Source: Peristeroidobacter agariperforans
GTDB lineage: Bacteria; Pseudomonadota; Gammaproteobacteria; Steroidobacterales; Steroidobacteraceae
Assembly (NCBI RefSeq): GCF_004138335.1
Contig: NZ_RYFW01000001.1
Location: 1,860,001-1,924,000 of the forward strand
Direction: 5' to 3'
Length of the DNA: 64,000 nt
Positions within the stretch are counted from its first letter, which is position 1; every line of letters begins with the position of its first letter. The notes below the pieces were generated by a model that worked only from the letters and a program-made list of their open reading frames with translations, made no database searches and was not told the origin of the DNA. Below are positions 1 to 64,000 of this stretch, in pieces. Position numbers and translations under genes: made by a program.

Positions 1-3000
1 ATCCAGCAGGTCGTCGAGAACATCAACGAGAACACCGGGTTCTTCCTCGACCACGATTTGATCGTACGTCGTTTGAACGAGCTGGAGCACTCGCTCGATG
101 CGGAGATCTCGCGCATTGCCGAGCTCGGTGCAACCACCTCGGCCAATGCTACGAATAGCGAAGCGACGGGCGAGCATCTGATCACGTCGACGGCGGCGAC
201 CAGCGTCAATCTGCAGCTGAGCGTGCCGGCGCCGGGCCTCGAACCCGTCCACGTCGACGAGATGTCGCTGGCGGAGGTCAATGCCATGCTGCCACCGATC
301 GAGCCGGAAACCTTCGAGCTCAGCCCCGTCGAGCCGAGCATGCTCGAGTCGGGCGCATTCGATGCGACCACGCTGGTGGGCGAGCAGATCAATATCAACG
401 CGCCCGAGGTGTCGGTCGAGGACATCGACCTGGCTACGCCGGAGCTCGTCGTCGAGGAAATCACGCTCGATGCGGCCGACCTGGCAGGCGAAGACATCAC
501 GCTTGATGCTCCGAATGTCGGCGCCACCGAAGCCATCGGCGAAGAGATCGTGCTCGGCGCAGTCGAGGTTACGCCGGAAGAGATCACGCCCGATGAGCCG
601 ACCGGCGACGTGGTCGAGATCGAAGCCGGCTTCAAAGGGCTGGACACCCTGCAGTGGTCCTACGAGAACTTCCCGAAGGACAGCGCCGATGCCGCGGCCA
701 ACAACGATGTTTCCAGCGCCGGAATGCAGGTTGAAGAAGCCGAGCTGACTTCGGACGACGATCTCACCCAGGAAGCTGCCGCGCTCGCGGAGCTGACCAG
801 GGAAGAGCCGGGTATCGTCGTCGACGAGGCGGAGCTCCTGCTCGATGAGAGCAATCGCGCGCTGCTGCAGCTGAACGAGCCACTGCCCGCCGAAGCTACC
901 GATCTCATTGTCGAGACCGCACCCTGGGCAGCGGAATACGAGCCGCCGATATTGCCGCCGGACTCGGCGGTTGCACGCGATGATGCCGAGACGATTCGCA
1001 GCCCGCTGCTGAGGCCGGCTGCGGATGAAACGTTGGGCGAGGCGCCGACGCCTGCCGTGCCTGAGCTATCGCCGTCCGCTGAAACGGCCGCTTCCGCGGC
1101 GTTCGCTGATCAGCTTTCTGAGGCGGCGGCAACGCCGATTTCCGAGCCGGCGCCCGCTGCGCAAATTCAAACTGTTTCTGAAGTAGCGTCGGCTGCGCCC
1201 GCGCAGGAGCCCGAGGACGAAGGCGACTACGACGACAGCGACTTCGATCCCGATGTTGCGGCCATCTTCACCGAAGAGGCCACCGAGCTGCTCGAAACCG
1301 CCGATCAATCGCTCTCCTCGTGGATTCGCGATCGCGCCAACACCGCGCTGGTGTTCGAGCTGAAACGCGTCGTGCACACGCTCAAGGGCGGTGCTCGCAT
1401 GGCCGGCATTCGCGCCATGGGCGATCTCAGCCACGAATTGGAAACATTGATGGGCCTGGTCGAAACCGGCCAGGTGCCCGCCGAACAGAACGTGTTCGAC
1501 GCCCTGCAGGCCAGCCTCGACGAGTTGCACCGCATGCGCGATGTGGTCGCCAGCGGCGAGCGCTGCAAGCCGGCTCGCGAACTGATGAGGCGCATTCGTG
1601 CGCTGGCCAACGGTGAAGCCGAAGACGCGCCCGCCGCCGTGCCGACGCCATCGCCAGCCGCGACGACGGACGCTGTTACACCGCCTGCCCCGACGCCAGC
1701 ATCGATGGCGGCTGCTGCGATTTCGCCGGCCGCGCCGATCGCGCCCGAGATCGTCCCTCCGGCCGAGTTTACGCCGGAAGCGGTCTTCGATGCGCCGGCG
1801 GAAGAGATCGTCGAGATCGAGGACTACTCGCCCGACGACAGAGATATCGGCTCGCAAACCGACATCGTCCCGACGCTCACCGATATCGAAGCGCTGGTCG
1901 AAGAAGAAGCAGCCGCCGAAAAAGCGCTCGCCGAAGGCGAGCTGTCCGAAGGCGCATGGAACGAAGCACCGTCCGCGCCGGAAATCGAAGCCGTCTCGGA
2001 CGTCGAAGTTGAATTCGGTGCAGACGAACTCGGCGCCGTCGCTCCGCGCGAATCCGTTCGCGTCGAAGAAACTCCCGATGCCGCCATCCAAGCGGAGCAC
2101 GCTGCAACCGGCGTGCATGCAGCCCACGACGTTTCAGCGGTCGCTCCCGAGCTGCCGCCCGACAGCAGCGAGCAACAGGACGAAGTTGCAGCCGAAGCGC
2201 AGGCCCCAGCACTGCCGGGCCGCGAAAAGCCGAGTCAGCAAGAGCCTCGCGAATTCGCGCGCGTCGACGCCGACCTGCTCGACAACCTGCTCAACAACGC
2301 CGGCGAAGTCAGCATCTTCCGCTCGCGCATGGAACAGCAGGTCAGCTCCATCGAGTTCAACCTCGCCGAGCTGGGCCGCACCGTCACGCGCTTGAAGGAA
2401 CAGCTGCGCAAGCTGGAGCTGGAAACCGAATCGCAGATCCTGCACCGCCATCAGGAACAGTTCCCGGATCGCGCCGACTTCGATCCGCTGGAAATGGATC
2501 GCTACTCGACGATTCAGCAGCTGACGCGCGCGTTCGCCGAATCGGTGAGCGACGTGAGCTCGATCGAAGGCCTGCTGGAAAATCTCACGCGCGAAGCGCA
2601 GAACCTGTTGCTACAACAGTCGCGCGTCGTGACAGAAATGCAGAACGGCCTCATGCGTACGCGTATGGTGCCGTTCCAACGCCACGTGCAACGCCTCAGC
2701 CGATTGGTTCGCCAGGTCGCCAACGACACCAAGAAGAGTGTCGAGCTGGTGGTCGTCGGTGCGAACGGCGAGCTCGATCGTCAGGTGCTCGAGCGCATGC
2801 TGCCGCCGTTCGAGCACATGCTGCGTAACTCCGTCGTGCACGGTATCGAAACGGCGGAAGAACGTGTTGCGCGCGGCAAGCCGGCGCAAGGCACGATCAA
2901 AGTCGGCCTGCACCGAGAAGGCTCGGAAATGGTCATCGTGCTGGAAGACGACGGTCGCGGCATCGACGTGAACGCCGTGCGCGAGCGCGCCAAGCAGCGT

Positions 3001-4068
3001 GGCTTGTTACAAGCGGGCCGCGTGCTGACCGACGAAGAAGCGATGCAGCTCATTCTCGAGCCGGGCTTCAGCACCGCGAGCACCATCACTCAACATGCCG
3101 GCCGCGGCGTCGGCATGGACGTGGTGGTCAACGAAATCAAGAAACTGGGTGGCGCCCTGTTTACCGCGTCGGAGCTGGGCAAGGGCGTGAAGTTCACGAT
3201 CCGTCTGCCGTTCACGCTGGCGATCACGCAAGCGTTGATCGTGCGCACGGGCGATGAGCTGTACGCGTTGCCGCTGCCGTCGGTCGAAGGCGTCGCTCGC
3301 ATTCCGAAGTCGGAAGTGCAGAAGCATCTGGCCGAGGACGCGCCGACGTTCAGCTACGGCGGACAGGTCTATCGATTGCAGCATCTCGGCGCGTTCGTTG
3401 GCGGCGGTCCGTCGGCGCTGCCCGAGCTCGACGTGTCAGTGCCGCTGATTCTGATTCGCGCCGGCGAGCATTCGACGGCGATCGTCACCGACGAGTTGGT
3501 CGGCAGCCGCGAGATGGTCGTGAAATCGGTGGGCCCGCAGATCGCGACGATTCGTGGCATTGCCGGTGCGACGATCCTGGGCGACGGCCGCATCGTGATC
3601 ATCTTGGACATGGGCACGCTGGTGCGCTCGGATTGGCGCGGCGGCAAGGCGCCGTTGGAACAGCAGGGCCCGAAGCAGGACAACCGCACGTTCGCGCTGG
3701 TCGTCGACGACTCGATCACCGTGCGCCGCGTGACGCAGCGTCTGCTCGAGCGCAATGGCATGCGAGTGATGACGGCGAAGGACGGCGTCGATGCGCTGTC
3801 GATCCTGCAGGAACACATCCCGGACGTGATCCTGCTCGACATCGAAATGCCGCGCATGGACGGTTACGAGCTGGCGACGCAGGTGCGCGCCGATGCGCGT
3901 TTGACCGATATTCCGATCGTGATGATCACATCGCGCGTCGGCGAGAAACATCGCGCCCGCGCGATCGAGATCGGCGTGAACGATTACCTCGGCAAGCCGT
4001 ATCAGGAAAATCAGCTGCTCGACGCCATCGAGCCGCTGGTGCAGGCGCGTAGAAGGAAAGTGTCGTGA
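1..4068 (+). CDS. chpA: ChpA/PilL-type hybrid chemosensory histidine kinase (5' end outside window)
   Basis: The reading frame is open from base 1, so the protein starts upstream; 1355 residues are visible. Counting from base 1, there is an Hpt domain around residues 415-520 with the phospho-acceptor His459 in an HTLKGGAR motif. A long Ala/Pro/Glu-rich linker follows, then a CheA dimerisation helix region (about 747-910), an ATPase domain starting near HMLRNSVVHG (939) with the GRGVGMDVV lid, a CheW-like domain (about 1070-1215) and a C-terminal receiver domain with phospho-acceptor Asp1280. This order is that of ChpA/PilL, the kinase controlling type IV pilus twitching and surface sensing. 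Residues about 120-210 carry a loose acidic repeat (variants of EDITLDA). It overlaps the next gene by 4 bases. Confidence 0.93.
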   Translation: MQQVVENINENTGFFLDHDLIVRRLNELEHSLDAEISRIAELGATTSANATNSEATGEHLITSTAATSVNLQLSVPAPGLEPVHVDEMSLAEVNAMLPPIEPETFELSPVEPSMLESGAFDATTLVGEQININAPEVSVEDIDLATPELVVEEITLDAADLAGEDITLDAPNVGATEAIGEEIVLGAVEVTPEEITPDEPTGDVVEIEAGFKGLDTLQWSYENFPKDSADAAANNDVSSAGMQVEEAELTSDDDLTQEAAALAELTREEPGIVVDEAELLLDESNRALLQLNEPLPAEATDLIVETAPWAAEYEPPILPPDSAVARDDAETIRSPLLRPAADETLGEAPTPAVPELSPSAETAASAAFADQLSEAAATPISEPAPAAQIQTVSEVASAAPAQEPEDEGDYDDSDFDPDVAAIFTEEATELLETADQSLSSWIRDRANTALVFELKRVVHTLKGGARMAGIRAMGDLSHELETLMGLVETGQVPAEQNVFDALQASLDELHRMRDVVASGERCKPARELMRRIRALANGEAEDAPAAVPTPSPAATTDAVTPPAPTPASMAAAAISPAAPIAPEIVPPAEFTPEAVFDAPAEEIVEIEDYSPDDRDIGSQTDIVPTLTDIEALVEEEAAAEKALAEGELSEGAWNEAPSAPEIEAVSDVEVEFGADELGAVAPRESVRVEETPDAAIQAEHAATGVHAAHDVSAVAPELPPDSSEQQDEVAAEAQAPALPGREKPSQQEPREFARVDADLLDNLLNNAGEVSIFRSRMEQQVSSIEFNLAELGRTVTRLKEQLRKLELETESQILHRHQEQFPDRADFDPLEMDRYSTIQQLTRAFAESVSDVSSIEGLLENLTREAQNLLLQQSRVVTEMQNGLMRTRMVPFQRHVQRLSRLVRQVANDTKKSVELVVVGANGELDRQVLERMLPPFEHMLRNSVVHGIETAEERVARGKPAQGTIKVGLHREGSEMVIVLEDDGRGIDVNAVRERAKQRGLLQAGRVLTDEEAMQLILEPGFSTASTITQHAGRGVGMDVVVNEIKKLGGALFTASELGKGVKFTIRLPFTLAITQALIVRTGDELYALPLPSVEGVARIPKSEVQKHLAEDAPTFSYGGQVYRLQHLGAFVGGGPSALPELDVSVPLILIRAGEHSTAIVTDELVGSREMVVKSVGPQIATIRGIAGATILGDGRIVIILDMGTLVRSDWRGGKAPLEQQGPKQDNRTFALVVDDSITVRRVTQRLLERNGMRVMTAKDGVDALSILQEHIPDVILLDIEMPRMDGYELATQVRADARLTDIPIVMITSRVGEKHRARAIEIGVNDYLGKPYQENQLLDAIEPLVQARRRKVS

Positions 4069-4544
4069 GTGCTACTGACATCCCCTCGCACGAGCTGTAC
4101 AGCCTGCTGATCCCGCTGGCGCAGGAACGTTTGATCGTGCCGCGCGCGTGCGTGGCTGAGGTCGTGACGTGGCAGACGCCGGAGAAGGTGGAGGGCGTGC
4201 CGCCGTGGTATCTGGGCACGATTTCCTGGAGCGGGCGGCCGGTGCCGGTGATCTCCTTCGAAGCGGCCTGCGGTCAGCAGGTGCCGACCCCGGGCACGCG
4301 TACGCGTATCGTGATTTTCGTTGCTTTGAGCAGCCAGGTTACCGGTGGCTACTTCGGTGTCATCACGCAGGGCTTCCCTCAGTTGGTGCGCGTGAATAAC
4401 GACGTCGTGAAGTCGGACCCGAGCCGGACGTTCCCCGAGCGCGGTCCGATCCTGTGCCAGGTTCGTATGCTCAATGAGTCGCCGCTCATTCCGGACTTCG
4501 AGCACCTCGAGCAAATGATCAGCGAAGAGAGCCGGGCCGCTTAA
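4065..4544 (+). CDS. chpC: CheW-like adaptor of the pilus chemosensory system
   Basis: A single CheW-like domain fills this 159-residue soluble protein (LIPLAQERLIVPRACVAEV, then WYLGTISWSGRPVPVISFE, typical of the CheW beta-barrel). It starts with GTG inside the stop codon of the upstream kinase gene (GTGA overlap), so the two are translationally coupled. CheW-type proteins bridge a chemoreceptor and its kinase; in pilus (Chp) clusters a small CheW-like protein called ChpC lies near ChpA. The chpC symbol rests on this position and size. It could equally be called a generic CheW. Confidence 0.8.
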   Translation: MSATDIPSHELYSLLIPLAQERLIVPRACVAEVVTWQTPEKVEGVPPWYLGTISWSGRPVPVISFEAACGQQVPTPGTRTRIVIFVALSSQVTGGYFGVITQGFPQLVRVNNDVVKSDPSRTFPERGPILCQVRMLNESPLIPDFEHLEQMISEESRAA

Positions 4545-4547
4545 CTT

Positions 4548-5282
4548 CTACTGAAGGTCGCCCCAAAGACCTTGAAGCACAGACAGCGCGACAACGGCCG
4601 CTGTTTCGGTTCGGAGCACTCTCGGTCCGAGACGCACCGGCATGAAGCCGGCTTTTTGCGCGGCGTGCAGTTCGTCGTCGTCCAGGCCGCCTTCCGGGCC
4701 GATCAACAGTTCGGCTTTGCTCGGCATGCTCGACAGACCTACCAGCGACGCGGGGGCGGACGGGCTCAGCACCAAACGCAGGCCGTCCTTCTTGACGTTC
4801 GCGAAGTACTCACGAAGCGTCATCGGCGCAGACACCGCCGGGATCTTCGCGCGGCCGCATTGCTCGCAGGCGCCGACGACGATGCCCTTCCAATGCTCAC
4901 GTTTCTTGGCCGCTTGCTTCTCATCGAGGCGTACGACGCTGCGCGCCGTCAGCACAGGCGAGATCGCGGCCACGCCCAGTTCCGTCGCCTTTTGCAGCGT
5001 CCAATCCATGCGCTCGCTGCGCGAGACGCCCTGGACGAGGGTGATCTTCAGCGGCGATTCGGCCGTGCCGGGCGTCGGGTCGCCGAGGCTGACAGTCACT
5101 TTATCGCCTTCGACTCGCGTGATTTCGGCGCGGAATTCCTGGCCGCTGCCATCGAATACACTAAGCGGTGCACCCTCGCGCATACGCAGGACGCGTGCGA
5201 CGTGGTAGCCGCCGGCGGGGGGCAGGTCGATTTCGGTGCGACCGGCCAGCGGGCCGTCGCAAAAGATTCGGTTCATTCTCAT
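4548..5282 (-). CDS. rsmE: 16S rRNA (uracil-1498-N3)-methyltransferase RsmE
   Basis: The 244-residue protein has the RsmE layout: an N-terminal PUA-like RNA-binding part (MNRIFCDGP, HVARVLRMREG) and a SPOUT/TrmD-type knotted methyltransferase part with the SAM-binding loops LLIGPEGGLDDDE and RLGPRVLRTETA near the C-terminus. RsmE methylates U1498 of 16S rRNA in the assembled 30S subunit. Two in-frame ATGs lie close together (5282 and 5276); the family usually begins at MR or MNR, so either is possible. The gene is convergent with the chemosensory operon, with only 3 bases between stop codons, and divergent from ampD. Confidence 0.93.
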   Translation of the reverse strand: MRMNRIFCDGPLAGRTEIDLPPAGGYHVARVLRMREGAPLSVFDGSGQEFRAEITRVEGDKVTVSLGDPTPGTAESPLKITLVQGVSRSERMDWTLQKATELGVAAISPVLTARSVVRLDEKQAAKKREHWKGIVVGACEQCGRAKIPAVSAPMTLREYFANVKKDGLRLVLSPSAPASLVGLSSMPSKAELLIGPEGGLDDDELHAAQKAGFMPVRLGPRVLRTETAAVVALSVLQGLWGDLQ

Positions 5283-5370
5283 GCTCGCCTCATTGCGAGT
5301 AGGGGATTCTGGAGCCCGGACCAGTCATGATCTATTCAAGGCCAAGCAAACATTGTGCCGTGAGCCAGTG

Positions 5371-5994
5371 ATGGAACAACCCATGCACTTCACCTCCTCG
5401 GCTGACGCTCTGACTCGGCACCTGCTCACGGTGGCGGCGGGCATCGACGCGAATAGCGGCTGGCTGCGTGCGGCCCGGCAGGTGCCGTCGCCGAACTTCG
5501 ATGCGCGGCCGGGCGGCATCTTGCCAGAACTCATTGTCGTGCACGGCATCAGCTTGCCGCCGGACGAATTCGGCGGGCCGTGGATCGACCGCTTGTTCAC
5601 CAACACGCTGTCGCCCGCCGAGCATCCGTACTTCGAGAAGATCAAGGATCTGAGGGTGTCCTCGCACTTGATGATCCGTCGCGACGGCGAGCCGGTGCAG
5701 TACGTGCCGTTTCACGAGCGCGCCTGGCACGCTGGTGCGTCGAGCTATCAGGGGCGCGAGCGTTGCAATGATTTTTCCGTCGGCATCGAATTGGAGGGCG
5801 CCGATGAGATTCCATACGAGCCGGCGCAATATCGCGTGCTGAGCGCGGTCATCCTGGCGCTGTGTGAAGCCTATCCGTCGTTGTCGCTGAGCCGGATCGC
5901 AGGACACAGCGATATCGCGCCGGGCCGCAAGACCGATCCGGGTCCGGCATTCGACTGGCAGCGGCTTTACGCGCTATTGCGCGCCATTGCCTGA
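5371..5994 (+). CDS. ampD: 1,6-anhydro-N-acetylmuramyl-L-alanine amidase AmpD
   Basis: AmpD is a cytosolic zinc amidase that cleaves the peptide from 1,6-anhydro-muropeptides during cell-wall recycling; its loss derepresses ampC beta-lactamases in many species. The zinc ligands are visible as His58 (VVHGIS), His179 (AGHSD) and Asp189 (KTDPG). Their spacing nearly matches that of E. coli AmpD (His34, His154, Asp164). The 207-residue length is near the family norm. The reading frame is open further upstream, but ATG 5371 gives the usual short N-terminus before the domain; ATG 5383 is an alternative. There is no signal peptide, which favours AmpD over exported AmiD. Confidence 0.92.
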   Translation: MEQPMHFTSSADALTRHLLTVAAGIDANSGWLRAARQVPSPNFDARPGGILPELIVVHGISLPPDEFGGPWIDRLFTNTLSPAEHPYFEKIKDLRVSSHLMIRRDGEPVQYVPFHERAWHAGASSYQGRERCNDFSVGIELEGADEIPYEPAQYRVLSAVILALCEAYPSLSLSRIAGHSDIAPGRKTDPGPAFDWQRLYALLRAIA

Positions 5995-6072
5995 TTCTGG
6001 CGACACATTTCGCGCGCGAACACGGCCTCGTGTAGCATCGCCGCCCGGCCGCTTGAGGACTCGTATTCGACC

Positions 6073-7527
6073 ATGAACCGCTCCGCCACGGTGTTGCTGA
6101 CGCTGATGGCCTTCGCGGCGCTGCTGCTGGTGGTGGCGGCCTGGGCTGGCCGGCGCACGCACAATGCGGCCGATTTCGCGCTCGCAAACCGCCGTCTCGG
6201 TGTCTGGCTGACGGCGGCCAGCTGTACAGCGAATACCGTCAACGGCTGGCTGTTGATGACGCTCGCCGGCGCCGCCTTCGCGTGGGGCTGGTCGGCTGTC
6301 TGGATTTGCGGAGCCTTCGTTCTCGGCTCTGCGCTCAATCTGTTCTTCATCGCTCCGCGCCTGCGAAGTATCTCCGTGGGGCAGGGCACGGCGACTTTGT
6401 TTCAACTGTTGAGCGCCGATGCAGGCGATCGCCTGCAACCTGTGGTGGCGCGCTCGGCGATTCTCATCTTCCTGCTTTGTGTGCTGTTGCAGACCAGTGC
6501 GATGCTGCGCTTCGCCGGCGGGCTACTGGTCGAGGAGTTTGGTTTCAACCTGATCAGCATCACGCTGACCTCGATGTTTCTTATTACCGTGGGCGCGTTC
6601 GCCGGCGGCTTGCGAGCGGCGGCGGTCGGCGATGCGGTGCAAGTGATCGTTGTCGGACTGTTCGCGGCCCTGTTGCTGGCAGGCGCGAGTGTCGCGATCG
6701 AGGGGTGGGATCAATTCAAGATCGCGTTCACGGCGCTCGGGCCGCTGGCCACCGATTGGTTCGGAGGGCGCCAGGGAGTCGTGTCGCTGGCTTTCGCTGC
6801 CGGCGTGTTCTGCATCGGCTTGGGCATGACCGGCCAGCCGCAGCTCGCCACTCGCTTCATGGCAGCTCGCGACGAGAAAACATTGTTCCGGGCCGGCTGC
6901 CTGTCGCTCGTGCTCACCACGCTGCTGGTCGGCCTGGTGCTGTGTTGTGGCTGGGCTGCCGGCATCCTGTATTCGGACCTGGATCGGCCCGAGCTGGCGA
7001 TGTTTACGATCGCGGACCGACTGCTGCCGCCGCTGCTGGCCGCGTTCATCGTCGCGAGCTTGATTGCGGCGATCTTCGCCAACCTGGGCAGTCAGTTGCT
7101 GGCGCTCGCGACCACCTTGGGCATCGATATGCGTCGGGTGAACGCGCCGCTTTCCATCGGTTGGAGTCGAGCCGCCATGGTGTTGTCGGCGGTGCTGATC
7201 GCGCTGTCGACGTTGTGGGCGCCGACGACCATATTCGAACACGCGATGTTTGGTTACGCGGCGATCGGTTCGTCGTTCGGCCCGCTGCTGCTGGTTCGTG
7301 TCTGCGGCAAGCGCGTGCGCCCCGGTGCGATGCTGGCGGCAATCTGGTCCGGGTTCATGCTCTCCTTGATATTTCATTTGTTGCCGGATGCGCCGGGCGA
7401 TTTCCTGGAGCGGGTCATGCCCTTCGTGGCTTCGCTGGGTATCGCCCTGACCGGCGGCGAGCGCCGGCGCAATCCCGACCGCGCCGATCGCTCCCAGGAA
7501 ACCGTGCACGATCGGGTGCCGATCTGA
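6073..7527 (+). CDS. Sodium:solute symporter (SSS family) permease
   Basis: This 484-residue, very hydrophobic protein has about 12-13 predicted membrane spans. Its N-terminal segment (AADFALANRRLGVWLTAASCTANTVNGW) matches the first helices of the SSS/PutP-like family, which typically read as a Ser/Thr-rich stretch after a D/SF motif. A central GLGMTGQPQLATRFMA resembles the conserved GQPH/R region of proline-type symporters. Members import proline, pantothenate, acetate or sugars with Na+. The substrate cannot be read from the sequence; proline-like substrates are a guess. The basic C-terminus (GGERRRNPDR) is probably cytoplasmic. The next gene starts 8 bases downstream. Confidence 0.82.
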   Translation: MNRSATVLLTLMAFAALLLVVAAWAGRRTHNAADFALANRRLGVWLTAASCTANTVNGWLLMTLAGAAFAWGWSAVWICGAFVLGSALNLFFIAPRLRSISVGQGTATLFQLLSADAGDRLQPVVARSAILIFLLCVLLQTSAMLRFAGGLLVEEFGFNLISITLTSMFLITVGAFAGGLRAAAVGDAVQVIVVGLFAALLLAGASVAIEGWDQFKIAFTALGPLATDWFGGRQGVVSLAFAAGVFCIGLGMTGQPQLATRFMAARDEKTLFRAGCLSLVLTTLLVGLVLCCGWAAGILYSDLDRPELAMFTIADRLLPPLLAAFIVASLIAAIFANLGSQLLALATTLGIDMRRVNAPLSIGWSRAAMVLSAVLIALSTLWAPTTIFEHAMFGYAAIGSSFGPLLLVRVCGKRVRPGAMLAAIWSGFMLSLIFHLLPDAPGDFLERVMPFVASLGIALTGGERRRNPDRADRSQETVHDRVPI

Positions 7528-7535
7528 GGTGACTC

Positions 7536-7958
7536 GTGGCTTCGCGAAACAAACAAAAGGCCGGTAAGAAAGCGACGCGAAAGACCCCGAAGAAGAAAAC
7601 CGCCGTGCTCGCGCCGGCGAACGACGCTGCTCGCATCATTGCGGCGATCAAGCGAATTCCGCGAGGCAAGGTTTGCACATATGGCGGCGTAGCCGATGTG
7701 GCTGGCTTGCCGCGGCGGGCAAGGCTGGTGGGCACAGTGTTGCGCCAGACGCCCGCGTCGCGAGGGGTGCCGTGGTTTCGGGTCATCAACGCCAGTGGCC
7801 GTATTTCCTTTCCGGTCGGCAGCGACAGCTATGCCCGCCAGCGTAAGCACTTGGAAAATGAGGGGATAGATTTTGTCGGCGGCCGGGTGAGCCTGGAACG
7901 CTATGGTTGGCCGCCCCGCGAAAAGATGCTGGACGAGCTGGTCTGGGGACCGGCCTGA
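7536..7958 (+). CDS. Alkyltransferase-like (ATL) DNA-binding protein, cysteine-less MGMT homologue
   Basis: The MGMT DNA-binding fold is clear: IPRGKVCTYGGVADVAGLPRRARLVGTVLRQ is the helix-turn-helix and arginine-finger region. In O6-alkylguanine methyltransferases the active site is PCHR; here it is PWFR, so the acceptor Cys is replaced by Trp, as in ATL proteins. ATLs bind and flip alkylated guanine without repairing it and hand it to nucleotide excision repair. The 140-residue protein starts with GTG after GAGGTG and has a Lys-rich N-terminal extension of about 25 residues. The usual ATL motif is PWHR, so the Phe is a small departure. It may be co-transcribed with the symporter (8-base gap). 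Confidence 0.85.
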   Translation: MASRNKQKAGKKATRKTPKKKTAVLAPANDAARIIAAIKRIPRGKVCTYGGVADVAGLPRRARLVGTVLRQTPASRGVPWFRVINASGRISFPVGSDSYARQRKHLENEGIDFVGGRVSLERYGWPPREKMLDELVWGPA

Positions 7959-8048
7959 AAATTTTCGACGTCGCCTTAACCCGATCCGATCCGACCTGCC
8001 GTTCATACCCCCAGTGACGCATGCCGCGTCGGAGTGGGGAGCGAAGTC

Positions 8049-9830
8049 ATGAATCGGATCGTCAGTCGGGGATCCTTGTTGATTGCTGCTGCCGTTCTGG
8101 CTGCCTGTGCCGCGAAGCGGGAAGAAAGAGATGGCACCGCCCAGCAGGTCGGCGACGCGACGGCGCCGGTCGAGACTCGCATGATCGAAGAAGAAGTGGC
8201 GTCCGCATCGCGCGCTGACGCTGCGAATCATGCGCAGCCGCCTCCGCCGCAAGCCATGCCAGCTCCGGCCCAAGAAGCCTATCGGCAAGTGATATCGGCC
8301 GATCAGCTCGGCCGGGCCAAAGCGGAAATGAAGATGGCCTCGTCGCATTTCGCGCCACCGCCGCCGATGTTGGCGATGCCGGCGAATCCCGCCGACACCG
8401 AGCGCTATCAGCATCAACCAGACAACGGCATACAAGTCGCCGCCGAGCAGCCGGTGTCGACGTTCTCTATCGACGTGGACACGGGCGCCTACGCGAACGT
8501 TCGCCGCTTCCTCAACGACGGCCGCCTGCCGCCGCAGGACGCCGTCCGAGTCGAGGAGCTGATCAACTATTTCGATTACGAGTACGCGACTCCGAACAAC
8601 CGCGACACGCCGTTCCGTGTATCGACCGAGCTGTCTGCCGCACCCTGGAATTCGCAGGCGTTGCTGATGCGCATCGGCATCAAAGGTTTCGAAGTGGCGG
8701 CGAAGGAGCGGCCGGCCGCGAATCTGGTGTTTCTGATCGACGTCTCCGGCTCGATGGACTCACCCGATAAATTGCCGCTGCTGAAGAACGCGTTTCGCAT
8801 GCTGACGGATCAGTTGACCGGTCGCGACCGCGTTTCCATGGTCGTGTACGCCGGCAGTTCAGGCGTCGTGCTCGAGCCGACGCCGGGCAATGCGAAGAAT
8901 GAAATTCAAGAGGCGCTCGCTCGGCTGGCCGCTGGCGGCTCGACCAACGGCGCCTCCGGCATCCAGCTCGCTTACAAACTGGCGCACGATACTTTCGTCA
9001 AAGGCGGCATCAATCGCGTCGTGCTCGCGACCGATGGCGACTTCAACGTCGGCACCGTGGATTTCGAGGCGCTGGTAGACATCGTCGAGCGCGAGCGGGC
9101 CACGGGCGTCGAGCTGACGACGCTGGGCTTCGGCGCCGGCAACTACAACGAGCAGCTCATGGAACGCCTGGCCGATGCCGGCAACGGCAACTATGCATAC
9201 ATCGATACGTTGTCCGAAGCGCGCAAGGTGCTGGTTTCGCAGCTCAGCTCGACGCTGTACACCATCGCGAAGGACGTGAAGATCCAGGTCGAGTTCAACC
9301 CGTCCGAAGTGCTCGAGTATCGTCTGATCGGTTACGAGAACCGCATGCTGGCGCGCGAGGACTTCAACAACGACAAGGTCGATGCGGGCGAGATCGGCGC
9401 CGGTCACCGAGTCACGGCGTTGTATGAAGTCGTGCCGGTGGGCGCGAAAGGCCGCGTCGATTCACTGCGCTACGGCGCCAAGACCGAAGCTGCCGCTGGC
9501 AAGGGCGAGCTCGCGAACGTCCGGCTGCGTTACAAGAAGCCGGGGTCGGATTCCAGCCAGTTGCTGGAATATCCGATTCGCAAGGATTCGGTGGCCGATC
9601 GGGTATCCGAGGACTTTCGGTTCGCGGCCAGCGTCGCGGCGTTCGGCCAGTTGCTGCGAGGTGGAAAATACATGGGCGACTTCAGCTACGCCGATGTCAC
9701 CAAGCTCGCGAGCGGCGCAATGGGCCCGGATCGCGATGGATATCGTAAGGAGTTCGTGTCGCTGGTGGCGCTGGCGAAGAGCCTGACGCCCTCGACCGAC
9801 GCTAGTAAGGTCAGTCAGATCTCAGAATGA
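8049..9830 (+). CDS. von Willebrand factor type A lipoprotein (YfbK-like)
   Basis: ATG 8049, preceded by a purine-rich GGAGTGGGGAG, gives a lipoprotein signal ending in LAAC (Cys20). A Pro/Ala/Met-rich spacer follows, then a YfbK-type N-terminal domain (VSTFSIDVDTGAYANVRRFL). The VWA domain has a full MIDAS motif (DVSGSMDS, about residues 230-237, with conserved Thr and Asp later, including ATDGDFNVG), and a C-terminal DUF3520-like domain follows. VWA domains bind protein partners through the metal. The protein is 593 residues long and is probably anchored in the cell envelope. It precedes an ECF sigma gene by 24 bases, so the three genes to 11419 look like one operon. A GTG at 8034 is a less likely start. 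Confidence 0.88.
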   Translation: MNRIVSRGSLLIAAAVLAACAAKREERDGTAQQVGDATAPVETRMIEEEVASASRADAANHAQPPPPQAMPAPAQEAYRQVISADQLGRAKAEMKMASSHFAPPPPMLAMPANPADTERYQHQPDNGIQVAAEQPVSTFSIDVDTGAYANVRRFLNDGRLPPQDAVRVEELINYFDYEYATPNNRDTPFRVSTELSAAPWNSQALLMRIGIKGFEVAAKERPAANLVFLIDVSGSMDSPDKLPLLKNAFRMLTDQLTGRDRVSMVVYAGSSGVVLEPTPGNAKNEIQEALARLAAGGSTNGASGIQLAYKLAHDTFVKGGINRVVLATDGDFNVGTVDFEALVDIVERERATGVELTTLGFGAGNYNEQLMERLADAGNGNYAYIDTLSEARKVLVSQLSSTLYTIAKDVKIQVEFNPSEVLEYRLIGYENRMLAREDFNNDKVDAGEIGAGHRVTALYEVVPVGAKGRVDSLRYGAKTEAAAGKGELANVRLRYKKPGSDSSQLLEYPIRKDSVADRVSEDFRFAASVAAFGQLLRGGKYMGDFSYADVTKLASGAMGPDRDGYRKEFVSLVALAKSLTPSTDASKVSQISE

Positions 9831-9854
9831 AGCATTGCTGATATTCTTAGCTGC

Positions 9855-10523
9855 ATGGATCTTTCCTCCACTCCTGGCCCGCAGCCGCTGGCGGCTGCGG
9901 CGGGCGATGTCACCGGCGCGGCGGTTTCGACCATCGGCGCGGCGCCGGACGATGCGACGCTCATGCTTCGCTATCGCAAGGGCGATGTGCGCGCGTTCGA
10001 GATGCTTTACGAGCGGCACAAAGGGGCGTTGTATCGTTACCTGCAGCGCCTGTGTCGCAGCCAGGAGGCGGCCAATGATTTGTTTCAGGAGGTGTGGAGC
10101 AAGGTGATCGCCAGCCGCGAGCGCTACGAAGTGCGCGCCAAGTTCACGACGTTCCTGTTTCACATCGCGCACAACTGCGCGATCGACTATTTCCGGCGCG
10201 CCGGGCGGCCGCAGGAAAAAGGCGCACAGGATGTCGATGCGCTGGCGGACGAGCTGCCGGGGCCGGGTCATGAAAGTCCCGATGCCGCGCTGTCCGAAGC
10301 GCAGCTGCGTGCGGATTTCAAACGCGCGCTGGATGAATTGCCGGCGGAACAGCGCGATGTATTCCTGCTGTACGAAGAAACGGGGCTTGGGTTGGAGGAT
10401 ATCGGCCGCATTACCGGCGTCGCCATGGAAACGGCGAAGAGCCGCTTGCGTTATGCCTTGGGCAAGCTGCGCGGGGCGCTGCGCCAGCATCAATCTCCGA
10501 CTCTGCAGTCGAGCGTGTCATGA
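9855..10523 (+). CDS. ECF-type RNA polymerase sigma factor
   Basis: Sigma region 2 is recognisable (FEMLYERHKGALYRYLQRLC, NDLFQEVWSKVI, then the -10-reading helix FTTFLFHIAHNCAIDYFRR), as is region 4 (LPAEQRDVFLLYEETGLGLEDIGRITGV, ETAKSRLRYALGKLR). There is no sigma-1 or sigma-3 region, as expected for ECF sigmas. The N-terminal 40 residues are Ala/Gly-rich and not part of the domain, so the true start could be a little downstream. Its stop overlaps the next gene by 4 bases (ATGA), the usual arrangement for a sigma and its anti-sigma regulator. The target promoter is unknown. Confidence 0.9.
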   Translation: MDLSSTPGPQPLAAAAGDVTGAAVSTIGAAPDDATLMLRYRKGDVRAFEMLYERHKGALYRYLQRLCRSQEAANDLFQEVWSKVIASRERYEVRAKFTTFLFHIAHNCAIDYFRRAGRPQEKGAQDVDALADELPGPGHESPDAALSEAQLRADFKRALDELPAEQRDVFLLYEETGLGLEDIGRITGVAMETAKSRLRYALGKLRGALRQHQSPTLQSSVS

Positions 10524-11419
10524 CCGAACCCACCGACAAGGTTGACGAGCAGCAGCTGGACGAATACCTGAAGGGGGATTCCAGCGTGTCTCGTCAATAT
10601 CGCCAGTTGCCCGGTGCGGATGTTCCGCCATCGCTCGATCGTCTCGTGCTCCGTCAGGCCGAGGATGCGGTGAAGCCTCCGTCGCGGCCGACGTGGATGC
10701 GTTGGACTGCGCCGCTGGCGGTTGCGGCTTCGGCGGTGCTGGTCGTTTCCATCGTGATCGAGACGGGTGTGCAGGATGAAACGATCGTATCCGCGCCCGT
10801 GATGCAGGAAAAACGTGAGGCGGCTGCGGAAGCCCCGACTGATCCTATCGAAACGAAGACGATCGAGGAGCCAGCTTATGCGTCGGCTGATGTGCCACCT
10901 CCGCCGAAGCTGGATGCTCCTGCTCCTCCGCCGCCAGCTGCCGCTCCCGCACCAGCACCGGAGCAGAGCGCGCGTGCCGAGCAGCCGGTCGCCCATGTGG
11001 CCGCCGAAGCCTTGCTTCGTGAGCCAACTCCAGCTGCGCAAGCGAACAGTGCGGCGTTCGTAGCCAACGCTGAGCGCCAGAAGCAGGCGCTGGAAGAAGC
11101 GGTGCGAGAACAAGAGCTGTCTGCGACGCAACGAGCCATGCGTGGCGACCAAGCCGACGTTGCCGGCCCTCGCGACACCGTCGAAACACCCCAGCCCAAG
11201 GCCGTGTTGAGCTACTCACGCCCCATCAGCGCGTCCGCCGATAGCATGGCGACGTTGCAGAAGACTTACACGGACCCGGAAGCGTGGCTGAAAGACATTC
11301 GCCAGCTGCGAAAAGATAACAAACAAGAAGAAGCCGACCGCCAATGGCGCCGCTTCGTCGCCGCCTTCCCGAACTATGAGGTGGCGGAGACTGATGCTGC
11401 CCGCGAGGCGAAGAAGTAA
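10520..11419 (+). CDS. Membrane-anchored anti-sigma-like regulator, Pro/Ala-rich
   Basis: This is a 299-residue protein with a cytosolic N-terminus of about 65 residues, one membrane span (APLAVAASAVLVVSIVIETG), a long Pro/Ala/Glu-rich periplasmic stalk and a C-terminal helical segment (DPEAWLKDIRQLRKDNKQEEA, RFVAAFPNYEVAE). That C-terminal motif resembles the W-L-x-x-I-x-x-L-R segment I associate with partners of ECF sigmas in Xanthomonadales-like bacteria. It has no HxxxCxxC zinc anti-sigma motif. Translational coupling to the sigma gene supports an anti-sigma role, and the VWA lipoprotein encoded upstream could be an envelope partner. The function is inferred from context. Confidence 0.7.
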   Translation: MTEPTDKVDEQQLDEYLKGDSSVSRQYRQLPGADVPPSLDRLVLRQAEDAVKPPSRPTWMRWTAPLAVAASAVLVVSIVIETGVQDETIVSAPVMQEKREAAAEAPTDPIETKTIEEPAYASADVPPPPKLDAPAPPPPAAAPAPAPEQSARAEQPVAHVAAEALLREPTPAAQANSAAFVANAERQKQALEEAVREQELSATQRAMRGDQADVAGPRDTVETPQPKAVLSYSRPISASADSMATLQKTYTDPEAWLKDIRQLRKDNKQEEADRQWRRFVAAFPNYEVAETDAAREAKK

Positions 11420-11495
11420 AAGCTTCCTGAGGTTTGAAGGTCCAGCAAACGTTTCGGCCGTCTGCTGCGTGCGAGCCACCGACGTCTTCTTATTC

Positions 11496-12788
11496 CTACC
11501 GCGCCGCCCCCGCAATCCGCGGCAAGTAAACCTGCAGCGTCGTGCCGCGACCGACCTCGCTGTCGATCTTCACTCTGCCACCCGCCCGCGCGACGATCTG
11601 ATCGACGATCACCAATCCGAGGCCAGTGCCTCGATCGCCCTTGGTCGTGAAGAACGGCTTGAACGCATTGAGCCGTGTCATCTCGTCCATGCCGACGCCA
11701 CTGTCGCGGACATAGATCGCGACATACGTCGCACGTTCGTCATCTTCATCGCCGATGATGGCGTCCTGGTAGTCGATGTCGAGGTCGCCGCCCGAGGGCA
11801 TCGCGTCCCTCGCGTTGATGACCAGGTTGAGCATCATGCGCTCGAACTGCGAGGCGTCCATGAATACCCGGCTCACCGAGCCCGAGCTGCGCACTCGCAG
11901 GCGGATGCCGGCGCCGAGCAGTACACGAAACATGTGAGAGCATTTCGACAACGCCGCGCCAATGTCGAGGACGCGCGGTGACACTGGATCGTCCTTGCCG
12001 AAGTTCATGATCTCTTGAGTGAGATTCTGCCCGCGCTGGAGCGCTTCGATCACCCGTTGCGCATAGTGATCCGCCTGCGGCGCCAGATTGGGAATGCGCC
12101 GGATCAACTCGGTGAAGCCGAGCGCGATGCTCACAATCCCTCGAAAGTCGTGCGCGACGCCGGCTGCCATGCGACCCAGCGCCTCCATGCGGTGCAACTC
12201 CATCAGATGCATTTGGTAATTTTCCAGCGCCGTCTCTGCATGGCGATGCTCATATTCGCCATAGACGCGTGCAATCGTGTCGGCAATCGTCGCGGCAAAA
12301 TCACTTTCCGCTTCGCTCCACGTGCGCGGCGCGCCAATGTGCTCATGACAAACGACGCCCGCCACCTTGCCGCCTACATAAATCGGCGCATCCAAGAGGG
12401 AGGTGATGCCCAAGGGTTCGAGATACGCCGTTCGCAATTCGCCCGTGGTCATTGCGCCGAGTGCGTCGTCGGCAGCGATGGTGCGCTGCTGCTGCAGCGC
12501 TTGAAAATAATTAGGGAAATCCTGCGCGCGCAACACCGCGCCCTGAAAAACCTGCTGACTGGAAAATTGCAGGAGATAGCGACAACGCAGCGCTCGATCC
12601 TCGTCGGCCAGAATCCAGACGCCGACGCGCTCGACGTTCAATGCTCGCGCCGCAATTTCCGAGAGTTGCAACCACAAGTCGCGTAGCCGCGACGCCGGGC
12701 TGGCGTGCAACCTGGCCAGCTGCATGCGTTCGGCTTCGAACGAAGCCGGGCTTCCACTGCCTTCTCCCTGCTGAGTGTCTGCGCTCAT
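11496..12788 (-). CDS. Soluble GAF-domain sensor histidine kinase
   Basis: The 430-residue protein lacks membrane spans. Residues about 25-190 form a GAF-like sensor domain. The dimerisation/phospho-acceptor helix carries His in [11 protein letters not shown], and the ATPase domain shows the N box ([13 protein letters not shown]), the G1 box (VRDSGVGMD), the F box ([17 protein letters not shown]) and the final G2 box. The N box and spacing match hybrid/NtrB-like kinases. No response regulator gene is adjacent, so it is an orphan kinase in this window. It is transcribed divergently from the UPF0114 gene across a 97-base gap. The signal sensed is unknown. Confidence 0.88.
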
Positions 12789-12885
12789 GCTGGGCGGACT
12801 GTACCTCCGACCGGATCGACATCCAATACGTTCGGCGGGTCATACGGTAGAATCCCGACCGGTACCGCCGGCCCGGAACGGAGCA

Positions 12886-13413
12886 ATGGAAAAGACGATC
12901 GAAAAGTTGTTGTTTGCCAGTCGCTGGATTCTGGCGCCCGTCTATCTCGGCATGTCGCTGGCGCTGGTCGCGCTGGGCATCAAGTTCTTCCAGGAGCTGT
13001 ACCACCTGGTGACCGGCGTGGCAGCCATGGGCGAGGCGGACATGGTGCTGATGCTGCTCGCGCTGGTCGACATGGTGCTGGTCGGCAGCTTGATCGTCAT
13101 GGTGATGTTCTCGGGTTACGAGAACTTCGTGTCGGCGCTGGACGTGGAGGAGGGCGCGGAAAAGTTGAGCTGGCTGGGCAAGCTCGACGCCAACTCCCTC
13201 AAGTTGAAGGTGGCCTCGTCCATCGTCGCGATCTCATCGATTCATTTGTTGCGCGCCTTCATGGAGACGCCAACGCTTGTCGACAAAGGCAACACGCTGA
13301 TGTGGTACGTCATCATCCATCTGACGTTCGTCGTGTCGGCGGTGATGATGGGCCTGCTGGATCGAATTACCGCCAAGTCCCACGGCAGTCACGATCACCA
13401 GGGCGAGGCTTGA
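12886..13413 (+). CDS. UPF0114 (YqhA-like) integral membrane protein
   Basis: The 175-residue protein starts [14 protein letters not shown], the hallmark N-terminus of the UPF0114/YqhA family, and has about four hydrophobic segments (for example [20 protein letters not shown] and [20 protein letters not shown]). The ATG at 12886 follows GGAGCA. The family is widespread in Gram-negative bacteria and its biochemical role is unsettled. The gene ends in a near-perfect inverted repeat that includes its stop codon, and it is convergent with msrB. Confidence 0.88.
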
Positions 13414-13422
13414 GCCTCGCCC
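13401..13422. terminator. Perfect inverted repeat at the UPF0114 stop codon
   Basis: Ten bases (13401-13410) are repeated inverted at 13413-13422 with a 2-base centre, overlapping the TGA stop. No T-run follows, so it is at best a weak intrinsic terminator between two convergent genes; it could also stabilise mRNA 3' ends. Confidence 0.4.
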
Positions 13423-13438
13423 CGGGGGACCCGCACGG

Positions 13439-13912
13439 TTATGCGGCCGTGTGCTGTTCCGGCGGCTGACCTTCCGGATAGAACTGCATCGAAGCCGAGT
13501 TCAAGCAATAGCGCTGATGAGTCGGTGGCGGGCCGTCCGGGAACACGTGACCTAAATGGCCGTCGCAGCGGCGGCAGCGGATCTCGGTGCGGATCATGCC
13601 GTGGCTGACATCGCGCAGCTCGGTGATGTGCTCGGGATCGAACGGCTGATAAAAGCTCGGCCAGCCGGTGCCGGACTCGAACTTGGCATTGGCCTGGAAC
13701 AGCGGCAGCCCGCACAGGCGGCAGGCATACACCCCCGACTGCTTGTTGTTCAGCAAAGTGCCGCAGAACGGCCGCTCGGTGCCGTGATCCAGGATGATGT
13801 GGCGCTCTTCCGGCGTCAGCGGGGCCGCGAGCCGTTCACGTTCGGCCTTGCTCAAGGGACGCAGGTCGTAGCCGCTGGCGGAGCGGGCGGCCGGTTCGGT
13901 GGGCTTTTGCAT
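13439..13912 (-). CDS. msrB: Peptide methionine-R-sulfoxide reductase MsrB
   Basis: MsrB reduces methionine-R-sulfoxide in oxidised proteins. The catalytic motif RYCLNSAS and both structural-zinc CxxC pairs (CRLCG and CRRCDG) are present, together with FESGTGWPSF and GHLGHVFPDG. ATG 13912 is preferred to the upstream extension because GAGGGA lies at a good distance upstream; the resulting length is 157 residues. There is no signal peptide, so it should be cytosolic. A 138-base gap separates it from the divergent phosphatase/glycohydrolase gene. Confidence 0.95.
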   Translation of the reverse strand: MQKPTEPAARSASGYDLRPLSKAERERLAAPLTPEERHIILDHGTERPFCGTLLNNKQSGVYACRLCGLPLFQANAKFESGTGWPSFYQPFDPEHITELRDVSHGMIRTEIRCRRCDGHLGHVFPDGPPPTHQRYCLNSASMQFYPEGQPPEQHTAA

Positions 13913-14050
13913 GCAGAGTCCCTCGGGTGGCGGTCTGGCAGAATTGGCGGCGACTGCGGCCAAGTCAAGGCGATGCCGGCGCGAATATAGGTGGAACGCA
14001 CCGCCCGGCGTGCGGGTTTATGCCGACTGCATCCCTTATCATTGCCGCCC

Positions 14051-15481
14051 ATGAGTACCGATCCTTTCACTGTCGGCATCGCCTCGGTGCCGATCCCGAA
14101 CAGCTATTGGGTGCGCCCAGGGCAGCTGCTCGCCGGTGAATATCCGGGATCGATGTCGCGCGCCGAGGCGACTGAGCGCGTGCAGAAGCTGTTGCACGCG
14201 GGTGTCAACAGCTTCGTCGACCTGACCGAAGAGGGCGAGATGCCCGCCTACGATCCGCTGCTGGCCGAGCTCAGCGAGCAGCACATCCGGTATCGGCGGC
14301 TGGCGGTGCTCGATCACGGCTTGCCCGAGTCGCCGGCCCACATGGTGCGCATCCTGGATTTCATCGACAGCGAGCTGGCGGCCGGGCGCTGTGTGTACGT
14401 TCATTGCCGGGCGGGCATCGGCCGCACCGGCACCACGGTCGGCTGTCATTTGATCCGCAGCGGCTTGAGCAATGAGGCAGCGCTCGATCGGCTGCAGGAC
14501 CTGTGGCAGCAGTGCGGCCGCTCGAGCCGCTGGCCGATCATTCCCGAGACCGACGAGCAGATCGAATTCGTGCGCCAGTGGCGCGAGGCGGCGACGCCGG
14601 GCAGTCCGGTCGACGTGCTGGGACGTTATGAAGCCAGCATCGTCGGCCTGGCGATTGGCGATGCGCTGGGCAGCATGGTCGCGAACAGTAATTTCGACGC
14701 CGCAACCCTGGTGGCTGGCGGCGGCCTGCGCGATGCCGGAATGCTCGTCACCGGCGCGAGCACGGCCATGACCCGGGCGCTGGCCGAGAGCCTGCTGGCC
14801 CATGGCATCAACGATTCGGACGATCAGATGCATCGCTATCTCGCCTGGAGTCAAGGCGTCGGCAATATCGGCGTGCCCCAGGAGGTGCGCCGGGCGCTGG
14901 CGGGATGGCAATGGTCGAGGAAGAAACTGGCGGGCACGCACGATCCGGCCAATCTGGATCCGCATTCGCTGCCGCGCACCCTGGTGGTTGCAATGTTTCT
15001 TCGCAGCGATCCCCAAGCGGCGATCGATGCCGCGGTCGAAGCATCGCGCACCACGCAGCAGTCGCCGATCGTGCTGGATCTGTGCCGCGTCTGGGCGGCG
15101 CTGTTCGTCGATGCGTTCGCCGGCGTCAACAAACAAACATTGCTGAGCTTCGGCGGGCCGGCGATGCAATTGGTCCGGCGGCGCCAGCTCAAACCTCAGG
15201 TGAAGCGATTGATCGAGGGGCGCGGCGCGCAGCCTTGTGCCGATGCCAGCGATGCCCTCGCGGTAACCTGTGTGGCATTGGACGGCTTTGCCGCTGCCAA
15301 GACACTGCACGATGCGTTGATTCGCGTGCTCACTTCCTCGCGAGCTGCACCCTCGGCGGCCGCGCTCTGTGGCGCCCTGTGCGGCGCCTATCATGGCGGC
15401 GATGCCGTTTCGCCCGAATTGCAACGGCAATTGTCCGAAGAAGCCCTGTTGCGCTCGCTGGCGCGCCGTTTGATGCATTGA
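14051..15481 (+). CDS. Tyrosine/dual-specificity phosphatase fused to a degenerate ADP-ribosylglycohydrolase domain
   Basis: Residues 1-185 form a cysteine-phosphatase domain with the intact P-loop HCRAGIGRTGT (nucleophile Cys119, Arg125) and an upstream D-L-T-E-E-G-E loop. Residues about 199-475 align by pattern with ADP-ribosylglycohydrolases (GLAIGDALGSM near the start, ALCGALCGAYHGGDAV near the end). That family normally binds two Mg ions through a TDDT-type motif and a late DTDT-type motif. Here the equivalent places read TGAST and SRAAPS, so the metal-binding aspartates appear to be missing. The second domain may bind ADP-ribose without hydrolysing it. This is the first of three tightly spaced genes (3 bases to the next). 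Confidence 0.75.
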   Translation: MSTDPFTVGIASVPIPNSYWVRPGQLLAGEYPGSMSRAEATERVQKLLHAGVNSFVDLTEEGEMPAYDPLLAELSEQHIRYRRLAVLDHGLPESPAHMVRILDFIDSELAAGRCVYVHCRAGIGRTGTTVGCHLIRSGLSNEAALDRLQDLWQQCGRSSRWPIIPETDEQIEFVRQWREAATPGSPVDVLGRYEASIVGLAIGDALGSMVANSNFDAATLVAGGGLRDAGMLVTGASTAMTRALAESLLAHGINDSDDQMHRYLAWSQGVGNIGVPQEVRRALAGWQWSRKKLAGTHDPANLDPHSLPRTLVVAMFLRSDPQAAIDAAVEASRTTQQSPIVLDLCRVWAALFVDAFAGVNKQTLLSFGGPAMQLVRRRQLKPQVKRLIEGRGAQPCADASDALAVTCVALDGFAAAKTLHDALIRVLTSSRAAPSAAALCGALCGAYHGGDAVSPELQRQLSEEALLRSLARRLMH

Positions 15482-15484
15482 GCG

Positions 15485-16546
15485 ATGCCGACTCGGACCC
15501 AGCGTGCTCCTGCCCGTCGTCGCGTGCGCTCTCGCGAACCCGCCTGGACCCGTCTCAGCGATGAGGAGCTGTTACAGAAACGTTTCTGCGACCTGCGGCT
15601 GACCCTGCGCCACACCGAGATCGATAGTCACATCCGCCAGATCCGGCGTGATCTCAAGCGCCGCGGCATTCTGTTCGCACCGCACGTCTGGCTCTCCGAA
15701 GAATGGTTCTCTCCCGATGGCGTGCCTGGCATCGCCATCGCGTTCTATATGGCGCACCCACGGTTGATGCGCCTGGAACGCAAGATGATGGATGAAGTGG
15801 AGGGCGGCAATGCCAACTGGCTGACCCGCATCATGCGTCACGAGTTCGCGCACGCGCTCGACAACGCCTATCGCATTCGCCGTCGTAAAGAATGGCGCGA
15901 GACTTTCGGCGATCCGGAGCGGCGCTATCCAAACGTGTATCGGCCGCGGCCTGCCAGTCGTGACTTCGTCTTACACCTGGGCCACTGGTACGCGCAGAGC
16001 CATCCAACCGAAGACTGGGCCGAGACGTTCGCGGTATGGATGCAGCCCAAGGCGCGCTGGCGGCGCGACTATCAGGGCTGGCCCGCGCTCGAGAAGCTGG
16101 AATATGTGGATCGGCTGATTGGCGAGCTGTCCGGCACGCTGCCGCACGTGATGAATCGTTCGCTGATCGAGCCGATCGGCAAGAACAAAACCACGCTGGC
16201 CGAGCACTATCGTCGCAAGCGGGCTCGTTATGACTTCGACACGCCGGATGCCTATGACTTGCGGCTCAAGCGGGTCTTCGGCAAATATCACAAGGGACGG
16301 CGGCGCGTACGTGCGAGCACGTTCGTGCGCCAGAGCCGGCCGGAACTGGAACGTTGGTTGATGCGACGCTCGCGGTTGTACCCTTATCTCGTGCATCATG
16401 TGCTCAGGACGGTGATTCAACGCTGCCGTGAGCTGGATCTGGTGCTGGATACTTCCAAACACGAAGCCAAGCGCGCATTGCTGGGCGTACTGGAGCGAAT
16501 CTTGATCGACATCCTGCGGCGTGACCGGGAACGGTACACACTATGA
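15485..16546 (+). CDS. Putative zinc-binding metallopeptidase (HExxH) of unknown role
   Basis: The 353-residue protein is very basic (Arg-rich) at both ends and has no signal peptide. It contains HEFAH (His119-His123), followed about 55 residues later by HPTEDWAETF, where Glu or Asp could be the third zinc ligand, as in the putative zinc-binding metallopeptidase families related to gluzincins. The C-terminal third has a helical, Arg-rich region. It overlaps the following ATP-grasp gene by 4 bases (ATGA) and lies 3 bases from the phosphatase fusion, so the three should act together. The substrate is unknown. Confidence 0.65.
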   Translation: MPTRTQRAPARRRVRSREPAWTRLSDEELLQKRFCDLRLTLRHTEIDSHIRQIRRDLKRRGILFAPHVWLSEEWFSPDGVPGIAIAFYMAHPRLMRLERKMMDEVEGGNANWLTRIMRHEFAHALDNAYRIRRRKEWRETFGDPERRYPNVYRPRPASRDFVLHLGHWYAQSHPTEDWAETFAVWMQPKARWRRDYQGWPALEKLEYVDRLIGELSGTLPHVMNRSLIEPIGKNKTTLAEHYRRKRARYDFDTPDAYDLRLKRVFGKYHKGRRRVRASTFVRQSRPELERWLMRRSRLYPYLVHHVLRTVIQRCRELDLVLDTSKHEAKRALLGVLERILIDILRRDRERYTL

Positions 16547-17577
16547 AGCCGCGTCGAGTTCTGGTGCTGATGCATGAGAGTCTCGTGCCGCCGGCCAGTC
16601 TCAAGGGTCTCAGCGACAAGGAAATCGACGAGTTCAGGACGGAATACGATGTGACCGCGGCGCTGGAGAAGGCCGGTCACGAAGTGAGGGCGCTCGGGTT
16701 GGGCGACAATCTCGCCGAGCTGCGCTCCATCATCACCGAGTGGAAGCCCGACGTCGCTTTCAATCTGCTCGAGGAATTCCAGGGCATCGTCACTTACGAC
16801 CAGTACGTAGTCGCGTTCCTGGAGCTGATGAAGCTGCCGTACACCGGCTGCAACCCGCGCGGCATGATGATCTCGCGCGACAAGGCGCTCTCCAAGCAGA
16901 TTCTTTCCTATCACCGCATTCCGACGCCGGGTTTCGCGGTCATTCGCAAAGGGCAGCGTTACCGCCTGCCGCGCAAGCTCAAGTTTCCCTTGTTCGTGAA
17001 GTCGGTGACCGAGGACGCCTCGCTGGGTATCTCACAAGCGTCGGTGGTCCCCGATGCCGACAAGTTGAAGGAGCGTATCCAGTTCATCCACGATCAGACC
17101 AACTCGGACGCACTGATCGAGGAATATATCGAGGGCCGCGAGCTGTACGTGGGCGTACTGGGCAACGACCGGTTGCGGACCTTGCCGGTGTGGGAAATGG
17201 ATTTCGGCACTCTGCCTGACGTGATGGCGGGCATCGCCACCCGCAAAGTGAAATGGGATCGCCGCTATCAGAAGAAACATGGCATCCGCACTGGAGCCGC
17301 GCAGAACCTGCCGGAAGGGTGCGCTGCTTATCTGGATAAGCTGTCCAAGCGCATTTTTCGCTCGCTGTACTTGAGCGGCTACGCGCGCATGGACTTTCGC
17401 ATGCGGCCGGATGGCAGCGTGTTCGTGCTCGAGGCGAACTGCAACCCAAACATCAGCCGCGAGGAAGACTTCGCCGATTCGGCGCTGGCCGCCGGCATGG
17501 ACTATCCAACGCTGCTGGAACAGATCATGCGGGTTGGCAACAACTATCAAGCGGCCTGGCGCGCCGACGAAGAGTAG
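16543..17577 (+). CDS. ATP-grasp ligase (D-Ala-D-Ala ligase-like)
   Basis: The 344 residues follow the ATP-grasp plan: a Rossmann-like N-terminal domain (MKPRRVLVLMHESLVPP, FNLLEEFQG, where Ddl proteins usually have a similar H/N-x-L-E-x-F/G segment), the ATP-binding lid with Lys in FPLFVKSVTEDASLGIS, EEYIEGRELYVGVLG, and the metal site VLEANCNPNIS. Ddl enzymes ligate amino acids through an acyl phosphate. This protein sits outside a mur/fts cluster and lacks several Ddl signatures, so a different amide ligation is likely. A hairpin terminator follows. It is translationally coupled to the HExxH protein, suggesting a ligase/peptidase pair. Confidence 0.75.
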   Translation: MKPRRVLVLMHESLVPPASLKGLSDKEIDEFRTEYDVTAALEKAGHEVRALGLGDNLAELRSIITEWKPDVAFNLLEEFQGIVTYDQYVVAFLELMKLPYTGCNPRGMMISRDKALSKQILSYHRIPTPGFAVIRKGQRYRLPRKLKFPLFVKSVTEDASLGISQASVVPDADKLKERIQFIHDQTNSDALIEEYIEGRELYVGVLGNDRLRTLPVWEMDFGTLPDVMAGIATRKVKWDRRYQKKHGIRTGAAQNLPEGCAAYLDKLSKRIFRSLYLSGYARMDFRMRPDGSVFVLEANCNPNISREEDFADSALAAGMDYPTLLEQIMRVGNNYQAAWRADEE

Positions 17578-17592
17578 TTGCTCGAACGAAAC

Positions 17593-17616
17593 AGGCCCGC
17601 TTCGCAGCGGGCCTTT
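17593..17616. terminator. Intrinsic terminator between ATP-grasp gene and S9 peptidase gene
   Basis: A perfect 9-base GC-rich stem (17593-17601 with 17606-17614) and a TCGC loop are followed by a short TTT on the plus strand. It sits between two convergent genes and may serve both. Confidence 0.65.
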
Positions 17617-17626
17617 GAGCTCGAAA

Positions 17627-19696
17627 TTATTCGCCGCTCTTCCCAGTCCACTCGTTGAGCCACTTCTGCACCTCGTGGTGCCAGCGGATGCTGTTGTTCG
17701 GCTTGAGCACCCAGTGGTTCTCATCCGGGAACATCAGCAGGCGGCTGGGAATGCCTTTGCGCTGTAGCGCCGTGAACGCCGAGATGCCTTGGGAATACGG
17801 GATTCGATAGTCACGCGTGCCGTGGATGACGAGCATTGGCTTGTTCCACTTCGCGACGTGATTGACCGGGTTGAACTTCTCGACGTTCTCCGGCACTTCC
17901 CACGCAATCCCGCCTTGCTCCCATTCCGTGAACCACAGTTCCTCGGTGGAGTAGGCCATGGCGCGCGCGTCGAACACGCCGTCGTGATTCACCAGGCACT
18001 TGAATGGCTCGGCCCAGTTGCCGGCGATCCAGTTGATCATGTAACCGCCGTACGACGCGCCCAGCGCGCACGCGCGATCGCCATCCAGCCACGGGTACTG
18101 CTGGAGCGCGGCCGCGAGACCTTTCTGCAAATCTTCGAGCGGCTTGCCGCCCCAATCCTGGCTGATCGAATCCGTGAAGGCCTGGCCGTAACCGGTCGAG
18201 CCGTGGAAGTCGATGAACACCGACGCGTAGCCCGCGCCTGCATAGGTCTGCGGATTCCAGCGATAGCTCCAGGAGTTGGAGAACGAGCCCTGCGGGCCGC
18301 CGTGAATGATGAAAGCGACCGGATATTTGCTGCCGGGCTTGAAGTCGGCCGGCTTCATCACGAAGCCATACACCGTCGCCCCTTCGGCGCCGGCGAACGT
18401 GAACTGCTCGGGCTCGCCCAGTTTGATCTCGGCCAGCGCCGCTTCGTTCATGCGCGGCAGTGCTCGCAGATCGCCGCCCTTGATGGTCAGCGCCTGCAGC
18501 TCGGCGGGGGATTTCAGCGATGAGGTCGCCATCACGATCTCTTTCTCGCCGACGCTGAACGCTTCGACGCGCCCCGGTCCGGTCAGCATGGTGGGCTTGC
18601 CGCTCTTCACGTCGACGGACCACAGCGGATGCTGGCCGAAATGATCGGTCGTCACGAACAAGGTCCTGCCGTCGTTGGCGAAGGCCATGCCGTCGACCGA
18701 ACGATCCCAATCCTTGGTGAGCGCGCGACGCTGGCCGCTCTTCAGATCCATGACGACGATGTGGAAACGATCGGCTTCGAAGCCGGCGCGTTCCATCGCA
18801 CGCCACGCGAGCTGGCTGCCGTCGCGCGAGAACACGGGCTGCGTGTCCCAGGCGGGATTGTCTTCGGTGAGGTTGCGCAGGCCGCTGCCATCGACGCCGA
18901 CTTCATACAAATCGAAGTTGGTCGACCAGGGCTCCGACTTGCCCTTCACGCGCGTCGAGAACACCAGCTTGGAGCCGTCCGGCGAAAACGTATATTCGCT
19001 CGCATCGCCAAATGGTTTGGAGGGCACGTCGGCATCGAGCGCCTTGCTGACCGACACCGGCTCGGTGGCAACCCCATTGTTCAGCCCGAGCACGAACAAT
19101 TGCGAGATGCGGCCCTCGCTCCAGGCGTCCCAATGCCGCACGAACAGCCGGTCGTAAACTTCGCCGCTGTCTTTCACGTTCTTGGCTTCCTTGAGCCGGT
19201 CGACCGTGCACGGCAGATCGTTGCAGTCGGGGAATACTTCCAAGGTCACGGCGAGGCGGCCGGCAGGGCTGGCAACGTGGAACGAGCCGACATCGAGCGG
19301 CAGGTCGGTGACCTGAATCGCTTCGCCGCCGTTGGCCGGCAGGCGCCACACCTGGCTGGAACCGCTGCGCGTGGACAGGAAATAAATCTCGCGCCCGTCG
19401 GCGGTCCACTCCGGCGAGCTATCGCCTTCGGGATGCGTGGTGAGCCGGCGAGGTTGCGCACCTTTGGTCGCGATATCGAGCGCCCAAAGATCGGTGCGCC
19501 CTCGGTTCGCCGCCAGATCGGTCTCACGGACCGTGAAAACGGCCGTGCGGCCGTCGGGGGACAGCGCCGGCTCGGACACGCGCTGCATGCGGACCAGGTC
19601 TTCGACGTTGAAGGGATGGGGGGCCGCGAGGGCGCCGAGCGGTATCAGGAAACAAGCAGATAACGCACAGGCGGCAGGGGCGAACGACTGACGCAT
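17627..19696 (-). CDS. Exported S9-family prolyl oligopeptidase/acylaminoacyl-peptidase-like protein
   Basis: A signal peptide (SFAPAACALSACFLIPLGALA) precedes a beta-propeller region with TolB/WD-like repeats (for example LSPDGRTAVFTVRE, TFSPDGSKLVFSTR), and then an alpha/beta-hydrolase domain. The catalytic triad is visible as Ser in GASYGGYM, Asp in HGTRDYRIP and His in DENHWVL. The 689-residue length fits S9C/S9 dipeptidyl or acylaminoacyl peptidases, which trim peptides in the periplasm. ATG 19696 is chosen because GGAG lies 7 bases upstream; a TTG directly before it is an alternative. Confidence 0.9.
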   Translation of the reverse strand: MRQSFAPAACALSACFLIPLGALAAPHPFNVEDLVRMQRVSEPALSPDGRTAVFTVRETDLAANRGRTDLWALDIATKGAQPRRLTTHPEGDSSPEWTADGREIYFLSTRSGSSQVWRLPANGGEAIQVTDLPLDVGSFHVASPAGRLAVTLEVFPDCNDLPCTVDRLKEAKNVKDSGEVYDRLFVRHWDAWSEGRISQLFVLGLNNGVATEPVSVSKALDADVPSKPFGDASEYTFSPDGSKLVFSTRVKGKSEPWSTNFDLYEVGVDGSGLRNLTEDNPAWDTQPVFSRDGSQLAWRAMERAGFEADRFHIVVMDLKSGQRRALTKDWDRSVDGMAFANDGRTLFVTTDHFGQHPLWSVDVKSGKPTMLTGPGRVEAFSVGEKEIVMATSSLKSPAELQALTIKGGDLRALPRMNEAALAEIKLGEPEQFTFAGAEGATVYGFVMKPADFKPGSKYPVAFIIHGGPQGSFSNSWSYRWNPQTYAGAGYASVFIDFHGSTGYGQAFTDSISQDWGGKPLEDLQKGLAAALQQYPWLDGDRACALGASYGGYMINWIAGNWAEPFKCLVNHDGVFDARAMAYSTEELWFTEWEQGGIAWEVPENVEKFNPVNHVAKWNKPMLVIHGTRDYRIPYSQGISAFTALQRKGIPSRLLMFPDENHWVLKPNNSIRWHHEVQKWLNEWTGKSGE

Positions 19697-19749
19697 CAAG
19701 GGACTCCGGTCCGGCGAAAGGACGGGAGTATAGAGCTTATCGCCGGCGC

Positions 19750-20934
19750 TTATTTCTTCTCGTGGATAACGGCGAAGGCGCTGGTATAGCTGTGCAGGAA
19801 GGTGGAGTTCTGGATGGGCCCGAATTCGCCGTCGCAGAAGAAGCCGCCGATGGGCAGGTCCGCGACCAGCCGCCGGAACGCATTGCTGTCGTGATCAGCC
19901 TGACCGTACAGGCCAATGCCGCGGCCGTGGCAGGAGAACAGCAGCGCCCCGGCATCGGATGCGACTGCATGCGATGCGCGGTAGGCCGTCAGTGTGCGCT
20001 CCAGGTCGATGGCCGAGGTGGCAGCGTCGCGCAGATGGAATTGCACCACGCTGTTGGCGGGGACATTGGCGCTGACCCACAGCGCGCCGCTTTGCGGATC
20101 CATGCCGAGGATGCCGCGAATCAAAAAATCCCCCGGCGTGAATTCGCTCGCATCGGTGCGCATCGCCATGCCGAGGTGCAAAGATTGACTGAACAACTCT
20201 CGATCGGGCGCGGGCAGACGCTCGAACAGCGCCGACAGCACGTCCCGGGGCGAGCGCCCGTCGAGCTCGCGGACCAGGTTCTCGTGCGCCGACGTGACGA
20301 ACATCGGATCGCCGATCGCCCGGCAGCCTTGCGCGACCACCATGTCGATATCGACGTTGCCGGTCAGGGCCAGCGAGATGCAGCCCGAGTGGTAGACCTG
20401 ATTGCCCAAGTACAACGCGCTGCCGCCCACCTGGCGCGCGCCGCTGGCCAAGCCACCGATTTTCGGTGCGAGTGGGTAGATTCGATCCAGACCCTTGATG
20501 AAAGTCTCGGCCTCGAAACTGAAAGGGTCCGCAAGTAACAGGAATGAGGGCTGCTGAGCGGCGGTGACGCGCACTGCGTCTTCCCACGCGCGTGCTTCGG
20601 CATACACCGGCGGCACCTGGGCGGCGTCGAGATGCGTGCCTTTCAGGCGCACGCCGGGCAGCACCGCGCCGGTCAATGAAAAAGCGGGACGATCCTCGAT
20701 CTCGCGGCCGCCGCCGATCACGCCGCCGCCGCAGCAACCGAAAATGAAGACGTTTTCGAACTCGCGTTGGAGCAGCGCCGGCACGGCGTCGAAGTGGCCC
20801 GAGTGCTCGGCGCTCACGAACACGATCGCCAGATCCGGCTCTTGACGCCCCAGCCCGAGGAACACGGTCTCAGCGGCATGCTCCACTGCGGCCCGCAAGG
20901 AATTATCGGTATCGACGGCGGATGCCCAGCGCAT
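19750..20934 (-). CDS. FIST (sensory) domain protein
   Basis: The 394-residue protein matches the FIST N and C domain pair: an N-terminal part with HFDAVPALLQREF, FGCCGGGVIGGGREIE and SLTGAVLPG, and a C-terminal part ending GFFCDGEFGPIQNSTFLHSYTS. The GEFGP motif near the end is typical of FIST_C. FIST proteins are proposed small-ligand (amino-acid) sensors, usually encoded beside chemotaxis or two-component genes. Here neither neighbour is a signalling gene, so its partner is unknown. It lies 50 bases from the S9 peptidase start on the same strand and could share a transcript with it. There is no signal peptide. Confidence 0.88.
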   Translation of the reverse strand: MRWASAVDTDNSLRAAVEHAAETVFLGLGRQEPDLAIVFVSAEHSGHFDAVPALLQREFENVFIFGCCGGGVIGGGREIEDRPAFSLTGAVLPGVRLKGTHLDAAQVPPVYAEARAWEDAVRVTAAQQPSFLLLADPFSFEAETFIKGLDRIYPLAPKIGGLASGARQVGGSALYLGNQVYHSGCISLALTGNVDIDMVVAQGCRAIGDPMFVTSAHENLVRELDGRSPRDVLSALFERLPAPDRELFSQSLHLGMAMRTDASEFTPGDFLIRGILGMDPQSGALWVSANVPANSVVQFHLRDAATSAIDLERTLTAYRASHAVASDAGALLFSCHGRGIGLYGQADHDSNAFRRLVADLPIGGFFCDGEFGPIQNSTFLHSYTSAFAVIHEKK

Positions 20935-21063
20935 AGCTGTCCTGCTTGAATGCGAGTCGAGCGCCCGATTCTAGGCATTCTTTCGTTAAATGCCATTCTG
21001 CAATCGCCGCCATGCTGCCCGTCGTCAGCAGCGCTGCAAGCTGAGCGTTATTTACCGACTCGG

Positions 21064-21702
21064 TTAAGTGCCGAAGCGCGTGTCTACTTCCACCTGGGAC
21101 TCCGCGATCCACTCCTGCATGTGCGGATCCTGGATCAGTTGCTGTTGATATGCCTCGACGATGGGGCTGGCAAACCTCGCGCCGTAGTGGCGGAAACGCA
21201 GCGCGACCGGTGCGTACATCGCATCGGCGATCGAGTACTCGCCGAACAGCCACGGTCCACGTTGCGCATATTGCGAACGCTGCTCGTGCCAGAGCTGCTG
21301 AACACGATTCACATCGTCCACACCTTGCGGGGGCAGCGGGACGATCGCGGTGCCGATCGCCTTCATCGGCCAGTTGGTGCGCAGAGCCGCGAAGCCTGAA
21401 TGCATCTCGGCGCTGACCGCACGCGCCAGCGCCCGAGCGATGGGATCGGACGGCCAGGCGCGGCCCTGGACCTGCTCGTTGAGGTACTCGGCGATGGCCA
21501 GCGAGTCCCAGATCTTCAGCTCGCCGTCGATCAGCAGCGGCACGCGCCGCGTCGGCGAATACTTGACGATGTCGCGCTGGAATTCAGGTGTGTCGAGCGG
21601 CAGCTTCACTTCCTGGAACGGCAGGCCGAAGTGCTTCAGCACGAGCCAGGGACGCAGCGACCAGGAAGAGAGGTTCTTGTTGCCGATGATGAGCGTAAGC
21701 AT
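21064..21702 (-). CDS. Glutathione S-transferase family protein
   Basis: The thioredoxin-like N-terminal domain begins MLTLIIGNKNLSSWSLRPW, with the catalytic Ser motif SSWS and the cis-Pro in RRVPLLIDG, followed by IWDSLAIAEYLNE, the usual glutathione-binding ES/DS. A helical C-terminal domain (FGEYSIADAMYAPVALRF) completes a 212-residue GST. The frame stays open for 29 codons upstream, but the start at 21702 gives the standard GST N-terminus. The substrate is unknown. It is divergent from metZ across 138 bases. Confidence 0.88.
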   Translation of the reverse strand: MLTLIIGNKNLSSWSLRPWLVLKHFGLPFQEVKLPLDTPEFQRDIVKYSPTRRVPLLIDGELKIWDSLAIAEYLNEQVQGRAWPSDPIARALARAVSAEMHSGFAALRTNWPMKAIGTAIVPLPPQGVDDVNRVQQLWHEQRSQYAQRGPWLFGEYSIADAMYAPVALRFRHYGARFASPIVEAYQQQLIQDPHMQEWIAESQVEVDTRFGT

Positions 21703-21840
21703 GGGGAGAGCGGTCAGCGGTTGTGGGATGGTCAAGAACTGCACTTTAGCCTCAGCTCGCATCCCGTGCAGCGAAATGAACTGAACCAAGCTGTGAATTT
21801 TCTTAAACTAACCCCACCCTCCGAGCAACGACCCCTGACC

Positions 21841-23034
21841 ATGACTGACGAACATCACCTTGCCACGCTCGCGGTCCGTGCCGGCCAGAGCCGCTCCCAC
21901 GAAGCCGAGCACTCCGAGCCGATCTTCACCACCTCGAGCTATGTGTTCGCGAGCGCCGCCGATGCCGCCGCGCGTTTCGACGAGAGCGTCAAGGGCAATA
22001 TCTATTCGCGCTTCACCAATCCCACCGTGCGCTGCTTCGAAGAGCGGCTCGCGGCGATGGAAGGTGCGGCCTCCTGTGTCGCGACCGGCTCGGGCATGGC
22101 GGCCATTCTCGCGACCTGTATGGCGCTGATGAAGGCGGGCGATCACATCGTTTGTTCCGACAGCGTGTTCGGCTCGACCATCGCGCTGATCAATCGTTAC
22201 CTGGTGAAGTTCGGCGTCGAAGTCACCTATGTGCGCCCGGACGACAACGATGCGTGGCGCCGCGCGATCAAGAGCAATACCAAGTTGTTCTTCCTGGAGA
22301 CGCCGTCGAACCCGCTCTCGGTGATCGCGGACATTCGCGGCATCGCCGATATCGCACACGAGCGCGGCGTGCTGTTGATCGTCGACAACTGTTTCTGCAC
22401 GCCGGCATTGCAGAAGCCGTTCGAGCTGGGTGCGGATCTGGTGATCCACTCGGCCACCAAGTATCTGGACGGCCAGGGGCGCTGCGTCGGCGGTGCGGTG
22501 CTGGGCAACGAGCAGCTGGTCGGCAAGGAGATCTTCGGCTTCCTGCGCACCACCGGGCCGAGCATGAGCCCGTTCAATGCCTGGGTGTTCCTGAAAGGTT
22601 TGGAAACATTGGAGCTGCGCATGCGCGCCCATTCCGCCGCCGCGTTGCAGCTGGCTCGTTGGCTGGAAGGGCAGCCGGGCGTCAGCAAGGTGTACTACGC
22701 GGGATTGGAGTCGCATCCGCAACACGCGCTTGCGAAGCGTCAGCAAAGCGGCTTCGGCGGCATCATTGCCTTCGACGTCGAGCGCGGCCGCAAAGGCGCC
22801 TGGGCGTTCGTCGACGCGACGCGATTGCTCTCGATCACGGCGAACCTCGGCGACACCAAGAGCACGATCACTCATCCGGCCACGACGACCCATTCCAGAA
22901 TCAGTCCGGCAGAGCGCGAACGTGCCGGCCTCACCGAGGGTTTGCTCCGCATCTCGGTCGGTCTGGAAGACGTGCGCGATCTGCAAGCCGATCTCGAGCG
23001 CGGCCTCGCGGCGGTTCGTTCGGTGGCGGCGTGA
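21841..23034 (+). CDS. metZ: O-succinylhomoserine sulfhydrylase MetZ
   Basis: This is a 397-residue Cys/Met-metabolism PLP enzyme. The PLP lysine is in HSATKYLDGQGR, and YSRFTNPT, ETPSNP and THPATTTHS (substrate carboxylate site) are family motifs. It begins TLAVRAGQSRS. MetZ makes homocysteine directly from O-succinylhomoserine and sulfide. It is distinguished from MetB and MetY mainly by overall pattern, so cystathionine gamma-synthase or O-acetylhomoserine sulfhydrylase are alternatives. The gene's stop overlaps the next start by one base (TGATG), coupling it to a HAD hydrolase. Confidence 0.85.
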   Translation: MTDEHHLATLAVRAGQSRSHEAEHSEPIFTTSSYVFASAADAAARFDESVKGNIYSRFTNPTVRCFEERLAAMEGAASCVATGSGMAAILATCMALMKAGDHIVCSDSVFGSTIALINRYLVKFGVEVTYVRPDDNDAWRRAIKSNTKLFFLETPSNPLSVIADIRGIADIAHERGVLLIVDNCFCTPALQKPFELGADLVIHSATKYLDGQGRCVGGAVLGNEQLVGKEIFGFLRTTGPSMSPFNAWVFLKGLETLELRMRAHSAAALQLARWLEGQPGVSKVYYAGLESHPQHALAKRQQSGFGGIIAFDVERGRKGAWAFVDATRLLSITANLGDTKSTITHPATTTHSRISPAERERAGLTEGLLRISVGLEDVRDLQADLERGLAAVRSVAA

Positions 23035-23738
23035 TGGCGGGCGACCTGTCGGGCGTTCGCGCGATCTGCTTCGATCTGGACAACACGTTCTGGGACGTGA
23101 TGCCCGTGATCGAGCGGGCCGAGCAGGCTATGTACGATTTTCTCGCCCTCAAGTACCCGCGCGTGACCGCGGCGATGACGGTCGAGATGTTGCGCAAAGC
23201 GCGCCAGGAGACTGCGCAGGCCTACCCGCAAATGGCGCATGACTTTACTTTTTTGCGCCGGCAGACGCTGGCCGACCATGCCCGGGAGTTCGGTTACGCC
23301 GAGGCCATGGCGGACGAGGCGTTCGAGGCTTTCCTCCAGGCGCGCAACGAAGTGGAGCTGTACGAGGACGTGCTGCCGGGCCTGGATTGGCTCAAGCCGC
23401 ACTTCCGTCTGTTTACCGCCAGTAACGGCAATGCCGATCTAAAACGCATCGGTCTGGCGCATTATTTCGAGCGTTGCCTGGCCGCCCGCGAGGTCGGTGC
23501 GTTGAAGCCCGATCCCCGCTTGTTCCACAAGGTAATTGAAGGAACTGGACTGACACCACAACAGGTTGTGTATGTGGGTGACGATCCGGCCCTCGACGTA
23601 GTGGGAGCAAGGGCCGCCGGTATGCACCCGGTCTGGATCAACCGCGGCGACTTCGCATGGTCGGCCGAGTTCGGGGAGCCTGTGCATACAGTGCGAACAT
23701 TGCACGAGCTCGGCGACTTGTTGGGACTGCGGTCCTAA
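23034..23738 (+). CDS. HAD-superfamily hydrolase (phosphatase)
   Basis: HAD motifs are all present: motif I ICFDLDNTFWD, motif II FTASNGN (Thr/Ser), motif III Lys in GALKPDPRLF and motif IV YVGDDPALDVVGARAAGM. The 234 residues with an all-helical C1 cap (YDFLALKYPRVTAAM) match YjjG/Gph-like phosphatases. The open frame extends far upstream inside metZ, but the first codon that gives a proper domain is ATG 23034, which overlaps the metZ stop by one base. The substrate is not predictable; coupling to metZ may indicate a metabolite-repair role. Confidence 0.87.
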   Translation: MAGDLSGVRAICFDLDNTFWDVMPVIERAEQAMYDFLALKYPRVTAAMTVEMLRKARQETAQAYPQMAHDFTFLRRQTLADHAREFGYAEAMADEAFEAFLQARNEVELYEDVLPGLDWLKPHFRLFTASNGNADLKRIGLAHYFERCLAAREVGALKPDPRLFHKVIEGTGLTPQQVVYVGDDPALDVVGARAAGMHPVWINRGDFAWSAEFGEPVHTVRTLHELGDLLGLRS

Positions 23739-24127
23739 CCAACGGTTGGCGCGGGGGGCGCGCATTACGGTGCGCTGCGAGCCCGATACATTTGCCGTTG
23801 TATCCCTACTTTCAAGGACCTGCGGGCGTTGCAGCCGATTGCCTTGACTCTTTGATTGGCGTACATTCCGCGCCGTTCGTTGTGCCTTTGCCCGCTTTTT
23901 TCTCTGGCTTGGCCAGCCGGGTCATTGAAGACCCTTTTATCGGCCAACTTCTGAAAAATCCGACGAGACCGCGAACGTAGGCCTGGGAACCTAAACCGCA
24001 TGACTTCTGAGTCAGGAACGACTGGGGGAGTGCAGGGGCGGAGCCCGAATGTAACCAGGCCTCGAAGTGATGATATTTCCCAGCAGGGGGATCGCGCTCG
24101 AGGCTTTTTCAGAGAGACTGTATCGCT
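23739..24127 (+). promoter_or_regulatory. 389-base non-coding region with structured leader of the RRM gene
   Basis: No ORF is credible here. Close to the gene is an attenuator-like hairpin: GCCTCGA at 24059-24065 pairs with TCGAGGC at 24098-24104, encloses a smaller TCCC/GGGA stem, and is followed by five Ts (24105-24109). The Shine-Dalgarno-like AGAGAG (about 24111-24116) follows at once, 12 bases before ATG. The arrangement could make RRM expression depend on RNA folding, for example on temperature. A TTGACT at 23844 lacks a well-placed -10, so I call no promoter. Confidence 0.5.
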
Positions 24128-24445
24128 ATGACAAAGATCTATGTGGGTAACCTGCCGTTCTCGGCAAACGAGGACCAGGTTCGCCAGATGTTCGAACAGC
24201 ACGGCACCGTCGAGTCCGTCGCCCTGATCAACGACCGTGAAACCGGTCGTCCTCGCGGCTTCGGCTTCGTGGAAATGCCCCGTGCCGACGCACAGCGCGC
24301 CATTCAATCCTTGAACGGAAAAGACATGGGTGGCCGTCCTCTGCGCGTCAATGAAGCGCAGGAACGTCAGGGTGGTGGCGGCGGCGGCGGTGGCCGTGGC
24401 CCCCGTGGCCCGGGCGGCGGCGGCGGCGGTGGCGGCCGCTGGTAA
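24128..24445 (+). CDS. Glycine-rich RRM RNA-binding protein
   Basis: A single RRM fills the first 80 residues: RNP2 is KIYVGNLPF and RNP1 is RGFGFVEM, the two RNA-contacting strands. A short tail of Gly and Arg (GGGGGGGRGPRGPGG and so on) follows, giving 105 residues. Such small RRM proteins in bacteria resemble cold-induced RNA-binding proteins of cyanobacteria and plants. A second, tail-less paralogue lies at 31399-31674. An intrinsic terminator follows at once, so it is a single-gene transcript with a long leader. Confidence 0.93.
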   Translation: MTKIYVGNLPFSANEDQVRQMFEQHGTVESVALINDRETGRPRGFGFVEMPRADAQRAIQSLNGKDMGGRPLRVNEAQERQGGGGGGGGRGPRGPGGGGGGGGRW

Positions 24446-24480
24446 GCGGCCCCAACAACGAAGCTAGCTTCGCTTGTTAC

Positions 24481-24517
24481 AAAACCCCGCGGTAGCAATA
24501 CCGCGGGGTTTTGCTTT
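24481..24517 (+). terminator. Strong intrinsic terminator after RRM gene
   Basis: A 14-base perfect stem (24481-24494 with 24499-24512), GCAA loop and T-rich tail (TTTTGCTTTTT). This is one of the best terminators in the window. Confidence 0.93.
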
Positions 24518-24711
24518 TTGGACCTGCGTCACAAAGCGCCTGGGAAGAGGTTCACATAACGACGACTGGCGGGCCCGGCCCTAGCGGTGCATCAGGCGAA
24601 ATCGCATGACGGCAGTACTGCAGGCCGGTAACCATCGCATTGTTGCAATCGTGTGACCGGCGCGTGACCGCGCGGCACCATAGCGATATGTCGTCCCTAC
24701 CGGAGAACCTT

Positions 24712-26004
24712 GTGAAGAACCCGCTCCTCGCGGCCGCCATTGCCGCTGCCCTGAGCTTCGGCTCGGCCGCGCACGCTGCCTCGAATGATGAGCTCGCGCA
24801 GATCCGCTCGCAGTTGCAAAGTCTCATGCAGCGAGTCGACAAGCTCGAAGCCGAAAACAACTCGCTCAAATCCGAGAACGACCAGCTCAAGGCCCAGACC
24901 GAGCAGGTCAGCAAACAAATGGCCCAGAGCGCGACTCAGGGTGCGGACCTGAAGCCGGCCCCGGCCGCCGTGAAAGCGGCCGACTGGCCGAGCCGCGTCG
25001 TGCTCAAAGGCGACGTTCGCTACCGTCATCAACAGACTGACGATGACAACGCCAGCGCCAAGCGCGAAGAAGATCTGCTCCGCGCACGGCTCGGTGTGGA
25101 AGCCAAAGTAAACGACAGCATCGTGGCGGCCATTGGCGTCAGCACCACTTCCGCTCCCGGCAACCCGCGCGGCGGTAATGTGCAGCTCGATGGCGCGTTC
25201 TCGCGCAAGTCGCTGTATCTCGACCTCGCCTATTTCGACTGGACGTTTGCCGACAACGCTCATTTCATCGCCGGCAAGATGAAGATGCCGTTCGTACGTC
25301 CCGGCCAGAGCCTGTTCTGGGACAACGACATCAATCCCGAAGGCATCGCGCTGACCTACAGCGCCGGCTCGATGTTCGGTTCGGCCTGGAGCTATTGGCT
25401 CGAAGAGAACGTGCAGACTAGCGCCACGACGACTACCGCCACCGACACCAAGATGTACGGCCTGCAGCTGGGCAATCGCTTCGATATCGGCGGCAACAAC
25501 CTGGTGGTCGCGGCTTCGTACTACGACCTCGCCGCCGCCGAGGGGCGCCGTCCGTTTTATAACAACTCCCCGAACGGCAACTCGCTCACCGTCAGCGGCG
25601 GTCTGGCGTATGACTTCCAGGTCGTGGACCTGATGGCTGAATACAATTTCAAGCTGCGCGATGTGCCCTTCCAGGTGTGGGCCGATGTCGCGCGCAACCT
25701 CGATGCCGAATACGACACCGCGTTCACCATGGGCACGATGGTCGGCAAGGCGTCGAACCCGGGCACCTGGGAAACCGGCCTCGCTTATCAGTTGATCGAG
25801 AAGGACGCACTGTTCGCCCAACACATCGACTCCGACTTCGGCGGCGGCCTGTCGGACTCCGACGGCTGGGTGCTGCGCACCGGCTATGCGCCGGCGAAGA
25901 ACTGGGTGTTGAATGCCACGTACTTCAAGAACGCCAACAACAAGGACGTGGGCACCGAGTACGACTTCGATCGGCTCATGCTCGATTTCAATACCAGGTT
26001 CTGA
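24712..26004 (+). CDS. Outer-membrane porin with N-terminal coiled coil
   Basis: GTG 24712 follows GGAG at a 6-base spacing and gives a clean signal peptide (KNPLLAAAIAAALSFGSAAHA). Residues about 25-70 form a Leu/Glu/Gln coiled coil (LQSLMQRVDKLEAEN), the type that trimerises porins at the periplasmic side. The rest is alternating beta-strand sequence ending in RLMLDFNTRF, with a terminal Phe as in outer-membrane barrels. The 430-residue length fits the putative porin (Porin_5-like) family. An upstream in-frame ATG at 24688 is less likely because it would extend the signal. The substrate is unknown. The next gene starts 17 bases later. Confidence 0.85.
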   Translation: MKNPLLAAAIAAALSFGSAAHAASNDELAQIRSQLQSLMQRVDKLEAENNSLKSENDQLKAQTEQVSKQMAQSATQGADLKPAPAAVKAADWPSRVVLKGDVRYRHQQTDDDNASAKREEDLLRARLGVEAKVNDSIVAAIGVSTTSAPGNPRGGNVQLDGAFSRKSLYLDLAYFDWTFADNAHFIAGKMKMPFVRPGQSLFWDNDINPEGIALTYSAGSMFGSAWSYWLEENVQTSATTTTATDTKMYGLQLGNRFDIGGNNLVVAASYYDLAAAEGRRPFYNNSPNGNSLTVSGGLAYDFQVVDLMAEYNFKLRDVPFQVWADVARNLDAEYDTAFTMGTMVGKASNPGTWETGLAYQLIEKDALFAQHIDSDFGGGLSDSDGWVLRTGYAPAKNWVLNATYFKNANNKDVGTEYDFDRLMLDFNTRF

Positions 26005-26021
26005 TTTGGCCCGAGATGTTC

Positions 26022-26585
26022 ATGAGAACGATCAACGTCAAAGCGCTTGCCGGCTCGATGCTGGCGGCGGTGCTCTGTTTGTCGCAAGTCGCCGCGGCCT
26101 CGGATCTCGATCCGGCGCTGCAAGCCAGTGTGACCGCGAAGATCAAGGAAGTGAAAGCCTGGGCGGCCGATCCCGCCATCGTCAGTGCGGTGAAGGAGTA
26201 CAACACCAGCAAGGCGCCGCAGGCGGCGTCGATGGACCAGGCCAGATGGACCAACACCAGCGTCATCGATCCGTTCGTGCGCGGCCTCACCAAGACGCCG
26301 GCGGCGCAAGTGCTCAAGACGAAGCGGGGCGAGGTAGTTTCCGAAGCGTTTCTGTCGGGCGCCGATGGCGGCAAGGTTGCGTTCCTCGGCAAGCCGACGA
26401 ACTGGAGTCATCAGGGCAAGCCGAAACACGATCTGCCGATGAGCGGCAAGACCTGGCAGGGCGAGGTGGAAGTGGACGAGTCCTCCGGCTTGCAACAGCT
26501 GCAGGTCGCGGTGCCCGTGCTCGATAGTGGCAAGCCAATCGGCTCGCTCGTGGTCGGGCTCAGCATCGGCAAGCTGGCGAACTAG
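26022..26585 (+). CDS. Periplasmic PDC/Cache-like sensor domain protein
   Basis: A signal peptide (INVKALAGSMLAAVLCLSQVAAA) is followed by about 160 residues resembling a stand-alone PDC (Cache-like) ligand-binding domain: VIDPFVRGLTKTPAAQVLK, then SEAFLSGADGGKVAFLGKPTNW, and ending with a strand pair IGSLVVGLSIGKL, similar to the end of Cache domains. It is 17 bases downstream of the porin gene and is followed by a terminator, so porin and sensor should share a transcript. It may bind the solute admitted by the porin. ATG 26016 is an alternative start. Confidence 0.7.
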   Translation: MRTINVKALAGSMLAAVLCLSQVAAASDLDPALQASVTAKIKEVKAWAADPAIVSAVKEYNTSKAPQAASMDQARWTNTSVIDPFVRGLTKTPAAQVLKTKRGEVVSEAFLSGADGGKVAFLGKPTNWSHQGKPKHDLPMSGKTWQGEVEVDESSGLQQLQVAVPVLDSGKPIGSLVVGLSIGKLAN

Positions 26586-26614
26586 CGCCCACGCGCCCGA
26601 GTGCGATGTTTGCT

Positions 26615-26648
26615 AAGGCCCCGCTGTCGAAAGGCAGGGGGCCTTTTT
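26615..26648 (+). terminator. Intrinsic terminator after porin/PDC operon
   Basis: AAGGCCCC at 26615-26622 pairs with GGGGCCTT at 26638-26645, with a further short GCTG/CAG pairing inside, followed by a T5 run. Confidence 0.85.
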
Positions 26649-26826
26649 CTTGATTAGCAAACATTGCCGGCGAGTGCTAAGGGAACTTTCTCACAAATCT
26701 CGCCGGATCCATCCGCGCGCCTGTTGCGAACTTGCCGCTGGGAACCGCATCTAACGCTAGAGGGTTAAATTCTCGACGGCTGATGCCGATGTCTTAGTAC
26801 AAGGGTCATGCACGAGGTGCTTGGCG

Positions 26827-27450
26827 ATGAGCGACGATGGCTCAGGAACGGTAGTTGCGGTCCCCAATCTGCGCGAGTTCTTTCACGACTCGGTGCAGAA
26901 GGCGCTACGCAATCAACGCGTGGCTGTCGACGATCACACCGAACACTACGTCGTGAACGTGCTCACCGTGTTCGCACGCTCCGAAGAGCTCTACGAAAGA
27001 ACGCCCGAAGGTGTGCGGCTCAAACCGCTGGCCCACATGCTGGCGGATGCCTCGGCGGCGCAGTCCAGCCAGCAGCGTGACGAAGCGCTGCGTCGCCTGG
27101 GCGATGTTTCTCTGTTCATTGCTGGCTTCTTCGCGCAAAGCTTTGCGCGCAAACTGGTGGACGTCGATTATCACATTGCCATGGGCGGCCGCGCCTACGG
27201 CACGCTCGCCGAAAACATGCGCTACTCGATTCGTGGCCAGGCGTTCGCCACGGTGTTCCTGGAGCTCGCAAGAAAGTTTCAGCGCCTGGTCGATGTGCTC
27301 AACGATGTGGCCGAGATGGCGTATCAGCACACCGACAAGGACATCCTGCGCCTGTACGAGATCTGGCTGAAGACCGGCAGTCCGCGCGCCTTCGCAATCC
27401 TGCAGAGGCTCGGTGTCGCACCGGTGAATGCCGGGAGAAAGGAGCACTGA
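26827..27450 (+). CDS. Conserved-looking protein of unknown function
   Basis: I do not recognise this 207-residue protein. It has no signal peptide or membrane span and is mostly helical, with motifs such as LREFFHDSVQKALRNQRV, VVNVLTVFARSEELYER and MAYQHTDKDILRLYEIWLKTGS. ATG 26827 is chosen because GAGGTG lies about 8 bases upstream. The gene is followed after one base by another unknown gene, so the two likely make partner proteins. A terminator precedes the pair. Confidence 0.65.
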   Translation: MSDDGSGTVVAVPNLREFFHDSVQKALRNQRVAVDDHTEHYVVNVLTVFARSEELYERTPEGVRLKPLAHMLADASAAQSSQQRDEALRRLGDVSLFIAGFFAQSFARKLVDVDYHIAMGGRAYGTLAENMRYSIRGQAFATVFLELARKFQRLVDVLNDVAEMAYQHTDKDILRLYEIWLKTGSPRAFAILQRLGVAPVNAGRKEH

Positions 27451-27451
27451 C

Positions 27452-28105
27452 ATGCTGCTGCGTCGTATGCAGTCGCTCCTGACCCGACTGTACGACGCCC
27501 CCGTCGAACACGACGCCGAAGATTTCCTGATCAGCGACCCGCAGCGGCTGCGTGAAGTGGTCGGCGATCAACGCGGGCCGCTCAGCGACGAGCAGGTGTT
27601 CGTGGTGCAGGAAGACGGCGGCGTGCGCATCGGCTTGTTCATCGATGCACGAGTGCTCGACCGCCTGGAGCGTCAGGATCCGCTGAAGGCACTCGACGAA
27701 GGCAACCTGCACGACTTCTGCACGGCGCTCGAAGGCGTCAGTCACTTTCATTACTTGATCTGGAGTCTGGCGCGCGGCCGGCCGGTGTCACTGCTCGAGC
27801 TGGAGCTGCAGGCCGAAGTGGACAAGTATGCTACTGCGCTCGCATTGATCACCCAGCAACGCGCGGGTGCGTTCCCGAGCGCGTTGCACGCAAGGATGTT
27901 CAACGGGGTGAGCTTCCTGCCGCAGCTGGACGAGATCAGCCGGCGTCGCTACGAAGAAGCCAATCGGCACGCGGCGCGCTACTGCCGGTCATTGGATCAG
28001 CGCTATCTGCACCCGCGGCGCTCGCAACCGGAGAAGTGGCTCGCGGAGCTACGCCGATTCTTTCGTTGCGGACATCAGGAGAAGATCAGACAACTCGCGG
28101 TGTGA
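27452..28105 (+). CDS. Conserved-looking protein of unknown function, partner of preceding gene
   Basis: The 217-residue soluble protein has an acidic N-terminal part (DAEDFLISDPQRLREVVGDQ), a central helical region (LHDFCTALEGVSHFHYLIWSLARGRPVSLLELELQAEVDKY, read in parts) and an Arg-rich C-terminus (RRYEEANRHAARYCRSLDQRY). I recognise no family. ATG 27452 has AAAGGAG 8 bases upstream and leaves a 1-base gap to the previous stop. It is convergent with the gene at 28109, with 3 bases between them. Confidence 0.65.
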   Translation: MLLRRMQSLLTRLYDAPVEHDAEDFLISDPQRLREVVGDQRGPLSDEQVFVVQEDGGVRIGLFIDARVLDRLERQDPLKALDEGNLHDFCTALEGVSHFHYLIWSLARGRPVSLLELELQAEVDKYATALALITQQRAGAFPSALHARMFNGVSFLPQLDEISRRRYEEANRHAARYCRSLDQRYLHPRRSQPEKWLAELRRFFRCGHQEKIRQLAV

Positions 28106-28108
28106 GGC

Positions 28109-28552
28109 TCACTCGCCGCTGTTGTTGTCGCCGACGCGCTTCTTCATCTCGATCCATTTCGACAGCTCGCGCAGGTCGCGCTTCGGCGCGGCCGGCTTCC
28201 GCTGCAACAGTCCGCTCTCGTAGGGGTTGTAGCCCAGACGCGAGCCTTTGGCGTTGTTCTGGATCGTGTTGGTCGGCTGCTCTTCTTCCGCAAACGACAG
28301 GCCGGGGTGATCGAGGGCCTTGCGACGTGCGCGCTCGCCTTCCTCGCCGTCTTCGCTGAAGCGATCGTCATTCCACGCATAAACGGCATTGCCACGCTCG
28401 TCGAAGGCAATGCGGCCCGGCTGCTTCGGCTCGACCACTCGGGGCCGCAGACGAAAGCCTAGTTTCTTCAAATCGTCATTCAACTCCGCGTCTCCATCTC
28501 CTGCCGTAGGTTCGCGCCTTCCGGCCCCTGTTGAGAATTCCACGTCTCTCAT
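28109..28552 (-). CDS. Small acidic protein of unknown function
   Basis: A 147-residue hydrophilic protein that is probably partly disordered, with a recognisable motif LGYNPYESGLL and a C-terminal KRDLRELSKWIEMKKR helix. No catalytic motif, signal or membrane segment is seen. AAAAGG lies directly against ATG 28552, which is too close; GTG 28543 would have better spacing, so the start is uncertain. An inverted repeat (ACTGTC at 28642, GACAGT at 28657) lies upstream. Confidence 0.55.
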   Translation of the reverse strand: MRDVEFSTGAGRREPTAGDGDAELNDDLKKLGFRLRPRVVEPKQPGRIAFDERGNAVYAWNDDRFSEDGEEGERARRKALDHPGLSFAEEEQPTNTIQNNAKGSRLGYNPYESGLLQRKPAAPKRDLRELSKWIEMKKRVGDNNSGE

Positions 28553-28641
28553 CCTTTTGGACGGGTGTCGCTATTGAAGTGCTTCGCAGCACGACGGGCA
28601 AGTTGCAAAAGTGTGATGTGAGTGGCGGATGTGCAGGCTCG

Positions 28642-28662
28642 ACTGTCATGTACATCGACAGT
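28642..28662. repeat. Inverted repeat upstream of the 28552 gene
   Basis: ACTGTC and GACAGT flank a 9-base centre that itself contains the palindrome ATGTACAT. It could be an operator or only a hairpin; no regulator gene is adjacent. Confidence 0.3.
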
Positions 28663-28698
28663 GCTGCAAATGCGCTAAAAATACCGACACTCGCGAGC

Positions 28699-29244
28699 CT
28701 ATAAAGCCAGCTGCCGGGCCGGCGGTTGCACATAAGGAGCGGCTCGGAGCAGTGCCGCCAGGGTCTTGCCGTCACGCAGCTCGCCGGACTGCGCCATCTG
28801 CAAGACCTGATCGAACGGCAGCCAATGCGCTTCGAGCACTTCGCTCGCTTCCAGCCGGTTGGAGACCTCGGTCAGGCCGGTGGCGAGAAACAAGTGCACC
28901 ACCTCCGTCAGGAAACCGGGAGAGGGCAGGAAGTCGCCGAGGCTGCGCCACTCGCGGGCGCGACGGCCGGCCTCTTCTTCCAGCTCACGCTTCGCCGTCT
29001 GCAGCGGCGGTTCCTTGTTGTCGATCTTGCCGGCCGGGAATTCCCAGATGTAGCCATTGGCCGCGTGACGGTACTGCCGCACCAGGCAAACGCAACCGGC
29101 GTCGTCGAGCGCCATGATCGCGGCGCCGCCGGGGTGATGAACCATGTCCAGCGTTGCGACGTGATCATTTGGCAGCCGCACTTCCTCGACGTTCACCGTG
29201 ATGGCGCGGCCGGTGAAGATGTGGGTGATCTTTTCGATGCTCAT
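28699..29244 (-). CDS. Nudix hydrolase, ADP-ribose pyrophosphatase-like
   Basis: The Nudix box is complete: GKIDNKEPPLQTAKRELEEEAG, matching G-x5-E-x7-RE-U-x-EE-x-G-U. The protein also has an upstream strand pair (CVCLVRQYRHAANGYIWEFPAGK) characteristic of ADP-ribose/ADP-sugar pyrophosphatases (NudF-like) and SPGFLTE downstream. The 181-residue form from ATG 29244 is chosen because the longer open frame upstream lacks Nudix-like sequence. It is the third gene of an operon (5-base gap from the M14 gene). The substrate is inferred from family. Confidence 0.88.
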   Translation of the reverse strand: MSIEKITHIFTGRAITVNVEEVRLPNDHVATLDMVHHPGGAAIMALDDAGCVCLVRQYRHAANGYIWEFPAGKIDNKEPPLQTAKRELEEEAGRRAREWRSLGDFLPSPGFLTEVVHLFLATGLTEVSNRLEASEVLEAHWLPFDQVLQMAQSGELRDGKTLAALLRAAPYVQPPARQLAL

Positions 29245-29249
29245 GTGAC

Positions 29250-30413
29250 TCAACCTGGAGGAGGATCGGCTTCCTCGGTGGGCGGCGCCGACTCGTCGTC
29301 CTCGGCGGCATCTTCGGCGCTTTGTTTGGACATCTTCGAGGGCGTGGTGGCGGTGCCGATGCGATAGGCCGCGAAGCCCGGCAGCACGACCTGATTCAAC
29401 GCCATGCCGAGCACGCGACCGCTGGTGGGCGCGTAGATGCGATGCTGTTGATTCGAGATCGGATCGGTGACGACACCGAGCAACTCGCCTTCGCTGACCC
29501 GCTCGCCGAGCGCCACGTCGGAGAACAGGATGCCGCCGTGATCGACGCGCACCCATTTGGAGGCGTAGTACACCGGCTCGGGATCGCCCCAGTAGCGGCG
29601 CTGCTTGGTCATGCCGAGCGAGTACAGCAATGTTTCCACCGCTTTGGCGCCGTGCTCGACCTGCTCGGATTGCACGCGCATGGGTTCGCCCATTTCAAAC
29701 GTCACCGAAGGAATGCCTGCCTCGGTCGCCGCCCGTCGCAACGAGCCTCGTTCGCCGACACTGTGCAGAACGACGGTCGCGCCGAAAGCTTTGGTCATGC
29801 GGGACACCTGCGGCAAACGCAGGTCGGCGCGTACTTGCGGCAGGTTGGTGCGATTCAGCGAGCCCGTGTGCAGATCGATCAGCGCCGAGCAGTTCTTCAC
29901 GACCTCGGTGAAGAACGAGTGCGCCATGCGCGTGGCGGCGCTGCCCTTCGGATTGCCCGGGAAGTAACGATTCAGATCGCGGCGGTCCGGCAGGTAGCGA
30001 GCGCCGCGATAAAAGCCCTGGATGTTGACGATGGGCACGCCGATGACCGCGCCATTCAATTCTTCCACGTCGATGTCGTCGAGCACGCGGCGCGCGACTT
30101 CGATGCCGTTCAACTCATCGCCGTGCACGGCGGCTGTCAGGCACAACACCGGTCCTGGCCCTTTGCCATTGAGCACGAACACTGGCACGGGCGACACGAA
30201 CCCTTCCATCGCCTGGCCGCTGGTCCAGATGAGTTTCTTGCGCGTGCCCGGCGGCACCTCGCTGCCGAGCAGGCGCAGGCGTCCCTTGGGTTTCAGCGTT
30301 TCTGAGCCCTCCATGGTCGCGGGCGCCGGGGTCGGCGCCGCTGGCTCTTCGGCGGTGTGTGCGAGCGTGCTGAGCAGGCAGCCAAGCAGCAGTGCGGTCA
30401 GGGCGCGCTTCAT
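29250..30413 (-). CDS. Exported succinylglutamate desuccinylase/aspartoacylase-family (M14) protein
   Basis: This is a zinc carboxypeptidase fold of the AstE/AspA branch. The metal ligands are in VHGDELNGIE (His, Glu) and LIDLHTGSLNR (His), and the C-terminal barrel (GILFSDVALGERVSEGELLG) is the biotinyl-like domain typical of this branch. An N-terminal signal (MKRALTALLLGCLLSTLAHT) contains LLGC, so it may be a lipoprotein or a cleaved periplasmic protein. It starts by a 4-base overlap with the methyltransferase stop. Members deacylate small amino-acid conjugates or peptidoglycan fragments; the substrate is unknown. Confidence 0.85.
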   Translation of the reverse strand: MKRALTALLLGCLLSTLAHTAEEPAAPTPAPATMEGSETLKPKGRLRLLGSEVPPGTRKKLIWTSGQAMEGFVSPVPVFVLNGKGPGPVLCLTAAVHGDELNGIEVARRVLDDIDVEELNGAVIGVPIVNIQGFYRGARYLPDRRDLNRYFPGNPKGSAATRMAHSFFTEVVKNCSALIDLHTGSLNRTNLPQVRADLRLPQVSRMTKAFGATVVLHSVGERGSLRRAATEAGIPSVTFEMGEPMRVQSEQVEHGAKAVETLLYSLGMTKQRRYWGDPEPVYYASKWVRVDHGGILFSDVALGERVSEGELLGVVTDPISNQQHRIYAPTSGRVLGMALNQVVLPGFAAYRIGTATTPSKMSKQSAEDAAEDDESAPPTEEADPPPG

Positions 30414-31246
30414 GGCGCCTTCTTCACGAACTTCAGCGTGAAGCGGTCGCTCTCGCCGATTTGTTTGTAACGCTGATCGTCGCCATCGGCGAAGCCGGGA
30501 GGCAGCGTCCACACGCCTTTCTCGTAGTTCTTGGTGTCTTTGGGATTGGCGTTGATCTCCGACCGACCGACCAGCTGAAAACCGGCGGCTTCGATCATGC
30601 GGATCGCGACAGCCTCGTTCACATAACCGGACGCGGCCTTCGGATCCTGCGGCAGCTGCGGGTTGCCCCGATGCGCGACCACGCCGAGCACGCCGCCTGG
30701 CTTGAGCGCGGCGTGCATGGCGGCAAGGGCGTCGCGTTCCCAGCCAAACATCATCCAGTTGTGCAGATTGCGGAACGTCAGCACCAGGTCGGCCGAGCCG
30801 GCCGGGGCGATCTCGTTCTTGGCCGGCGGCGCGGCCAGCGTCGTCATGATCACTTTGCCGTATAGATCCGGCCGCATCCGCAGCTTCCCTTTGTAGGTAT
30901 CCACTGTGCTCTTGGCGTATTCGCCGGCGGCGGGGTCGAGCAGCGCGCTATACAGCTGGCCGCGGTCCTTCAGCAGCGGTGCGAGAATTTCGGTGTACCA
31001 GCCGGCGCCCGGCCACACTTCGACCACCGTCATGTCCTGGCGGAAGCCGAAGAATTCCAATGTCTCTTTGGGATGGCGGTATATATCCCGGGCGCGATGC
31101 TCGGGTGCGCGGTGCTCACCGCGAAGCACGGTATCGAGCGCGGCGCTGGTGGCTGGATCGGTGGCAGGCGTCGTCGCGCAACCAGTCAGAATTATCGCGC
31201 TCAGTACGAACCAATAGAACGACCGGGCGACGCAGGGCAATCTCAT
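30410..31246 (-). CDS. Lipoprotein with class I methyltransferase-like domain
   Basis: ATG 31246 (with GGAGAAGGA upstream) gives a lipoprotein signal ending in LTGC (Cys23). The remaining 255 residues resemble the COG4798-type predicted SAM methyltransferases: VVEVWPGAGWYTEILAPLL replaces the usual SAM glycine loop, LVLTFRNLHNW is motif III-like, and LKPGGVLGVVAHR is motif IV-like. Similar proteins with signal peptides are known in this group. A SAM-using enzyme outside the cytoplasm would be odd, so it may have another ligand. It is the first gene of a three-gene operon with the M14 and Nudix genes. Confidence 0.75.
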   Translation of the reverse strand: MRLPCVARSFYWFVLSAIILTGCATTPATDPATSAALDTVLRGEHRAPEHRARDIYRHPKETLEFFGFRQDMTVVEVWPGAGWYTEILAPLLKDRGQLYSALLDPAAGEYAKSTVDTYKGKLRMRPDLYGKVIMTTLAAPPAKNEIAPAGSADLVLTFRNLHNWMMFGWERDALAAMHAALKPGGVLGVVAHRGNPQLPQDPKAASGYVNEAVAIRMIEAAGFQLVGRSEINANPKDTKNYEKGVWTLPPGFADGDDQRYKQIGESDRFTLKFVKKAP

Positions 31247-31398
31247 TCCTTCTCCTCGCGACCTCACGAGCCGCGAAGATAGTGGATGCGACAGTGGCAA
31301 ATCAAAACCATGCCCAGGCCACGCCCTGCGGAGCGTAGCCTGGGCTTACGGACCGGTTCAGTTACGGCAGCCTGGTTGCAGCAGGCTGTCGGAGCTGG

Positions 31399-31674
31399 TT
31401 ACCAGCGGCCGTTTTGCCGCGGCGGACGGGCTTCGCGCTCGCGGGCTTCGTTTACGCGCAGCGGCCGACCGCCCATATCGAAACCATTCATGTGCTGAAT
31501 GGCCGTTTGGGCATCGCTGGAGGGCATTTCCACGAAACCGAAGCCGCGGGGGCGTCCGGTTTCGCGATCGTTCACCAGTTTGACCGATTGCACCGTGCCG
31601 TGTTTTTCGAACAGGGAGCGGACGTCCGTTTCAGTGGCGCTGAACGGTAGATTGCCAACGTAGATCGTCGTCAT
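31399..31674 (-). CDS. RRM RNA-binding protein (second paralogue)
   Basis: A 91-residue RRM protein with RNP2 IYVGNLPF and RNP1 RGFGFVEM, nearly identical in layout to the 24128 gene but with only a short basic tail (RPPRQNGRW) instead of a Gly run. It is transcribed from the minus strand with its own 336-base upstream gap. Two such genes in one region suggest duplication with divergence of the tail and the leader. Confidence 0.92.
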   Translation of the reverse strand: MTTIYVGNLPFSATETDVRSLFEKHGTVQSVKLVNDRETGRPRGFGFVEMPSSDAQTAIQHMNGFDMGGRPLRVNEAREREARPPRQNGRW

Positions 31675-32010
31675 CGAAGGTCACTCTTTGAGGCCAGACA
31701 AAAGTTGCAGCCAAACGATCGCCTCCGCAGAGCTCATGGGCTCCCGGATGAGAGAACGATCGCCGTGTCTTGGTCGCTGACAATCAACCATGGGAATGGC
31801 GTGGCGTGGAGACGAGCTATGAAGCGCGTATGTCCGAAGGTCGCTCTTGTAGGTTGAAATGCGTATTCAGCTGACCGCGGTCGATACTACGTCAGCCTTT
31901 TGGCGACTGCAATGATCCTACTTGACAACGGGATTTTTGGAATTTTTTGCAGCTGCGAACGCAGGGTCGCTCAGGTAGGAAGGCCGGGCTCCGCCCGGCC
32001 TGGAACGACG
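31675..32010. promoter_or_regulatory. 336-base non-coding gap upstream of the second RRM gene
   Basis: I see no gene. AACGATCGCC occurs twice, at 31714-31723 and 31755-31764, flanking a CTCAT/ATGAG hairpin. A 9-base perfect hairpin (31981-31989 with 31993-32001, loop TCC) lies just after the speA stop and may end that transcript, though it lacks a T-run. Confidence 0.4.
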
Positions 32011-33975
<1,965 letters not shown>

Positions 33976-34056
33976 GTGCGCTGGCCTTTGAAGGTTGGGC
34001 CGTGTAGGAAAGGCGCGAACGATACTGCAAAGAGATTGCGAAATTAAGCGTGCGTT

Positions 34057-34902
34057 TTAATCCGTAGTTGCAACGCCTCGCTGCGGATTTCTGATCCACT
34101 CGCTCCACGAGCCCGCGTACAAGCGCGCACCAGGTTTTCCGGCGACTTCCATCGCGAGCAGCAGATGACACGCGGTAACGCCGGAGCCGCACATTACGAT
34201 GGTGTGATCGTCCGCAACGCCCGCCTGCGACTGCTCGTAGCGACGTCGTAATTCCTCCGGCGCGCCGAAGCGGCCATCGCTCGACAGATTGGTCGAGAAC
34301 GGATGATTGCGAGCGCCTGGCACGTGGCCGGCGACTTTGTCGAGCGGCTCGACTTTGCCCAGGAAGCGTTCGGGCGCCCGCGCATCCAGCAGTCTCCAGT
34401 CCGGCTGTTGCACGCGGGCCTGCACCTGGTCGGCATCGAGCCACAACTCGCGATCCGGACGCGCCTGAAATTGGGTCGGCCGGCGTGCAGGAATTTCAGT
34501 GCCAAGTGGCAGACTCGCGGCGGTCCACGCCTTCAAACCGCCATCGAGAACGGCCACTGCGCGATGCCCCACCCAGCGCAGCAGCCACCACAAGCGGGAT
34601 GCATACATGCCGTTGTCGGCGTCGTACGCGATCACTTGTGTGTCGGCGCCCACACCCCAGCGACTCATCGTCTGCGCAAAATGTTCAGCATCCGGCAGCG
34701 GATGCCGGCCGGTCGACGGCGTGATCGGGCTCGACAGGTCGCGATCCAGATGCGCGTAAATGGCGCCAGGAATGTGCCCGGCGTGATATGCAGCTTCTCC
34801 CGCCGCCGGTTGCGCCAGGTCGAAGCGGCAGTCGACGATCAACCACCGTGGATCGGTCAGGTGTTGCGCCAGAGTTCCGACGCTGACGAGTGTGGTGTGC
34901 AT
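34057..34902 (-). CDS. sseA: 3-mercaptopyruvate sulfurtransferase (SseA-like, tandem rhodanese)
   Basis: Two rhodanese domains are visible. The active-site loop is CGSGVTACH, the form typical of mercaptopyruvate sulfurtransferases; thiosulfate enzymes usually have CRxGxR. The inactive N-terminal domain contains LIVDCRFDL and HIPGAIYAHLDRDLSS. It is 281 residues long. The enzyme moves sulfur from 3-mercaptopyruvate to cyanide or thiols. It is divergent from the GST at 34973 across 70 bases, with speA downstream. Confidence 0.92.
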   Translation of the reverse strand: MHTTLVSVGTLAQHLTDPRWLIVDCRFDLAQPAAGEAAYHAGHIPGAIYAHLDRDLSSPITPSTGRHPLPDAEHFAQTMSRWGVGADTQVIAYDADNGMYASRLWWLLRWVGHRAVAVLDGGLKAWTAASLPLGTEIPARRPTQFQARPDRELWLDADQVQARVQQPDWRLLDARAPERFLGKVEPLDKVAGHVPGARNHPFSTNLSSDGRFGAPEELRRRYEQSQAGVADDHTIVMCGSGVTACHLLLAMEVAGKPGARLYAGSWSEWIRNPQRGVATTD

Positions 34903-34972
34903 GTCGCTAGTCTACTAGCCAGCGAGGCCCGCTTCGTTACAATCCGCCCCTTGGCTTCGTGGGGACGACTTC

Positions 34973-35641
34973 ATGGCACTGGAACTGTGGTGGGGTAGCG
35001 GCAGCCCTTATTCCTGGCGCGCGCTGCTCGCGCTCGAGCACAAGCGGTTGCCGTACGTGTCGCATCTGGTGCAGTTCTCCAAGCAGGAGCACCGCTCGCC
35101 GCAGATGTTGCAGATGAACCCGCGCGGGCGCGTGCCGGTGCTCAAGGACGGCGACTATGTGGTGTTCGAGTCGCTCGCCATCCTGCGTTACCTGGACCGC
35201 AAGTATCCCGAGATACCTATCTTCGGCCACAACGCCGAGGAAGAGGGCACGATCACGCGCGTGATCTGCGAGTACCAGTCGTACGCGGAAGATCACCTCG
35301 CCAAGCTCATCTACGCGATTCTGTTCCAGGGCGTCGAAGGGCACATGGAGGAGATCGAGCGAGCGCTCAATTTCGTGATCGCCGAGGCGCGCACCATCGA
35401 AAATCGGCTGGCGACGTCCGCGTGGCTGGTCGGAGAGGCGTTTTCGGCCGCCGACATCGTCATTTTTCCGGGCATCCAGCAGCTGATGCGCGTGCTGGAG
35501 CGGCGCGAGGCGGAAGATCTGCGCGCGCGTCTGCTGCCGATCGAGACGACTTTTCCGGCCATCGGCGCGTGGATCAAGCGCGTCGAAGCGCTGCCCGGCT
35601 ACGAGAAAACCTATCCGCCGCACTGGAAAGAAAAAGAATAA
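34973..35641 (+). CDS. Glutathione S-transferase family protein
   Basis: A 222-residue GST: N-terminal ELWWGSGSPYSWRALLALEHK (Ser-containing catalytic helix), RVPVLKDGDYVVFESLAILRYLD (cis-Pro and glutathione-binding Glu-Ser) and a helical C-terminal domain. It starts at ATG 34973. The sequence differs from the 21064 GST, so they are separate subfamilies. No neighbour suggests a substrate. Confidence 0.88.
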   Translation: MALELWWGSGSPYSWRALLALEHKRLPYVSHLVQFSKQEHRSPQMLQMNPRGRVPVLKDGDYVVFESLAILRYLDRKYPEIPIFGHNAEEEGTITRVICEYQSYAEDHLAKLIYAILFQGVEGHMEEIERALNFVIAEARTIENRLATSAWLVGEAFSAADIVIFPGIQQLMRVLERREAEDLRARLLPIETTFPAIGAWIKRVEALPGYEKTYPPHWKEKE

Positions 35642-35864
35642 GGCTGCCCGCGGTGCGCATTGACGAGCGCGCCGCTGCAAAAAAAATCTTTGTCGCCTCT
35701 TGAAAGTGCGCTCACGCGGCGCACTTATCGGCGTCGATTTTCATTACGGTCGACGCGGCGGCAAAAGTCAGTAAACTGCGCGCCGTCGCCGAAGCGAGCT
35801 GTTTCGCAATCGAGGTTCGACGTTCCCAAATTTTTTGGTTGTTCGTTGCGTGAGTGAGTGTGCT

Positions 35865-37283
35865 ATGTCCCAATATCCCGTGCATTTCAACTTCCCCGGC
35901 CGTCTCGTGATGGTGGGTTTCGGCAGCATCGGACAGGGAGTTTTGCCACTCATCTTGCGTCACATCGCGCTCCCACCGGAGCGCATCACGATCGTGACCG
36001 CGGAAGATCTGGGCCAGCAGGAAGCCGCCGAATACGGCGTGAAGTTCATCATCAACCCGCTGACGCAGGAAAACTATCGCCAGGTGCTCGAGCCGCTGGT
36101 CGGCAAGGGCGATTTCCTGCTCAACCTGTCGGTCGATGTTTCCAGCATCGCGCTGGTCAAGCTGGCGCACGAGAAAGGCGCGCTGTATCTGGACACGTGC
36201 ATCGAACCGTGGCCCGGCGGCTACACCGATCCGAACGTGCCGCCGTCGCTGCGCTCCAACTACGCGCTGCGCGAGCAGATGCTGGCGGTGCGCGACGCGC
36301 AGAAGGGCGGGCCGACGGCCGTGATTACTCACGGTGCAAACCCCGGCCTCGTGTCGCACTTCGTGAAGCAGGCGCTGCTGAACATCGCGGCCGACACGTC
36401 CGTTGACGCGGGCAACCCGAAGACGCGCGAAGAGTGGGCGGCGCTCGCGGCCAAGCTCGCCGTGAAAGTCATTCACATCGCCGAGCGCGATACGCAGGTC
36501 GCCAACACGCCGAAGAAGGTCAACGAGTTCGTGAACACGTGGTCGGTGGACGGCTTCGTGAGCGAAGGCTGTCAGCCGGCGGAGCTGGGGTGGGGCACGC
36601 ACGAGAAGGAGCTGCCGCCGCAGGGTCGTCGTCACGAGTTTGGCCGCCAGAGCGCGATCTATCTGATGCAGCCAGGCGCCGGCACGAACGTGCGCACGTG
36701 GACGCCGAAAGCCGGACATTTCCACGGCTTCCTGATCACGCACGGCGAGTCGATCTCGATCTCCGACTATCTGAGCCATCGCGAAGGTGACAAGGTCGTG
36801 TACCGCCCGACGGTGCACTATGCCTATCACCCGTGCGACGACGCAGTGATGTCGGTGCACGAGTTCGCCGGCCGCAACTGGCGGCTGCAGGATCACAAGC
36901 GCATCCTGAATCAGGAAATCCTTTCCGGCGGCATCGACGAGCTCGGCGTGCTGCTGGCGGGTCACAAGAAGAATGCGTACTGGTATGGCTCGCAGCTGTC
37001 GATCGACGAAGCGCGCAAGCTCGTTCCGCACAACACGGCGACCAGCTTGCAGGTTTGCGTGGCGGTGCTGTCGGGCATGATCTGGGCGATGGAAAATCCG
37101 AATCGCGGCGTGGTCGAGCCGGACGAGATGGACTTCCGCCGCAACCTCGAGATCTGCATGCCGTACCTCGGCCCGGTGGTCGGTGCATACAGCGACTGGA
37201 CGCCGCTGTTCGATCGCAACCGCTTGTTCGAGGAGAACCTCGACAAGAGCGATCCGTGGCAATTCAAAAACGTGATCGTTTGA
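35865..37283 (+). CDS. hss: Homospermidine synthase
   Basis: The Rossmann fold begins with VMVGFGSIGQGVLP (NAD site), followed by ITIVTAEDLGQQEAAEYGV, ITHGANPGLVSH and a C-terminal region with NRGVVEPDEMDF, matching bacterial homospermidine synthases (472 residues). These make homospermidine from putrescine (or putrescine plus spermidine) using NAD. ATG 35865 gives the usual short N-terminus; the longer open frame upstream is not family-like. It complements SpeA nearby. The 223-base region before it contains AT-rich runs but no clear promoter. Confidence 0.92.
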   Translation: MSQYPVHFNFPGRLVMVGFGSIGQGVLPLILRHIALPPERITIVTAEDLGQQEAAEYGVKFIINPLTQENYRQVLEPLVGKGDFLLNLSVDVSSIALVKLAHEKGALYLDTCIEPWPGGYTDPNVPPSLRSNYALREQMLAVRDAQKGGPTAVITHGANPGLVSHFVKQALLNIAADTSVDAGNPKTREEWAALAAKLAVKVIHIAERDTQVANTPKKVNEFVNTWSVDGFVSEGCQPAELGWGTHEKELPPQGRRHEFGRQSAIYLMQPGAGTNVRTWTPKAGHFHGFLITHGESISISDYLSHREGDKVVYRPTVHYAYHPCDDAVMSVHEFAGRNWRLQDHKRILNQEILSGGIDELGVLLAGHKKNAYWYGSQLSIDEARKLVPHNTATSLQVCVAVLSGMIWAMENPNRGVVEPDEMDFRRNLEICMPYLGPVVGAYSDWTPLFDRNRLFEENLDKSDPWQFKNVIV

Positions 37284-37349
37284 GCTGATTCACATTGCGA
37301 GAGCATATAAAAACTCGGGGTCGGGCATCCTGCCACGACCCTCGCGGCG

Positions 37350-37417
37350 AGGCGGCAAAAGGCGTGACTTTTGCCGCTCGCCCGCCGCCCTAGGCGGCGG
37401 GGTACATCCATGTACCC
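37350..37417. repeat. Three tandem perfect hairpins (REP-like element)
   Basis: Three perfect inverted repeats follow one another in the gap after hss: 37352-37361/37368-37377 (10-base stem, loop GCGTGA), 37382-37389/37393-37400 (8-base GC stem, loop CTA) and 37400-37407/37110-like partner at 37410-37417 (8-base stem, loop CC). They resemble the intergenic palindromic units common in gamma- and betaproteobacteria. A terminator or RNA-stability role is possible. Confidence 0.6.
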
Positions 37418-37452
37418 GAGGTGGCACTTGGTAAGGAACGGCTAGCCACTTC

Positions 37453-38010
37453 ATGCCATTCAAAGTCAGCTTCAATCTCGGCGACGCCGATCTGCAGCAC
37501 CTCGCGGAAGTCGCGCAGGTGCGGCAGTCGGCGGCGCGCGCGCAACCCATCGAGCGCATCGTTGCTTCGGCACGCGAGGTTTATTTGAAAGGCGCGCAAG
37601 CGCATCTCGCCGACTTCGTTAAGGAACGTTACTCGCGCCTCGGCACCATGCTCGACATGGTCGACGACGCGGAGTGGCGGCTGAGTGAGGAAGACTCGCA
37701 GCGCCTGCTGAACGCGCTGGCGTGTTTCGGCGAGCCGGCGCCGGGCGCCTCTTCGGCGCTGCTCGACCAAGCCATCATGATCGAGCTGGTCAGTCGCGAT
37801 CTGCACCACGACCTGGAGGCGTACCGCGACTTCTGCAAATTCCGCGCGGCGCAGCTCGCCAAGCGTCACTCGCCGCCCGGCGCGGACCGCGAGCAATGGT
37901 TGAGTCAACGCCGGGAAACATTGCTGAAGCGCATGCACACCCGGCGTAAACGCGATCTGGATGCGGCTGCGGGGCCGGTGCGCCGCCTCTTCTCCCTATT
38001 CGGGCTATAG
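37453..38010 (+). CDS. Helical protein of unknown function
   Basis: I do not recognise this 185-residue protein. It begins MPFKVSFNLGDADLQHLAEV and is amphipathic-helical (KERYSRLGTMLDMVDDAEWRLS, QRLLNALACFG), with a strongly basic C-terminus (MHTRRKRDLD, PVRRLFSLFGL). There is no signal peptide. It follows the triple hairpin by 35 bases and is convergent with greB. Confidence 0.65.
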   Translation: MPFKVSFNLGDADLQHLAEVAQVRQSAARAQPIERIVASAREVYLKGAQAHLADFVKERYSRLGTMLDMVDDAEWRLSEEDSQRLLNALACFGEPAPGASSALLDQAIMIELVSRDLHHDLEAYRDFCKFRAAQLAKRHSPPGADREQWLSQRRETLLKRMHTRRKRDLDAAAGPVRRLFSLFGL

Positions 38011-38039
38011 CCGTCATCGTCGAGTTAACGGGCGTTTAA

Positions 38040-38552
38040 TCATCCGCCTGATGGCGTCTCGTAGCGCACGGCGGTTATTACATAAGTCTTGAGACCGCCC
38101 GGAACTTCGACGCGGACTTCATCATCCAAACCTTTGCGCAACAACGCGCGGCCCAATGGCGAGTCCATGCTGATGTACCCCCGGGATGCATCGAACTCGT
38201 CGGGGCCCACGATGCGGTATTCGCTCTCGGCGCCATTGTCGTCTTCGAGCGTCACCCAGGCGCCAAAGAACACACGGGATGAATCCGACGGGGGCTGGCT
38301 GACGATCACCATGCCGTCGAGTCGTTGCCGCAGAAAACGTACACGGCGATCGATCTCGCGCAGCTGGCGTTTGCCATAGATGTATTCGGCATTTTCCGAG
38401 CGGTCGCCCTGGGCCGCGGCCTCTTGCACGGCCTGCGTGACTTGCGGGCGCAAGACGCGCCACAGGTGGTCCAATTCGTCCTTGAGTCGTTGTGCACCGA
38501 CAGGAGTAATGAACTTTGAACCCTTTGGTTGAGGCGGTCGGTAACGGGACAT
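38040..38552 (-). CDS. greB: Transcript cleavage factor GreB
   Basis: GreB binds stalled RNA polymerase and stimulates cleavage of backtracked RNA. The N-terminal coiled coil carries the acidic tip (GDRSENAEYIYGKRQLREID) and the C-terminal FKBP-like domain carries DASRGYISMDSPLGRALLRKGLDDEV. YIYGKR is the form usual for GreB rather than GreA. The 170-residue form from 38552 is preferred; the open frame continues for 16 codons upstream. Confidence 0.93.
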   Translation of the reverse strand: MSRYRPPQPKGSKFITPVGAQRLKDELDHLWRVLRPQVTQAVQEAAAQGDRSENAEYIYGKRQLREIDRRVRFLRQRLDGMVIVSQPPSDSSRVFFGAWVTLEDDNGAESEYRIVGPDEFDASRGYISMDSPLGRALLRKGLDDEVRVEVPGGLKTYVITAVRYETPSGG

Positions 38553-38664
38553 GTGATCCGATTTGCCAAGCTTTCGTAAGGCCGTCGCTGATAACGTCAA
38601 ATGGCCGAAATTCTGTGGAATCCTTCACGGTCGCCGGCCCTCGCGCTCTTTACTCTGCCGTCCC

Positions 38665-38859
38665 ATGAGCATCAAGTACTACACGCACTTTCTGCTGCAA
38701 GAACGGGCCCCCAAGGGCATGAGCGAGTTCCGCGGCGTGGTCGAAGTGAACCGCACCTTGCTGCGCGGCGACCTCAAGGAAGCCGCCTCGGTGCTGGCCA
38801 AGAACTTCGAATGCGACACCAAGGATATCAAGGTTCTGCAGTGGAGCCGGTTGCACTAA
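38665..38859 (+). CDS. Small protein of unknown function (64 aa)
   Basis: It begins MSIKYYTHFLLQERAPKG and reads as a compact alpha/beta sequence (FRGVVEVNRTLLRGDLKEAASVLAKNFECDTKDIKVLQWSRLH in parts). No family is recognised, but composition and codon use look coding, and a strong terminator follows. The ATG at 38665 is the first after the gap from greB. Confidence 0.6.
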   Translation: MSIKYYTHFLLQERAPKGMSEFRGVVEVNRTLLRGDLKEAASVLAKNFECDTKDIKVLQWSRLH

Positions 38860-38944
38860 AGCGGGTGCCCCCAAACTTCATCGAATAGATCAGTCTCGAA
38901 TCCCCTAGCGGGCTTTACTTCCCTTCAGAAAGTCCGCTTCTCTG

Positions 38945-38973
38945 CCCCGAGCCCAAAGCTCGGGGTTTTTTTT
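38945..38973 (+). terminator. Strong intrinsic terminator
   Basis: An 8-base stem (CCCCGAGC with GCTCGGGG, loop CCAAA) and eight Ts. It ends the 38665 transcript ahead of the hydrolase gene. Confidence 0.93.
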
Positions 38974-39005
38974 GCCTCGATTTCGCCGCGGGTTATCCTG
39001 GCGGG

Positions 39006-39869
39006 ATGCCGATATATTCCGAGCAGACCTATCGCTCGCGCGACGGGCTGAAGCTTTACTACCGCGACTATCCGGGCGACATGAAAAAAGTGCCCGTGCT
39101 TTGCCTGCACGGGCTGACGCGCAACTGTCGTGATTTCGAGGCTCTGGCGCTCAAGATCACCCCCGGACGAAGAGTCATCACGCCGGACTTCCGCGGGCGC
39201 GGGCAGTCGCAGTACGACTCGATGTGGATGAACTATCACCCGATGACTTACGTCGACGACATGTGGTCGTTGCTGCGGGAGTTGGGCATCGATCGCGTCA
39301 TCGCGATTGGCACTTCGCTCGGCGGCCTGGTTGCGATGCTCATGGGCGCAGTTCGTGCGCAGACTTTCGCGGGCGTCGTGCTCAACGACATCGGGCCGGA
39401 AGTCGATCCGGTCGGCGCTGCGCGTATCCGAAGTTACGCGGGGCGCTTTCCGCCGCCGCGAAGTTGGGATGAAGCCGTGGAGCAAATGAAATATGTTTTC
39501 GACGTAGCGCTGCCCGATTTCACCGAGCAACAGTGGCGCGATTTCGTGCGACTTTCCTACAGCGAAGACGAAACAGGTTCGCCGCGGCTGGAAGCCGATC
39601 CACGCATCGGCGACGCGATTCGAGCGGTCGTGCCGCCGCCGGGCGCGGCGCAAGGCATGTGGCTCGCCTTCAACGCGTTGCGCGATACGCCGACGCTGGC
39701 GATTCGCGGCGCGCTGTCCGATTTGTTGTCTGTGGATGTGTTCGACCGTATGCAACGCGAGCATCCGCGCCTGCAGCGAGTGACCGTCGAGAACAGAGGG
39801 CACGTGCCGCAGCTCGACGAGCCGCAGTGTCGCGCGGCGCTCGATCGTTTCCTGGCGGAGCTGCCGTGA
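39006..39869 (+). CDS. Alpha/beta-hydrolase
   Basis: A 287-residue alpha/beta-hydrolase with the oxyanion motif LCLHGLTRN, the nucleophile elbow GTSLGGL (Ser) and catalytic His in ENRGHVPQL; the acid is probably Asp in RGALSDLLS. The best resemblance is to C-C or ester hydrolases of the MhpC type, but the substrate cannot be read. It ends by overlapping the next gene (GTGA), so it is co-translated with a methyltransferase. There is no signal peptide. Confidence 0.88.
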   Translation: MPIYSEQTYRSRDGLKLYYRDYPGDMKKVPVLCLHGLTRNCRDFEALALKITPGRRVITPDFRGRGQSQYDSMWMNYHPMTYVDDMWSLLRELGIDRVIAIGTSLGGLVAMLMGAVRAQTFAGVVLNDIGPEVDPVGAARIRSYAGRFPPPRSWDEAVEQMKYVFDVALPDFTEQQWRDFVRLSYSEDETGSPRLEADPRIGDAIRAVVPPPGAAQGMWLAFNALRDTPTLAIRGALSDLLSVDVFDRMQREHPRLQRVTVENRGHVPQLDEPQCRAALDRFLAELP

Positions 39870-40612
39870 GTTTCAAAGATCATTTTTCCGGCCACGCGAA
39901 TGCGTACGCGAAATATCGCCCCGACTATCCGGCCGAGCTGTTCCACTATCTCGCCTCTCTGACGCCACATCGGAAGGTCGCGCTCGACTGCGCCACGGGC
40001 AGCGGACAGGCGGCAGTCGGGCTGGCCGAACATTTCGAGCTGGTGGTTGCGAGCGATGGCAGCGTGTCTCAACTGCAGAACGCCGAACAGCATCCGCACG
40101 TCGCATACATCGGCAATCTCGCCGAGCAACCGGCGCTGCGCGCCCACACGGTCGATCTCGTCGTCGCCGCGCAAGCCGCGCATTGGTTCGATCACGATCG
40201 CTTCTATCCCGAAGTGAAGCGCGTACTGAAGAGCGACGGCGCGCTGGCCTTGTGGACTTACGGGCTCGCTTACGTCGAGCCGCAGATCGACGCCATCGTC
40301 AGGCACTTCTATAGCGATGTCGTCGGCAGTTATTGGCCGCCCGAGCGGCGCTGGGTGGAGAGCGCGTATCGCGATCTGCCGTTCCCGTTCCAGGAGATCG
40401 GCACGCCGCAATTCCAGCTGCAGCTGCAATGGGACCTGGACAGCTTGATCGGCTATCTCGGCACCTGGTCGGCCGTGCAGAGATACAAGCGCACGACCGG
40501 CCAGGATCCCTTGCCCGCTCTGCGGGCGGAGATAGCGCCGGGCTGGGGCTCGCCGGTCGAGACCAGGACGGTGACCTGGCCCTTGCATCTGAAGGTCGGC
40601 CGACCCCACTGA
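39866..40612 (+). CDS. Class I SAM-dependent methyltransferase
   Basis: SAM motif I reads VALDCATGSGQAAVGLAEHF; VVASDGSVSQL is post-I, VDLVVAAQAAHWFDHDRFY is the motif of the Tam/UbiE-like small-molecule methyltransferases, and RVLKSDGALALWTYG is motif III-like. The GTG start at 39866 overlaps the hydrolase stop by 4 bases, giving 248 residues. A trans-aconitate methyltransferase-like activity is a possibility. The 50-base gap after it leads to the M13 peptidase. Confidence 0.87.
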   Translation: MSFKDHFSGHANAYAKYRPDYPAELFHYLASLTPHRKVALDCATGSGQAAVGLAEHFELVVASDGSVSQLQNAEQHPHVAYIGNLAEQPALRAHTVDLVVAAQAAHWFDHDRFYPEVKRVLKSDGALALWTYGLAYVEPQIDAIVRHFYSDVVGSYWPPERRWVESAYRDLPFPFQEIGTPQFQLQLQWDLDSLIGYLGTWSAVQRYKRTTGQDPLPALRAEIAPGWGSPVETRTVTWPLHLKVGRPH

Positions 40613-40662
40613 CTGTTCAATGGCCTCTCCGCAGTACAGCGGCGCCCGCTATGATCGCGGGC

Positions 40663-42723
40663 ATGAACGCCAAACCTTTGCTCGCTGCGTTGAGTTGCGC
40701 CGTCGTTCTTGCCGCTTGTTCGAGCCCGCCGACCGGCGCGCCGCCGGCAGCTTCATCGACATCGACCCTGCGCTCCGGCGTTTACGGCTCGAACCTGGAT
40801 AAGAGTGTCCGGCCGCAGGATGATTTCTATCGATTCGTGAACGGCCACTGGCTCGCCAACACCACCATCCCGGCCGACCGTTCCAACTACGGCACGTTCT
40901 CGCTGCTCGAAGACGGCGCCGAGGAAGATCTCAAGACCATCCTGGAAGAAGCCGCCGCGGCCAATGCGCCGATGGGCTCGGACGCACAGAAGGTCGGCGA
41001 CCTGTATGCGAGCTACCTCGATGAGACAACCATCGAAGCGCGCGGACTGACGCCGCTAGCGGCCGAGCTCAAGCGCATCGATGAGTTGAAGACCAAGCAA
41101 GACGTTGCGCGCCACATCGGTTACAGCCAGCGCATCTCGGTGATGCACCCGTTCGCGTACTACGTTTCGGTCGATCGGAAGAACTCCAGCCAGTACACAG
41201 GCATCCTTGCGCAGAGCGGTCTGGGCATGCCGGATCGTGACTATTACTTGTCCGGCGACGAGCGCCTGAAGGGCATTCGTGAGAAGTATCAGGTCTACGT
41301 GAATGATCTGCTCGCCGCCGCGGACACGCCGAAAGCCGAGAGCGTCGCGGAGAAAATCGTCGCGATGGAGACGCAGCTCGCGAAGTCGCACTGGACGCGC
41401 GTGCAGAATCGCGACGCGCAGAAAACATACAATCGCTATGAAGTCGCGGCCTTGCCGAAGCTCATGCCGGGCTTCGACTGGAATTCATTCTTCGCCGGCG
41501 CGCAGATTCCCATGGACAAGACGCAGGCGCTGGTCGTCGCGCAGCCGAGCTATTTCGAAGCGCTCGGCAAGCTGATTGCGACGACGCCGGTGGCCGACTG
41601 GCGCGGCTATTTCCGTTACAAGCTGCTCAGCACTTATGCGCCCGATCTGCCGGGCAAGTTCGCGCACCTGCATTTCGACTTCACTCAGCGGACGGTGTCT
41701 GGCATCGAAGAGCTGAAGCCGCGCTGGAAGCGCGCGGTGGATACGGTCGACGGCGCGATGGGCGATCTGGTCGGCAAGATGTATGTGGAACGTCACTTCA
41801 GCCCGGACGCGAAGCGCCGCATGGATGAGCTGGTGGGCAACCTGCTGACGGCTTATCGACAAGGCATCGATTCGCTGGAGTGGATGTCGCCGGCCACCAA
41901 ACAAAAAGCGCACGCGAAGCTGGAGCGACTGACCACGAAGATCGGTTACCCCTCCAGGTGGCGCGACTGGTCGAAGCTCGAGATTCGTCGCGACGATCTG
42001 ATCGGCAACGAGATGCGCGCCTCGACCGTGGTGTTCGAACGCAATCTCGCCAAACTGGGCGGACCGATCGATCGCACCGAATGGTTCATGACGCCGCAGA
42101 CCGTCAACGCTTATTACAACCCGCCGACCAACGAGATCGTGTTTCCGGCAGCCATCCTGCAGCCGCCGTTCTTCAACGTCGCCGCGGACGACGCCATCAA
42201 TTTCGGCGCCATCGGCGCGGTCATCGGACACGAGATCAGTCACGGCTTCGACGATCAGGGCCGTCGCTACGATGGCGCCGGCAACCTGAACGATTGGTGG
42301 GCGCCGGAGGACAATGCTGAGTTCACCGCTCGCGCCAAGCAGCTGGGCGCGCAGTACAACGCACTGAGCCCGTTGCCCGGCCTGTTTGTGAACGGCGACC
42401 TCACCATGGGCGAGAACATCGCGGATGTCGCCGGCCTCGCCATGGCATATCGCGCCTGGCAACTATCCTTGCGTGGCAAGTCCGCGCCGGTGATCGACGG
42501 GTACACCGGCGAGCAGCGCTTCTTCATCGGCTGGGCCCAGGGCTGGGCACGCAAGTACCGCGATGACGAGTTGCGCCGCCGCCTGCTGACCGATCCGCAC
42601 AGTCCGAGCGAGTACCGGACCAATAACGTCGTCGCGAATCTGCCGGAGTTTCATGCGGCTTTCGACGTGAAGCCGGGCGACAAGATGTACAAAGCGCCCG
42701 CCGAGCGGGTCCGGATTTGGTGA
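40663..42723 (+). CDS. M13-family metallopeptidase, lipoprotein (PepO-like)
   Basis: A lipoprotein signal (MNAKPLLAALSCAVVLAAC, Cys19) is followed by the M13 N-terminal domain (SVRPQDDFYRFVNGHWLAN). The catalytic domain has HEISHGFDDQGRRYDG (zinc His x2) and GENIADVAGLA (zinc Glu, family ENxAD). The last residues, RVRIW, match the conserved C-terminus. The protein is 686 residues, the family norm. Homologues are neprilysin-like oligopeptidases. ATG 40651 is an alternative start. No neighbour indicates the substrate. Confidence 0.93.
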   Translation: MNAKPLLAALSCAVVLAACSSPPTGAPPAASSTSTLRSGVYGSNLDKSVRPQDDFYRFVNGHWLANTTIPADRSNYGTFSLLEDGAEEDLKTILEEAAAANAPMGSDAQKVGDLYASYLDETTIEARGLTPLAAELKRIDELKTKQDVARHIGYSQRISVMHPFAYYVSVDRKNSSQYTGILAQSGLGMPDRDYYLSGDERLKGIREKYQVYVNDLLAAADTPKAESVAEKIVAMETQLAKSHWTRVQNRDAQKTYNRYEVAALPKLMPGFDWNSFFAGAQIPMDKTQALVVAQPSYFEALGKLIATTPVADWRGYFRYKLLSTYAPDLPGKFAHLHFDFTQRTVSGIEELKPRWKRAVDTVDGAMGDLVGKMYVERHFSPDAKRRMDELVGNLLTAYRQGIDSLEWMSPATKQKAHAKLERLTTKIGYPSRWRDWSKLEIRRDDLIGNEMRASTVVFERNLAKLGGPIDRTEWFMTPQTVNAYYNPPTNEIVFPAAILQPPFFNVAADDAINFGAIGAVIGHEISHGFDDQGRRYDGAGNLNDWWAPEDNAEFTARAKQLGAQYNALSPLPGLFVNGDLTMGENIADVAGLAMAYRAWQLSLRGKSAPVIDGYTGEQRFFIGWAQGWARKYRDDELRRRLLTDPHSPSEYRTNNVVANLPEFHAAFDVKPGDKMYKAPAERVRIW

Positions 42724-42965
42724 AGCCGCCGGCGACTTTGCTGCACTCGCCGGCGCGCGCTTGAAACTTCGAGCGAATTTCCCCAATTTAACAGCTGCTG
42801 TCGGCGGAACTCTGACCGATCCAGGACGGTTTCGCTGACGGGTCCGGCGGTGCGCGGCTGACGTGTGCTGCCGGCGACGCTGGGCAAGATGCCCGAAGTG
42901 CCGGGAGCGCAGGGATGCGCAGAACCTGGCCCGGCGAAACGACGATTACTATGAAGGGCTCCGTC
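42724..42965. other. 242-base gap before lemA
   Basis: No ORF is credible. A perfect 8-base inverted repeat (GCCGGCGA at 42728, TCGCCGGC at 42747) follows the peptidase stop and may be a weak terminator. No clear promoter is seen. Confidence 0.4.
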
Positions 42966-43628
42966 ATGCATGTTCTGCGCGTAGGTTTGCTGGTACTGCT
43001 CGGCGCGCTGTTGACCGGGTGCGGTTACAACCGGTTGCAACAGCAGGATGAGCAGGTGACTGCGGCTTGGTCGGAAGTGCTGAACCAATATCAGCGCCGC
43101 GCCGATCTGGTGCCCAATCTGGTGAACACAGTGAAGGGCGCGGTGCAGGCCGAGAAGGACATTCTCGATAGCGTCGTGGAAGCGCGTGCCCGCGCCACAT
43201 CGATCCAGGCGACGCCGGAGCTGATCAACAATCCACAGGCGTTCCAGCAGTGGCAGGCCGCGCAAGGCGAGTTGAGCCAGGCGTTATCGCGACTGATGGT
43301 GGTCGTGGAGCGTTATCCGGAGCTGAAATCCATCTCCGGCTTCGAGGATCTGCGCGCGCAGCTGGAGGGCACCGAGAACCGGATTGCGGTCGCGCGCAAA
43401 CGTTACATAGACGCGGTGCAGACTTATAACGTCACCGTACGCTCCTTCCCGACCAACCTCACCGCGAAGGTGTTCGGGCACGAATCGAAACAGAACTTCT
43501 CGGTGGAGAACGAGCGCGAGATCGCGCGTCCGCCGGCGGTGGACTTCGGTCGCACCGAGTCTGGGCCGCAGCAGCAGACTCCGCCGGCGCAGCCGGCGCC
43601 GCAGCCCCAGGTTGAGAAGCCCGGCTGA
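42966..43628 (+). CDS. lemA: LemA-family lipoprotein
   Basis: ATG 42966, with GAAGGG 7 bases upstream, gives a lipoprotein signal (MHVLRVGLLVLLGALLTGC). LemA motifs follow: NRLQQQDEQVTAAWSEVLNQYQRRADLVPNLV, the NTVKGAVQ segment and LTAKVFGH near the C-terminus. The C-terminus has a Gln/Pro-rich tail. The family role is poorly known and is linked to membrane quality control. It leads a LemA-TPM-TPM block, a common gene order. Confidence 0.9.
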   Translation: MHVLRVGLLVLLGALLTGCGYNRLQQQDEQVTAAWSEVLNQYQRRADLVPNLVNTVKGAVQAEKDILDSVVEARARATSIQATPELINNPQAFQQWQAAQGELSQALSRLMVVVERYPELKSISGFEDLRAQLEGTENRIAVARKRYIDAVQTYNVTVRSFPTNLTAKVFGHESKQNFSVENEREIARPPAVDFGRTESGPQQQTPPAQPAPQPQVEKPG

Positions 43629-43657
43629 ACCGGCTCGAGAACGGCGCGAATACCCTG

Positions 43658-44590
43658 ATGACCGCCTTCGCCAACTCCCGCGGACGCTTGCCAGCGCCGC
43701 GGGCTGCGATTCCCTGGCTGCTATTGCTGACGTTGCTGTTGGCGTTCGCTGCGTTTGCGCAAGAAACGCCCGTTCCAGCGCCGCCTCGGGACGCGCCGGT
43801 GCTGGATCTCACGGGCACGCTGCGGCCCGAAGAAACCGCTGCACTGAAGAGCAGGCTGCTCGCATTCGAGCAGGAGAAGGGCAGTCAGATCGCGGTGCTC
43901 ATCGTGCCGACGACGCAGCCCGAATCGATCGAGCAATATTCCATTCGCGTCGCCGATGCATGGAAGGTCGGCCGGGCCGAGCCGGATGACGGCGTCATTC
44001 TGCTGGTCGCGAAGAACGACCGCGCGGTGCGCATCGAAGTCGGCACTGGTCTGGAAGGCGCGCTGCCGGACGTCATCGCCAGTCGCATCATCTCGCAGGT
44101 CATCGTGCCGCACTTCCGCGAAGGCGATTTCTCGGGCGGCATCAATGCAGCAATTACTCGAATCATCGCGGTGATCGAAGGCGAGCCGCTGCCCGAACCT
44201 GAGCGTCGCTCCGGGGGCGGTGAGGCGCGGGGCATCGGTAATGCGCTGCCAATCCTGCTGATGTTTGTTTTCGTCGGCAGCGGAATCTTGCGAAGCATGC
44301 TCGGCCGTGTCGGCGGGGCGGGTGCGACGGCGGGTATCGCCGGTCTGTTGATGTGGATTTTGACCAGCGTCATGGCGATCTCCTTTGTCGCCGCCGTCGT
44401 CGCCTTCCTGTTCGCACTCTTCAGCGGCGGTGGCGGCGGAGGTGGCCGCGGCTGGAGCAATCGTCGCGGCGGTTGGGGCGGTGGCGGCTGGGGCGGCGGC
44501 TTCGGCGGTGGAGGCGGCTTTGGCGGAGGCGGCGGTTGGAGCGGCGGCGGTGGCGGCTTCAGCGGCGGCGGTGCTTCGGGACGGTGGTAA
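43658..44590 (+). CDS. TPM-domain membrane protein (YgcG/psb32-like) with Gly-rich tail
   Basis: A signal sequence (AIPWLLLLTLLLAFAAFAQE) precedes a TPM domain (VLDLTGTLRPEETAALKSRL, IAVLIVPTTQPESIEQYS, VADAWKVGRAEPDDGVILLVAKNDRAVRIEVGTGLEG). Two further membrane segments and a long Gly/Ser/Trp-rich tail follow (GGGWGGGFGGGGGFGG). It matches the TPM (YgcG) family often found with LemA. Gly-rich tails occur often in this family and are probably disordered. The role is not defined. Confidence 0.88.
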   Translation: MTAFANSRGRLPAPRAAIPWLLLLTLLLAFAAFAQETPVPAPPRDAPVLDLTGTLRPEETAALKSRLLAFEQEKGSQIAVLIVPTTQPESIEQYSIRVADAWKVGRAEPDDGVILLVAKNDRAVRIEVGTGLEGALPDVIASRIISQVIVPHFREGDFSGGINAAITRIIAVIEGEPLPEPERRSGGGEARGIGNALPILLMFVFVGSGILRSMLGRVGGAGATAGIAGLLMWILTSVMAISFVAAVVAFLFALFSGGGGGGGRGWSNRRGGWGGGGWGGGFGGGGGFGGGGGWSGGGGGFSGGGASGRW

Positions 44591-44595
44591 GCATC

Positions 44596-45087
44596 ATGAA
44601 TTTCGCCCGACTCGCCCGACACATCTTCATGCCTCGACGCAGCCTGCGGCGCGCCTTCGATGAAACCGCGCTGAACGCGATAGAGAAGGCAATTACCGAC
44701 ACCGAGAAGACCCACGGCGGCGAGGTGCGCATCGCGCTCGAAGCGAGCCTCGATCCGGCCGAGCTGTTCAGCGACATCACGCCGCGCCAGCGCGCGCTGC
44801 AGGCGTTTTCCCACTTGGGCGTGTGGGACACCGAACTCAACAACGGCGTGTTGATCTATGTGCTCTGGGCCGATCGTGATGTCGAGATCGTCGCCGATCG
44901 TGGCTTCAACGGCCGCATCAGCGCCCAAGAGTGGACCGACGTGTGTCATCGCATGGAGCAGCTGTTCAGCCATGGCTCGGCGGCGTCTGCGGTAATTGCT
45001 GGCATTGAGGCGGCAGGCGCGCTGATTTCGCGGCATTTTCCCGCGGCGGATCGCAACGAGTTGCCGGATCGCCCGACACTGCTATGA
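44596..45087 (+). CDS. TPM-domain protein, tail-less paralogue
   Basis: A 163-residue protein with a TPM-type core (FDETALNAIEKAITDTEKTH, EVRIALEASLD, LFSDITPRQRALQAFSHLGVWDTELNNGVLIYVLWADRDVEIVADRGF in parts). It has no signal peptide or Gly tail. The gene begins 5 bases after the preceding TPM gene and completes the LemA-TPM-TPM block. The 45088-45157 gap holds no visible gene. Confidence 0.85.
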   Translation: MNFARLARHIFMPRRSLRRAFDETALNAIEKAITDTEKTHGGEVRIALEASLDPAELFSDITPRQRALQAFSHLGVWDTELNNGVLIYVLWADRDVEIVADRGFNGRISAQEWTDVCHRMEQLFSHGSAASAVIAGIEAAGALISRHFPAADRNELPDRPTLL

Positions 45088-45157
45088 GGGTTGGCGAGTG
45101 GCTCTGCCGGGGTACGGAAATGGAAAAGCGCGGCTCAATCAGGTAATAAGTAGCCCT

Positions 45158-46402
45158 ATGAACCCGTCGATTCGTTCCGGCTTGGGCCGTCTGGTGGTGT
45201 TGGCCGCGGCTCTGGTGGCCGCTGGTTGCCAACTCATCCGTCCGGCTGAACCGCCGCCTCCGCCGCCCCCGCCTGCACCGCCGCCGATCGAAGCACCGAT
45301 CGCGACGCATAAATTCCGCTTCGATCCGGCGCACGACGAAGTCGTCGGCGAGATCCAGATCACTCACGTGCAGGGCGAGGACACGCTCCCCGACATCGCA
45401 CGACGCTTCAATGTCGGCTACGAAGAAATCCTGCGCGCCAATCCGGGCGTCGATCCGTGGCTGCCGGGCGTCGGTCGCGAGATCGTGGTGCCGACTCAGT
45501 TCGTGTTGCCGGACGCGCCGCGTGAAGGCCTCGTTGTAAATCTTGCACAGCTGCGCGTTTATTATTTCCCGAAGCCGCCCAAGCTGAAGAAGGGTGAAGT
45601 CGACGACGGCATGCGCACCGTCATCACGCATCCCATCGGCATCGGCAAGATCGGCTGGCAGACCCCGGAAGGCAGCACCAAGGTCACCAGCAAACAAAAG
45701 AACCCGACCTGGACCCCGCCGCTGTCGGTACGCAAGGAGCACAAGGAAAACGGCGATCCGTTGCCGGCGCGTGTGCCGCCGGGCCCGGACAACCCGCTCG
45801 GCGCTTTCAAAATGACGCTCGGCTGGCCGAGCTATCTGATCCACGGCACGAATAAGCCCTACGGCGTCGGCATGCGCTCGAGCCACGGCTGCATTCGTTT
45901 CTATCCGGAAGACATCGCCGAGCTGTACGACCAGATTCCGGTTGGCACCAAGGTCACCGTCGTCAACCAGCCGTTCGTCTTCGGCTGGCAGAAGGACGCG
46001 ATGTATGTGCAGGTGTTTCCGGTGCTCGAGGATGACGAGCGTGAGCATCCCAAGGGCGCACAGGAATTGCTCACCGCCGGCATCAACGACAAGTTGTCGC
46101 AGAAGCTGCAACAGCACGCTGCGGCCGTCGACATCGAGCTGCTGAATCAAATCATTGCGCAGTCGCGTGGCATCGCCATGCCGATTTCGCGCCAGAACGT
46201 GACGACCGAGGCCTACCTCGCCCGAGCTCGTCGCGTGGAGAACCGGGTGCCGCAGGGCGCCACCTGGAACTACACGGAAGAAGGTCTGTTTCTCGCCGAA
46301 GAATTCGAAGCGGTGCGCGACGGCAAGCCGTTGCCCAAGAAGACGCCGCCGAAAGCCAAAAAGACGGCCGCGAAGCCTGCTGGCGCCGCCAGCGGCTCCT
46401 AA
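45158..46402 (+). CDS. L,D-transpeptidase (YkuD/ErfK family), lipoprotein
   Basis: The N-terminal lipobox is in LVAAGCQLI, followed by a Pro-rich linker (PPPPPPPPAPPP) and a LysM-like peptidoglycan-binding repeat (HVQGEDTLPDIARRFNVGYEEILRANPGVDPWLPG). The YkuD domain has the catalytic SHGCIRF with an upstream HGTN. Such enzymes form 3-3 peptidoglycan crosslinks or anchor Braun lipoprotein. The C-terminal third is a further helical domain rich in Lys/Ala. The protein is 414 residues long and starts at ATG 45158. Confidence 0.92.
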   Translation: MNPSIRSGLGRLVVLAAALVAAGCQLIRPAEPPPPPPPPAPPPIEAPIATHKFRFDPAHDEVVGEIQITHVQGEDTLPDIARRFNVGYEEILRANPGVDPWLPGVGREIVVPTQFVLPDAPREGLVVNLAQLRVYYFPKPPKLKKGEVDDGMRTVITHPIGIGKIGWQTPEGSTKVTSKQKNPTWTPPLSVRKEHKENGDPLPARVPPGPDNPLGAFKMTLGWPSYLIHGTNKPYGVGMRSSHGCIRFYPEDIAELYDQIPVGTKVTVVNQPFVFGWQKDAMYVQVFPVLEDDEREHPKGAQELLTAGINDKLSQKLQQHAAAVDIELLNQIIAQSRGIAMPISRQNVTTEAYLARARRVENRVPQGATWNYTEEGLFLAEEFEAVRDGKPLPKKTPPKAKKTAAKPAGAASGS

Positions 46403-46534
46403 ATCCTCTCGTTTATTGCGACCGGGCGCCCGCTTGAAGCGGTGGGCGTCCGGCCGCATATCGACCGCAGGTTAGCTGCGTTCGATGCTGCCGCGTTTGT
46501 CCCCAGGAATCGATCCATCGGCCTCGAGTCAACC

Positions 46535-47419
46535 ATGAAACGCATATTGCTGTTCGTCGCCACCAACGTGGCCATTCTGCTGGTCCTCAGCGTCACCCTG
46601 CGCCTGCTCGGCGTCGATCGCATTCTCAACGAGCAAGGCACGGGCCTCGATCTGACCAACCTGCTGATCTTCTCCGCCGTCGTCGGCTTCGCCGGCTCGC
46701 TGATCTCGCTGGCCATGTCGAAGTTCATCGCCAAGCGCAGCATGGGCGTGCGAGTGATCGAGCAACCGGGCAATGCGACCGAAGCCTGGCTGGTCGAGAC
46801 CGTGCGCAAACAAGCGCAGACCGCCGGCATCGGCATGCCTGAAGTCGGCATCTTCGACGCGCCCGACATGAACGCGTTTGCGACGGGTGCGAACCGCAAC
46901 AACGCGCTCGTGGCAGTCAGCAGCGGACTGCTGCGCGGCATGTCACAACGCGAAGCCGAAGCCGTGCTCGCGCATGAAGTCAGTCACGTTGCGAACGGCG
47001 ACATGGTGACGCTGACGCTGATCCAGGGCGTCGTGAACACATTCGTCGTGTTCCTGTCGCGCGTGATCGGGTACACCGTCGACCGCGTCGTGTTCAAGAC
47101 CGAGCGTGGCCACGGCCCGGCGTTCATGATCACCACGATCGTTGCGCAGCTGGTGCTGGGCATTCTCGCCAGCATGATCGTCATGTGGTTCTCGCGTTAT
47201 CGCGAGTTCCGCGCCGACGCGGGCGGCGCGAACCTCGCCGGTCGCCAGAACATGATCGGCGCGTTGGAACGTCTGCGTCACGGCCATGCAACGCCGCTGC
47301 CGGATTCCATGCAGGCCCTGGGCATCAGCAGCGACAAGAAGCCCGGCGCGCTGGCGCGACTGTTCATGACGCATCCGCCGCTGGAAGAGCGCATCGCTGC
47401 TCTGCGCCAGGCGACCTGA
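46535..47419 (+). CDS. htpX: Membrane zinc protease HtpX
   Basis: HtpX is an M48 inner-membrane protease that degrades misfolded membrane proteins. The zinc motif HEVSH is at residues 147-151 and the third ligand lies in the downstream [12 protein letters not shown] segment. Two N-terminal membrane spans ([21 protein letters not shown] and [17 protein letters not shown]) and two later spans are visible. The 294-residue length is right for the family. A good terminator follows. Upstream, 46403-46534 holds no gene. Confidence 0.95.
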
Positions 47420-47442
47420 CAGAAGGAGTCCGTTTCTCTACG

Positions 47443-47473
47443 ACGGCGGCCAGGTTGGGCCGCCGTTTTTTTT
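47443..47473 (+). terminator. Intrinsic terminator after htpX
   Basis: ACGGCGGCC at 47443-47451 pairs with GGCCGCCGT at 47458-47466 (loop AGGTTG) and is followed by eight Ts. Confidence 0.93.
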
Positions 47474-47556
47474 GGCGAGGGCTTCCGGTCCCTCTTCATC
47501 AACCTGTCATGTAAACGCCATACGCTCCGCGCCCATCGTCAGTCACGAGTGCCGGC

Positions 47557-48735
47557 ATGCGCATCTTGATGATCTCGGATGTTTATTTTCCGCGCATCAA
47601 CGGCGTTTCTACCTCGATCCAGACATTCCGCCGCGGCCTGCACGCGGCCGGCCACGAGACGGTGCTGATCGCCCCGGAGTATCCCCTCGAATATTCCGAC
47701 GCGGGCCAGGAGCCGGTCATCCGTGTGCCTTCCCGTTATCTGCCGCGCGATCCGGAAGATCGTATGCTCCGACAGAATGCGCTCCGCTCGCTGCGGCCGG
47801 AGCTCAAACGCGGCGGCTTCGATCTCGTGCACATCCAGACGCCGTTCATTGCCCATTACTACGGCGTGAGCGTCGCCAGGGAGCTCGGCGTGCCGGTGAT
47901 CGAGACCTATCACACTTACTTCGAGGAGTATCTGCACCACTACGTGCCGCTGATTCCTCGCTCGGTGATGCGCTTCGTCGCGCGTCGATTCACCGTCTCC
48001 CAATGTTCCGCGCTCGATGCGCTCGTCGTACCCTCGATGGCGATGCAGAAGGCATTGCAGAACTACGGCGTGCGTTGTCCCATGCACATCATCCCCACCG
48101 GCATGGAGATGGAACGTTTCGCGAGCGGCGATGGCCGTCGCTTTCGCGAGCGTGTCGGCATTGCAGCGAATCGACCGGCGCTGGTGCACGTGGGGCGCAT
48201 CGCTCACGAAAAGAACATCGACTTCCTGTTGCGAATGTTCGTTCGGGTCGTGAAGCGCAAGCCCGAGACCGTGCTGGTCGTGGCTGGCGAAGGACCCGCG
48301 CTCGAGCACTGCAAGTCGTATGTCGAGTCGTTGAAACTGTCGGCGAACGTTCGGTTCGTCGGTTATCTGTCGCGTGAGCGCGAGCTGCCGGACTGCTACA
48401 ACGCCGGCGATCTGTTCGTGTTCTCATCGAAGACCGAGACTCAGGGCCTGGTGCTGCTGGAGGCAATGGCCTGCGGGACGCCGGTTGTTTCTACCGCCTA
48501 CATGGGAACTGCCGACATCGTGAAGCCCGAGCGCGGGGCGCGCGTCGCGCCGGATGACGAAGAAGGTTTCGCAAATCTGGTCGTCGAGCTGCTCGATGAT
48601 CCGGAGCGCCGGCGGACGATGTCCACTGAAGCACGCGCCTACGCCGCCACCTGGTCGGCCGGCGCAATGGCCACGCGCATGGCCGAGCTGTATTCCTCTC
48701 TCATTACTGCCGACCCGAAGCAGCTGGCGGCATAA
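47557..48735 (+). CDS. Family 4 glycosyltransferase
   Basis: A 392-residue GT-B protein: N-terminal MRILMISDVYFPRINGVSTS with the G-V-S-T-S phosphate loop, FDLVHIQTPF, and a C-terminal GT4 signature HVGRIAHEKNIDFLL and the EX7E-type ETETQGLVLLEAMACGTPVV. GT4 proteins use nucleotide sugars to glycosylate lipids or polysaccharides; this one resembles diacylglycerol or phosphatidylinositol glycosyltransferases. Neither neighbour is a glycan gene, so the acceptor is unknown. Confidence 0.9.
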   Translation: MRILMISDVYFPRINGVSTSIQTFRRGLHAAGHETVLIAPEYPLEYSDAGQEPVIRVPSRYLPRDPEDRMLRQNALRSLRPELKRGGFDLVHIQTPFIAHYYGVSVARELGVPVIETYHTYFEEYLHHYVPLIPRSVMRFVARRFTVSQCSALDALVVPSMAMQKALQNYGVRCPMHIIPTGMEMERFASGDGRRFRERVGIAANRPALVHVGRIAHEKNIDFLLRMFVRVVKRKPETVLVVAGEGPALEHCKSYVESLKLSANVRFVGYLSRERELPDCYNAGDLFVFSSKTETQGLVLLEAMACGTPVVSTAYMGTADIVKPERGARVAPDDEEGFANLVVELLDDPERRRTMSTEARAYAATWSAGAMATRMAELYSSLITADPKQLAA

Positions 48736-48756
48736 GCTCGACTTCAATTTAGCGGC

Positions 48757-48776
48757 GACCGGAACACTTTCCGGTC
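48757..48776. terminator. Perfect hairpin after glycosyltransferase gene
   Basis: GACCGGAA pairs with TTCCGGTC across CACT. There is no T-run, so a terminator call is weak. Confidence 0.35.
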
Positions 48777-48823
48777 CAGGCCGTATAACCTCTACCGACA
48801 AGAAATCTCGGCGGAGTGACGTC

Positions 48824-49672
48824 ATGCGTTGGCGAGGCCGGCAAGGCAGCTCGAACATTGAAGATCGGCGTGGCGTCCGTTTCGGACGGGCGGGCGGCAT
48901 CGGCATCGGCACTATCGTGCTGGCGTTGATCGCCATCTACTTCGGCCAGGATCCATCGGTCGTTCTGCAAGGCGTGCAGCCTTCGGCGCCCACGTCCCAG
49001 GAAGGGCCCTATCAGGAAACTCCCGAGGAAGCGCAACAGCGCGAGTTCGTCGGCGTGGTGCTGGCGGATACGGAAGAAACATGGGGCCAGATCTTCAGTC
49101 AGGCCGGGCGCACCTATGAGCAGCCGAAGTTGGTGCTGTTCTCGGGCGCGGTCGAGTCGGCTTGCGGATTCGCCGAGGCTGCGGTCGGGCCGTTCTATTG
49201 CCCCGGCGATCACAAGGTTTATATCGATCTGTCGTTCTATCAGGAGCTGCAGAACCGCTTCGGCGCACCGGGCGATTTCGCGCAGGCGTATGTGGTCGCG
49301 CACGAGATCGGACATCACGTGCAGACGCTGCTCGGCATTTCGGAACGCAACATGGCGGCCCGGCAGCAAGCGGGCGAGGCCGAGGCGAATGCCTTGTCGG
49401 TGCGGCAGGAGCTGCAAGCCGATTGTTTCGCCGGCATCTGGGCACACAACGCCGACCGTTCGCGCCAGCTGCTCGAGCAGGGCGATATCGAAGAAGGATT
49501 GAATGCTGCCGCCGCGATCGGCGATGACCGCTTGCAGAAGCAGGCGCGCGGCTACGTAGCGCCGGAGTCGTTTACACATGGCAGCTCGGAACAGCGAGTG
49601 CGATGGTTCAAACGCGGCTACGAGACGGGTTCGGTGCAGGCTTGTGACACTTTCGGCACGAATCAGCTGTAA
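48824..49672 (+). CDS. ypfJ: KPN_02809/YpfJ-type neutral zinc metallopeptidase
   Basis: A 282-residue protein beginning MRWRGRQGSSNIEDRRG, typical of YpfJ, then one membrane span (IGIGTIVLALIAIYFG). The zinc motif HEIGHHVQ and later LQADCFAGIWAHNAD (Glu/Asp ligand region) are characteristic, together with FYCPGDHKVYIDLSFYQEL. The catalytic domain probably faces the periplasm. ATG 48824 gives this N-terminus; longer frames upstream do not fit the family. Confidence 0.93.
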   Translation: MRWRGRQGSSNIEDRRGVRFGRAGGIGIGTIVLALIAIYFGQDPSVVLQGVQPSAPTSQEGPYQETPEEAQQREFVGVVLADTEETWGQIFSQAGRTYEQPKLVLFSGAVESACGFAEAAVGPFYCPGDHKVYIDLSFYQELQNRFGAPGDFAQAYVVAHEIGHHVQTLLGISERNMAARQQAGEAEANALSVRQELQADCFAGIWAHNADRSRQLLEQGDIEEGLNAAAAIGDDRLQKQARGYVAPESFTHGSSEQRVRWFKRGYETGSVQACDTFGTNQL

Positions 49673-49676
49673 ACAG

Positions 49677-49705
49677 TTGTAGCGCCTGTCAATAGCTATG
49701 ATAAC
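49677..49705 (+). promoter_or_regulatory. Possible sigma-70 promoter of the sheath-like gene
   Basis: TTGTAG at 49677-49682 and GATAAC at 49700-49705 are 17 bases apart, just after the previous gene's stop. Each hexamer matches the consensus only in part, so confidence is low. Confidence 0.3.
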
Positions 49706-49735
49706 TTACGCTCCGCACACACCTGGGGAGGTACG

Positions 49736-51376
49736 GTGCGGGAGCAAACGCTCGCTGGTATCCAGTTCGCGGCAACGTCGAGTGCGGAGCAACCTATTGC
49801 GCGCGCCAACGCGCAACTGACCGCGTTTGTCGGTCGTACTCTTCGCGGCCCGCTGCATCAACCCATCGTCGTCCGCAGCTTCGCGGACTTTCAGCAGCAC
49901 TTCGGCGGCCTGTGGCAGCCGAGTCCGCTTTCCTACGCAGTCGAGCATTTCTTCGAGCAGGGCGGTCGCCAGGCCGTGATCGTTCGGGTCGCGAACGGCG
50001 CGGCGCCGGTCACGCTCTCGTTGAAGTGCGGCCGAGAGACGTTGCGACTGGAAGCGCGAGCTCCCGGCACTCGTGAGTTCCTGCGAGCTTCGATCGATTA
50101 CGACCATATCGATAACAACGACGAACAGACCTTCAACCTGGTCATTCAACGCGTGCGCTCGCCGGGTTCGGAGCGGGTCGAGGAGCAGGAAACGTTCCGT
50201 GCCCTGTCGGTGGATCCGCAGTCGACCCGGTTTGTCACTTCGGTGCTGTTGGAATCGGACCTGATGCGGGTGCGCGGCGCCGTGCCGATGATCCGGCCCG
50301 ATCGGACGCTCATGCCGGGCACCAATCTGCCGGTGGGCTATGTGAACTCCAATCCCGATGGCGACGACGGCAAGCCCATCAGCGACTATGACGTGATCGG
50401 CTCGGCCGCCCGCGGCACGGGATTGTTTGCACTGGGAAGCGTCGACGACCTGGCGTTCGTCTATATCCCGCCGCTGGCGCGAGTCATCGACGTGGGCGTG
50501 AGCGCGTTGCTGGTCGCAACCCGCTTCTGCCGGGACAAGCGGGCGATGCTCATCGTCGACCCGCCTTCGTCGTGGGAGAGTGCCCCCGAGGCGATTCGTT
50601 CGCTCAAGGCCCTCGACTTTCGTAGTGACAACGCGCTGATGTTTTTCCCGCGCATCGCGGCGATGGATCGGCTGCGAGGACGCCTCGAAGTCTTCGGTAA
50701 CGGCGGGGCGGTCGCGGGATTGTTGTCGCGCTCGGGTGAGGCGGTTGCGGCGGCGGTTTCAGATCGCGAGCCGGAGCCGATGCTCCGCTCCAGCGCCAAG
50801 CTGGCCAAAGAAGTGAACAGCTCCGATCGCTGGCTGCTCGCGGCCATGGGCGTTAACGTGCTGCAGTCGGTGCGCAATCCCGATCGCGAGTGGCCGGCTT
50901 TGCGGACACTGGCCTGCGGCGCGAGTGCGTCGTCGGATTGGGCTTATCTGGCGCAGCGGCGCTTCTCGCTGTTCGTCATCAACGCCATCGAGCGCGGCAC
51001 GCGCTGGTGTGCGGGCTTACCCAACGCGGCGGGCACCTGGATGCGAGTGTCGCGGCAGATCTCTGATTTCTTGAGCGAGCTGCGCAGTGCGGGCGCCTTC
51101 GCTTCAGTGCCGGCCGATCAGGCGTTCCTGGTGATTTGTGACGAGCGCATCAATGACGAGGGCGGCGGCATCAACATCCTCGTACAGTTCGCCGCCACCC
51201 ATGCCGGCGCCTATCACAGCTTCATGCTGACGCACCGGCCCGGCGGCTCCACGGTGAAGCCGGTGATGGTCAATCGCTTCGAGGCGACCCTGGTGGTGTC
51301 GCGCGAGCTGGAGCAGGAGATCACGCTCCGGCTCACGCCCAAGGACGATTTGATCAGCGTGCTGGCTTTGAACTGA
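49736..51376 (+). CDS. Contractile-tail sheath-like protein, isolated
   Basis: The 546-residue protein resembles contractile tail sheath proteins of phage and extracellular injection systems: ARANAQLTAFVGRTLRGPLHQPIVVRSFADFQQHFGG and SPLSYAVEHFFEQGGRQAVIVRV (read in parts) match the conserved sheath N-terminus. A central region (FVYIPPLARVID) and a C-terminal domain (DQAFLVICDERIND) with a final beta region follow. GTG 49736 follows GGGGAGG. No tube, baseplate, spike, ClpV or sheath-initiator gene is adjacent. It may be a degenerate relic, a stand-alone assembly, or a part of a system encoded elsewhere. Its 3' end overlaps the convergent pduO-type gene by 23 bases. Confidence 0.75.
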   Translation: MREQTLAGIQFAATSSAEQPIARANAQLTAFVGRTLRGPLHQPIVVRSFADFQQHFGGLWQPSPLSYAVEHFFEQGGRQAVIVRVANGAAPVTLSLKCGRETLRLEARAPGTREFLRASIDYDHIDNNDEQTFNLVIQRVRSPGSERVEEQETFRALSVDPQSTRFVTSVLLESDLMRVRGAVPMIRPDRTLMPGTNLPVGYVNSNPDGDDGKPISDYDVIGSAARGTGLFALGSVDDLAFVYIPPLARVIDVGVSALLVATRFCRDKRAMLIVDPPSSWESAPEAIRSLKALDFRSDNALMFFPRIAAMDRLRGRLEVFGNGGAVAGLLSRSGEAVAAAVSDREPEPMLRSSAKLAKEVNSSDRWLLAAMGVNVLQSVRNPDREWPALRTLACGASASSDWAYLAQRRFSLFVINAIERGTRWCAGLPNAAGTWMRVSRQISDFLSELRSAGAFASVPADQAFLVICDERINDEGGGINILVQFAATHAGAYHSFMLTHRPGGSTVKPVMVNRFEATLVVSRELEQEITLRLTPKDDLISVLALN

Positions 51377-51926
51377 CCGGCGTCGTTTTCTTCCAAAGCA
51401 CTTCCTGTCCGTTCTCGTGCCGCGCCAAGACACGCGCGATCACGAAGAGCAGATCGGACAGGCGATTCAAATAACGCGTCACTTCCGGGGCGATGTCTTC
51501 CTGCTTCGACGCCGCCCACGAGCAGCGCTCCGCCCGCCTCGTAATAGCTCGCGCGAGATGACAAGCGGCCGCCGCCGGTCCCCCGCCGGGCAGAATGAAC
51601 TCCTTCAACGGCGGCAACGGCTCGTTGAACTTATCCAGCGTTTCCTCCAGCGCATCGATGTGCGCCGTTGTGATCACCCGATACCCCGGCACCGCGAGCT
51701 CTCCGCCGAGATCGAACAACTCATGCTGAATCTGCGTCAGCGCCGCCGACACATCGGTCGGCAGGTCAGGCACAGCGAGGATCATTCCAATCGCACTGTT
51801 CGCCTCATCTACCGTCCCATACGCCTCGATGCGCGCATGCGTCTTCTCGACCCGCGATCCATCGCCCAACCCGGTCGTACCGTCGTCGCCGGTGCGTGTG
51901 TAGATCTTTGAGAGGCGGTGGCCCAT
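51354..51926 (-). CDS. pduO: PduO-type ATP:cob(I)alamin adenosyltransferase
   Basis: The five-helix PduO-type adenosyltransferase is marked by IYTRTGDDGTTGLGDG at the N-terminus (ATP site), AYGTVDEANSAIG, and LPGGGPAAAACHLARAITRRAER near the C-terminus. It transfers adenosyl from ATP to cob(I)alamin. It is the last gene of the B12 operon, 25 bases after cobQ. A second, unrelated adenosyltransferase (cobO) lies in the same operon. Its 190 residues fit the family. Confidence 0.93.
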   Translation of the reverse strand: MGHRLSKIYTRTGDDGTTGLGDGSRVEKTHARIEAYGTVDEANSAIGMILAVPDLPTDVSAALTQIQHELFDLGGELAVPGYRVITTAHIDALEETLDKFNEPLPPLKEFILPGGGPAAAACHLARAITRRAERCSWAASKQEDIAPEVTRYLNRLSDLLFVIARVLARHENGQEVLWKKTTPVSSKPAR

Positions 51927-51951
51927 GGAGACTCCTGAAGCAGAAGGCGAC

Positions 51952-53433
51952 TTATACGTCCTGGCGGCTCAGTCTCGCAATGCGAGCCAGCGCCTCGAGG
52001 TCCAAGGCGGATGCCAATGTGGCCGCAATCCCATCGAGCGATTGCTCGACTCTGTAGGCGTAGTCCTCTTCGTTCGACTGAGCGCCGAGGCGCGCGAGGA
52101 AGGCGGAGCGGAACGCGGGGGAGTGGAAGAGGCCGTGGATGTGGCAGCCGAGGATGCGGGTGTCGGGGGAGAGGGCGCCGTCGGTGGCGCCGTTGTCGAA
52201 GCGGATGAAAGGCCTTGCAGTTGCTGGGCCGGTGGAGAAGCCGAGGTGCATTTCGTAGCCGCTCACGGCGGAGCCGGTGACCCGGTCCGTGCCGGTGATG
52301 GCGCGGAGTTGTTTGTTGCCGGTCATGGTGGTGGTGATATCGAGCAGGCCGAGGCCGCGGGCGGAGTCGTGGCCTTCGATGCGCTCAGGGTCGAGGACGA
52401 CGTTGCCGAGCATTTGATAACCGGCGCAGATGCCGAGCACGCGGCCCCCGCGGCGGGTGTGAGCGAGCAGGTCGATGTCCCAGCCTTGTGAACGGAAGAA
52501 TTCGAGATCGGCGATGGTCGCCTTGCTGCCGGGAAGAATGATCAGCGTCGCATCGAGCGGCAAGGGCTGGCCGGGTGGAATGAACATCAGCTCCACCTGA
52601 GGCTCCGCGCGCAACGGGTCGAAATCATCGAAGTTCGCGATGTGCGGCAGGCGAGGAATGACGATGCGAATGCGATCTCGAGCAGCGACAACCGGCGCAA
52701 CGCCCGGCTGATCCAATTGCATGGCGTCTTCCGCAGGCAGCGCGCCGGCCTGATGCAGCCATGGCACGACGCCGAGTCGAGACCATCCAGTGCGGCTCTC
52801 GATGGTCCGGAGCCCATCATCGAACAGGCTCGCATCGCCTCGAAACTTATTGATGATGAACCCGTGAATGCGCGCGCGATCGGCCTCATCGAGCACGGCA
52901 TGCGCGCCGACCAAAGAAGCGATCACGTGTCCGCGGTCGATGTCGCCTACCAGCACAACCGGCACATCGGCCGCATGCGCAAAGCCCATGTTCGCAATGT
53001 CATGGGTGCGCAGGTTCGTTTCCGCTGGGCTGCCCGCACCTTCGACGATCACCAGCTCCGACTCTTGCTGTAACCGGCGAAAACTCTCGACCGCGATCTG
53101 CAACAGCTCCCGTTTGTCGCGTCCGTGTGCGCTGGCTTGCATGACGCCCTGGCGTCGGCCGCGGACGATCAGTTGCGAGCCGAGATCGCTTTGCGGCTTG
53201 AGCAACACGGGATTCATATCGACAGTCGGCGGCGTTCGGCAAGCGACAGCCTGCAGCGCTGTCGAGCGGCCGATCTCACCACCGTCAGGCGTGACCGCCG
53301 CATTGTTCGACATGTTCTGCGGCTTGAATGGCCGCACTGTCAGGCCGCGATTCGCAAACAAGCGGCACAGCCCCGCGACGAGCAGCGACTTGCCGACGTC
53401 CGATCCACAGCCTTGGATCATGATCGCCGCCAT
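51952..53433 (-). CDS. cobQ: Cobyric acid synthase CobQ/CbiP
   Basis: The protein makes cobyric acid by amidating adenosylcobyrinic diamide with glutamine. The N-terminal P-loop-like domain reads MIQGCGSDVGKSLLVAGLCRL with PFKPQNMSNNA; the C-terminal triad glutaminase has Cys in GICAGYQML and His in CHIHGLFHS. The 493-residue length is typical. It starts at ATG 53433, whose first base is the last base of the upstream cbiB stop (TAATG). Confidence 0.95.
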   Translation of the reverse strand: MAAIMIQGCGSDVGKSLLVAGLCRLFANRGLTVRPFKPQNMSNNAAVTPDGGEIGRSTALQAVACRTPPTVDMNPVLLKPQSDLGSQLIVRGRRQGVMQASAHGRDKRELLQIAVESFRRLQQESELVIVEGAGSPAETNLRTHDIANMGFAHAADVPVVLVGDIDRGHVIASLVGAHAVLDEADRARIHGFIINKFRGDASLFDDGLRTIESRTGWSRLGVVPWLHQAGALPAEDAMQLDQPGVAPVVAARDRIRIVIPRLPHIANFDDFDPLRAEPQVELMFIPPGQPLPLDATLIILPGSKATIADLEFFRSQGWDIDLLAHTRRGGRVLGICAGYQMLGNVVLDPERIEGHDSARGLGLLDITTTMTGNKQLRAITGTDRVTGSAVSGYEMHLGFSTGPATARPFIRFDNGATDGALSPDTRILGCHIHGLFHSPAFRSAFLARLGAQSNEEDYAYRVEQSLDGIAATLASALDLEALARIARLSRQDV

Positions 53434-54377
53434 TAGCCGTTTGCACCCATCGCGAACCCAACCGCCACTGCAGTCAGCCACAGCAGGCCGCAGGCAATCA
53501 CATAGATCCGCAGCCCGCGCTTGAGATCGTCAACCGTCGGCGACGCCCCCGCGCCGAACACAGGTCGTTCGTGCATGACGCCGTCGTAAGCTGTCGGTCC
53601 GCCGAGTCGGATGCGTAACGCGCCCGCCATCGCAGCCTCCGGCCAACCGGCATTCGGCGATGCATGTTTCGGCGCGTCTCGGCACATTACTAACAATCCA
53701 CCGCCGCCGGCGATGGCGAGCAACGCGCCAGCGAGCCGGGCGGGAATGAGATTCGCGACGTCGTCGGCGCGCGCGGCCGCCCAACCAAACATTCGCCAGC
53801 GCGGCTCGCGATGGCCGATCAAGCTGTCCGCGGTGTTCAGCGCCTTATATGCAAACAACCCGGGTAAGCCGCCGACGAACAACCAGAGCGCCGGCGCGAC
53901 GATGCCGTCGTTGAAACTCTCCGCAAGACTCTCAAGCGCAGCACCTGCTACCCCGGATTCGCTGAGCGCTGCCGTGTCACGGCCAACGATTTGCGCAACT
54001 TCGCGGCGTGCGGCAACCAAGTCGCCGCTAGTAAGCGGCTGAAGCACAGCACGAACGTGAGTGAACAAACTGTGCTGCGCGAGGCCGGTGCTCGCGACCA
54101 AGACAATCAAAGCCGAACCGAAAGAAATATGTCCAGCCAGGGTCTGAGCCACGTAACCGACACCAGCCGCGCCACCTGCCACCAACACGACAGTCACAAC
54201 ACCCAACGCGCGTCGCACCCCGTCACCGAATTCAGGTCGATTCCAGCGACGCTCCAGCGCATCGAGAGCAATCCCGATCCAGACCACCGGATGACGAATC
54301 GCGCGATAAATGGCGAGCGGGTAGCCGACGCAGGCTTCGACGATCAGCGCGGCGAGGAGTAGCCAGGGGTCGAACAT
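53433..54377 (-). CDS. cbiB: Adenosylcobinamide-phosphate synthase CbiB/CobD
   Basis: This integral membrane enzyme attaches aminopropanol (phosphate) to adenosylcobyric acid. Family motifs are AALIVEACVGYP (N-terminal), AALESLAESFNDGIVAPALW, GLPGLFAYKALNTADSLIGHR and PNAGWPEAAMAGAL, all characteristic. It has several membrane spans and is 314 residues from ATG 54377. The longer frame upstream has no family similarity. It is separated from btuD by 4 bases. Confidence 0.94.
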   Translation of the reverse strand: MFDPWLLLAALIVEACVGYPLAIYRAIRHPVVWIGIALDALERRWNRPEFGDGVRRALGVVTVVLVAGGAAGVGYVAQTLAGHISFGSALIVLVASTGLAQHSLFTHVRAVLQPLTSGDLVAARREVAQIVGRDTAALSESGVAGAALESLAESFNDGIVAPALWLFVGGLPGLFAYKALNTADSLIGHREPRWRMFGWAAARADDVANLIPARLAGALLAIAGGGGLLVMCRDAPKHASPNAGWPEAAMAGALRIRLGGPTAYDGVMHERPVFGAGASPTVDDLKRGLRIYVIACGLLWLTAVAVGFAMGANG

Positions 54378-54381
54378 GTCG

Positions 54382-55176
54382 CTAGCCCCGGGGCGCGCGC
54401 CCGTGAATGGCAATCGTCGGCGGCGTGCCATGCATGCCTTCGAGCCACTGCGCGTCGATGTCATAAACGTCGCGCAGGATCTGCGGCGTCAGTGCATCCT
54501 GAGGTGAGCCGTCGGCAACGATGCGCCCATCATCGATGATGATGACTCGATCGGCGATTCTTGCCGCGAGCGTGAGGTCGTGAATGGTCAGCACAACGCC
54601 GCCGCCTTGATCGGCTGCCGCTCGCAACAGTTCAGCGGCTTCGAACTGATGTGACGGATCGAGGCCGGTGAACGGCTCATCCGCCAGAATCCAATCCGAC
54701 TCGCCGGCGAGCACACGAGCCAGCAGCACGCGTGCACGCTCACCACCCGAGAGCGTCGTCACGGCACGCTCGGCCCACTGAGCGACTTCGGTTTTAGCCA
54801 TGGCGCGAGCCACGGCGGCGCGATCTTCCTCATCGCTGCTGACGCCTTGAAACGGAATGCGGCCGAGCCCGACCAGGGTCTGCACATCGACCGCCCAGGC
54901 GATCTCGGGGGTCTGGGGCAAAAAGGCGATGCGACGTGCCCGTTGCATGGCGGCCAATGAATGCAGCGATGTTCCATCCAGCTCGATCGAGCCGCGCTCC
55001 GGCCGGAGCAGGCCGGCGATGCACGACAACAGTGTGGACTTGCCGGCCCCGTTCGGGCCGAGCACCGCGGTGACTGCGCCCGACTGCAGTTGCAGATCGA
55101 TGGCATCCAGCACGACGCGGCTGCCCCGTCGAAACTGTAGTCCGTTGATCTTCAGGTTGCTAGCCGCCCGGGTCAT
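54382..55176 (-). CDS. btuD: Cobalamin/corrinoid ABC transporter ATPase BtuD
   Basis: This ABC ATPase has Walker A GPNGAGKST, signature LSGGERARVLLARVLA, Walker B DWILADEP and the H-loop TIHDLTLA. It energises corrinoid import together with BtuC and BtuF. The 264-residue protein starts at ATG 55176, overlapping the btuC stop (ATGA). Related Fe-siderophore ATPases look the same; the B12 assignment rests on the operon and the riboswitch. Confidence 0.9.
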   Translation of the reverse strand: MTRAASNLKINGLQFRRGSRVVLDAIDLQLQSGAVTAVLGPNGAGKSTLLSCIAGLLRPERGSIELDGTSLHSLAAMQRARRIAFLPQTPEIAWAVDVQTLVGLGRIPFQGVSSDEEDRAAVARAMAKTEVAQWAERAVTTLSGGERARVLLARVLAGESDWILADEPFTGLDPSHQFEAAELLRAAADQGGGVVLTIHDLTLAARIADRVIIIDDGRIVADGSPQDALTPQILRDVYDIDAQWLEGMHGTPPTIAIHGRAPRG

Positions 55177-56150
55177 GTGAGCTTGCGCCGCATGGAGTGC
55201 AGCAGCACGAAGAAGAAGGGTGCGCCAATCAACGACATCACCACACCGAGCTCGAGCTCCGAGCCGCCGGGCAGCAGTCGCACGACAATATCTCCTGCGA
55301 GCACCAGGGCTGCGCCGCCAATGGCGCTGGGAACCAACAATGCGCCCGGACGCGAGCCGACCAGGGAGCGCATCAGATGCGGCACGATCAGCCCGACGAA
55401 ACCAATGACACCCGTGACTGCAGTGCTGCCGCCGACGATCAGCCCGATGCCAAAGGCGAGCTGCCATTGCGCACGATTCAAATCGATGCCGAGCGAGCGC
55501 GCACCCGTCTCGCCAAGCGTCAGCGCGTCCAGGGAACGACGACAACCGAGCACGGCGATGCATCCAATCACGATCAACGGCGCGGCGATGGTCAGTTCAT
55601 CGAAGCTTCGATCCGTGAGCCCACCCAGCATCCAGCGCACGATCTCACCGGCGGCCCATGGGCTGGGCGATAAAGACAACACCAACGAAATGCCCGCGAC
55701 GGCGAGCGCGCTCAGGATGATGCCGGACAAGACGAGCGTCAGCACGCTGGCCGCCATGCCGGACAAAACAAACAACGCAGCCATAGCCGTCATGCCGCCC
55801 AGCACGCCGCAGACGGGCAGCACCCACGGATGCAGGCCGGCGATGTTGAAGAAGATGCTGAGCACCGCACCGAGCGCCGACATCGCCGATACACCCAAGG
55901 TTCCGGGCTCGGCGAGAGCGTTGCGCAAATAGCCTTGCATCGCTGCGCCTGCAAGACCAAGCGATGCGCCGACCAAAACACCAAGGATCGCGCGAGGCAG
56001 GCGCAGCTCGAGCAGAATCGCGCGACTGACAGCGTCCTGGGCCTTCCACATATCCCAAGTCAGCGTCACGCGGCCGACGGCGATCGACAGGATCGCGAGC
56101 ACGACGACGAGCGCCAGCAGCGCAGGAATGGCCCACCGACGCGAAGTCAC
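55173..56150 (-). CDS. btuC: Cobalamin/corrinoid ABC transporter permease BtuC
   Basis: This FecCD-family permease has about ten membrane spans; family motifs are LELRLPRAILGVLVGASLGLAGAAMQGYLRNALAEPGTLGVS (in parts) and GFVGLIVPHLMRSLVG. It starts at GTG 56150, overlapping the btuF stop. The 325-residue length is typical of BtuC. As for btuD, siderophore permeases are close relatives. Confidence 0.91.
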   Translation of the reverse strand: MTSRRWAIPALLALVVVLAILSIAVGRVTLTWDMWKAQDAVSRAILLELRLPRAILGVLVGASLGLAGAAMQGYLRNALAEPGTLGVSAMSALGAVLSIFFNIAGLHPWVLPVCGVLGGMTAMAALFVLSGMAASVLTLVLSGIILSALAVAGISLVLSLSPSPWAAGEIVRWMLGGLTDRSFDELTIAAPLIVIGCIAVLGCRRSLDALTLGETGARSLGIDLNRAQWQLAFGIGLIVGGSTAVTGVIGFVGLIVPHLMRSLVGSRPGALLVPSAIGGAALVLAGDIVVRLLPGGSELELGVVMSLIGAPFFFVLLHSMRRKLT

Positions 56151-57013
56151 AGCCTGACCCTCGTACGCCGCACAGCCAACGCTTGCTCACGAGCGCGCAC
56201 GAGCGCAGCCGCCGCAGGGACCATCGTCGGTCCGGCGCAATACAACAGGCGCGCTGGAAACACGGCCTGTGTCATCTGAGACTCCAAAGCGCGCAGCGCT
56301 CGATGGCGGACGATCCTTTCTTCTCGCATCGGTGCGCCGGGCGAAGTCTCCCCGACCAGTAAGACATCGGGCGGCGCTGAGACCAAGACTTCCAAAGGCA
56401 GCGGGCGATACTGCTCGACGCCATAGCGCGCGGCGATATTTCTAAGGCCGGTGAGCTCCATCAATTCGCCGACGACGGTATCCGCGCCCGCAGACAGGCC
56501 GCCCGGCTGATAGATCGCTGCGGTCAACGGTGGCTCGCCAGGAGGCAGACGAGCAGCGTCCAGCGCGGCCTGAATGCGCGCCACCATCGCTTCGCCCTCA
56601 CGCTCCGCACCCAGCAGATGTGCGACCTGTCTCACCTGCGCCAGGCTTTCTTCGACGCTATCCGGAACATCGAACAACTCGAACCGGATGCCGACCCGCT
56701 TCAGCGCGTTGCGAGTGGCAATGGCTGAGTGGCGGCTGGTGAGCACCAGGTCCGGCCGAAGCGCAACGATTTCCTCGGCGGTTTCATAAGTAATCGGCAG
56801 GTCTCGCGCCGCGTCTGAGATCGTCGATCGCTGCGGATCGCGCGCGTAATGACTGAGTGCTGCGATCCGATCGTGCGAGACCAGTTCGATGACGATGCCG
56901 TCGACGCACATGTTCAGAGAAACGATGCGGATCGGATGAGGCGTCGGTTCCCCCGCCTGCGCGCCCGGCGCGAGCCATAGAGCGGCCAGCAGAGGTGCGA
57001 GCCAGAGTTTCAA
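56147..57013 (-). CDS. btuF: Periplasmic cobalamin-binding protein BtuF
   Basis: An N-terminal signal (KLWLAPLLAALWLAPGAQA) precedes a class III substrate-binding fold, with IRIVSLNMCVDGIVIELV and ALRPDLVLTSRHS, as in helical-backbone binding proteins. It delivers corrinoid to BtuCD. The first codon is TTG 57013, overlapping the cobO stop (TTGA) and preceded by GGAGTGGAG. It is 288 residues long. Confidence 0.88.
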   Translation of the reverse strand: MKLWLAPLLAALWLAPGAQAGEPTPHPIRIVSLNMCVDGIVIELVSHDRIAALSHYARDPQRSTISDAARDLPITYETAEEIVALRPDLVLTSRHSAIATRNALKRVGIRFELFDVPDSVEESLAQVRQVAHLLGAEREGEAMVARIQAALDAARLPPGEPPLTAAIYQPGGLSAGADTVVGELMELTGLRNIAARYGVEQYRPLPLEVLVSAPPDVLLVGETSPGAPMREERIVRHRALRALESQMTQAVFPARLLYCAGPTMVPAAAALVRAREQALAVRRTRVRL

Positions 57014-57639
57014 AACTCCACTCCACGCTGCGGTTTGAAGCCGGCCTCGTAAGGGTGTTTGATCGGCGTCATCTCGGTGACCAGATCGGCGATCTCGGTC
57101 AGTTGGGGTCGTGCATCGCGCCCCGTGATGCAGATGTGCTTATCGCGCGGCCGGTTCTTCAGGAACGCAACCACTTCGTCGATGCTGACGTAATCGTTGC
57201 GAATGGCGATGTTCAGTTCGTCGAGCAGCACGAAGTCATACTCGGGATCGAGGATCAGCTCGCAGCTGCGTTGCCATGCCTTCTGGGCGGCGGCGATGTC
57301 GCGCTGGCGGTCCTGCACGTCCCAGGTGAAGCCTTCGCCCATCACTTCGAACGTCACGGCTTCGGGAAAGCGACGGAAGAAATGTTTCTCGCCGGTCTGC
57401 CACTTGCCCTTGATGAACTGCACGATGCCGATGCGCATGTCCCAGCCGAGCGCGCGGGCCACCATGCCGAAGGCGCTGGAGGATTTGCCTTTGCCCGGGC
57501 CGGTGAGGACCATCAGCAGTCCGCCGCGTTCCTTCTTGGTTGCACGCTCGGCGCGACGCTCCGCCTGGCGCAGCTTCATGTCTTCGGCGTGCAGGCGGTC
57601 CTTCTCGGCTTCGGCAAGGCCGTCGGTGGGTGTGCTCAT
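57010..57639 (-). CDS. cobO: Cob(I)yrinic acid a,c-diamide adenosyltransferase CobO/BtuR
   Basis: The P-loop GPGKGKSSS, RALGWDMRIGIVQFIKGKW and VLLDELNIAI are the CobA/CobO/BtuR signature. The enzyme adenosylates the corrin cobalt before CobQ. It is 209 residues. It starts by a 4-base overlap with the decarboxylase gene. The presence of both this type and the PduO type in one operon is uncommon, and the two types are not homologous. Confidence 0.94.
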   Translation of the reverse strand: MSTPTDGLAEAEKDRLHAEDMKLRQAERRAERATKKERGGLLMVLTGPGKGKSSSAFGMVARALGWDMRIGIVQFIKGKWQTGEKHFFRRFPEAVTFEVMGEGFTWDVQDRQRDIAAAQKAWQRSCELILDPEYDFVLLDELNIAIRNDYVSIDEVVAFLKNRPRDKHICITGRDARPQLTEIADLVTEMTPIKHPYEAGFKPQRGVEF

Positions 57640-58676
57640 GGTTGCACCTTCAGCGCGTCCGCAAGGCGGCGCCAGTCTTTTGCACCGAGCGGCAGGCCGA
57701 AACGTAACAGCGTGCTGTCGTAATCGAACGGCCGGGCGAGGATGCCGTGAGAGATGAGTTGCGTGAATCTTGCGCGTGCGTTCGGAGCACGAGCCAATCG
57801 ATAAAGCGAGGTGCCGCCGACGATCGTCATGCCGGCGGCAACGAGCAGTTTGTCGAGACGCTGCGAGGCGCGATGCAAGCGAAGACGTGTTTTCGTCGCC
57901 CAGGTATCATCCGCATAGGCCGCGAGTCCCGCGCGCAACGCATCCACAGACACAGGCCAGTCGCCAAGCAAGTTACGTAGCTGGTTGGCGATGGCTGGGG
58001 ATGCAATAACGAATCCCAGACGCACGCCGGCCAAGCCATAGAACTTTCCAAATGAGCGCAACACGATCATGCGCGCCGCGCGATCCGTGCCAGCCAAGCT
58101 GGCGACGCTGTGCGCGGGCTCGAGATCGCCAAAAGCTTCGTCGACGATCAACACGCCGCCGTTTGCTTGCAAAGAATCGTGCAACGCTTGCAGTTGCTCG
58201 CGGTTCAGCACGCGGCCGTCCGGATTGTTGGGATTGACCACGGTCATCGAGGTGTTCGCGGCGGCCCGGGTCGTCAGCTCCGAATCGGCGACGACGTTCG
58301 TCTCTATTCCGGCCCGCATCCAAGCATCTGCGTGCGATCCATACGTCGGCCCCGCAACCACGGCCGACGCTGTTTTCAGCAAATAGGGCAGCAGTCGAAG
58401 CGCGTTCTCAGTTCCACCAGTTGCAACGGCTCGCGCCGGATCGTCGACACCAAAGGCTGCGGCCGCGACGGTTTCCAGCTTCGTCAGCTCGCTCGGCTCC
58501 GGCAACCGATTGCGCTCGCGAGCCGAGGCTCGCGGCGCTGAATACGAAGAAGGATTGATGCCGGTGGACAAGTCAATCCACGGTTGCGGCACGTCAGGAA
58601 ACAATGAGCGCGCGACACACAGGCGGCCGCCATGATGTGCGAAGCGACCTGCTGCGATGTCGGCGCCACTGTCCAT
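57636..58676 (-). CDS. L-threonine-O-3-phosphate decarboxylase (CobC/CobD type)
   Basis: This is a fold-I PLP aminotransferase-like enzyme; the PLP Lys is in LRSFGKFYGLAGVRLGF and TVVNPNNPDGR is the substrate/phosphate loop. N-terminal HHGGRLCVARSLFPD and IDLSTGINPSSY are typical of CobC/CobD, which supplies aminopropanol phosphate for the nucleotide loop. It is named CobC in alphaproteobacterial usage and CobD in Salmonella usage, so I leave the symbol blank. It is 346 residues. Its ATG overlaps the btuB stop by one base. Confidence 0.9.
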   Translation of the reverse strand: MDSGADIAAGRFAHHGGRLCVARSLFPDVPQPWIDLSTGINPSSYSAPRASARERNRLPEPSELTKLETVAAAAFGVDDPARAVATGGTENALRLLPYLLKTASAVVAGPTYGSHADAWMRAGIETNVVADSELTTRAAANTSMTVVNPNNPDGRVLNREQLQALHDSLQANGGVLIVDEAFGDLEPAHSVASLAGTDRAARMIVLRSFGKFYGLAGVRLGFVIASPAIANQLRNLLGDWPVSVDALRAGLAAYADDTWATKTRLRLHRASQRLDKLLVAAGMTIVGGTSLYRLARAPNARARFTQLISHGILARPFDYDSTLLRFGLPLGAKDWRRLADALKVQP

Positions 58677-60637
58677 CAGAAGCTCTGCCGCAGGCCGGCG
58701 TAGAACGTGCGGCCGAGCGTGCCGTAGTTCTTCACCGTTTCGTACTCTTCATCGAACGCGTTCTCGATCCGACCGTACACTTCCAACGAATCGCTCACCG
58801 CATAGGACGCGCGGAAGTCGAACAGCGTGTATCCATCGAGCACGACGGTGTTGGAGATGGTGTCGAAGCTGCGGCTCGAATGCTGGACGGCGACTGTCGT
58901 CGTCAAGCCGGCCGGCCACTCGTAGTTCACTTGTGCATTGGTGATTTCATCCGGTCGACGCGGCAGCGAATGGCCGAAGTTCGGCGTGCCGCGCGCCGTG
59001 TTTTCTGCATCCATGTTCGTGTAGTTCACGGTGAGCGACAGCTGTTCGGTAACGTGCGCGACTGCCGACAGTTCGACGCCCTGAGCGGTCGTCTGCTGGA
59101 AGTTGTCGTAGTAACCGTTGGGGCGCGCCAGGCAGCTTGGCGTGGTCTCGCCCCAGCAGGACACGAAGTCGATCATGTTTGTCGTGTCGCGATCGAAGTA
59201 GGTTGCGGACACCACCAGCCGCTTGTCGAAGAGGTGTTGCTCGATGCCGGCGTCCCAGCTCTCCGCCTCTTCGGCGTCGAGATTCAGATTGCCGAACTGG
59301 CTGTACAGCTGATACAGCGTCGGTGCTTTGAATCCTTCGCCGTAGCTGGCGCGCAGGATCGTCGCGGGCGTAACAGACCATGCGGCCGACGCACGAGTCG
59401 TGGTGTGGCCGCCGAAGGTTTCGTGATCGTCATAGCGAACGCCGGCGGTCAACGACAGTGCATCGATCGGTGTCACGTTGACTTGCGCGTATGCGCTGTC
59501 GATCTGCACCTCGCCGGTCAGCGGCACGGGATTCGGATCCCAGGTCTGCGGCGATGCCGTGCTCAATTCGGAGCGTTCCGACTCCAGGCCTACGATGGTG
59601 CTCACTCGATCGGTGATACGCAGCGTGCCCTGATATTCCCAACGCTCGTTGCGACCGTCGGCATCGAAGGTCGTCGGCACCGGCGAGGAGGGATCGGTGT
59701 CCTTGCGGTCGGTATCCGTGTACGCAAAGCCGACGCGATTCTCGAAACGTCCGTCGAGCGCGTCGAAGTTCACACCGACATAGGTCGTCAATTCCTCGGT
59801 GGTGCCGTAGTCAGGTGTGTCTGCGAGACCGAAGCCTACGAAGCTATCGAATTCCGAACGGCCGTCGCTCCAGGTCGAGCGGATTTCAGCAGAGACGTTG
59901 TCGGTGATGTGCAGAATGCCGCGCGCATTGAATCCAACGTTCCGATAGCCATCGGCCTCGCGCCCGCCCAAATCGCGCGAGTACGCAGAGATGCCGTCGC
60001 TGGTCAGATAGTTGCCGCTGACGCGCCAGGCGAAACGGTCGCCGCCGGCTTGCGCGTGAGCGCGGACCATCGCGGTCTCGTGAGTGCCCCCCTCGGCGGA
60101 AACGGATGCGGACAGCGGGCCTTCGGGCACTGGAGTGACGATGTTTACTACGCCGCCGATCGCCTGGCTGCCCCAGAGCGTGGACTGCGGGCCGCGCAAC
60201 ACTTCAACCTGCGCAAAGTCGGTGGTGAGCAGATCCGCGAAGCTGAATTCGCCGCTCGCCGAGGATGGATCGTTGAGCTTGACGCCATCGATGAGCACCA
60301 TTGTCTGATGGCTTTCGGCGCCGCGAATGCGCAGCGTCGTGGTGCCGCCCAAGCCGCCATTGCGTGCGACCGCCACGCCCGGTGTCATCGCAATCAGATC
60401 GGACACGGCAGTCTTTTGGCTGCGTCGCTGCTCTTTCGCGGTAATTACAGTGACCGAATCGCCGACGCGCGACGTTTCCTGAGCGATGCGATTGGCGGTG
60501 ACGATGACATCTTCGACGCCATCTTCCATATCGGCGGCCAGCGCGGGTAACGCCGGATGCAACAGCAATGCAACGGACAGAGTGAGGAAGCGAGACGAGG
60601 CCCGAGACGTGGGGCCGGAGACGAGGTTGGTAGACAC
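58676..60637 (-). CDS. btuB: TonB-dependent vitamin B12 outer-membrane receptor BtuB
   Basis: A signal peptide (TLSVALLLHPALPALAA) is followed by a TonB box-like EDVIVTANRIAQE, the plug domain (LIAMTPGVAVARNGGLGGTTTLRIRG, QVEVLRGPQSTLWGSQAIGGVVNIVT in parts) and a 22-strand-type barrel ending in FYAGLRQSF. It imports cobalamin/corrinoids with TonB energy. It starts at GTG 60637 with GGAG 8 bases upstream and lies directly behind the cobalamin riboswitch. It is 653 residues long. A long open frame on the opposite strand is a shadow. Confidence 0.94.
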   Translation of the reverse strand: MSTNLVSGPTSRASSRFLTLSVALLLHPALPALAADMEDGVEDVIVTANRIAQETSRVGDSVTVITAKEQRRSQKTAVSDLIAMTPGVAVARNGGLGGTTTLRIRGAESHQTMVLIDGVKLNDPSSASGEFSFADLLTTDFAQVEVLRGPQSTLWGSQAIGGVVNIVTPVPEGPLSASVSAEGGTHETAMVRAHAQAGGDRFAWRVSGNYLTSDGISAYSRDLGGREADGYRNVGFNARGILHITDNVSAEIRSTWSDGRSEFDSFVGFGLADTPDYGTTEELTTYVGVNFDALDGRFENRVGFAYTDTDRKDTDPSSPVPTTFDADGRNERWEYQGTLRITDRVSTIVGLESERSELSTASPQTWDPNPVPLTGEVQIDSAYAQVNVTPIDALSLTAGVRYDDHETFGGHTTTRASAAWSVTPATILRASYGEGFKAPTLYQLYSQFGNLNLDAEEAESWDAGIEQHLFDKRLVVSATYFDRDTTNMIDFVSCWGETTPSCLARPNGYYDNFQQTTAQGVELSAVAHVTEQLSLTVNYTNMDAENTARGTPNFGHSLPRRPDEITNAQVNYEWPAGLTTTVAVQHSSRSFDTISNTVVLDGYTLFDFRASYAVSDSLEVYGRIENAFDEEYETVKNYGTLGRTFYAGLRQSF

Positions 60638-60761
60638 TGAGAGCTCCGCTGTAAGTTACAAACCGCACGGGCTGCAACTCACAAACGCGTCGCGACCCGT
60701 ACACCGGTCGCCTCTACAGGGAAAATTCCCGTTCTCTCGGCACACCCCGGCCGATCGATGG

Positions 60762-60958
60762 ACGACGGCGGCAAGCAGGTCTCCTGGCTGATGGCTGAAG
60801 TCCTCGCGTCACCTTCCCGGCGGGCCCCCTCACAGCATGCTGAGACTTGGGGCGACGCCAGTGGTTTTTTGACGCGCGGCGAACCACTTACAGTTGCGGG
60901 GGCAGCCCGGGCTTCACACCCGAGTTCCCTTTGAATCCCCTTGGCGGGGAACTTGTCG
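60762..60958 (-). ncRNA. Cobalamin (AdoCbl) riboswitch upstream of btuB
   Basis: Read on the minus strand, the leader has the B12-riboswitch core: GTGAAGCCCGGG and CTGCCCCCGCAACTGTAA near 60886-60920, CCACTGG near 60858-60864, and the B12 box AGCCAGGAGACCTGCT at 60774-60789. The order and spacing of these elements fit cobalamin riboswitches. Bound adenosylcobalamin should sequester the btuB ribosome-binding region or terminate transcription, so the whole uptake operon is repressed when B12 is plentiful. The 3' end near the btuB start was judged by eye. Confidence 0.95.
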
Positions 60959-60967
60959 CGCGGCGCG

Positions 60968-60996
60968 AGGATGAAGTCCGCGCCGGTCTTCGTCAA
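60968..60996 (-). promoter_or_regulatory. Candidate promoter of the riboswitch/btuB operon
   Basis: On the minus strand, TTGACG (60991-60996, overlapping the doxX stop) and CATCCT (60968-60973) are 17 bases apart, and transcription would begin just before the riboswitch. The -10 matches only half of the consensus, so read-through from doxX is an alternative. Confidence 0.35.
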
Positions 60997-61466
60997 GTGT
61001 CGGGAGAATTCTTGCGCCGGCGGCGCAGTTGGTAGTCCAGCGACCAGGCGCCCGGGCCATAGATCGTCAGGACCAGCAGAATATAACCCCACAGGTAGTG
61101 CTGGCCGATGGCGGCCGCGAAACCTTCCTGGAACAGCACGTGCGCATATGAAACTACCGCCAGCGCATTGACGGCCTGCAGGCCCAGCGCGCTGATCCTG
61201 CCAAACAGCCCGAGGATCAGCAGCGTTGGGAACACCAGTTCGCCGGCCGTGCCCGCGATAGCCGCGAGTTGAGGGGACAGCAGCGGCACCCGATATTCGT
61301 ACTCGAACAGCGCAACCGTCTGGTCCCAGTCCGACAGCTTGAGATAGCCGCTCTTGAGGAATACCCAGCTTACGTATACCCGCGAGGCGAGCGCGAACGG
61401 CGCTTGCAGGTGGTCGAGCAGGCGGGCCAGCGGGCCCTTCGGGTCCATCAGCGCATCGCTCAACAT
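60993..61466 (-). CDS. DoxX-family membrane protein
   Basis: A 157-residue protein with four predicted membrane spans, for example LASRVYVSWVFLKSGYLKLSD, GTAGELVFPTLLILGLFGR and LWGYILLVLTIYGPGAWSLD. R-V-Y-V-S-W-V-F-L-K-S-G-Y-L-K-L resembles the first DoxX helix (RLLLGLLFLLSGYLKL-like). ATG 61466 has GGGAG 7 bases upstream. DoxX genes are frequent companions of bufferin-type metallophore precursors, and the divergent gene encodes such a precursor. Its upstream region has the ECF-type promoter pattern. Confidence 0.85.
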   Translation of the reverse strand: MLSDALMDPKGPLARLLDHLQAPFALASRVYVSWVFLKSGYLKLSDWDQTVALFEYEYRVPLLSPQLAAIAGTAGELVFPTLLILGLFGRISALGLQAVNALAVVSYAHVLFQEGFAAAIGQHYLWGYILLVLTIYGPGAWSLDYQLRRRRKNSPDT

Positions 61467-61498
61467 GTTCGCACTCCCGATTGTGATTGTTGGGGACA

Positions 61499-61526
61499 GG
61501 ACCGGTCTCAGCGGTCGCTTATTACC
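61499..61526 (-). promoter_or_regulatory. ECF-type promoter of doxX
   Basis: On the minus strand, GGTAAT (-35, at 61521-61526) and CGGTCC (-10, at 61499-61504) are exactly 16 bases apart, matching the pair at the bufA and sigma genes at 5 of 6 positions in each hexamer. The -10 ends 32 bases before the doxX ATG. Confidence 0.6.
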
Positions 61527-61535
61527 GGATTTGCA

Positions 61536-61563
61536 TGTAATGGGATGGCGGCGGGTCCGGTCT
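61536..61563 (+). promoter_or_regulatory. ECF-type promoter of the bufferin-like gene
   Basis: TGTAAT (61536-61541), 16 bases, CGGTCT (61558-61563). The same arrangement appears upstream of the ECF sigma gene and of doxX. The -10 ends 77 bases before the ATG. Confidence 0.65.
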
Positions 61564-61640
61564 TGTGGGCAAGATGCTGTTCGCGGCATCGATGACGATC
61601 CGTTTCACATCCGCTCGAGAAATCAGATCAGGAGAGAATC

Positions 61641-61892
61641 ATGAGCACACAGAAAGCCACTCGCGCCGCCATGGCCGCTGCCGCGGCACTGCTGTTTACC
61701 ACTGTCGCCACCACCGCGAATGCGGCTGACGAAGCCAAGGTGAAGTGCGAAGGCGTCAATTCCTGCAAAGGCACGTCGGCCTGCAGCACGGCCACCAATG
61801 CCTGCCAGGGCCAGAACAAGTGCAAAGGCGAAGGTTATTTGTTGCTGAGCAAGGCCGAGTGCGATGCGGCCAAGGCCAAGATGAAGAAGTAA
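61641..61892 (+). CDS. Bufferin-type metallophore precursor-like exported Cys-rich peptide
   Basis: An 83-residue protein with a signal peptide (cleaved after about residue 28, TANA|ADEAK) and a mature part with six cysteines (36, 42, 48, 55, 61, 74) in the pattern CEGVNSCKGTSAC...NACQGQNKCKGEG...C. This closely resembles the BufA2-type bufferin precursors (Cys-rich RiPPs that bind copper after cysteine modification by MNIO/DUF692 enzymes). No MNIO or DUF2063 gene is in the window, so the peptide may be unmodified or processed from elsewhere. AGGAG precedes the ATG. It could also be a small periplasmic metal-binding protein unrelated to RiPPs. Confidence 0.75.
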   Translation: MSTQKATRAAMAAAAALLFTTVATTANAADEAKVKCEGVNSCKGTSACSTATNACQGQNKCKGEGYLLLSKAECDAAKAKMKK

Positions 61893-61938
61893 TTGCGCTG
61901 CCGGCGGGCACGCTCGCCGGCGTTCAGCAAATCGACCC

Positions 61939-61969
61939 CACAGCGGCGCGTTTGCGCCGCTGTGCATTT
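61939..61969. terminator. Bidirectional terminator between bufferin-like gene and anti-sigma gene
   Basis: An 11-base perfect stem (61939-61949 with 61954-61964), GTTT loop, then CATTT. It lies between two convergent genes. Confidence 0.7.
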
Positions 61970-61974
61970 CAGGC

Positions 61975-62646
61975 TCAGTATTCCAGCGCGCTCAACAGGG
62001 TTTTCGCGACCGCATCCACCGGCACGTTCTGCCCGAGCACGACGATCACGCCCCGCGGAGCCGGAATGATCTCGCCCTGGAAACCTTGCTCGTCGATACG
62101 TTCGCGTGGTTGAGTCGGTGCATCCGTCACAACGAGCGCGGTGACGGGCCCCTGTTCCGTTTGCACGACGAGATGCGGAACGCGTTGGCCACGGAAAGGG
62201 CAACTCTGCGCGTACGACACTTTTGCCGCGCCGGCTTTCAAGCGTAGGCGCGATGCTGCGAGTACCGCTTCCAGTTCCTTGTCGTCGACGGTTTCCGAAG
62301 TGCGCACGAGCGAGAATTGTTCATGCTTTACATGAGCGATTGCCTCAGCTGCGAAGCTCTCTCTCGGTGTCAGCAGCCACAAAGACATGGCGCCGATGAG
62401 CACGGTAATGAGCATGCTCGCAGCCATGCGCCACGTGCGAGCCGGACTTTGCTTCCGCTTCGGTTCCGAGGCGATCGTCTCGGTCGGCGCATCGACCGCC
62501 AGCGCGCGATAAATCAGCCGATCCATCGCCTGCAGTTCCTGGCGATAGCGCGCGCACTCGGCGCAGCTTTCGATGTGAGCAATGACGTCAGGGTTCGTCG
62601 AGTTGGGCTCGGCGCCAACGAGCGTGCGCAGTTCTTCGCAGTTCAT
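61975..62646 (-). CDS. Membrane anti-sigma factor with Cys motif
   Basis: The N-terminus has a zinc anti-sigma-like HIESCAECARY motif (HxxxCxxC). One membrane span follows (MAASMLITVLIGAMSLWLL), then a periplasmic domain of about 125 residues with a conspicuous CPFRGQRVPHLVV segment that resembles the DUF3379 family. The length is 223 residues. It overlaps the ECF sigma stop (ATGA). The periplasmic Cys could sense metal or oxidation and release sigma. The sensory role is inferred. Confidence 0.82.
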   Translation of the reverse strand: MNCEELRTLVGAEPNSTNPDVIAHIESCAECARYRQELQAMDRLIYRALAVDAPTETIASEPKRKQSPARTWRMAASMLITVLIGAMSLWLLTPRESFAAEAIAHVKHEQFSLVRTSETVDDKELEAVLAASRLRLKAGAAKVSYAQSCPFRGQRVPHLVVQTEQGPVTALVVTDAPTQPRERIDEQGFQGEIIPAPRGVIVVLGQNVPVDAVAKTLLSALEY

Positions 62647-63161
62647 GGCCGCGAGCCCTCCGCGCCTAGAAGCTGCTGACGCAACACCTGTCGGGCGCGA
62701 AACAAACGCGTCAACACGGCAGCGACACTGATGTCGAGGTGTCGAGCGATTTCCTCCGTGGAATAGCCCAGCAGCACCTGTAGCACCAGCGGCTCACGGT
62801 GGGTCACGTCCAGTTTCAGAATCGCGCGGCGCATGTCCTCGACTTCATGCTGGTCGTTGACAGCCAGCGACTCGGGCTCGGCTTCGTTGGCGACATCGAG
62901 GTCCACGAGCGGCAGCCGCTTGCGCTCGAATACTCTCGCCAGCTCGCGTCGTGCGATGGTCAGCAGCCACGGTCGCGCCGACTTCTCGTCCCCGAGCGAG
63001 TCCAGCGACCGCCACGCTCGCAACAGCGTTTCTTGCACCACGTCCTCCGCCAACGCCCGGTCTCGGCAAAGCCAGTACACGAACCGAAACACGTCGGCCC
63101 GAAACGGCATGCACAGCGCTTCGAAGCGCCCGCGCTCACGAGCACTATCGGCAGCGTTCAT
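62643..63161 (-). CDS. ECF sigma factor of the bufferin-like regulon
   Basis: Region 2 (FEALCMPFRADVFRFVYWLCRDRALAEDVVQETLLRAWRSLD in parts) and region 4 (HREPLVLQVLLGYSTEEIARHLDISVAAVLTRLFRARQ in parts) are clear. The protein is 172 residues, the ECF size. Its own promoter pattern (-35 at 63191, -10 at 63169) ends only 7 bases from the ATG, so the mRNA may be nearly leaderless or the true start may lie downstream. It is co-translated with its anti-sigma factor. Confidence 0.9.
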   Translation of the reverse strand: MNAADSARERGRFEALCMPFRADVFRFVYWLCRDRALAEDVVQETLLRAWRSLDSLGDEKSARPWLLTIARRELARVFERKRLPLVDLDVANEAEPESLAVNDQHEVEDMRRAILKLDVTHREPLVLQVLLGYSTEEIARHLDISVAAVLTRLFRARQVLRQQLLGAEGSRP

Positions 63162-63168
63162 CGGGAGT

Positions 63169-63196
63169 AGACCGGGAACAGCAGGATTTTATTGCA
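63169..63196 (-). promoter_or_regulatory. ECF-type autoregulatory promoter of the sigma gene
   Basis: On the minus strand, TGCAAT (-35, 63191-63196), 16 bases, CGGTCT (-10, 63169-63174). The pattern is shared with bufA and doxX, as expected for an autoregulated ECF sigma. Confidence 0.6.
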
Positions 63197-63204
63197 GGGC
63201 GGGT

Positions 63205-63738
63205 TCAGGCTGGCTCGAAGCGTGCGTGCTCGCCCCAGTTCAGCGTCCAGGACCAGCGATCCTCGGCGGGTCGGCCCAGGATCAAACAGCGCAACACCCG
63301 CAACGACCCGCCGTGCGCGACGACTGCGCATCGACCGACCGGCCTCGAGGAAGCTGTGCGATGCCAGGTGGCGACTCGAGTCCATAAGGCCTGTTCTGTT
63401 TCTCCGCCGGGTGGGGCGAGGTTCCAGGTGTCCGCTGCCCATGGGTCGCTATGTTCTCTCGGAATCTGCGCCCACGGCAATTGCTCCCAATCGCCGAAGT
63501 TCAGTTCCTGCAGCTCGGGCGCGAGCACCAAGGGGCTCTGGTCTCTTTGTGCTAACGCGGAGGCAAGGCGCAGGCAGCGCTGCGCCGGACTGGAATAGAC
63601 CAGATCGAACTTCGGCAAGGGCGCCAATGCGATCTGGATGTCGCGCTCCGCAGAATCCGCCAGCGGCACATCGGTTTGGCCATAGCACACGCCTTTCACC
63701 ACCGCAGGCGCGGTGTGGCGAATCAGAAAGATTTCCAC
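63205..63738 (-). CDS. cobC: Histidine phosphatase (alpha-ribazole phosphatase-like)
   Basis: The phosphohistidine motif is IRHTAPAV with a later GQTDVPL, VYSSPAQRCLRLA and a second catalytic His in VVAHGGSLRV, as in phosphoglycerate-mutase-like phosphatases. Position after cobS points to alpha-ribazole-5'-phosphate phosphatase (CobC in Salmonella usage). The start is GTG 63738, 16 bases inside the cobS 3' end; the long upstream frame is not family-like. The length is 177 residues. Confidence 0.85.
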   Translation of the reverse strand: MEIFLIRHTAPAVVKGVCYGQTDVPLADSAERDIQIALAPLPKFDLVYSSPAQRCLRLASALAQRDQSPLVLAPELQELNFGDWEQLPWAQIPREHSDPWAADTWNLAPPGGETEQALWTRVATWHRTASSRPVGRCAVVAHGGSLRVLRCLILGRPAEDRWSWTLNWGEHARFEPA

Positions 63739-64000
63739 GACGCGAGCACGCCCAGATAAAACGCAATCTCGGTGAGCTGCTGCGTGGCGCCCAGTGTGTC
63801 GCCGGTGAAGCCGCCGAGTCGGTGCATGAACCAGCGAGCGAGCACGTACAACACGACCACCGAGCAAACAAATCCCGCGATCGCGTGTGTGCCGCAGCAG
63901 TACAGCGGTGCGATGCCGACTACGAGCGCAAAGATCAGTTCGCCCCGGCCCATGGTCTGCGCAACAGCTCGTGCCCGCGATAGCTCGGGATTGCTGACGA
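63723..64000 (-). CDS. cobS: Adenosylcobinamide-GDP ribazoletransferase CobS (partial, runs off the window)
   Basis: The frame is open to base 64000 and translates to the C-terminal end of CobS: LSRARAVAQTMGRGELIFALVVG and membrane spans, then LGGFTGDTLGATQQLTEIAFYLGV, the conserved GDxLGAxxQ motif. CobS joins adenosylcobinamide-GDP with alpha-ribazole in the membrane. The 5' part is outside the window. It overlaps the cobC-like start by 16 bases. Confidence 0.9.
   Translation of the reverse strand, partial: VSNPELSRARAVAQTMGRGELIFALVVGIAPLYCCGTHAIAGFVCSVVVLYVLARWFMHRLGGFTGDTLGATQQLTEIAFYLGVLASWKSF

Follow-up and report, generated by a model that had tools for sequence, protein, structure and literature searches.

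Why do three genes in one short stretch of Peristeroidobacter agariperforans DNA, encoding a sigma factor, a six-cysteine peptide and a DoxX-family protein, carry the same promoter-like element, and do further genes answer to it? The window, that is, the whole stretch of 64 kb that was analysed, is part of a 7.65 Mb genome. The locus lies between a histidine-phosphatase gene and a TonB receptor gene that carries a cobalamin riboswitch, and its genes follow one another in the order doxX (−), bufA2 (+), DUF3379 gene (−) and ECF sigma gene (−). The genes and the predicted promoters were located as follows:

60993..61466, minus strand: DoxX-family membrane protein, 157 aa from the chosen start (PF07681, 58 bits, cut-off 23.6)
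61499..61526, minus strand: predicted ECF promoter of doxX, GGTAAT-N16-CGGTCC, 32 bases from the −10 element to ATG 61466
61536..61563, plus strand: predicted ECF promoter of bufA2, TGTAAT-N16-CGGTCT, 77 bases from the −10 element to the ATG
61641..61892, plus strand: BufA2 bufferin precursor, 83 aa, six Cys, signal peptide by eye (NF050166)
61975..62646, minus strand: DUF3379 protein, 223 aa, predicted membrane anti-sigma factor (PF11859, 105.3 bits, cut-off 33.2)
62643..63161, minus strand: ECF sigma factor, 172 aa (Pfam Sigma70_r2 and r4_2 above cut-off)
63169..63196, minus strand: predicted ECF promoter of the sigma/anti-sigma operon, TGCAAT-N16-CGGTCT, 7 bases from the −10 element to the sigma ATG

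The start of doxX was set by us at 61466, since the longest frame, which begins at ATG 61589, would enclose both promoter sites of that region; the DoxX protein scored 52.5 bits against the HvfX family, under the cut-off of 80. Bufferins are copper-binding peptides that were described as a class only recently. The six-cysteine gene, which the sequence-only reading had called bufferin-like, could be upgraded to BufA2 proper, with a score of 82.4 bits against a cut-off of 60 for NF050166 and six cysteines in the translation.

The same reading had claimed a pattern of six, sixteen and six bases upstream of the three genes, and its letters, spacing and coordinates were all exact. The form GYAAT-N16-CGGTCY occurs exactly three times in the 64-kb window, before sigma, bufA2 and doxX, and 100 shuffles of the window gave a mean of 0.15 and a maximum of 2 matches, so that none reached three. 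The three-promoter pattern is thereby confirmed as real, although the sites lie in two intergenic stretches and not in the three unrelated ones originally described, because doxX and bufA2 share a single region in which their promoters stand back to back with adjoining −35 elements. Since the −10 element of the sigma promoter ends so close to the ATG, the sigma mRNA would be nearly leaderless, beginning at or next to the start codon. The first in-frame start was found 3 to 8 bases past the −10 element in 26 of 46 family sites, and no in-frame start followed it in loci L067–L069 and L111. A search for a sigma-70-like promoter in 61400–63300 found none, with just 0.3 expected from shuffles.

Taken alone, the pattern is only weakly specific. 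The genome scan that had been proposed as a check returned 18 matches to GYAAT-N16-CGGTCY, an excess over the 6 of the reversed pattern but too small for the pattern to be accepted as a genome-wide code by itself, and the case therefore rests on conservation across genomes. Besides the three window sites and one before msrP (see below), there were 14 genomic matches, of which the script's rule placed six in long frames and left six others without a gene call. Two matches upstream of a frame, at distances of 109 bases from a polysaccharide-export-like gene (L052) and 327 bases from a peroxiredoxin-like gene (L051), the names being assigned by eye, were kept out of the regulon. A match in a fusA-like gene (by eye), recurring in two relatives, lies inside coding sequence, and a perfect match with a 15-base spacer at L121:4733 was excluded. 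Eight relatives had 3 to 15 matches each, with a total of 75 against 15 for the reversed pattern; this excess exceeds what the known targets explain, and part of it may come from codon bias.

Conservation was followed in two samples, which partly share the same contigs. In the family scan, DUF3379 genes were present in 56 of 150 genomes, and loci were kept for 30 of the 58 DUF3379 matches, the window locus included. The strict form G[TC]AA[TC]-N16-CGGTC was found in 12 of these 30 loci, namely all ten with a detected bufA2 and two without, and was absent in the other 18, all without bufA2; at L035, the sigma gene itself lacked the strict form. The second scan, of named genomes, yielded 64 loci with a related sigma gene and leans to this clade, because its seeds were twelve clade sigma factors chosen for the motif or for bufA2. 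A profile grown from the DUF3379 protein of the window found a matching gene behind sigma in 62 of the 64 loci.

The upstream regions were then counted with the wider form G[ACT]AA[TGC]-N16-CGGTC against twelve other spacers (10–15 and 17–22), after dropping sigma fragments of <100 bits and upstream regions of <150 bases, which left 65 sigma regions (67 in an earlier count owing to fragments). The element preceded sigma in 43 of the 65 regions, leaving 22 without it, bufA in 22 of 30 and doxX in 10 of 24, and the twelve other spacers together gave 1, 2 and 1 matches, respectively. It was also found before 2 of 23 MNIO genes (other spacers 0). At positions inside operons, it was absent before all 63 DUF3379 genes (3 at another spacer) and all 22 bufC genes (1 at another spacer). 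In a Steroidobacter-like set, 12 of the 16 spacer positions carried no more than 0.5 bits, meaning that the spacers vary, and the bits at the −35 and −10 elements follow partly from selection. Counting pairs of four-letter words de novo, with no pattern supplied, recovered the same element in 11 of 21, 8 of 13 and 16 of 30 loci of three groups, against at most 5, 3 and 5 in five shuffles of each.

The −35 element usually ends in T in Steroidobacter-like loci and in G in Betaproteobacteria, with an unchanged −10 element and geometry. Large replicons of Aeromonas, Pseudoalteromonas and Catenovulum, which were three of the best five plasmid matches, carry a GAAA-type −35, N16 and a GGTC −10 before the sigma gene. 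Judged from these upstream regions, the motif is a signature of a wider ECF–DUF3379 family. The small autoregulated regulon of sigma, anti-sigma, bufferin and DoxX that the sequence-only reading had proposed is supported, since many relatives, their spacers having diverged, keep the 6-16-6 element ahead of sigma, bufA and doxX. Its core members stood; its scope was drawn too narrowly, as the promoter is common to the wider sigma family and msrP and a distant bufB are probably included.

Bufferin genes, that is, a precursor, an MNIO maturase or bufC, were found in the examined flanks (up to 5 kb) of 29 of the 64 named loci, with BufA2-like precursors at 14, BufA1-like precursors at 14 and both at three. 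These types were assigned by the best tblastn query, and NCBIfam models run on three such precursors placed one BufA2-like protein above and two BufA1-like proteins below the cut-off. The idea that every DUF3379 system serves bufferins was rejected, since 35 of the 64 loci show no bufferin gene (some flanks being short). In Catenovulum, the sigma/DUF3379 pair adjoins VWA/BatD genes. All 30 matches of a phage search with the sigma factor were below 60% identity.

The sigma factor has Pfam region 2 at residues 21–81 and region 4_2 at 109–158 of 172 aa with no match for region 3, and is thus an ECF (group IV) factor. Its nearest NCBIfam model was PRK12517 (195.6 bits, slightly below the cut-off of 197), and it is 98% identical to the sigma factor of Steroidobacter agaridevorans. 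Its stop codon overlaps the start of the DUF3379 gene by 4 bases. Fifty-nine DUF3379 sequences were aligned, comprising the window and 58 of the 64 named loci and omitting L073 and L085 (no match), L077, L084 and L105 (<150 bits) and L088 (cut by a contig end). Almost all sequences keep C3, H24, C28 and C31, and five columns do not vary at all, C149 and H158 among them. The arrangement H24-x3-C28-x2-C31 is present in the window protein and in at least 90% of the sequences, and the protein of L111 lacks these cysteines. Hx3Cx2C is the motif of class I (ASD) zinc-type anti-sigma factors in the excerpted source (PMC7406223), and the N-terminal domain of the DUF3379 protein has it. We infer that the DUF3379 protein would be the cognate anti-sigma factor.

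A structure model of the protein had a mean pLDDT of 90.5 and a pTM of 0.63, owing to which the arrangement of its parts is uncertain. It consists of a helical N-terminal part, a long helix at 69–92, judged hydrophobic by eye, and, at the C-terminus, a sheet domain that contains C149 and H158. RseB and MucB are the periplasmic sensors of the RseA/MucA anti-sigma systems. In a Foldseek search with the model, seven of the best eight PDB matches were MucB or RseB chains, all weak (E 0.028–0.12, TM about 0.3, none at E 0.001 or less), so the likeness is a lead. The C-terminal domain is predicted to be periplasmic, because of the single helix and the fold match. Whereas E. coli RseB and Pseudomonas MucB are known as sensors, here the anti-sigma motif and a sensor-like domain with invariant Cys and His would sit in one chain.

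Among the additional genomic matches, one site was nearly unchanged in three of the eight relatives and in the genome itself, before a gene whose product is MsrP, a periplasmic methionine-sulfoxide reductase (471.6 bits, cut-off 207). A frame that resembles MsrQ by eye follows. Of 14 msrP orthologues, six had a perfect site, three had one mismatch and five had none; the three copies from genomes without a DUF3379 match included no perfect site and one with a single mismatch. The site was absent before msrP in G044 and G085, both of which have the sigma system, and in G135, whose DUF3379 match is weak. On this conservation, msrP probably belongs to the regulon in this genome. The YedY protein of Caulobacter, discussed below, is the same enzyme as MsrP.

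The window cluster was found to contain no gene for the MNIO maturase BufB, and both MNIO genes of the genome lie elsewhere. One encodes BufB (377.9 bits, cut-off 310) and stands behind a second BufA2 gene, bufA2′, at C9:402 kb, 1.5 Mb from the window locus; a bufC frame behind it scored 32.9 bits, under the cut-off of 142. Over 60 aligned columns, the two BufA2 proteins share 72% identity. Before bufA2′ there is no site with up to one mismatch, and a GAAAT-N16-CGGTCT element is located between bufA2′ and bufB, a sequence found 6 times genome-wide, against 2 matches to its reversed form. As GAAAT-N16-CGGTCY, with one mismatch, this element is kept in all five close bufA2′–bufB loci including our own, where bufB is at least 88% identical. 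The conservation of its −35 alone means little, because the Lys-Lys-stop end of bufA2′, itself conserved, reaches into the −35; the −10 block GGCCCGGTCYGAT is conserved while the rest of the intergenic region drifts. A sixth genome, whose bufB has no bufA2′ found ahead of it, shows GTAAT-N16-AGGTCT before bufB. At L064 (Povalibacter) and L065, the genes bufA2 and bufB sit side by side near sigma, downstream of a single such promoter. No site was found at L184, a more distant bufA2–bufB locus whose genome has no DUF3379 match, and none with one mismatch or fewer at the second MNIO locus (L122, HvfA/EGKCG type).

On this conservation, bufB is probably in the regulon of this sigma factor. The simplest reading of the arrangement is that the sigma factor would raise the maturase together with the orphan precursor; the conserved internal site before bufB would then explain the orphan bufA2, and BufB would modify the BufA2 of the window in trans.

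Our main reading, to which we give a probability of about 0.82, is that the three sites would be promoters of the ECF sigma factor at 62643–63161, which under envelope stress would switch on the sigma/anti-sigma operon, bufA2, doxX, msrP and bufB, so that the pattern probably marks a small envelope-stress regulon whose sites the local sigma factor would read. In this scheme, the DUF3379 protein would hold the sigma factor at the inner membrane until periplasmic or envelope stress acts on its C-terminal domain and the sigma factor is freed. RNA polymerase with the sigma factor would read the GYAAT-type −35, the 16-base spacer and the CGGTCY −10. The freed factor would turn on its own operon, bufA2 as the source of a six-cysteine periplasmic metallophore precursor, doxX, and msrP, whose product would repair oxidised methionines in the periplasm; the internal promoter before bufB would raise the maturase for the orphan BufA2. 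Excess soft metal would thereby be bound, and oxidised protein repaired, in the periplasm. Which stress acts, and by which steps it leads to release, are conjectural parts of this scheme, with copper or a thiol-reactive oxidant as the presumed trigger.

A wider proposal goes further, and we advance it tentatively, at somewhat less than even odds. The ECF–DUF3379 pair may be a separate, widespread class of regulators of Buf1 and Buf2 genes in Beta- and Gammaproteobacteria; DUF3379 may be a one-chain anti-sigma factor and periplasmic sensor, one half of it RseA-like and holding sigma, the other RseB-like, with the invariant Cys149 and His158 as direct ligands of Cu(I) or direct targets of oxidants; and one promoter code may couple an orphan precursor to a distant maturase.

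Several other explanations compete with the main reading or with parts of it. Three similar stretches without function, produced by coincidence or shared ancestry, would fit a short pattern found after the fact with 18 matches against 6 for its reverse. Nevertheless, this explanation is extremely improbable, given that N16 is fixed over dozens of diverged loci with variable spacers and placement at gene starts, and the spacer control, N16 against twelve others, speaks strongly against it. Real promoters could instead be read mainly by another ECF factor, with the local one as a bystander. Large genomes of such size usually hold many ECF factors, which leaves room for this. It is nonetheless unlikely, as the element tracks this sigma clade through Beta- and Gammaproteobacteria, stands also before the sigma gene itself and shifts its −35 from T to G between clades. 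A precedent for such sharing may exist in Caulobacter, where the sigF promoter is possibly read by another sigma factor too (PMC3511200, excerpt).

Two further explanations keep the promoters and alter what the regulon does. The trigger might be an oxidant such as hypochlorite and not a metal, with bufferin and MsrP absorbing and repairing oxidative damage, a serious contender that we still hold to be somewhat less probable than not. It draws on the probable membership of msrP, on the invariant Cys and His of the anti-sigma C-terminal domain, usable for metal or oxidant, and on Neisseria SigE and Haemophilus RpoE2, under whose control Msr genes and a DoxX/DUF2063 cluster stand, in the RpoE2 case upon exposure to HOCl (PMC7907618, excerpt). 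Against it, the excerpted survey describes bufferins as chelators of excess copper (PMC12452194), and Caulobacter SigF, with its YedY target, responds to chromium and cadmium but not to generators of reactive oxygen, according to the part of the source available (PMC3511200). The orphan BufA2 might also remain unmodified, as a plain six-cysteine thiol peptide, with the bufB site serving bufA2′ alone. No maturase gene stands beside the bufA2 of the window, and in its available part the survey leaves open that unlinked precursors may be unmodified (PMC12452194); yet the likeness of the two BufA2 proteins, and a site that lies between bufA2′ and bufB and not before bufA2′, make this rather doubtful, and modification in trans is preferred.

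Control of bufferin-type, DoxX and Msr genes by ECF factors is known already from Caulobacter, Neisseria and Haemophilus; what sets the present system apart is its anti-sigma family, the letters of its promoter and its association with Buf2. In the excerpts available, the Caulobacter SigF–NrsF system (ECF16) likewise comprises an ECF sigma factor and a membrane anti-sigma factor, with an N16 promoter that serves both the sigma operon and operons of the bufferin type that include DoxX, and it has a YedY target (PMC3511200). This target is comparable to the probable msrP target here. Its promoter reads GTAACC-N16-CGAA in place of TGYAAT/GGTAAT, N16 and CGGTCY, its anti-sigma factor is the six-helix NrsF (DUF1109) in place of a DUF3379 protein with one long helix, and its precursors are DUF2282 (Buf1) in place of BufA2 (PMC3511200). 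Neisseria SigE and Haemophilus RpoE2–HrsE (ECF13) resemble the present system in the ECF control of Msr genes and a DoxX/DUF2063 cluster, although HrsE is a small anti-sigma factor of 67 aa compared with 223 aa here, and the reductases are MsrAB and MtsZ instead of MsrP (PMC7907618, excerpt).

Among the literature matches listed, no description of this set of sigma factor, anti-sigma factor and promoter with its Buf2 link was found; a search with the promoter letters brought nothing relevant among those listed, in agreement with the earlier statement that no description of this exact promoter was known. The word DUF3379 was absent from all 5.39 million papers covered by the search, and the family is therefore a probable sensor family without a described function there. 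The survey, in its available part, places sigma and NrsF anti-sigma genes in Buf1 and not in Buf2 clusters (PMC12452194). Unlike those Buf2 clusters, BufA2-type genes are accompanied by the ECF–DUF3379 pair in the window and at 14 of the 64 named loci, and in many cases the promoter is shared. Together with its conservation, this promoter code offers a way to seek more regulon members by sequence, and suggests how an orphan precursor pairs with a maturase elsewhere in the genome.

In Cupriavidus metallidurans, the bufferin-type operon gigPABT, with a DoxX relative, stands similarly beside genes for an ECF sigma factor, RpoQ, and a membrane anti-sigma factor, RsqA, and is induced by copper and gold (PMC10304878, excerpt). 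Searches of plasmids for this pair returned no Cupriavidus among the matches listed (11, 39 and 40 of 351). The pair beside gig is likely a further case of ECF-controlled bufferin-type genes, even though the paper, in the part available, states that no upstream promoter was found and that dependence on RpoQ was not evidenced (PMC10304878). For the region before gigP, where the excerpted paper identified no promoter, the code described here predicts what to seek.

In the window, only 7 bases separate the predicted -10 element from the start codon of the ECF sigma gene (63161-63174), implying from the sequence that translation of this gene would be nearly leaderless. The first in-frame start lay 3-8 bases past the -10 element in 26 of the 46 family sites. 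When the genomes of eight relatives were scanned, GYAAT-N16-CGGTCT gave 75 matches versus 15 for the reversed pattern used as a chance control, which was more than the known sites explained. The surplus may reflect either codon bias or unrecognised targets.

The same ECF-type promoter preceded a gene for an MNIO-type bufferin maturase at two loci (L071:1035-1264 and L075:4715-4872), where the gap from promoter to MNIO gene hardly has space for a gene encoding a bufferin precursor. At three other loci (L067-L069), a single pair of ECF sigma and DUF3379 (predicted anti-sigma) genes was flanked by bufferin precursors of both kinds, each with a separate promoter, and two MNIO genes were in the neighbourhood; L068 and L069 also carried a third precursor.

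The strain's own genome contains a further cluster with an MNIO gene:
L122:5438-8191 (C10, about 1192-1195 kb), second MNIO cluster

It comprises an HvfA/EGKCG-type precursor, an HvfB-type MNIO and an HvfX-type DoxX; the C-terminal part of the precursor weakly resembles calcium-binding proteins. No ECF site was found there at up to one mismatch. Response-regulator and kinase-like frames, named by eye, adjoin the cluster.

In Catenovulum adriaticum, VWA/BatD genes adjoin an ECF-DUF3379 pair (L191:4929-6237) and the -35/-10 resembles the window type, so this family probably serves other functions as well.

A further element was located upstream of the TonB receptor gene of the window:
60757-60971, cobalamin riboswitch (106.3 bits)
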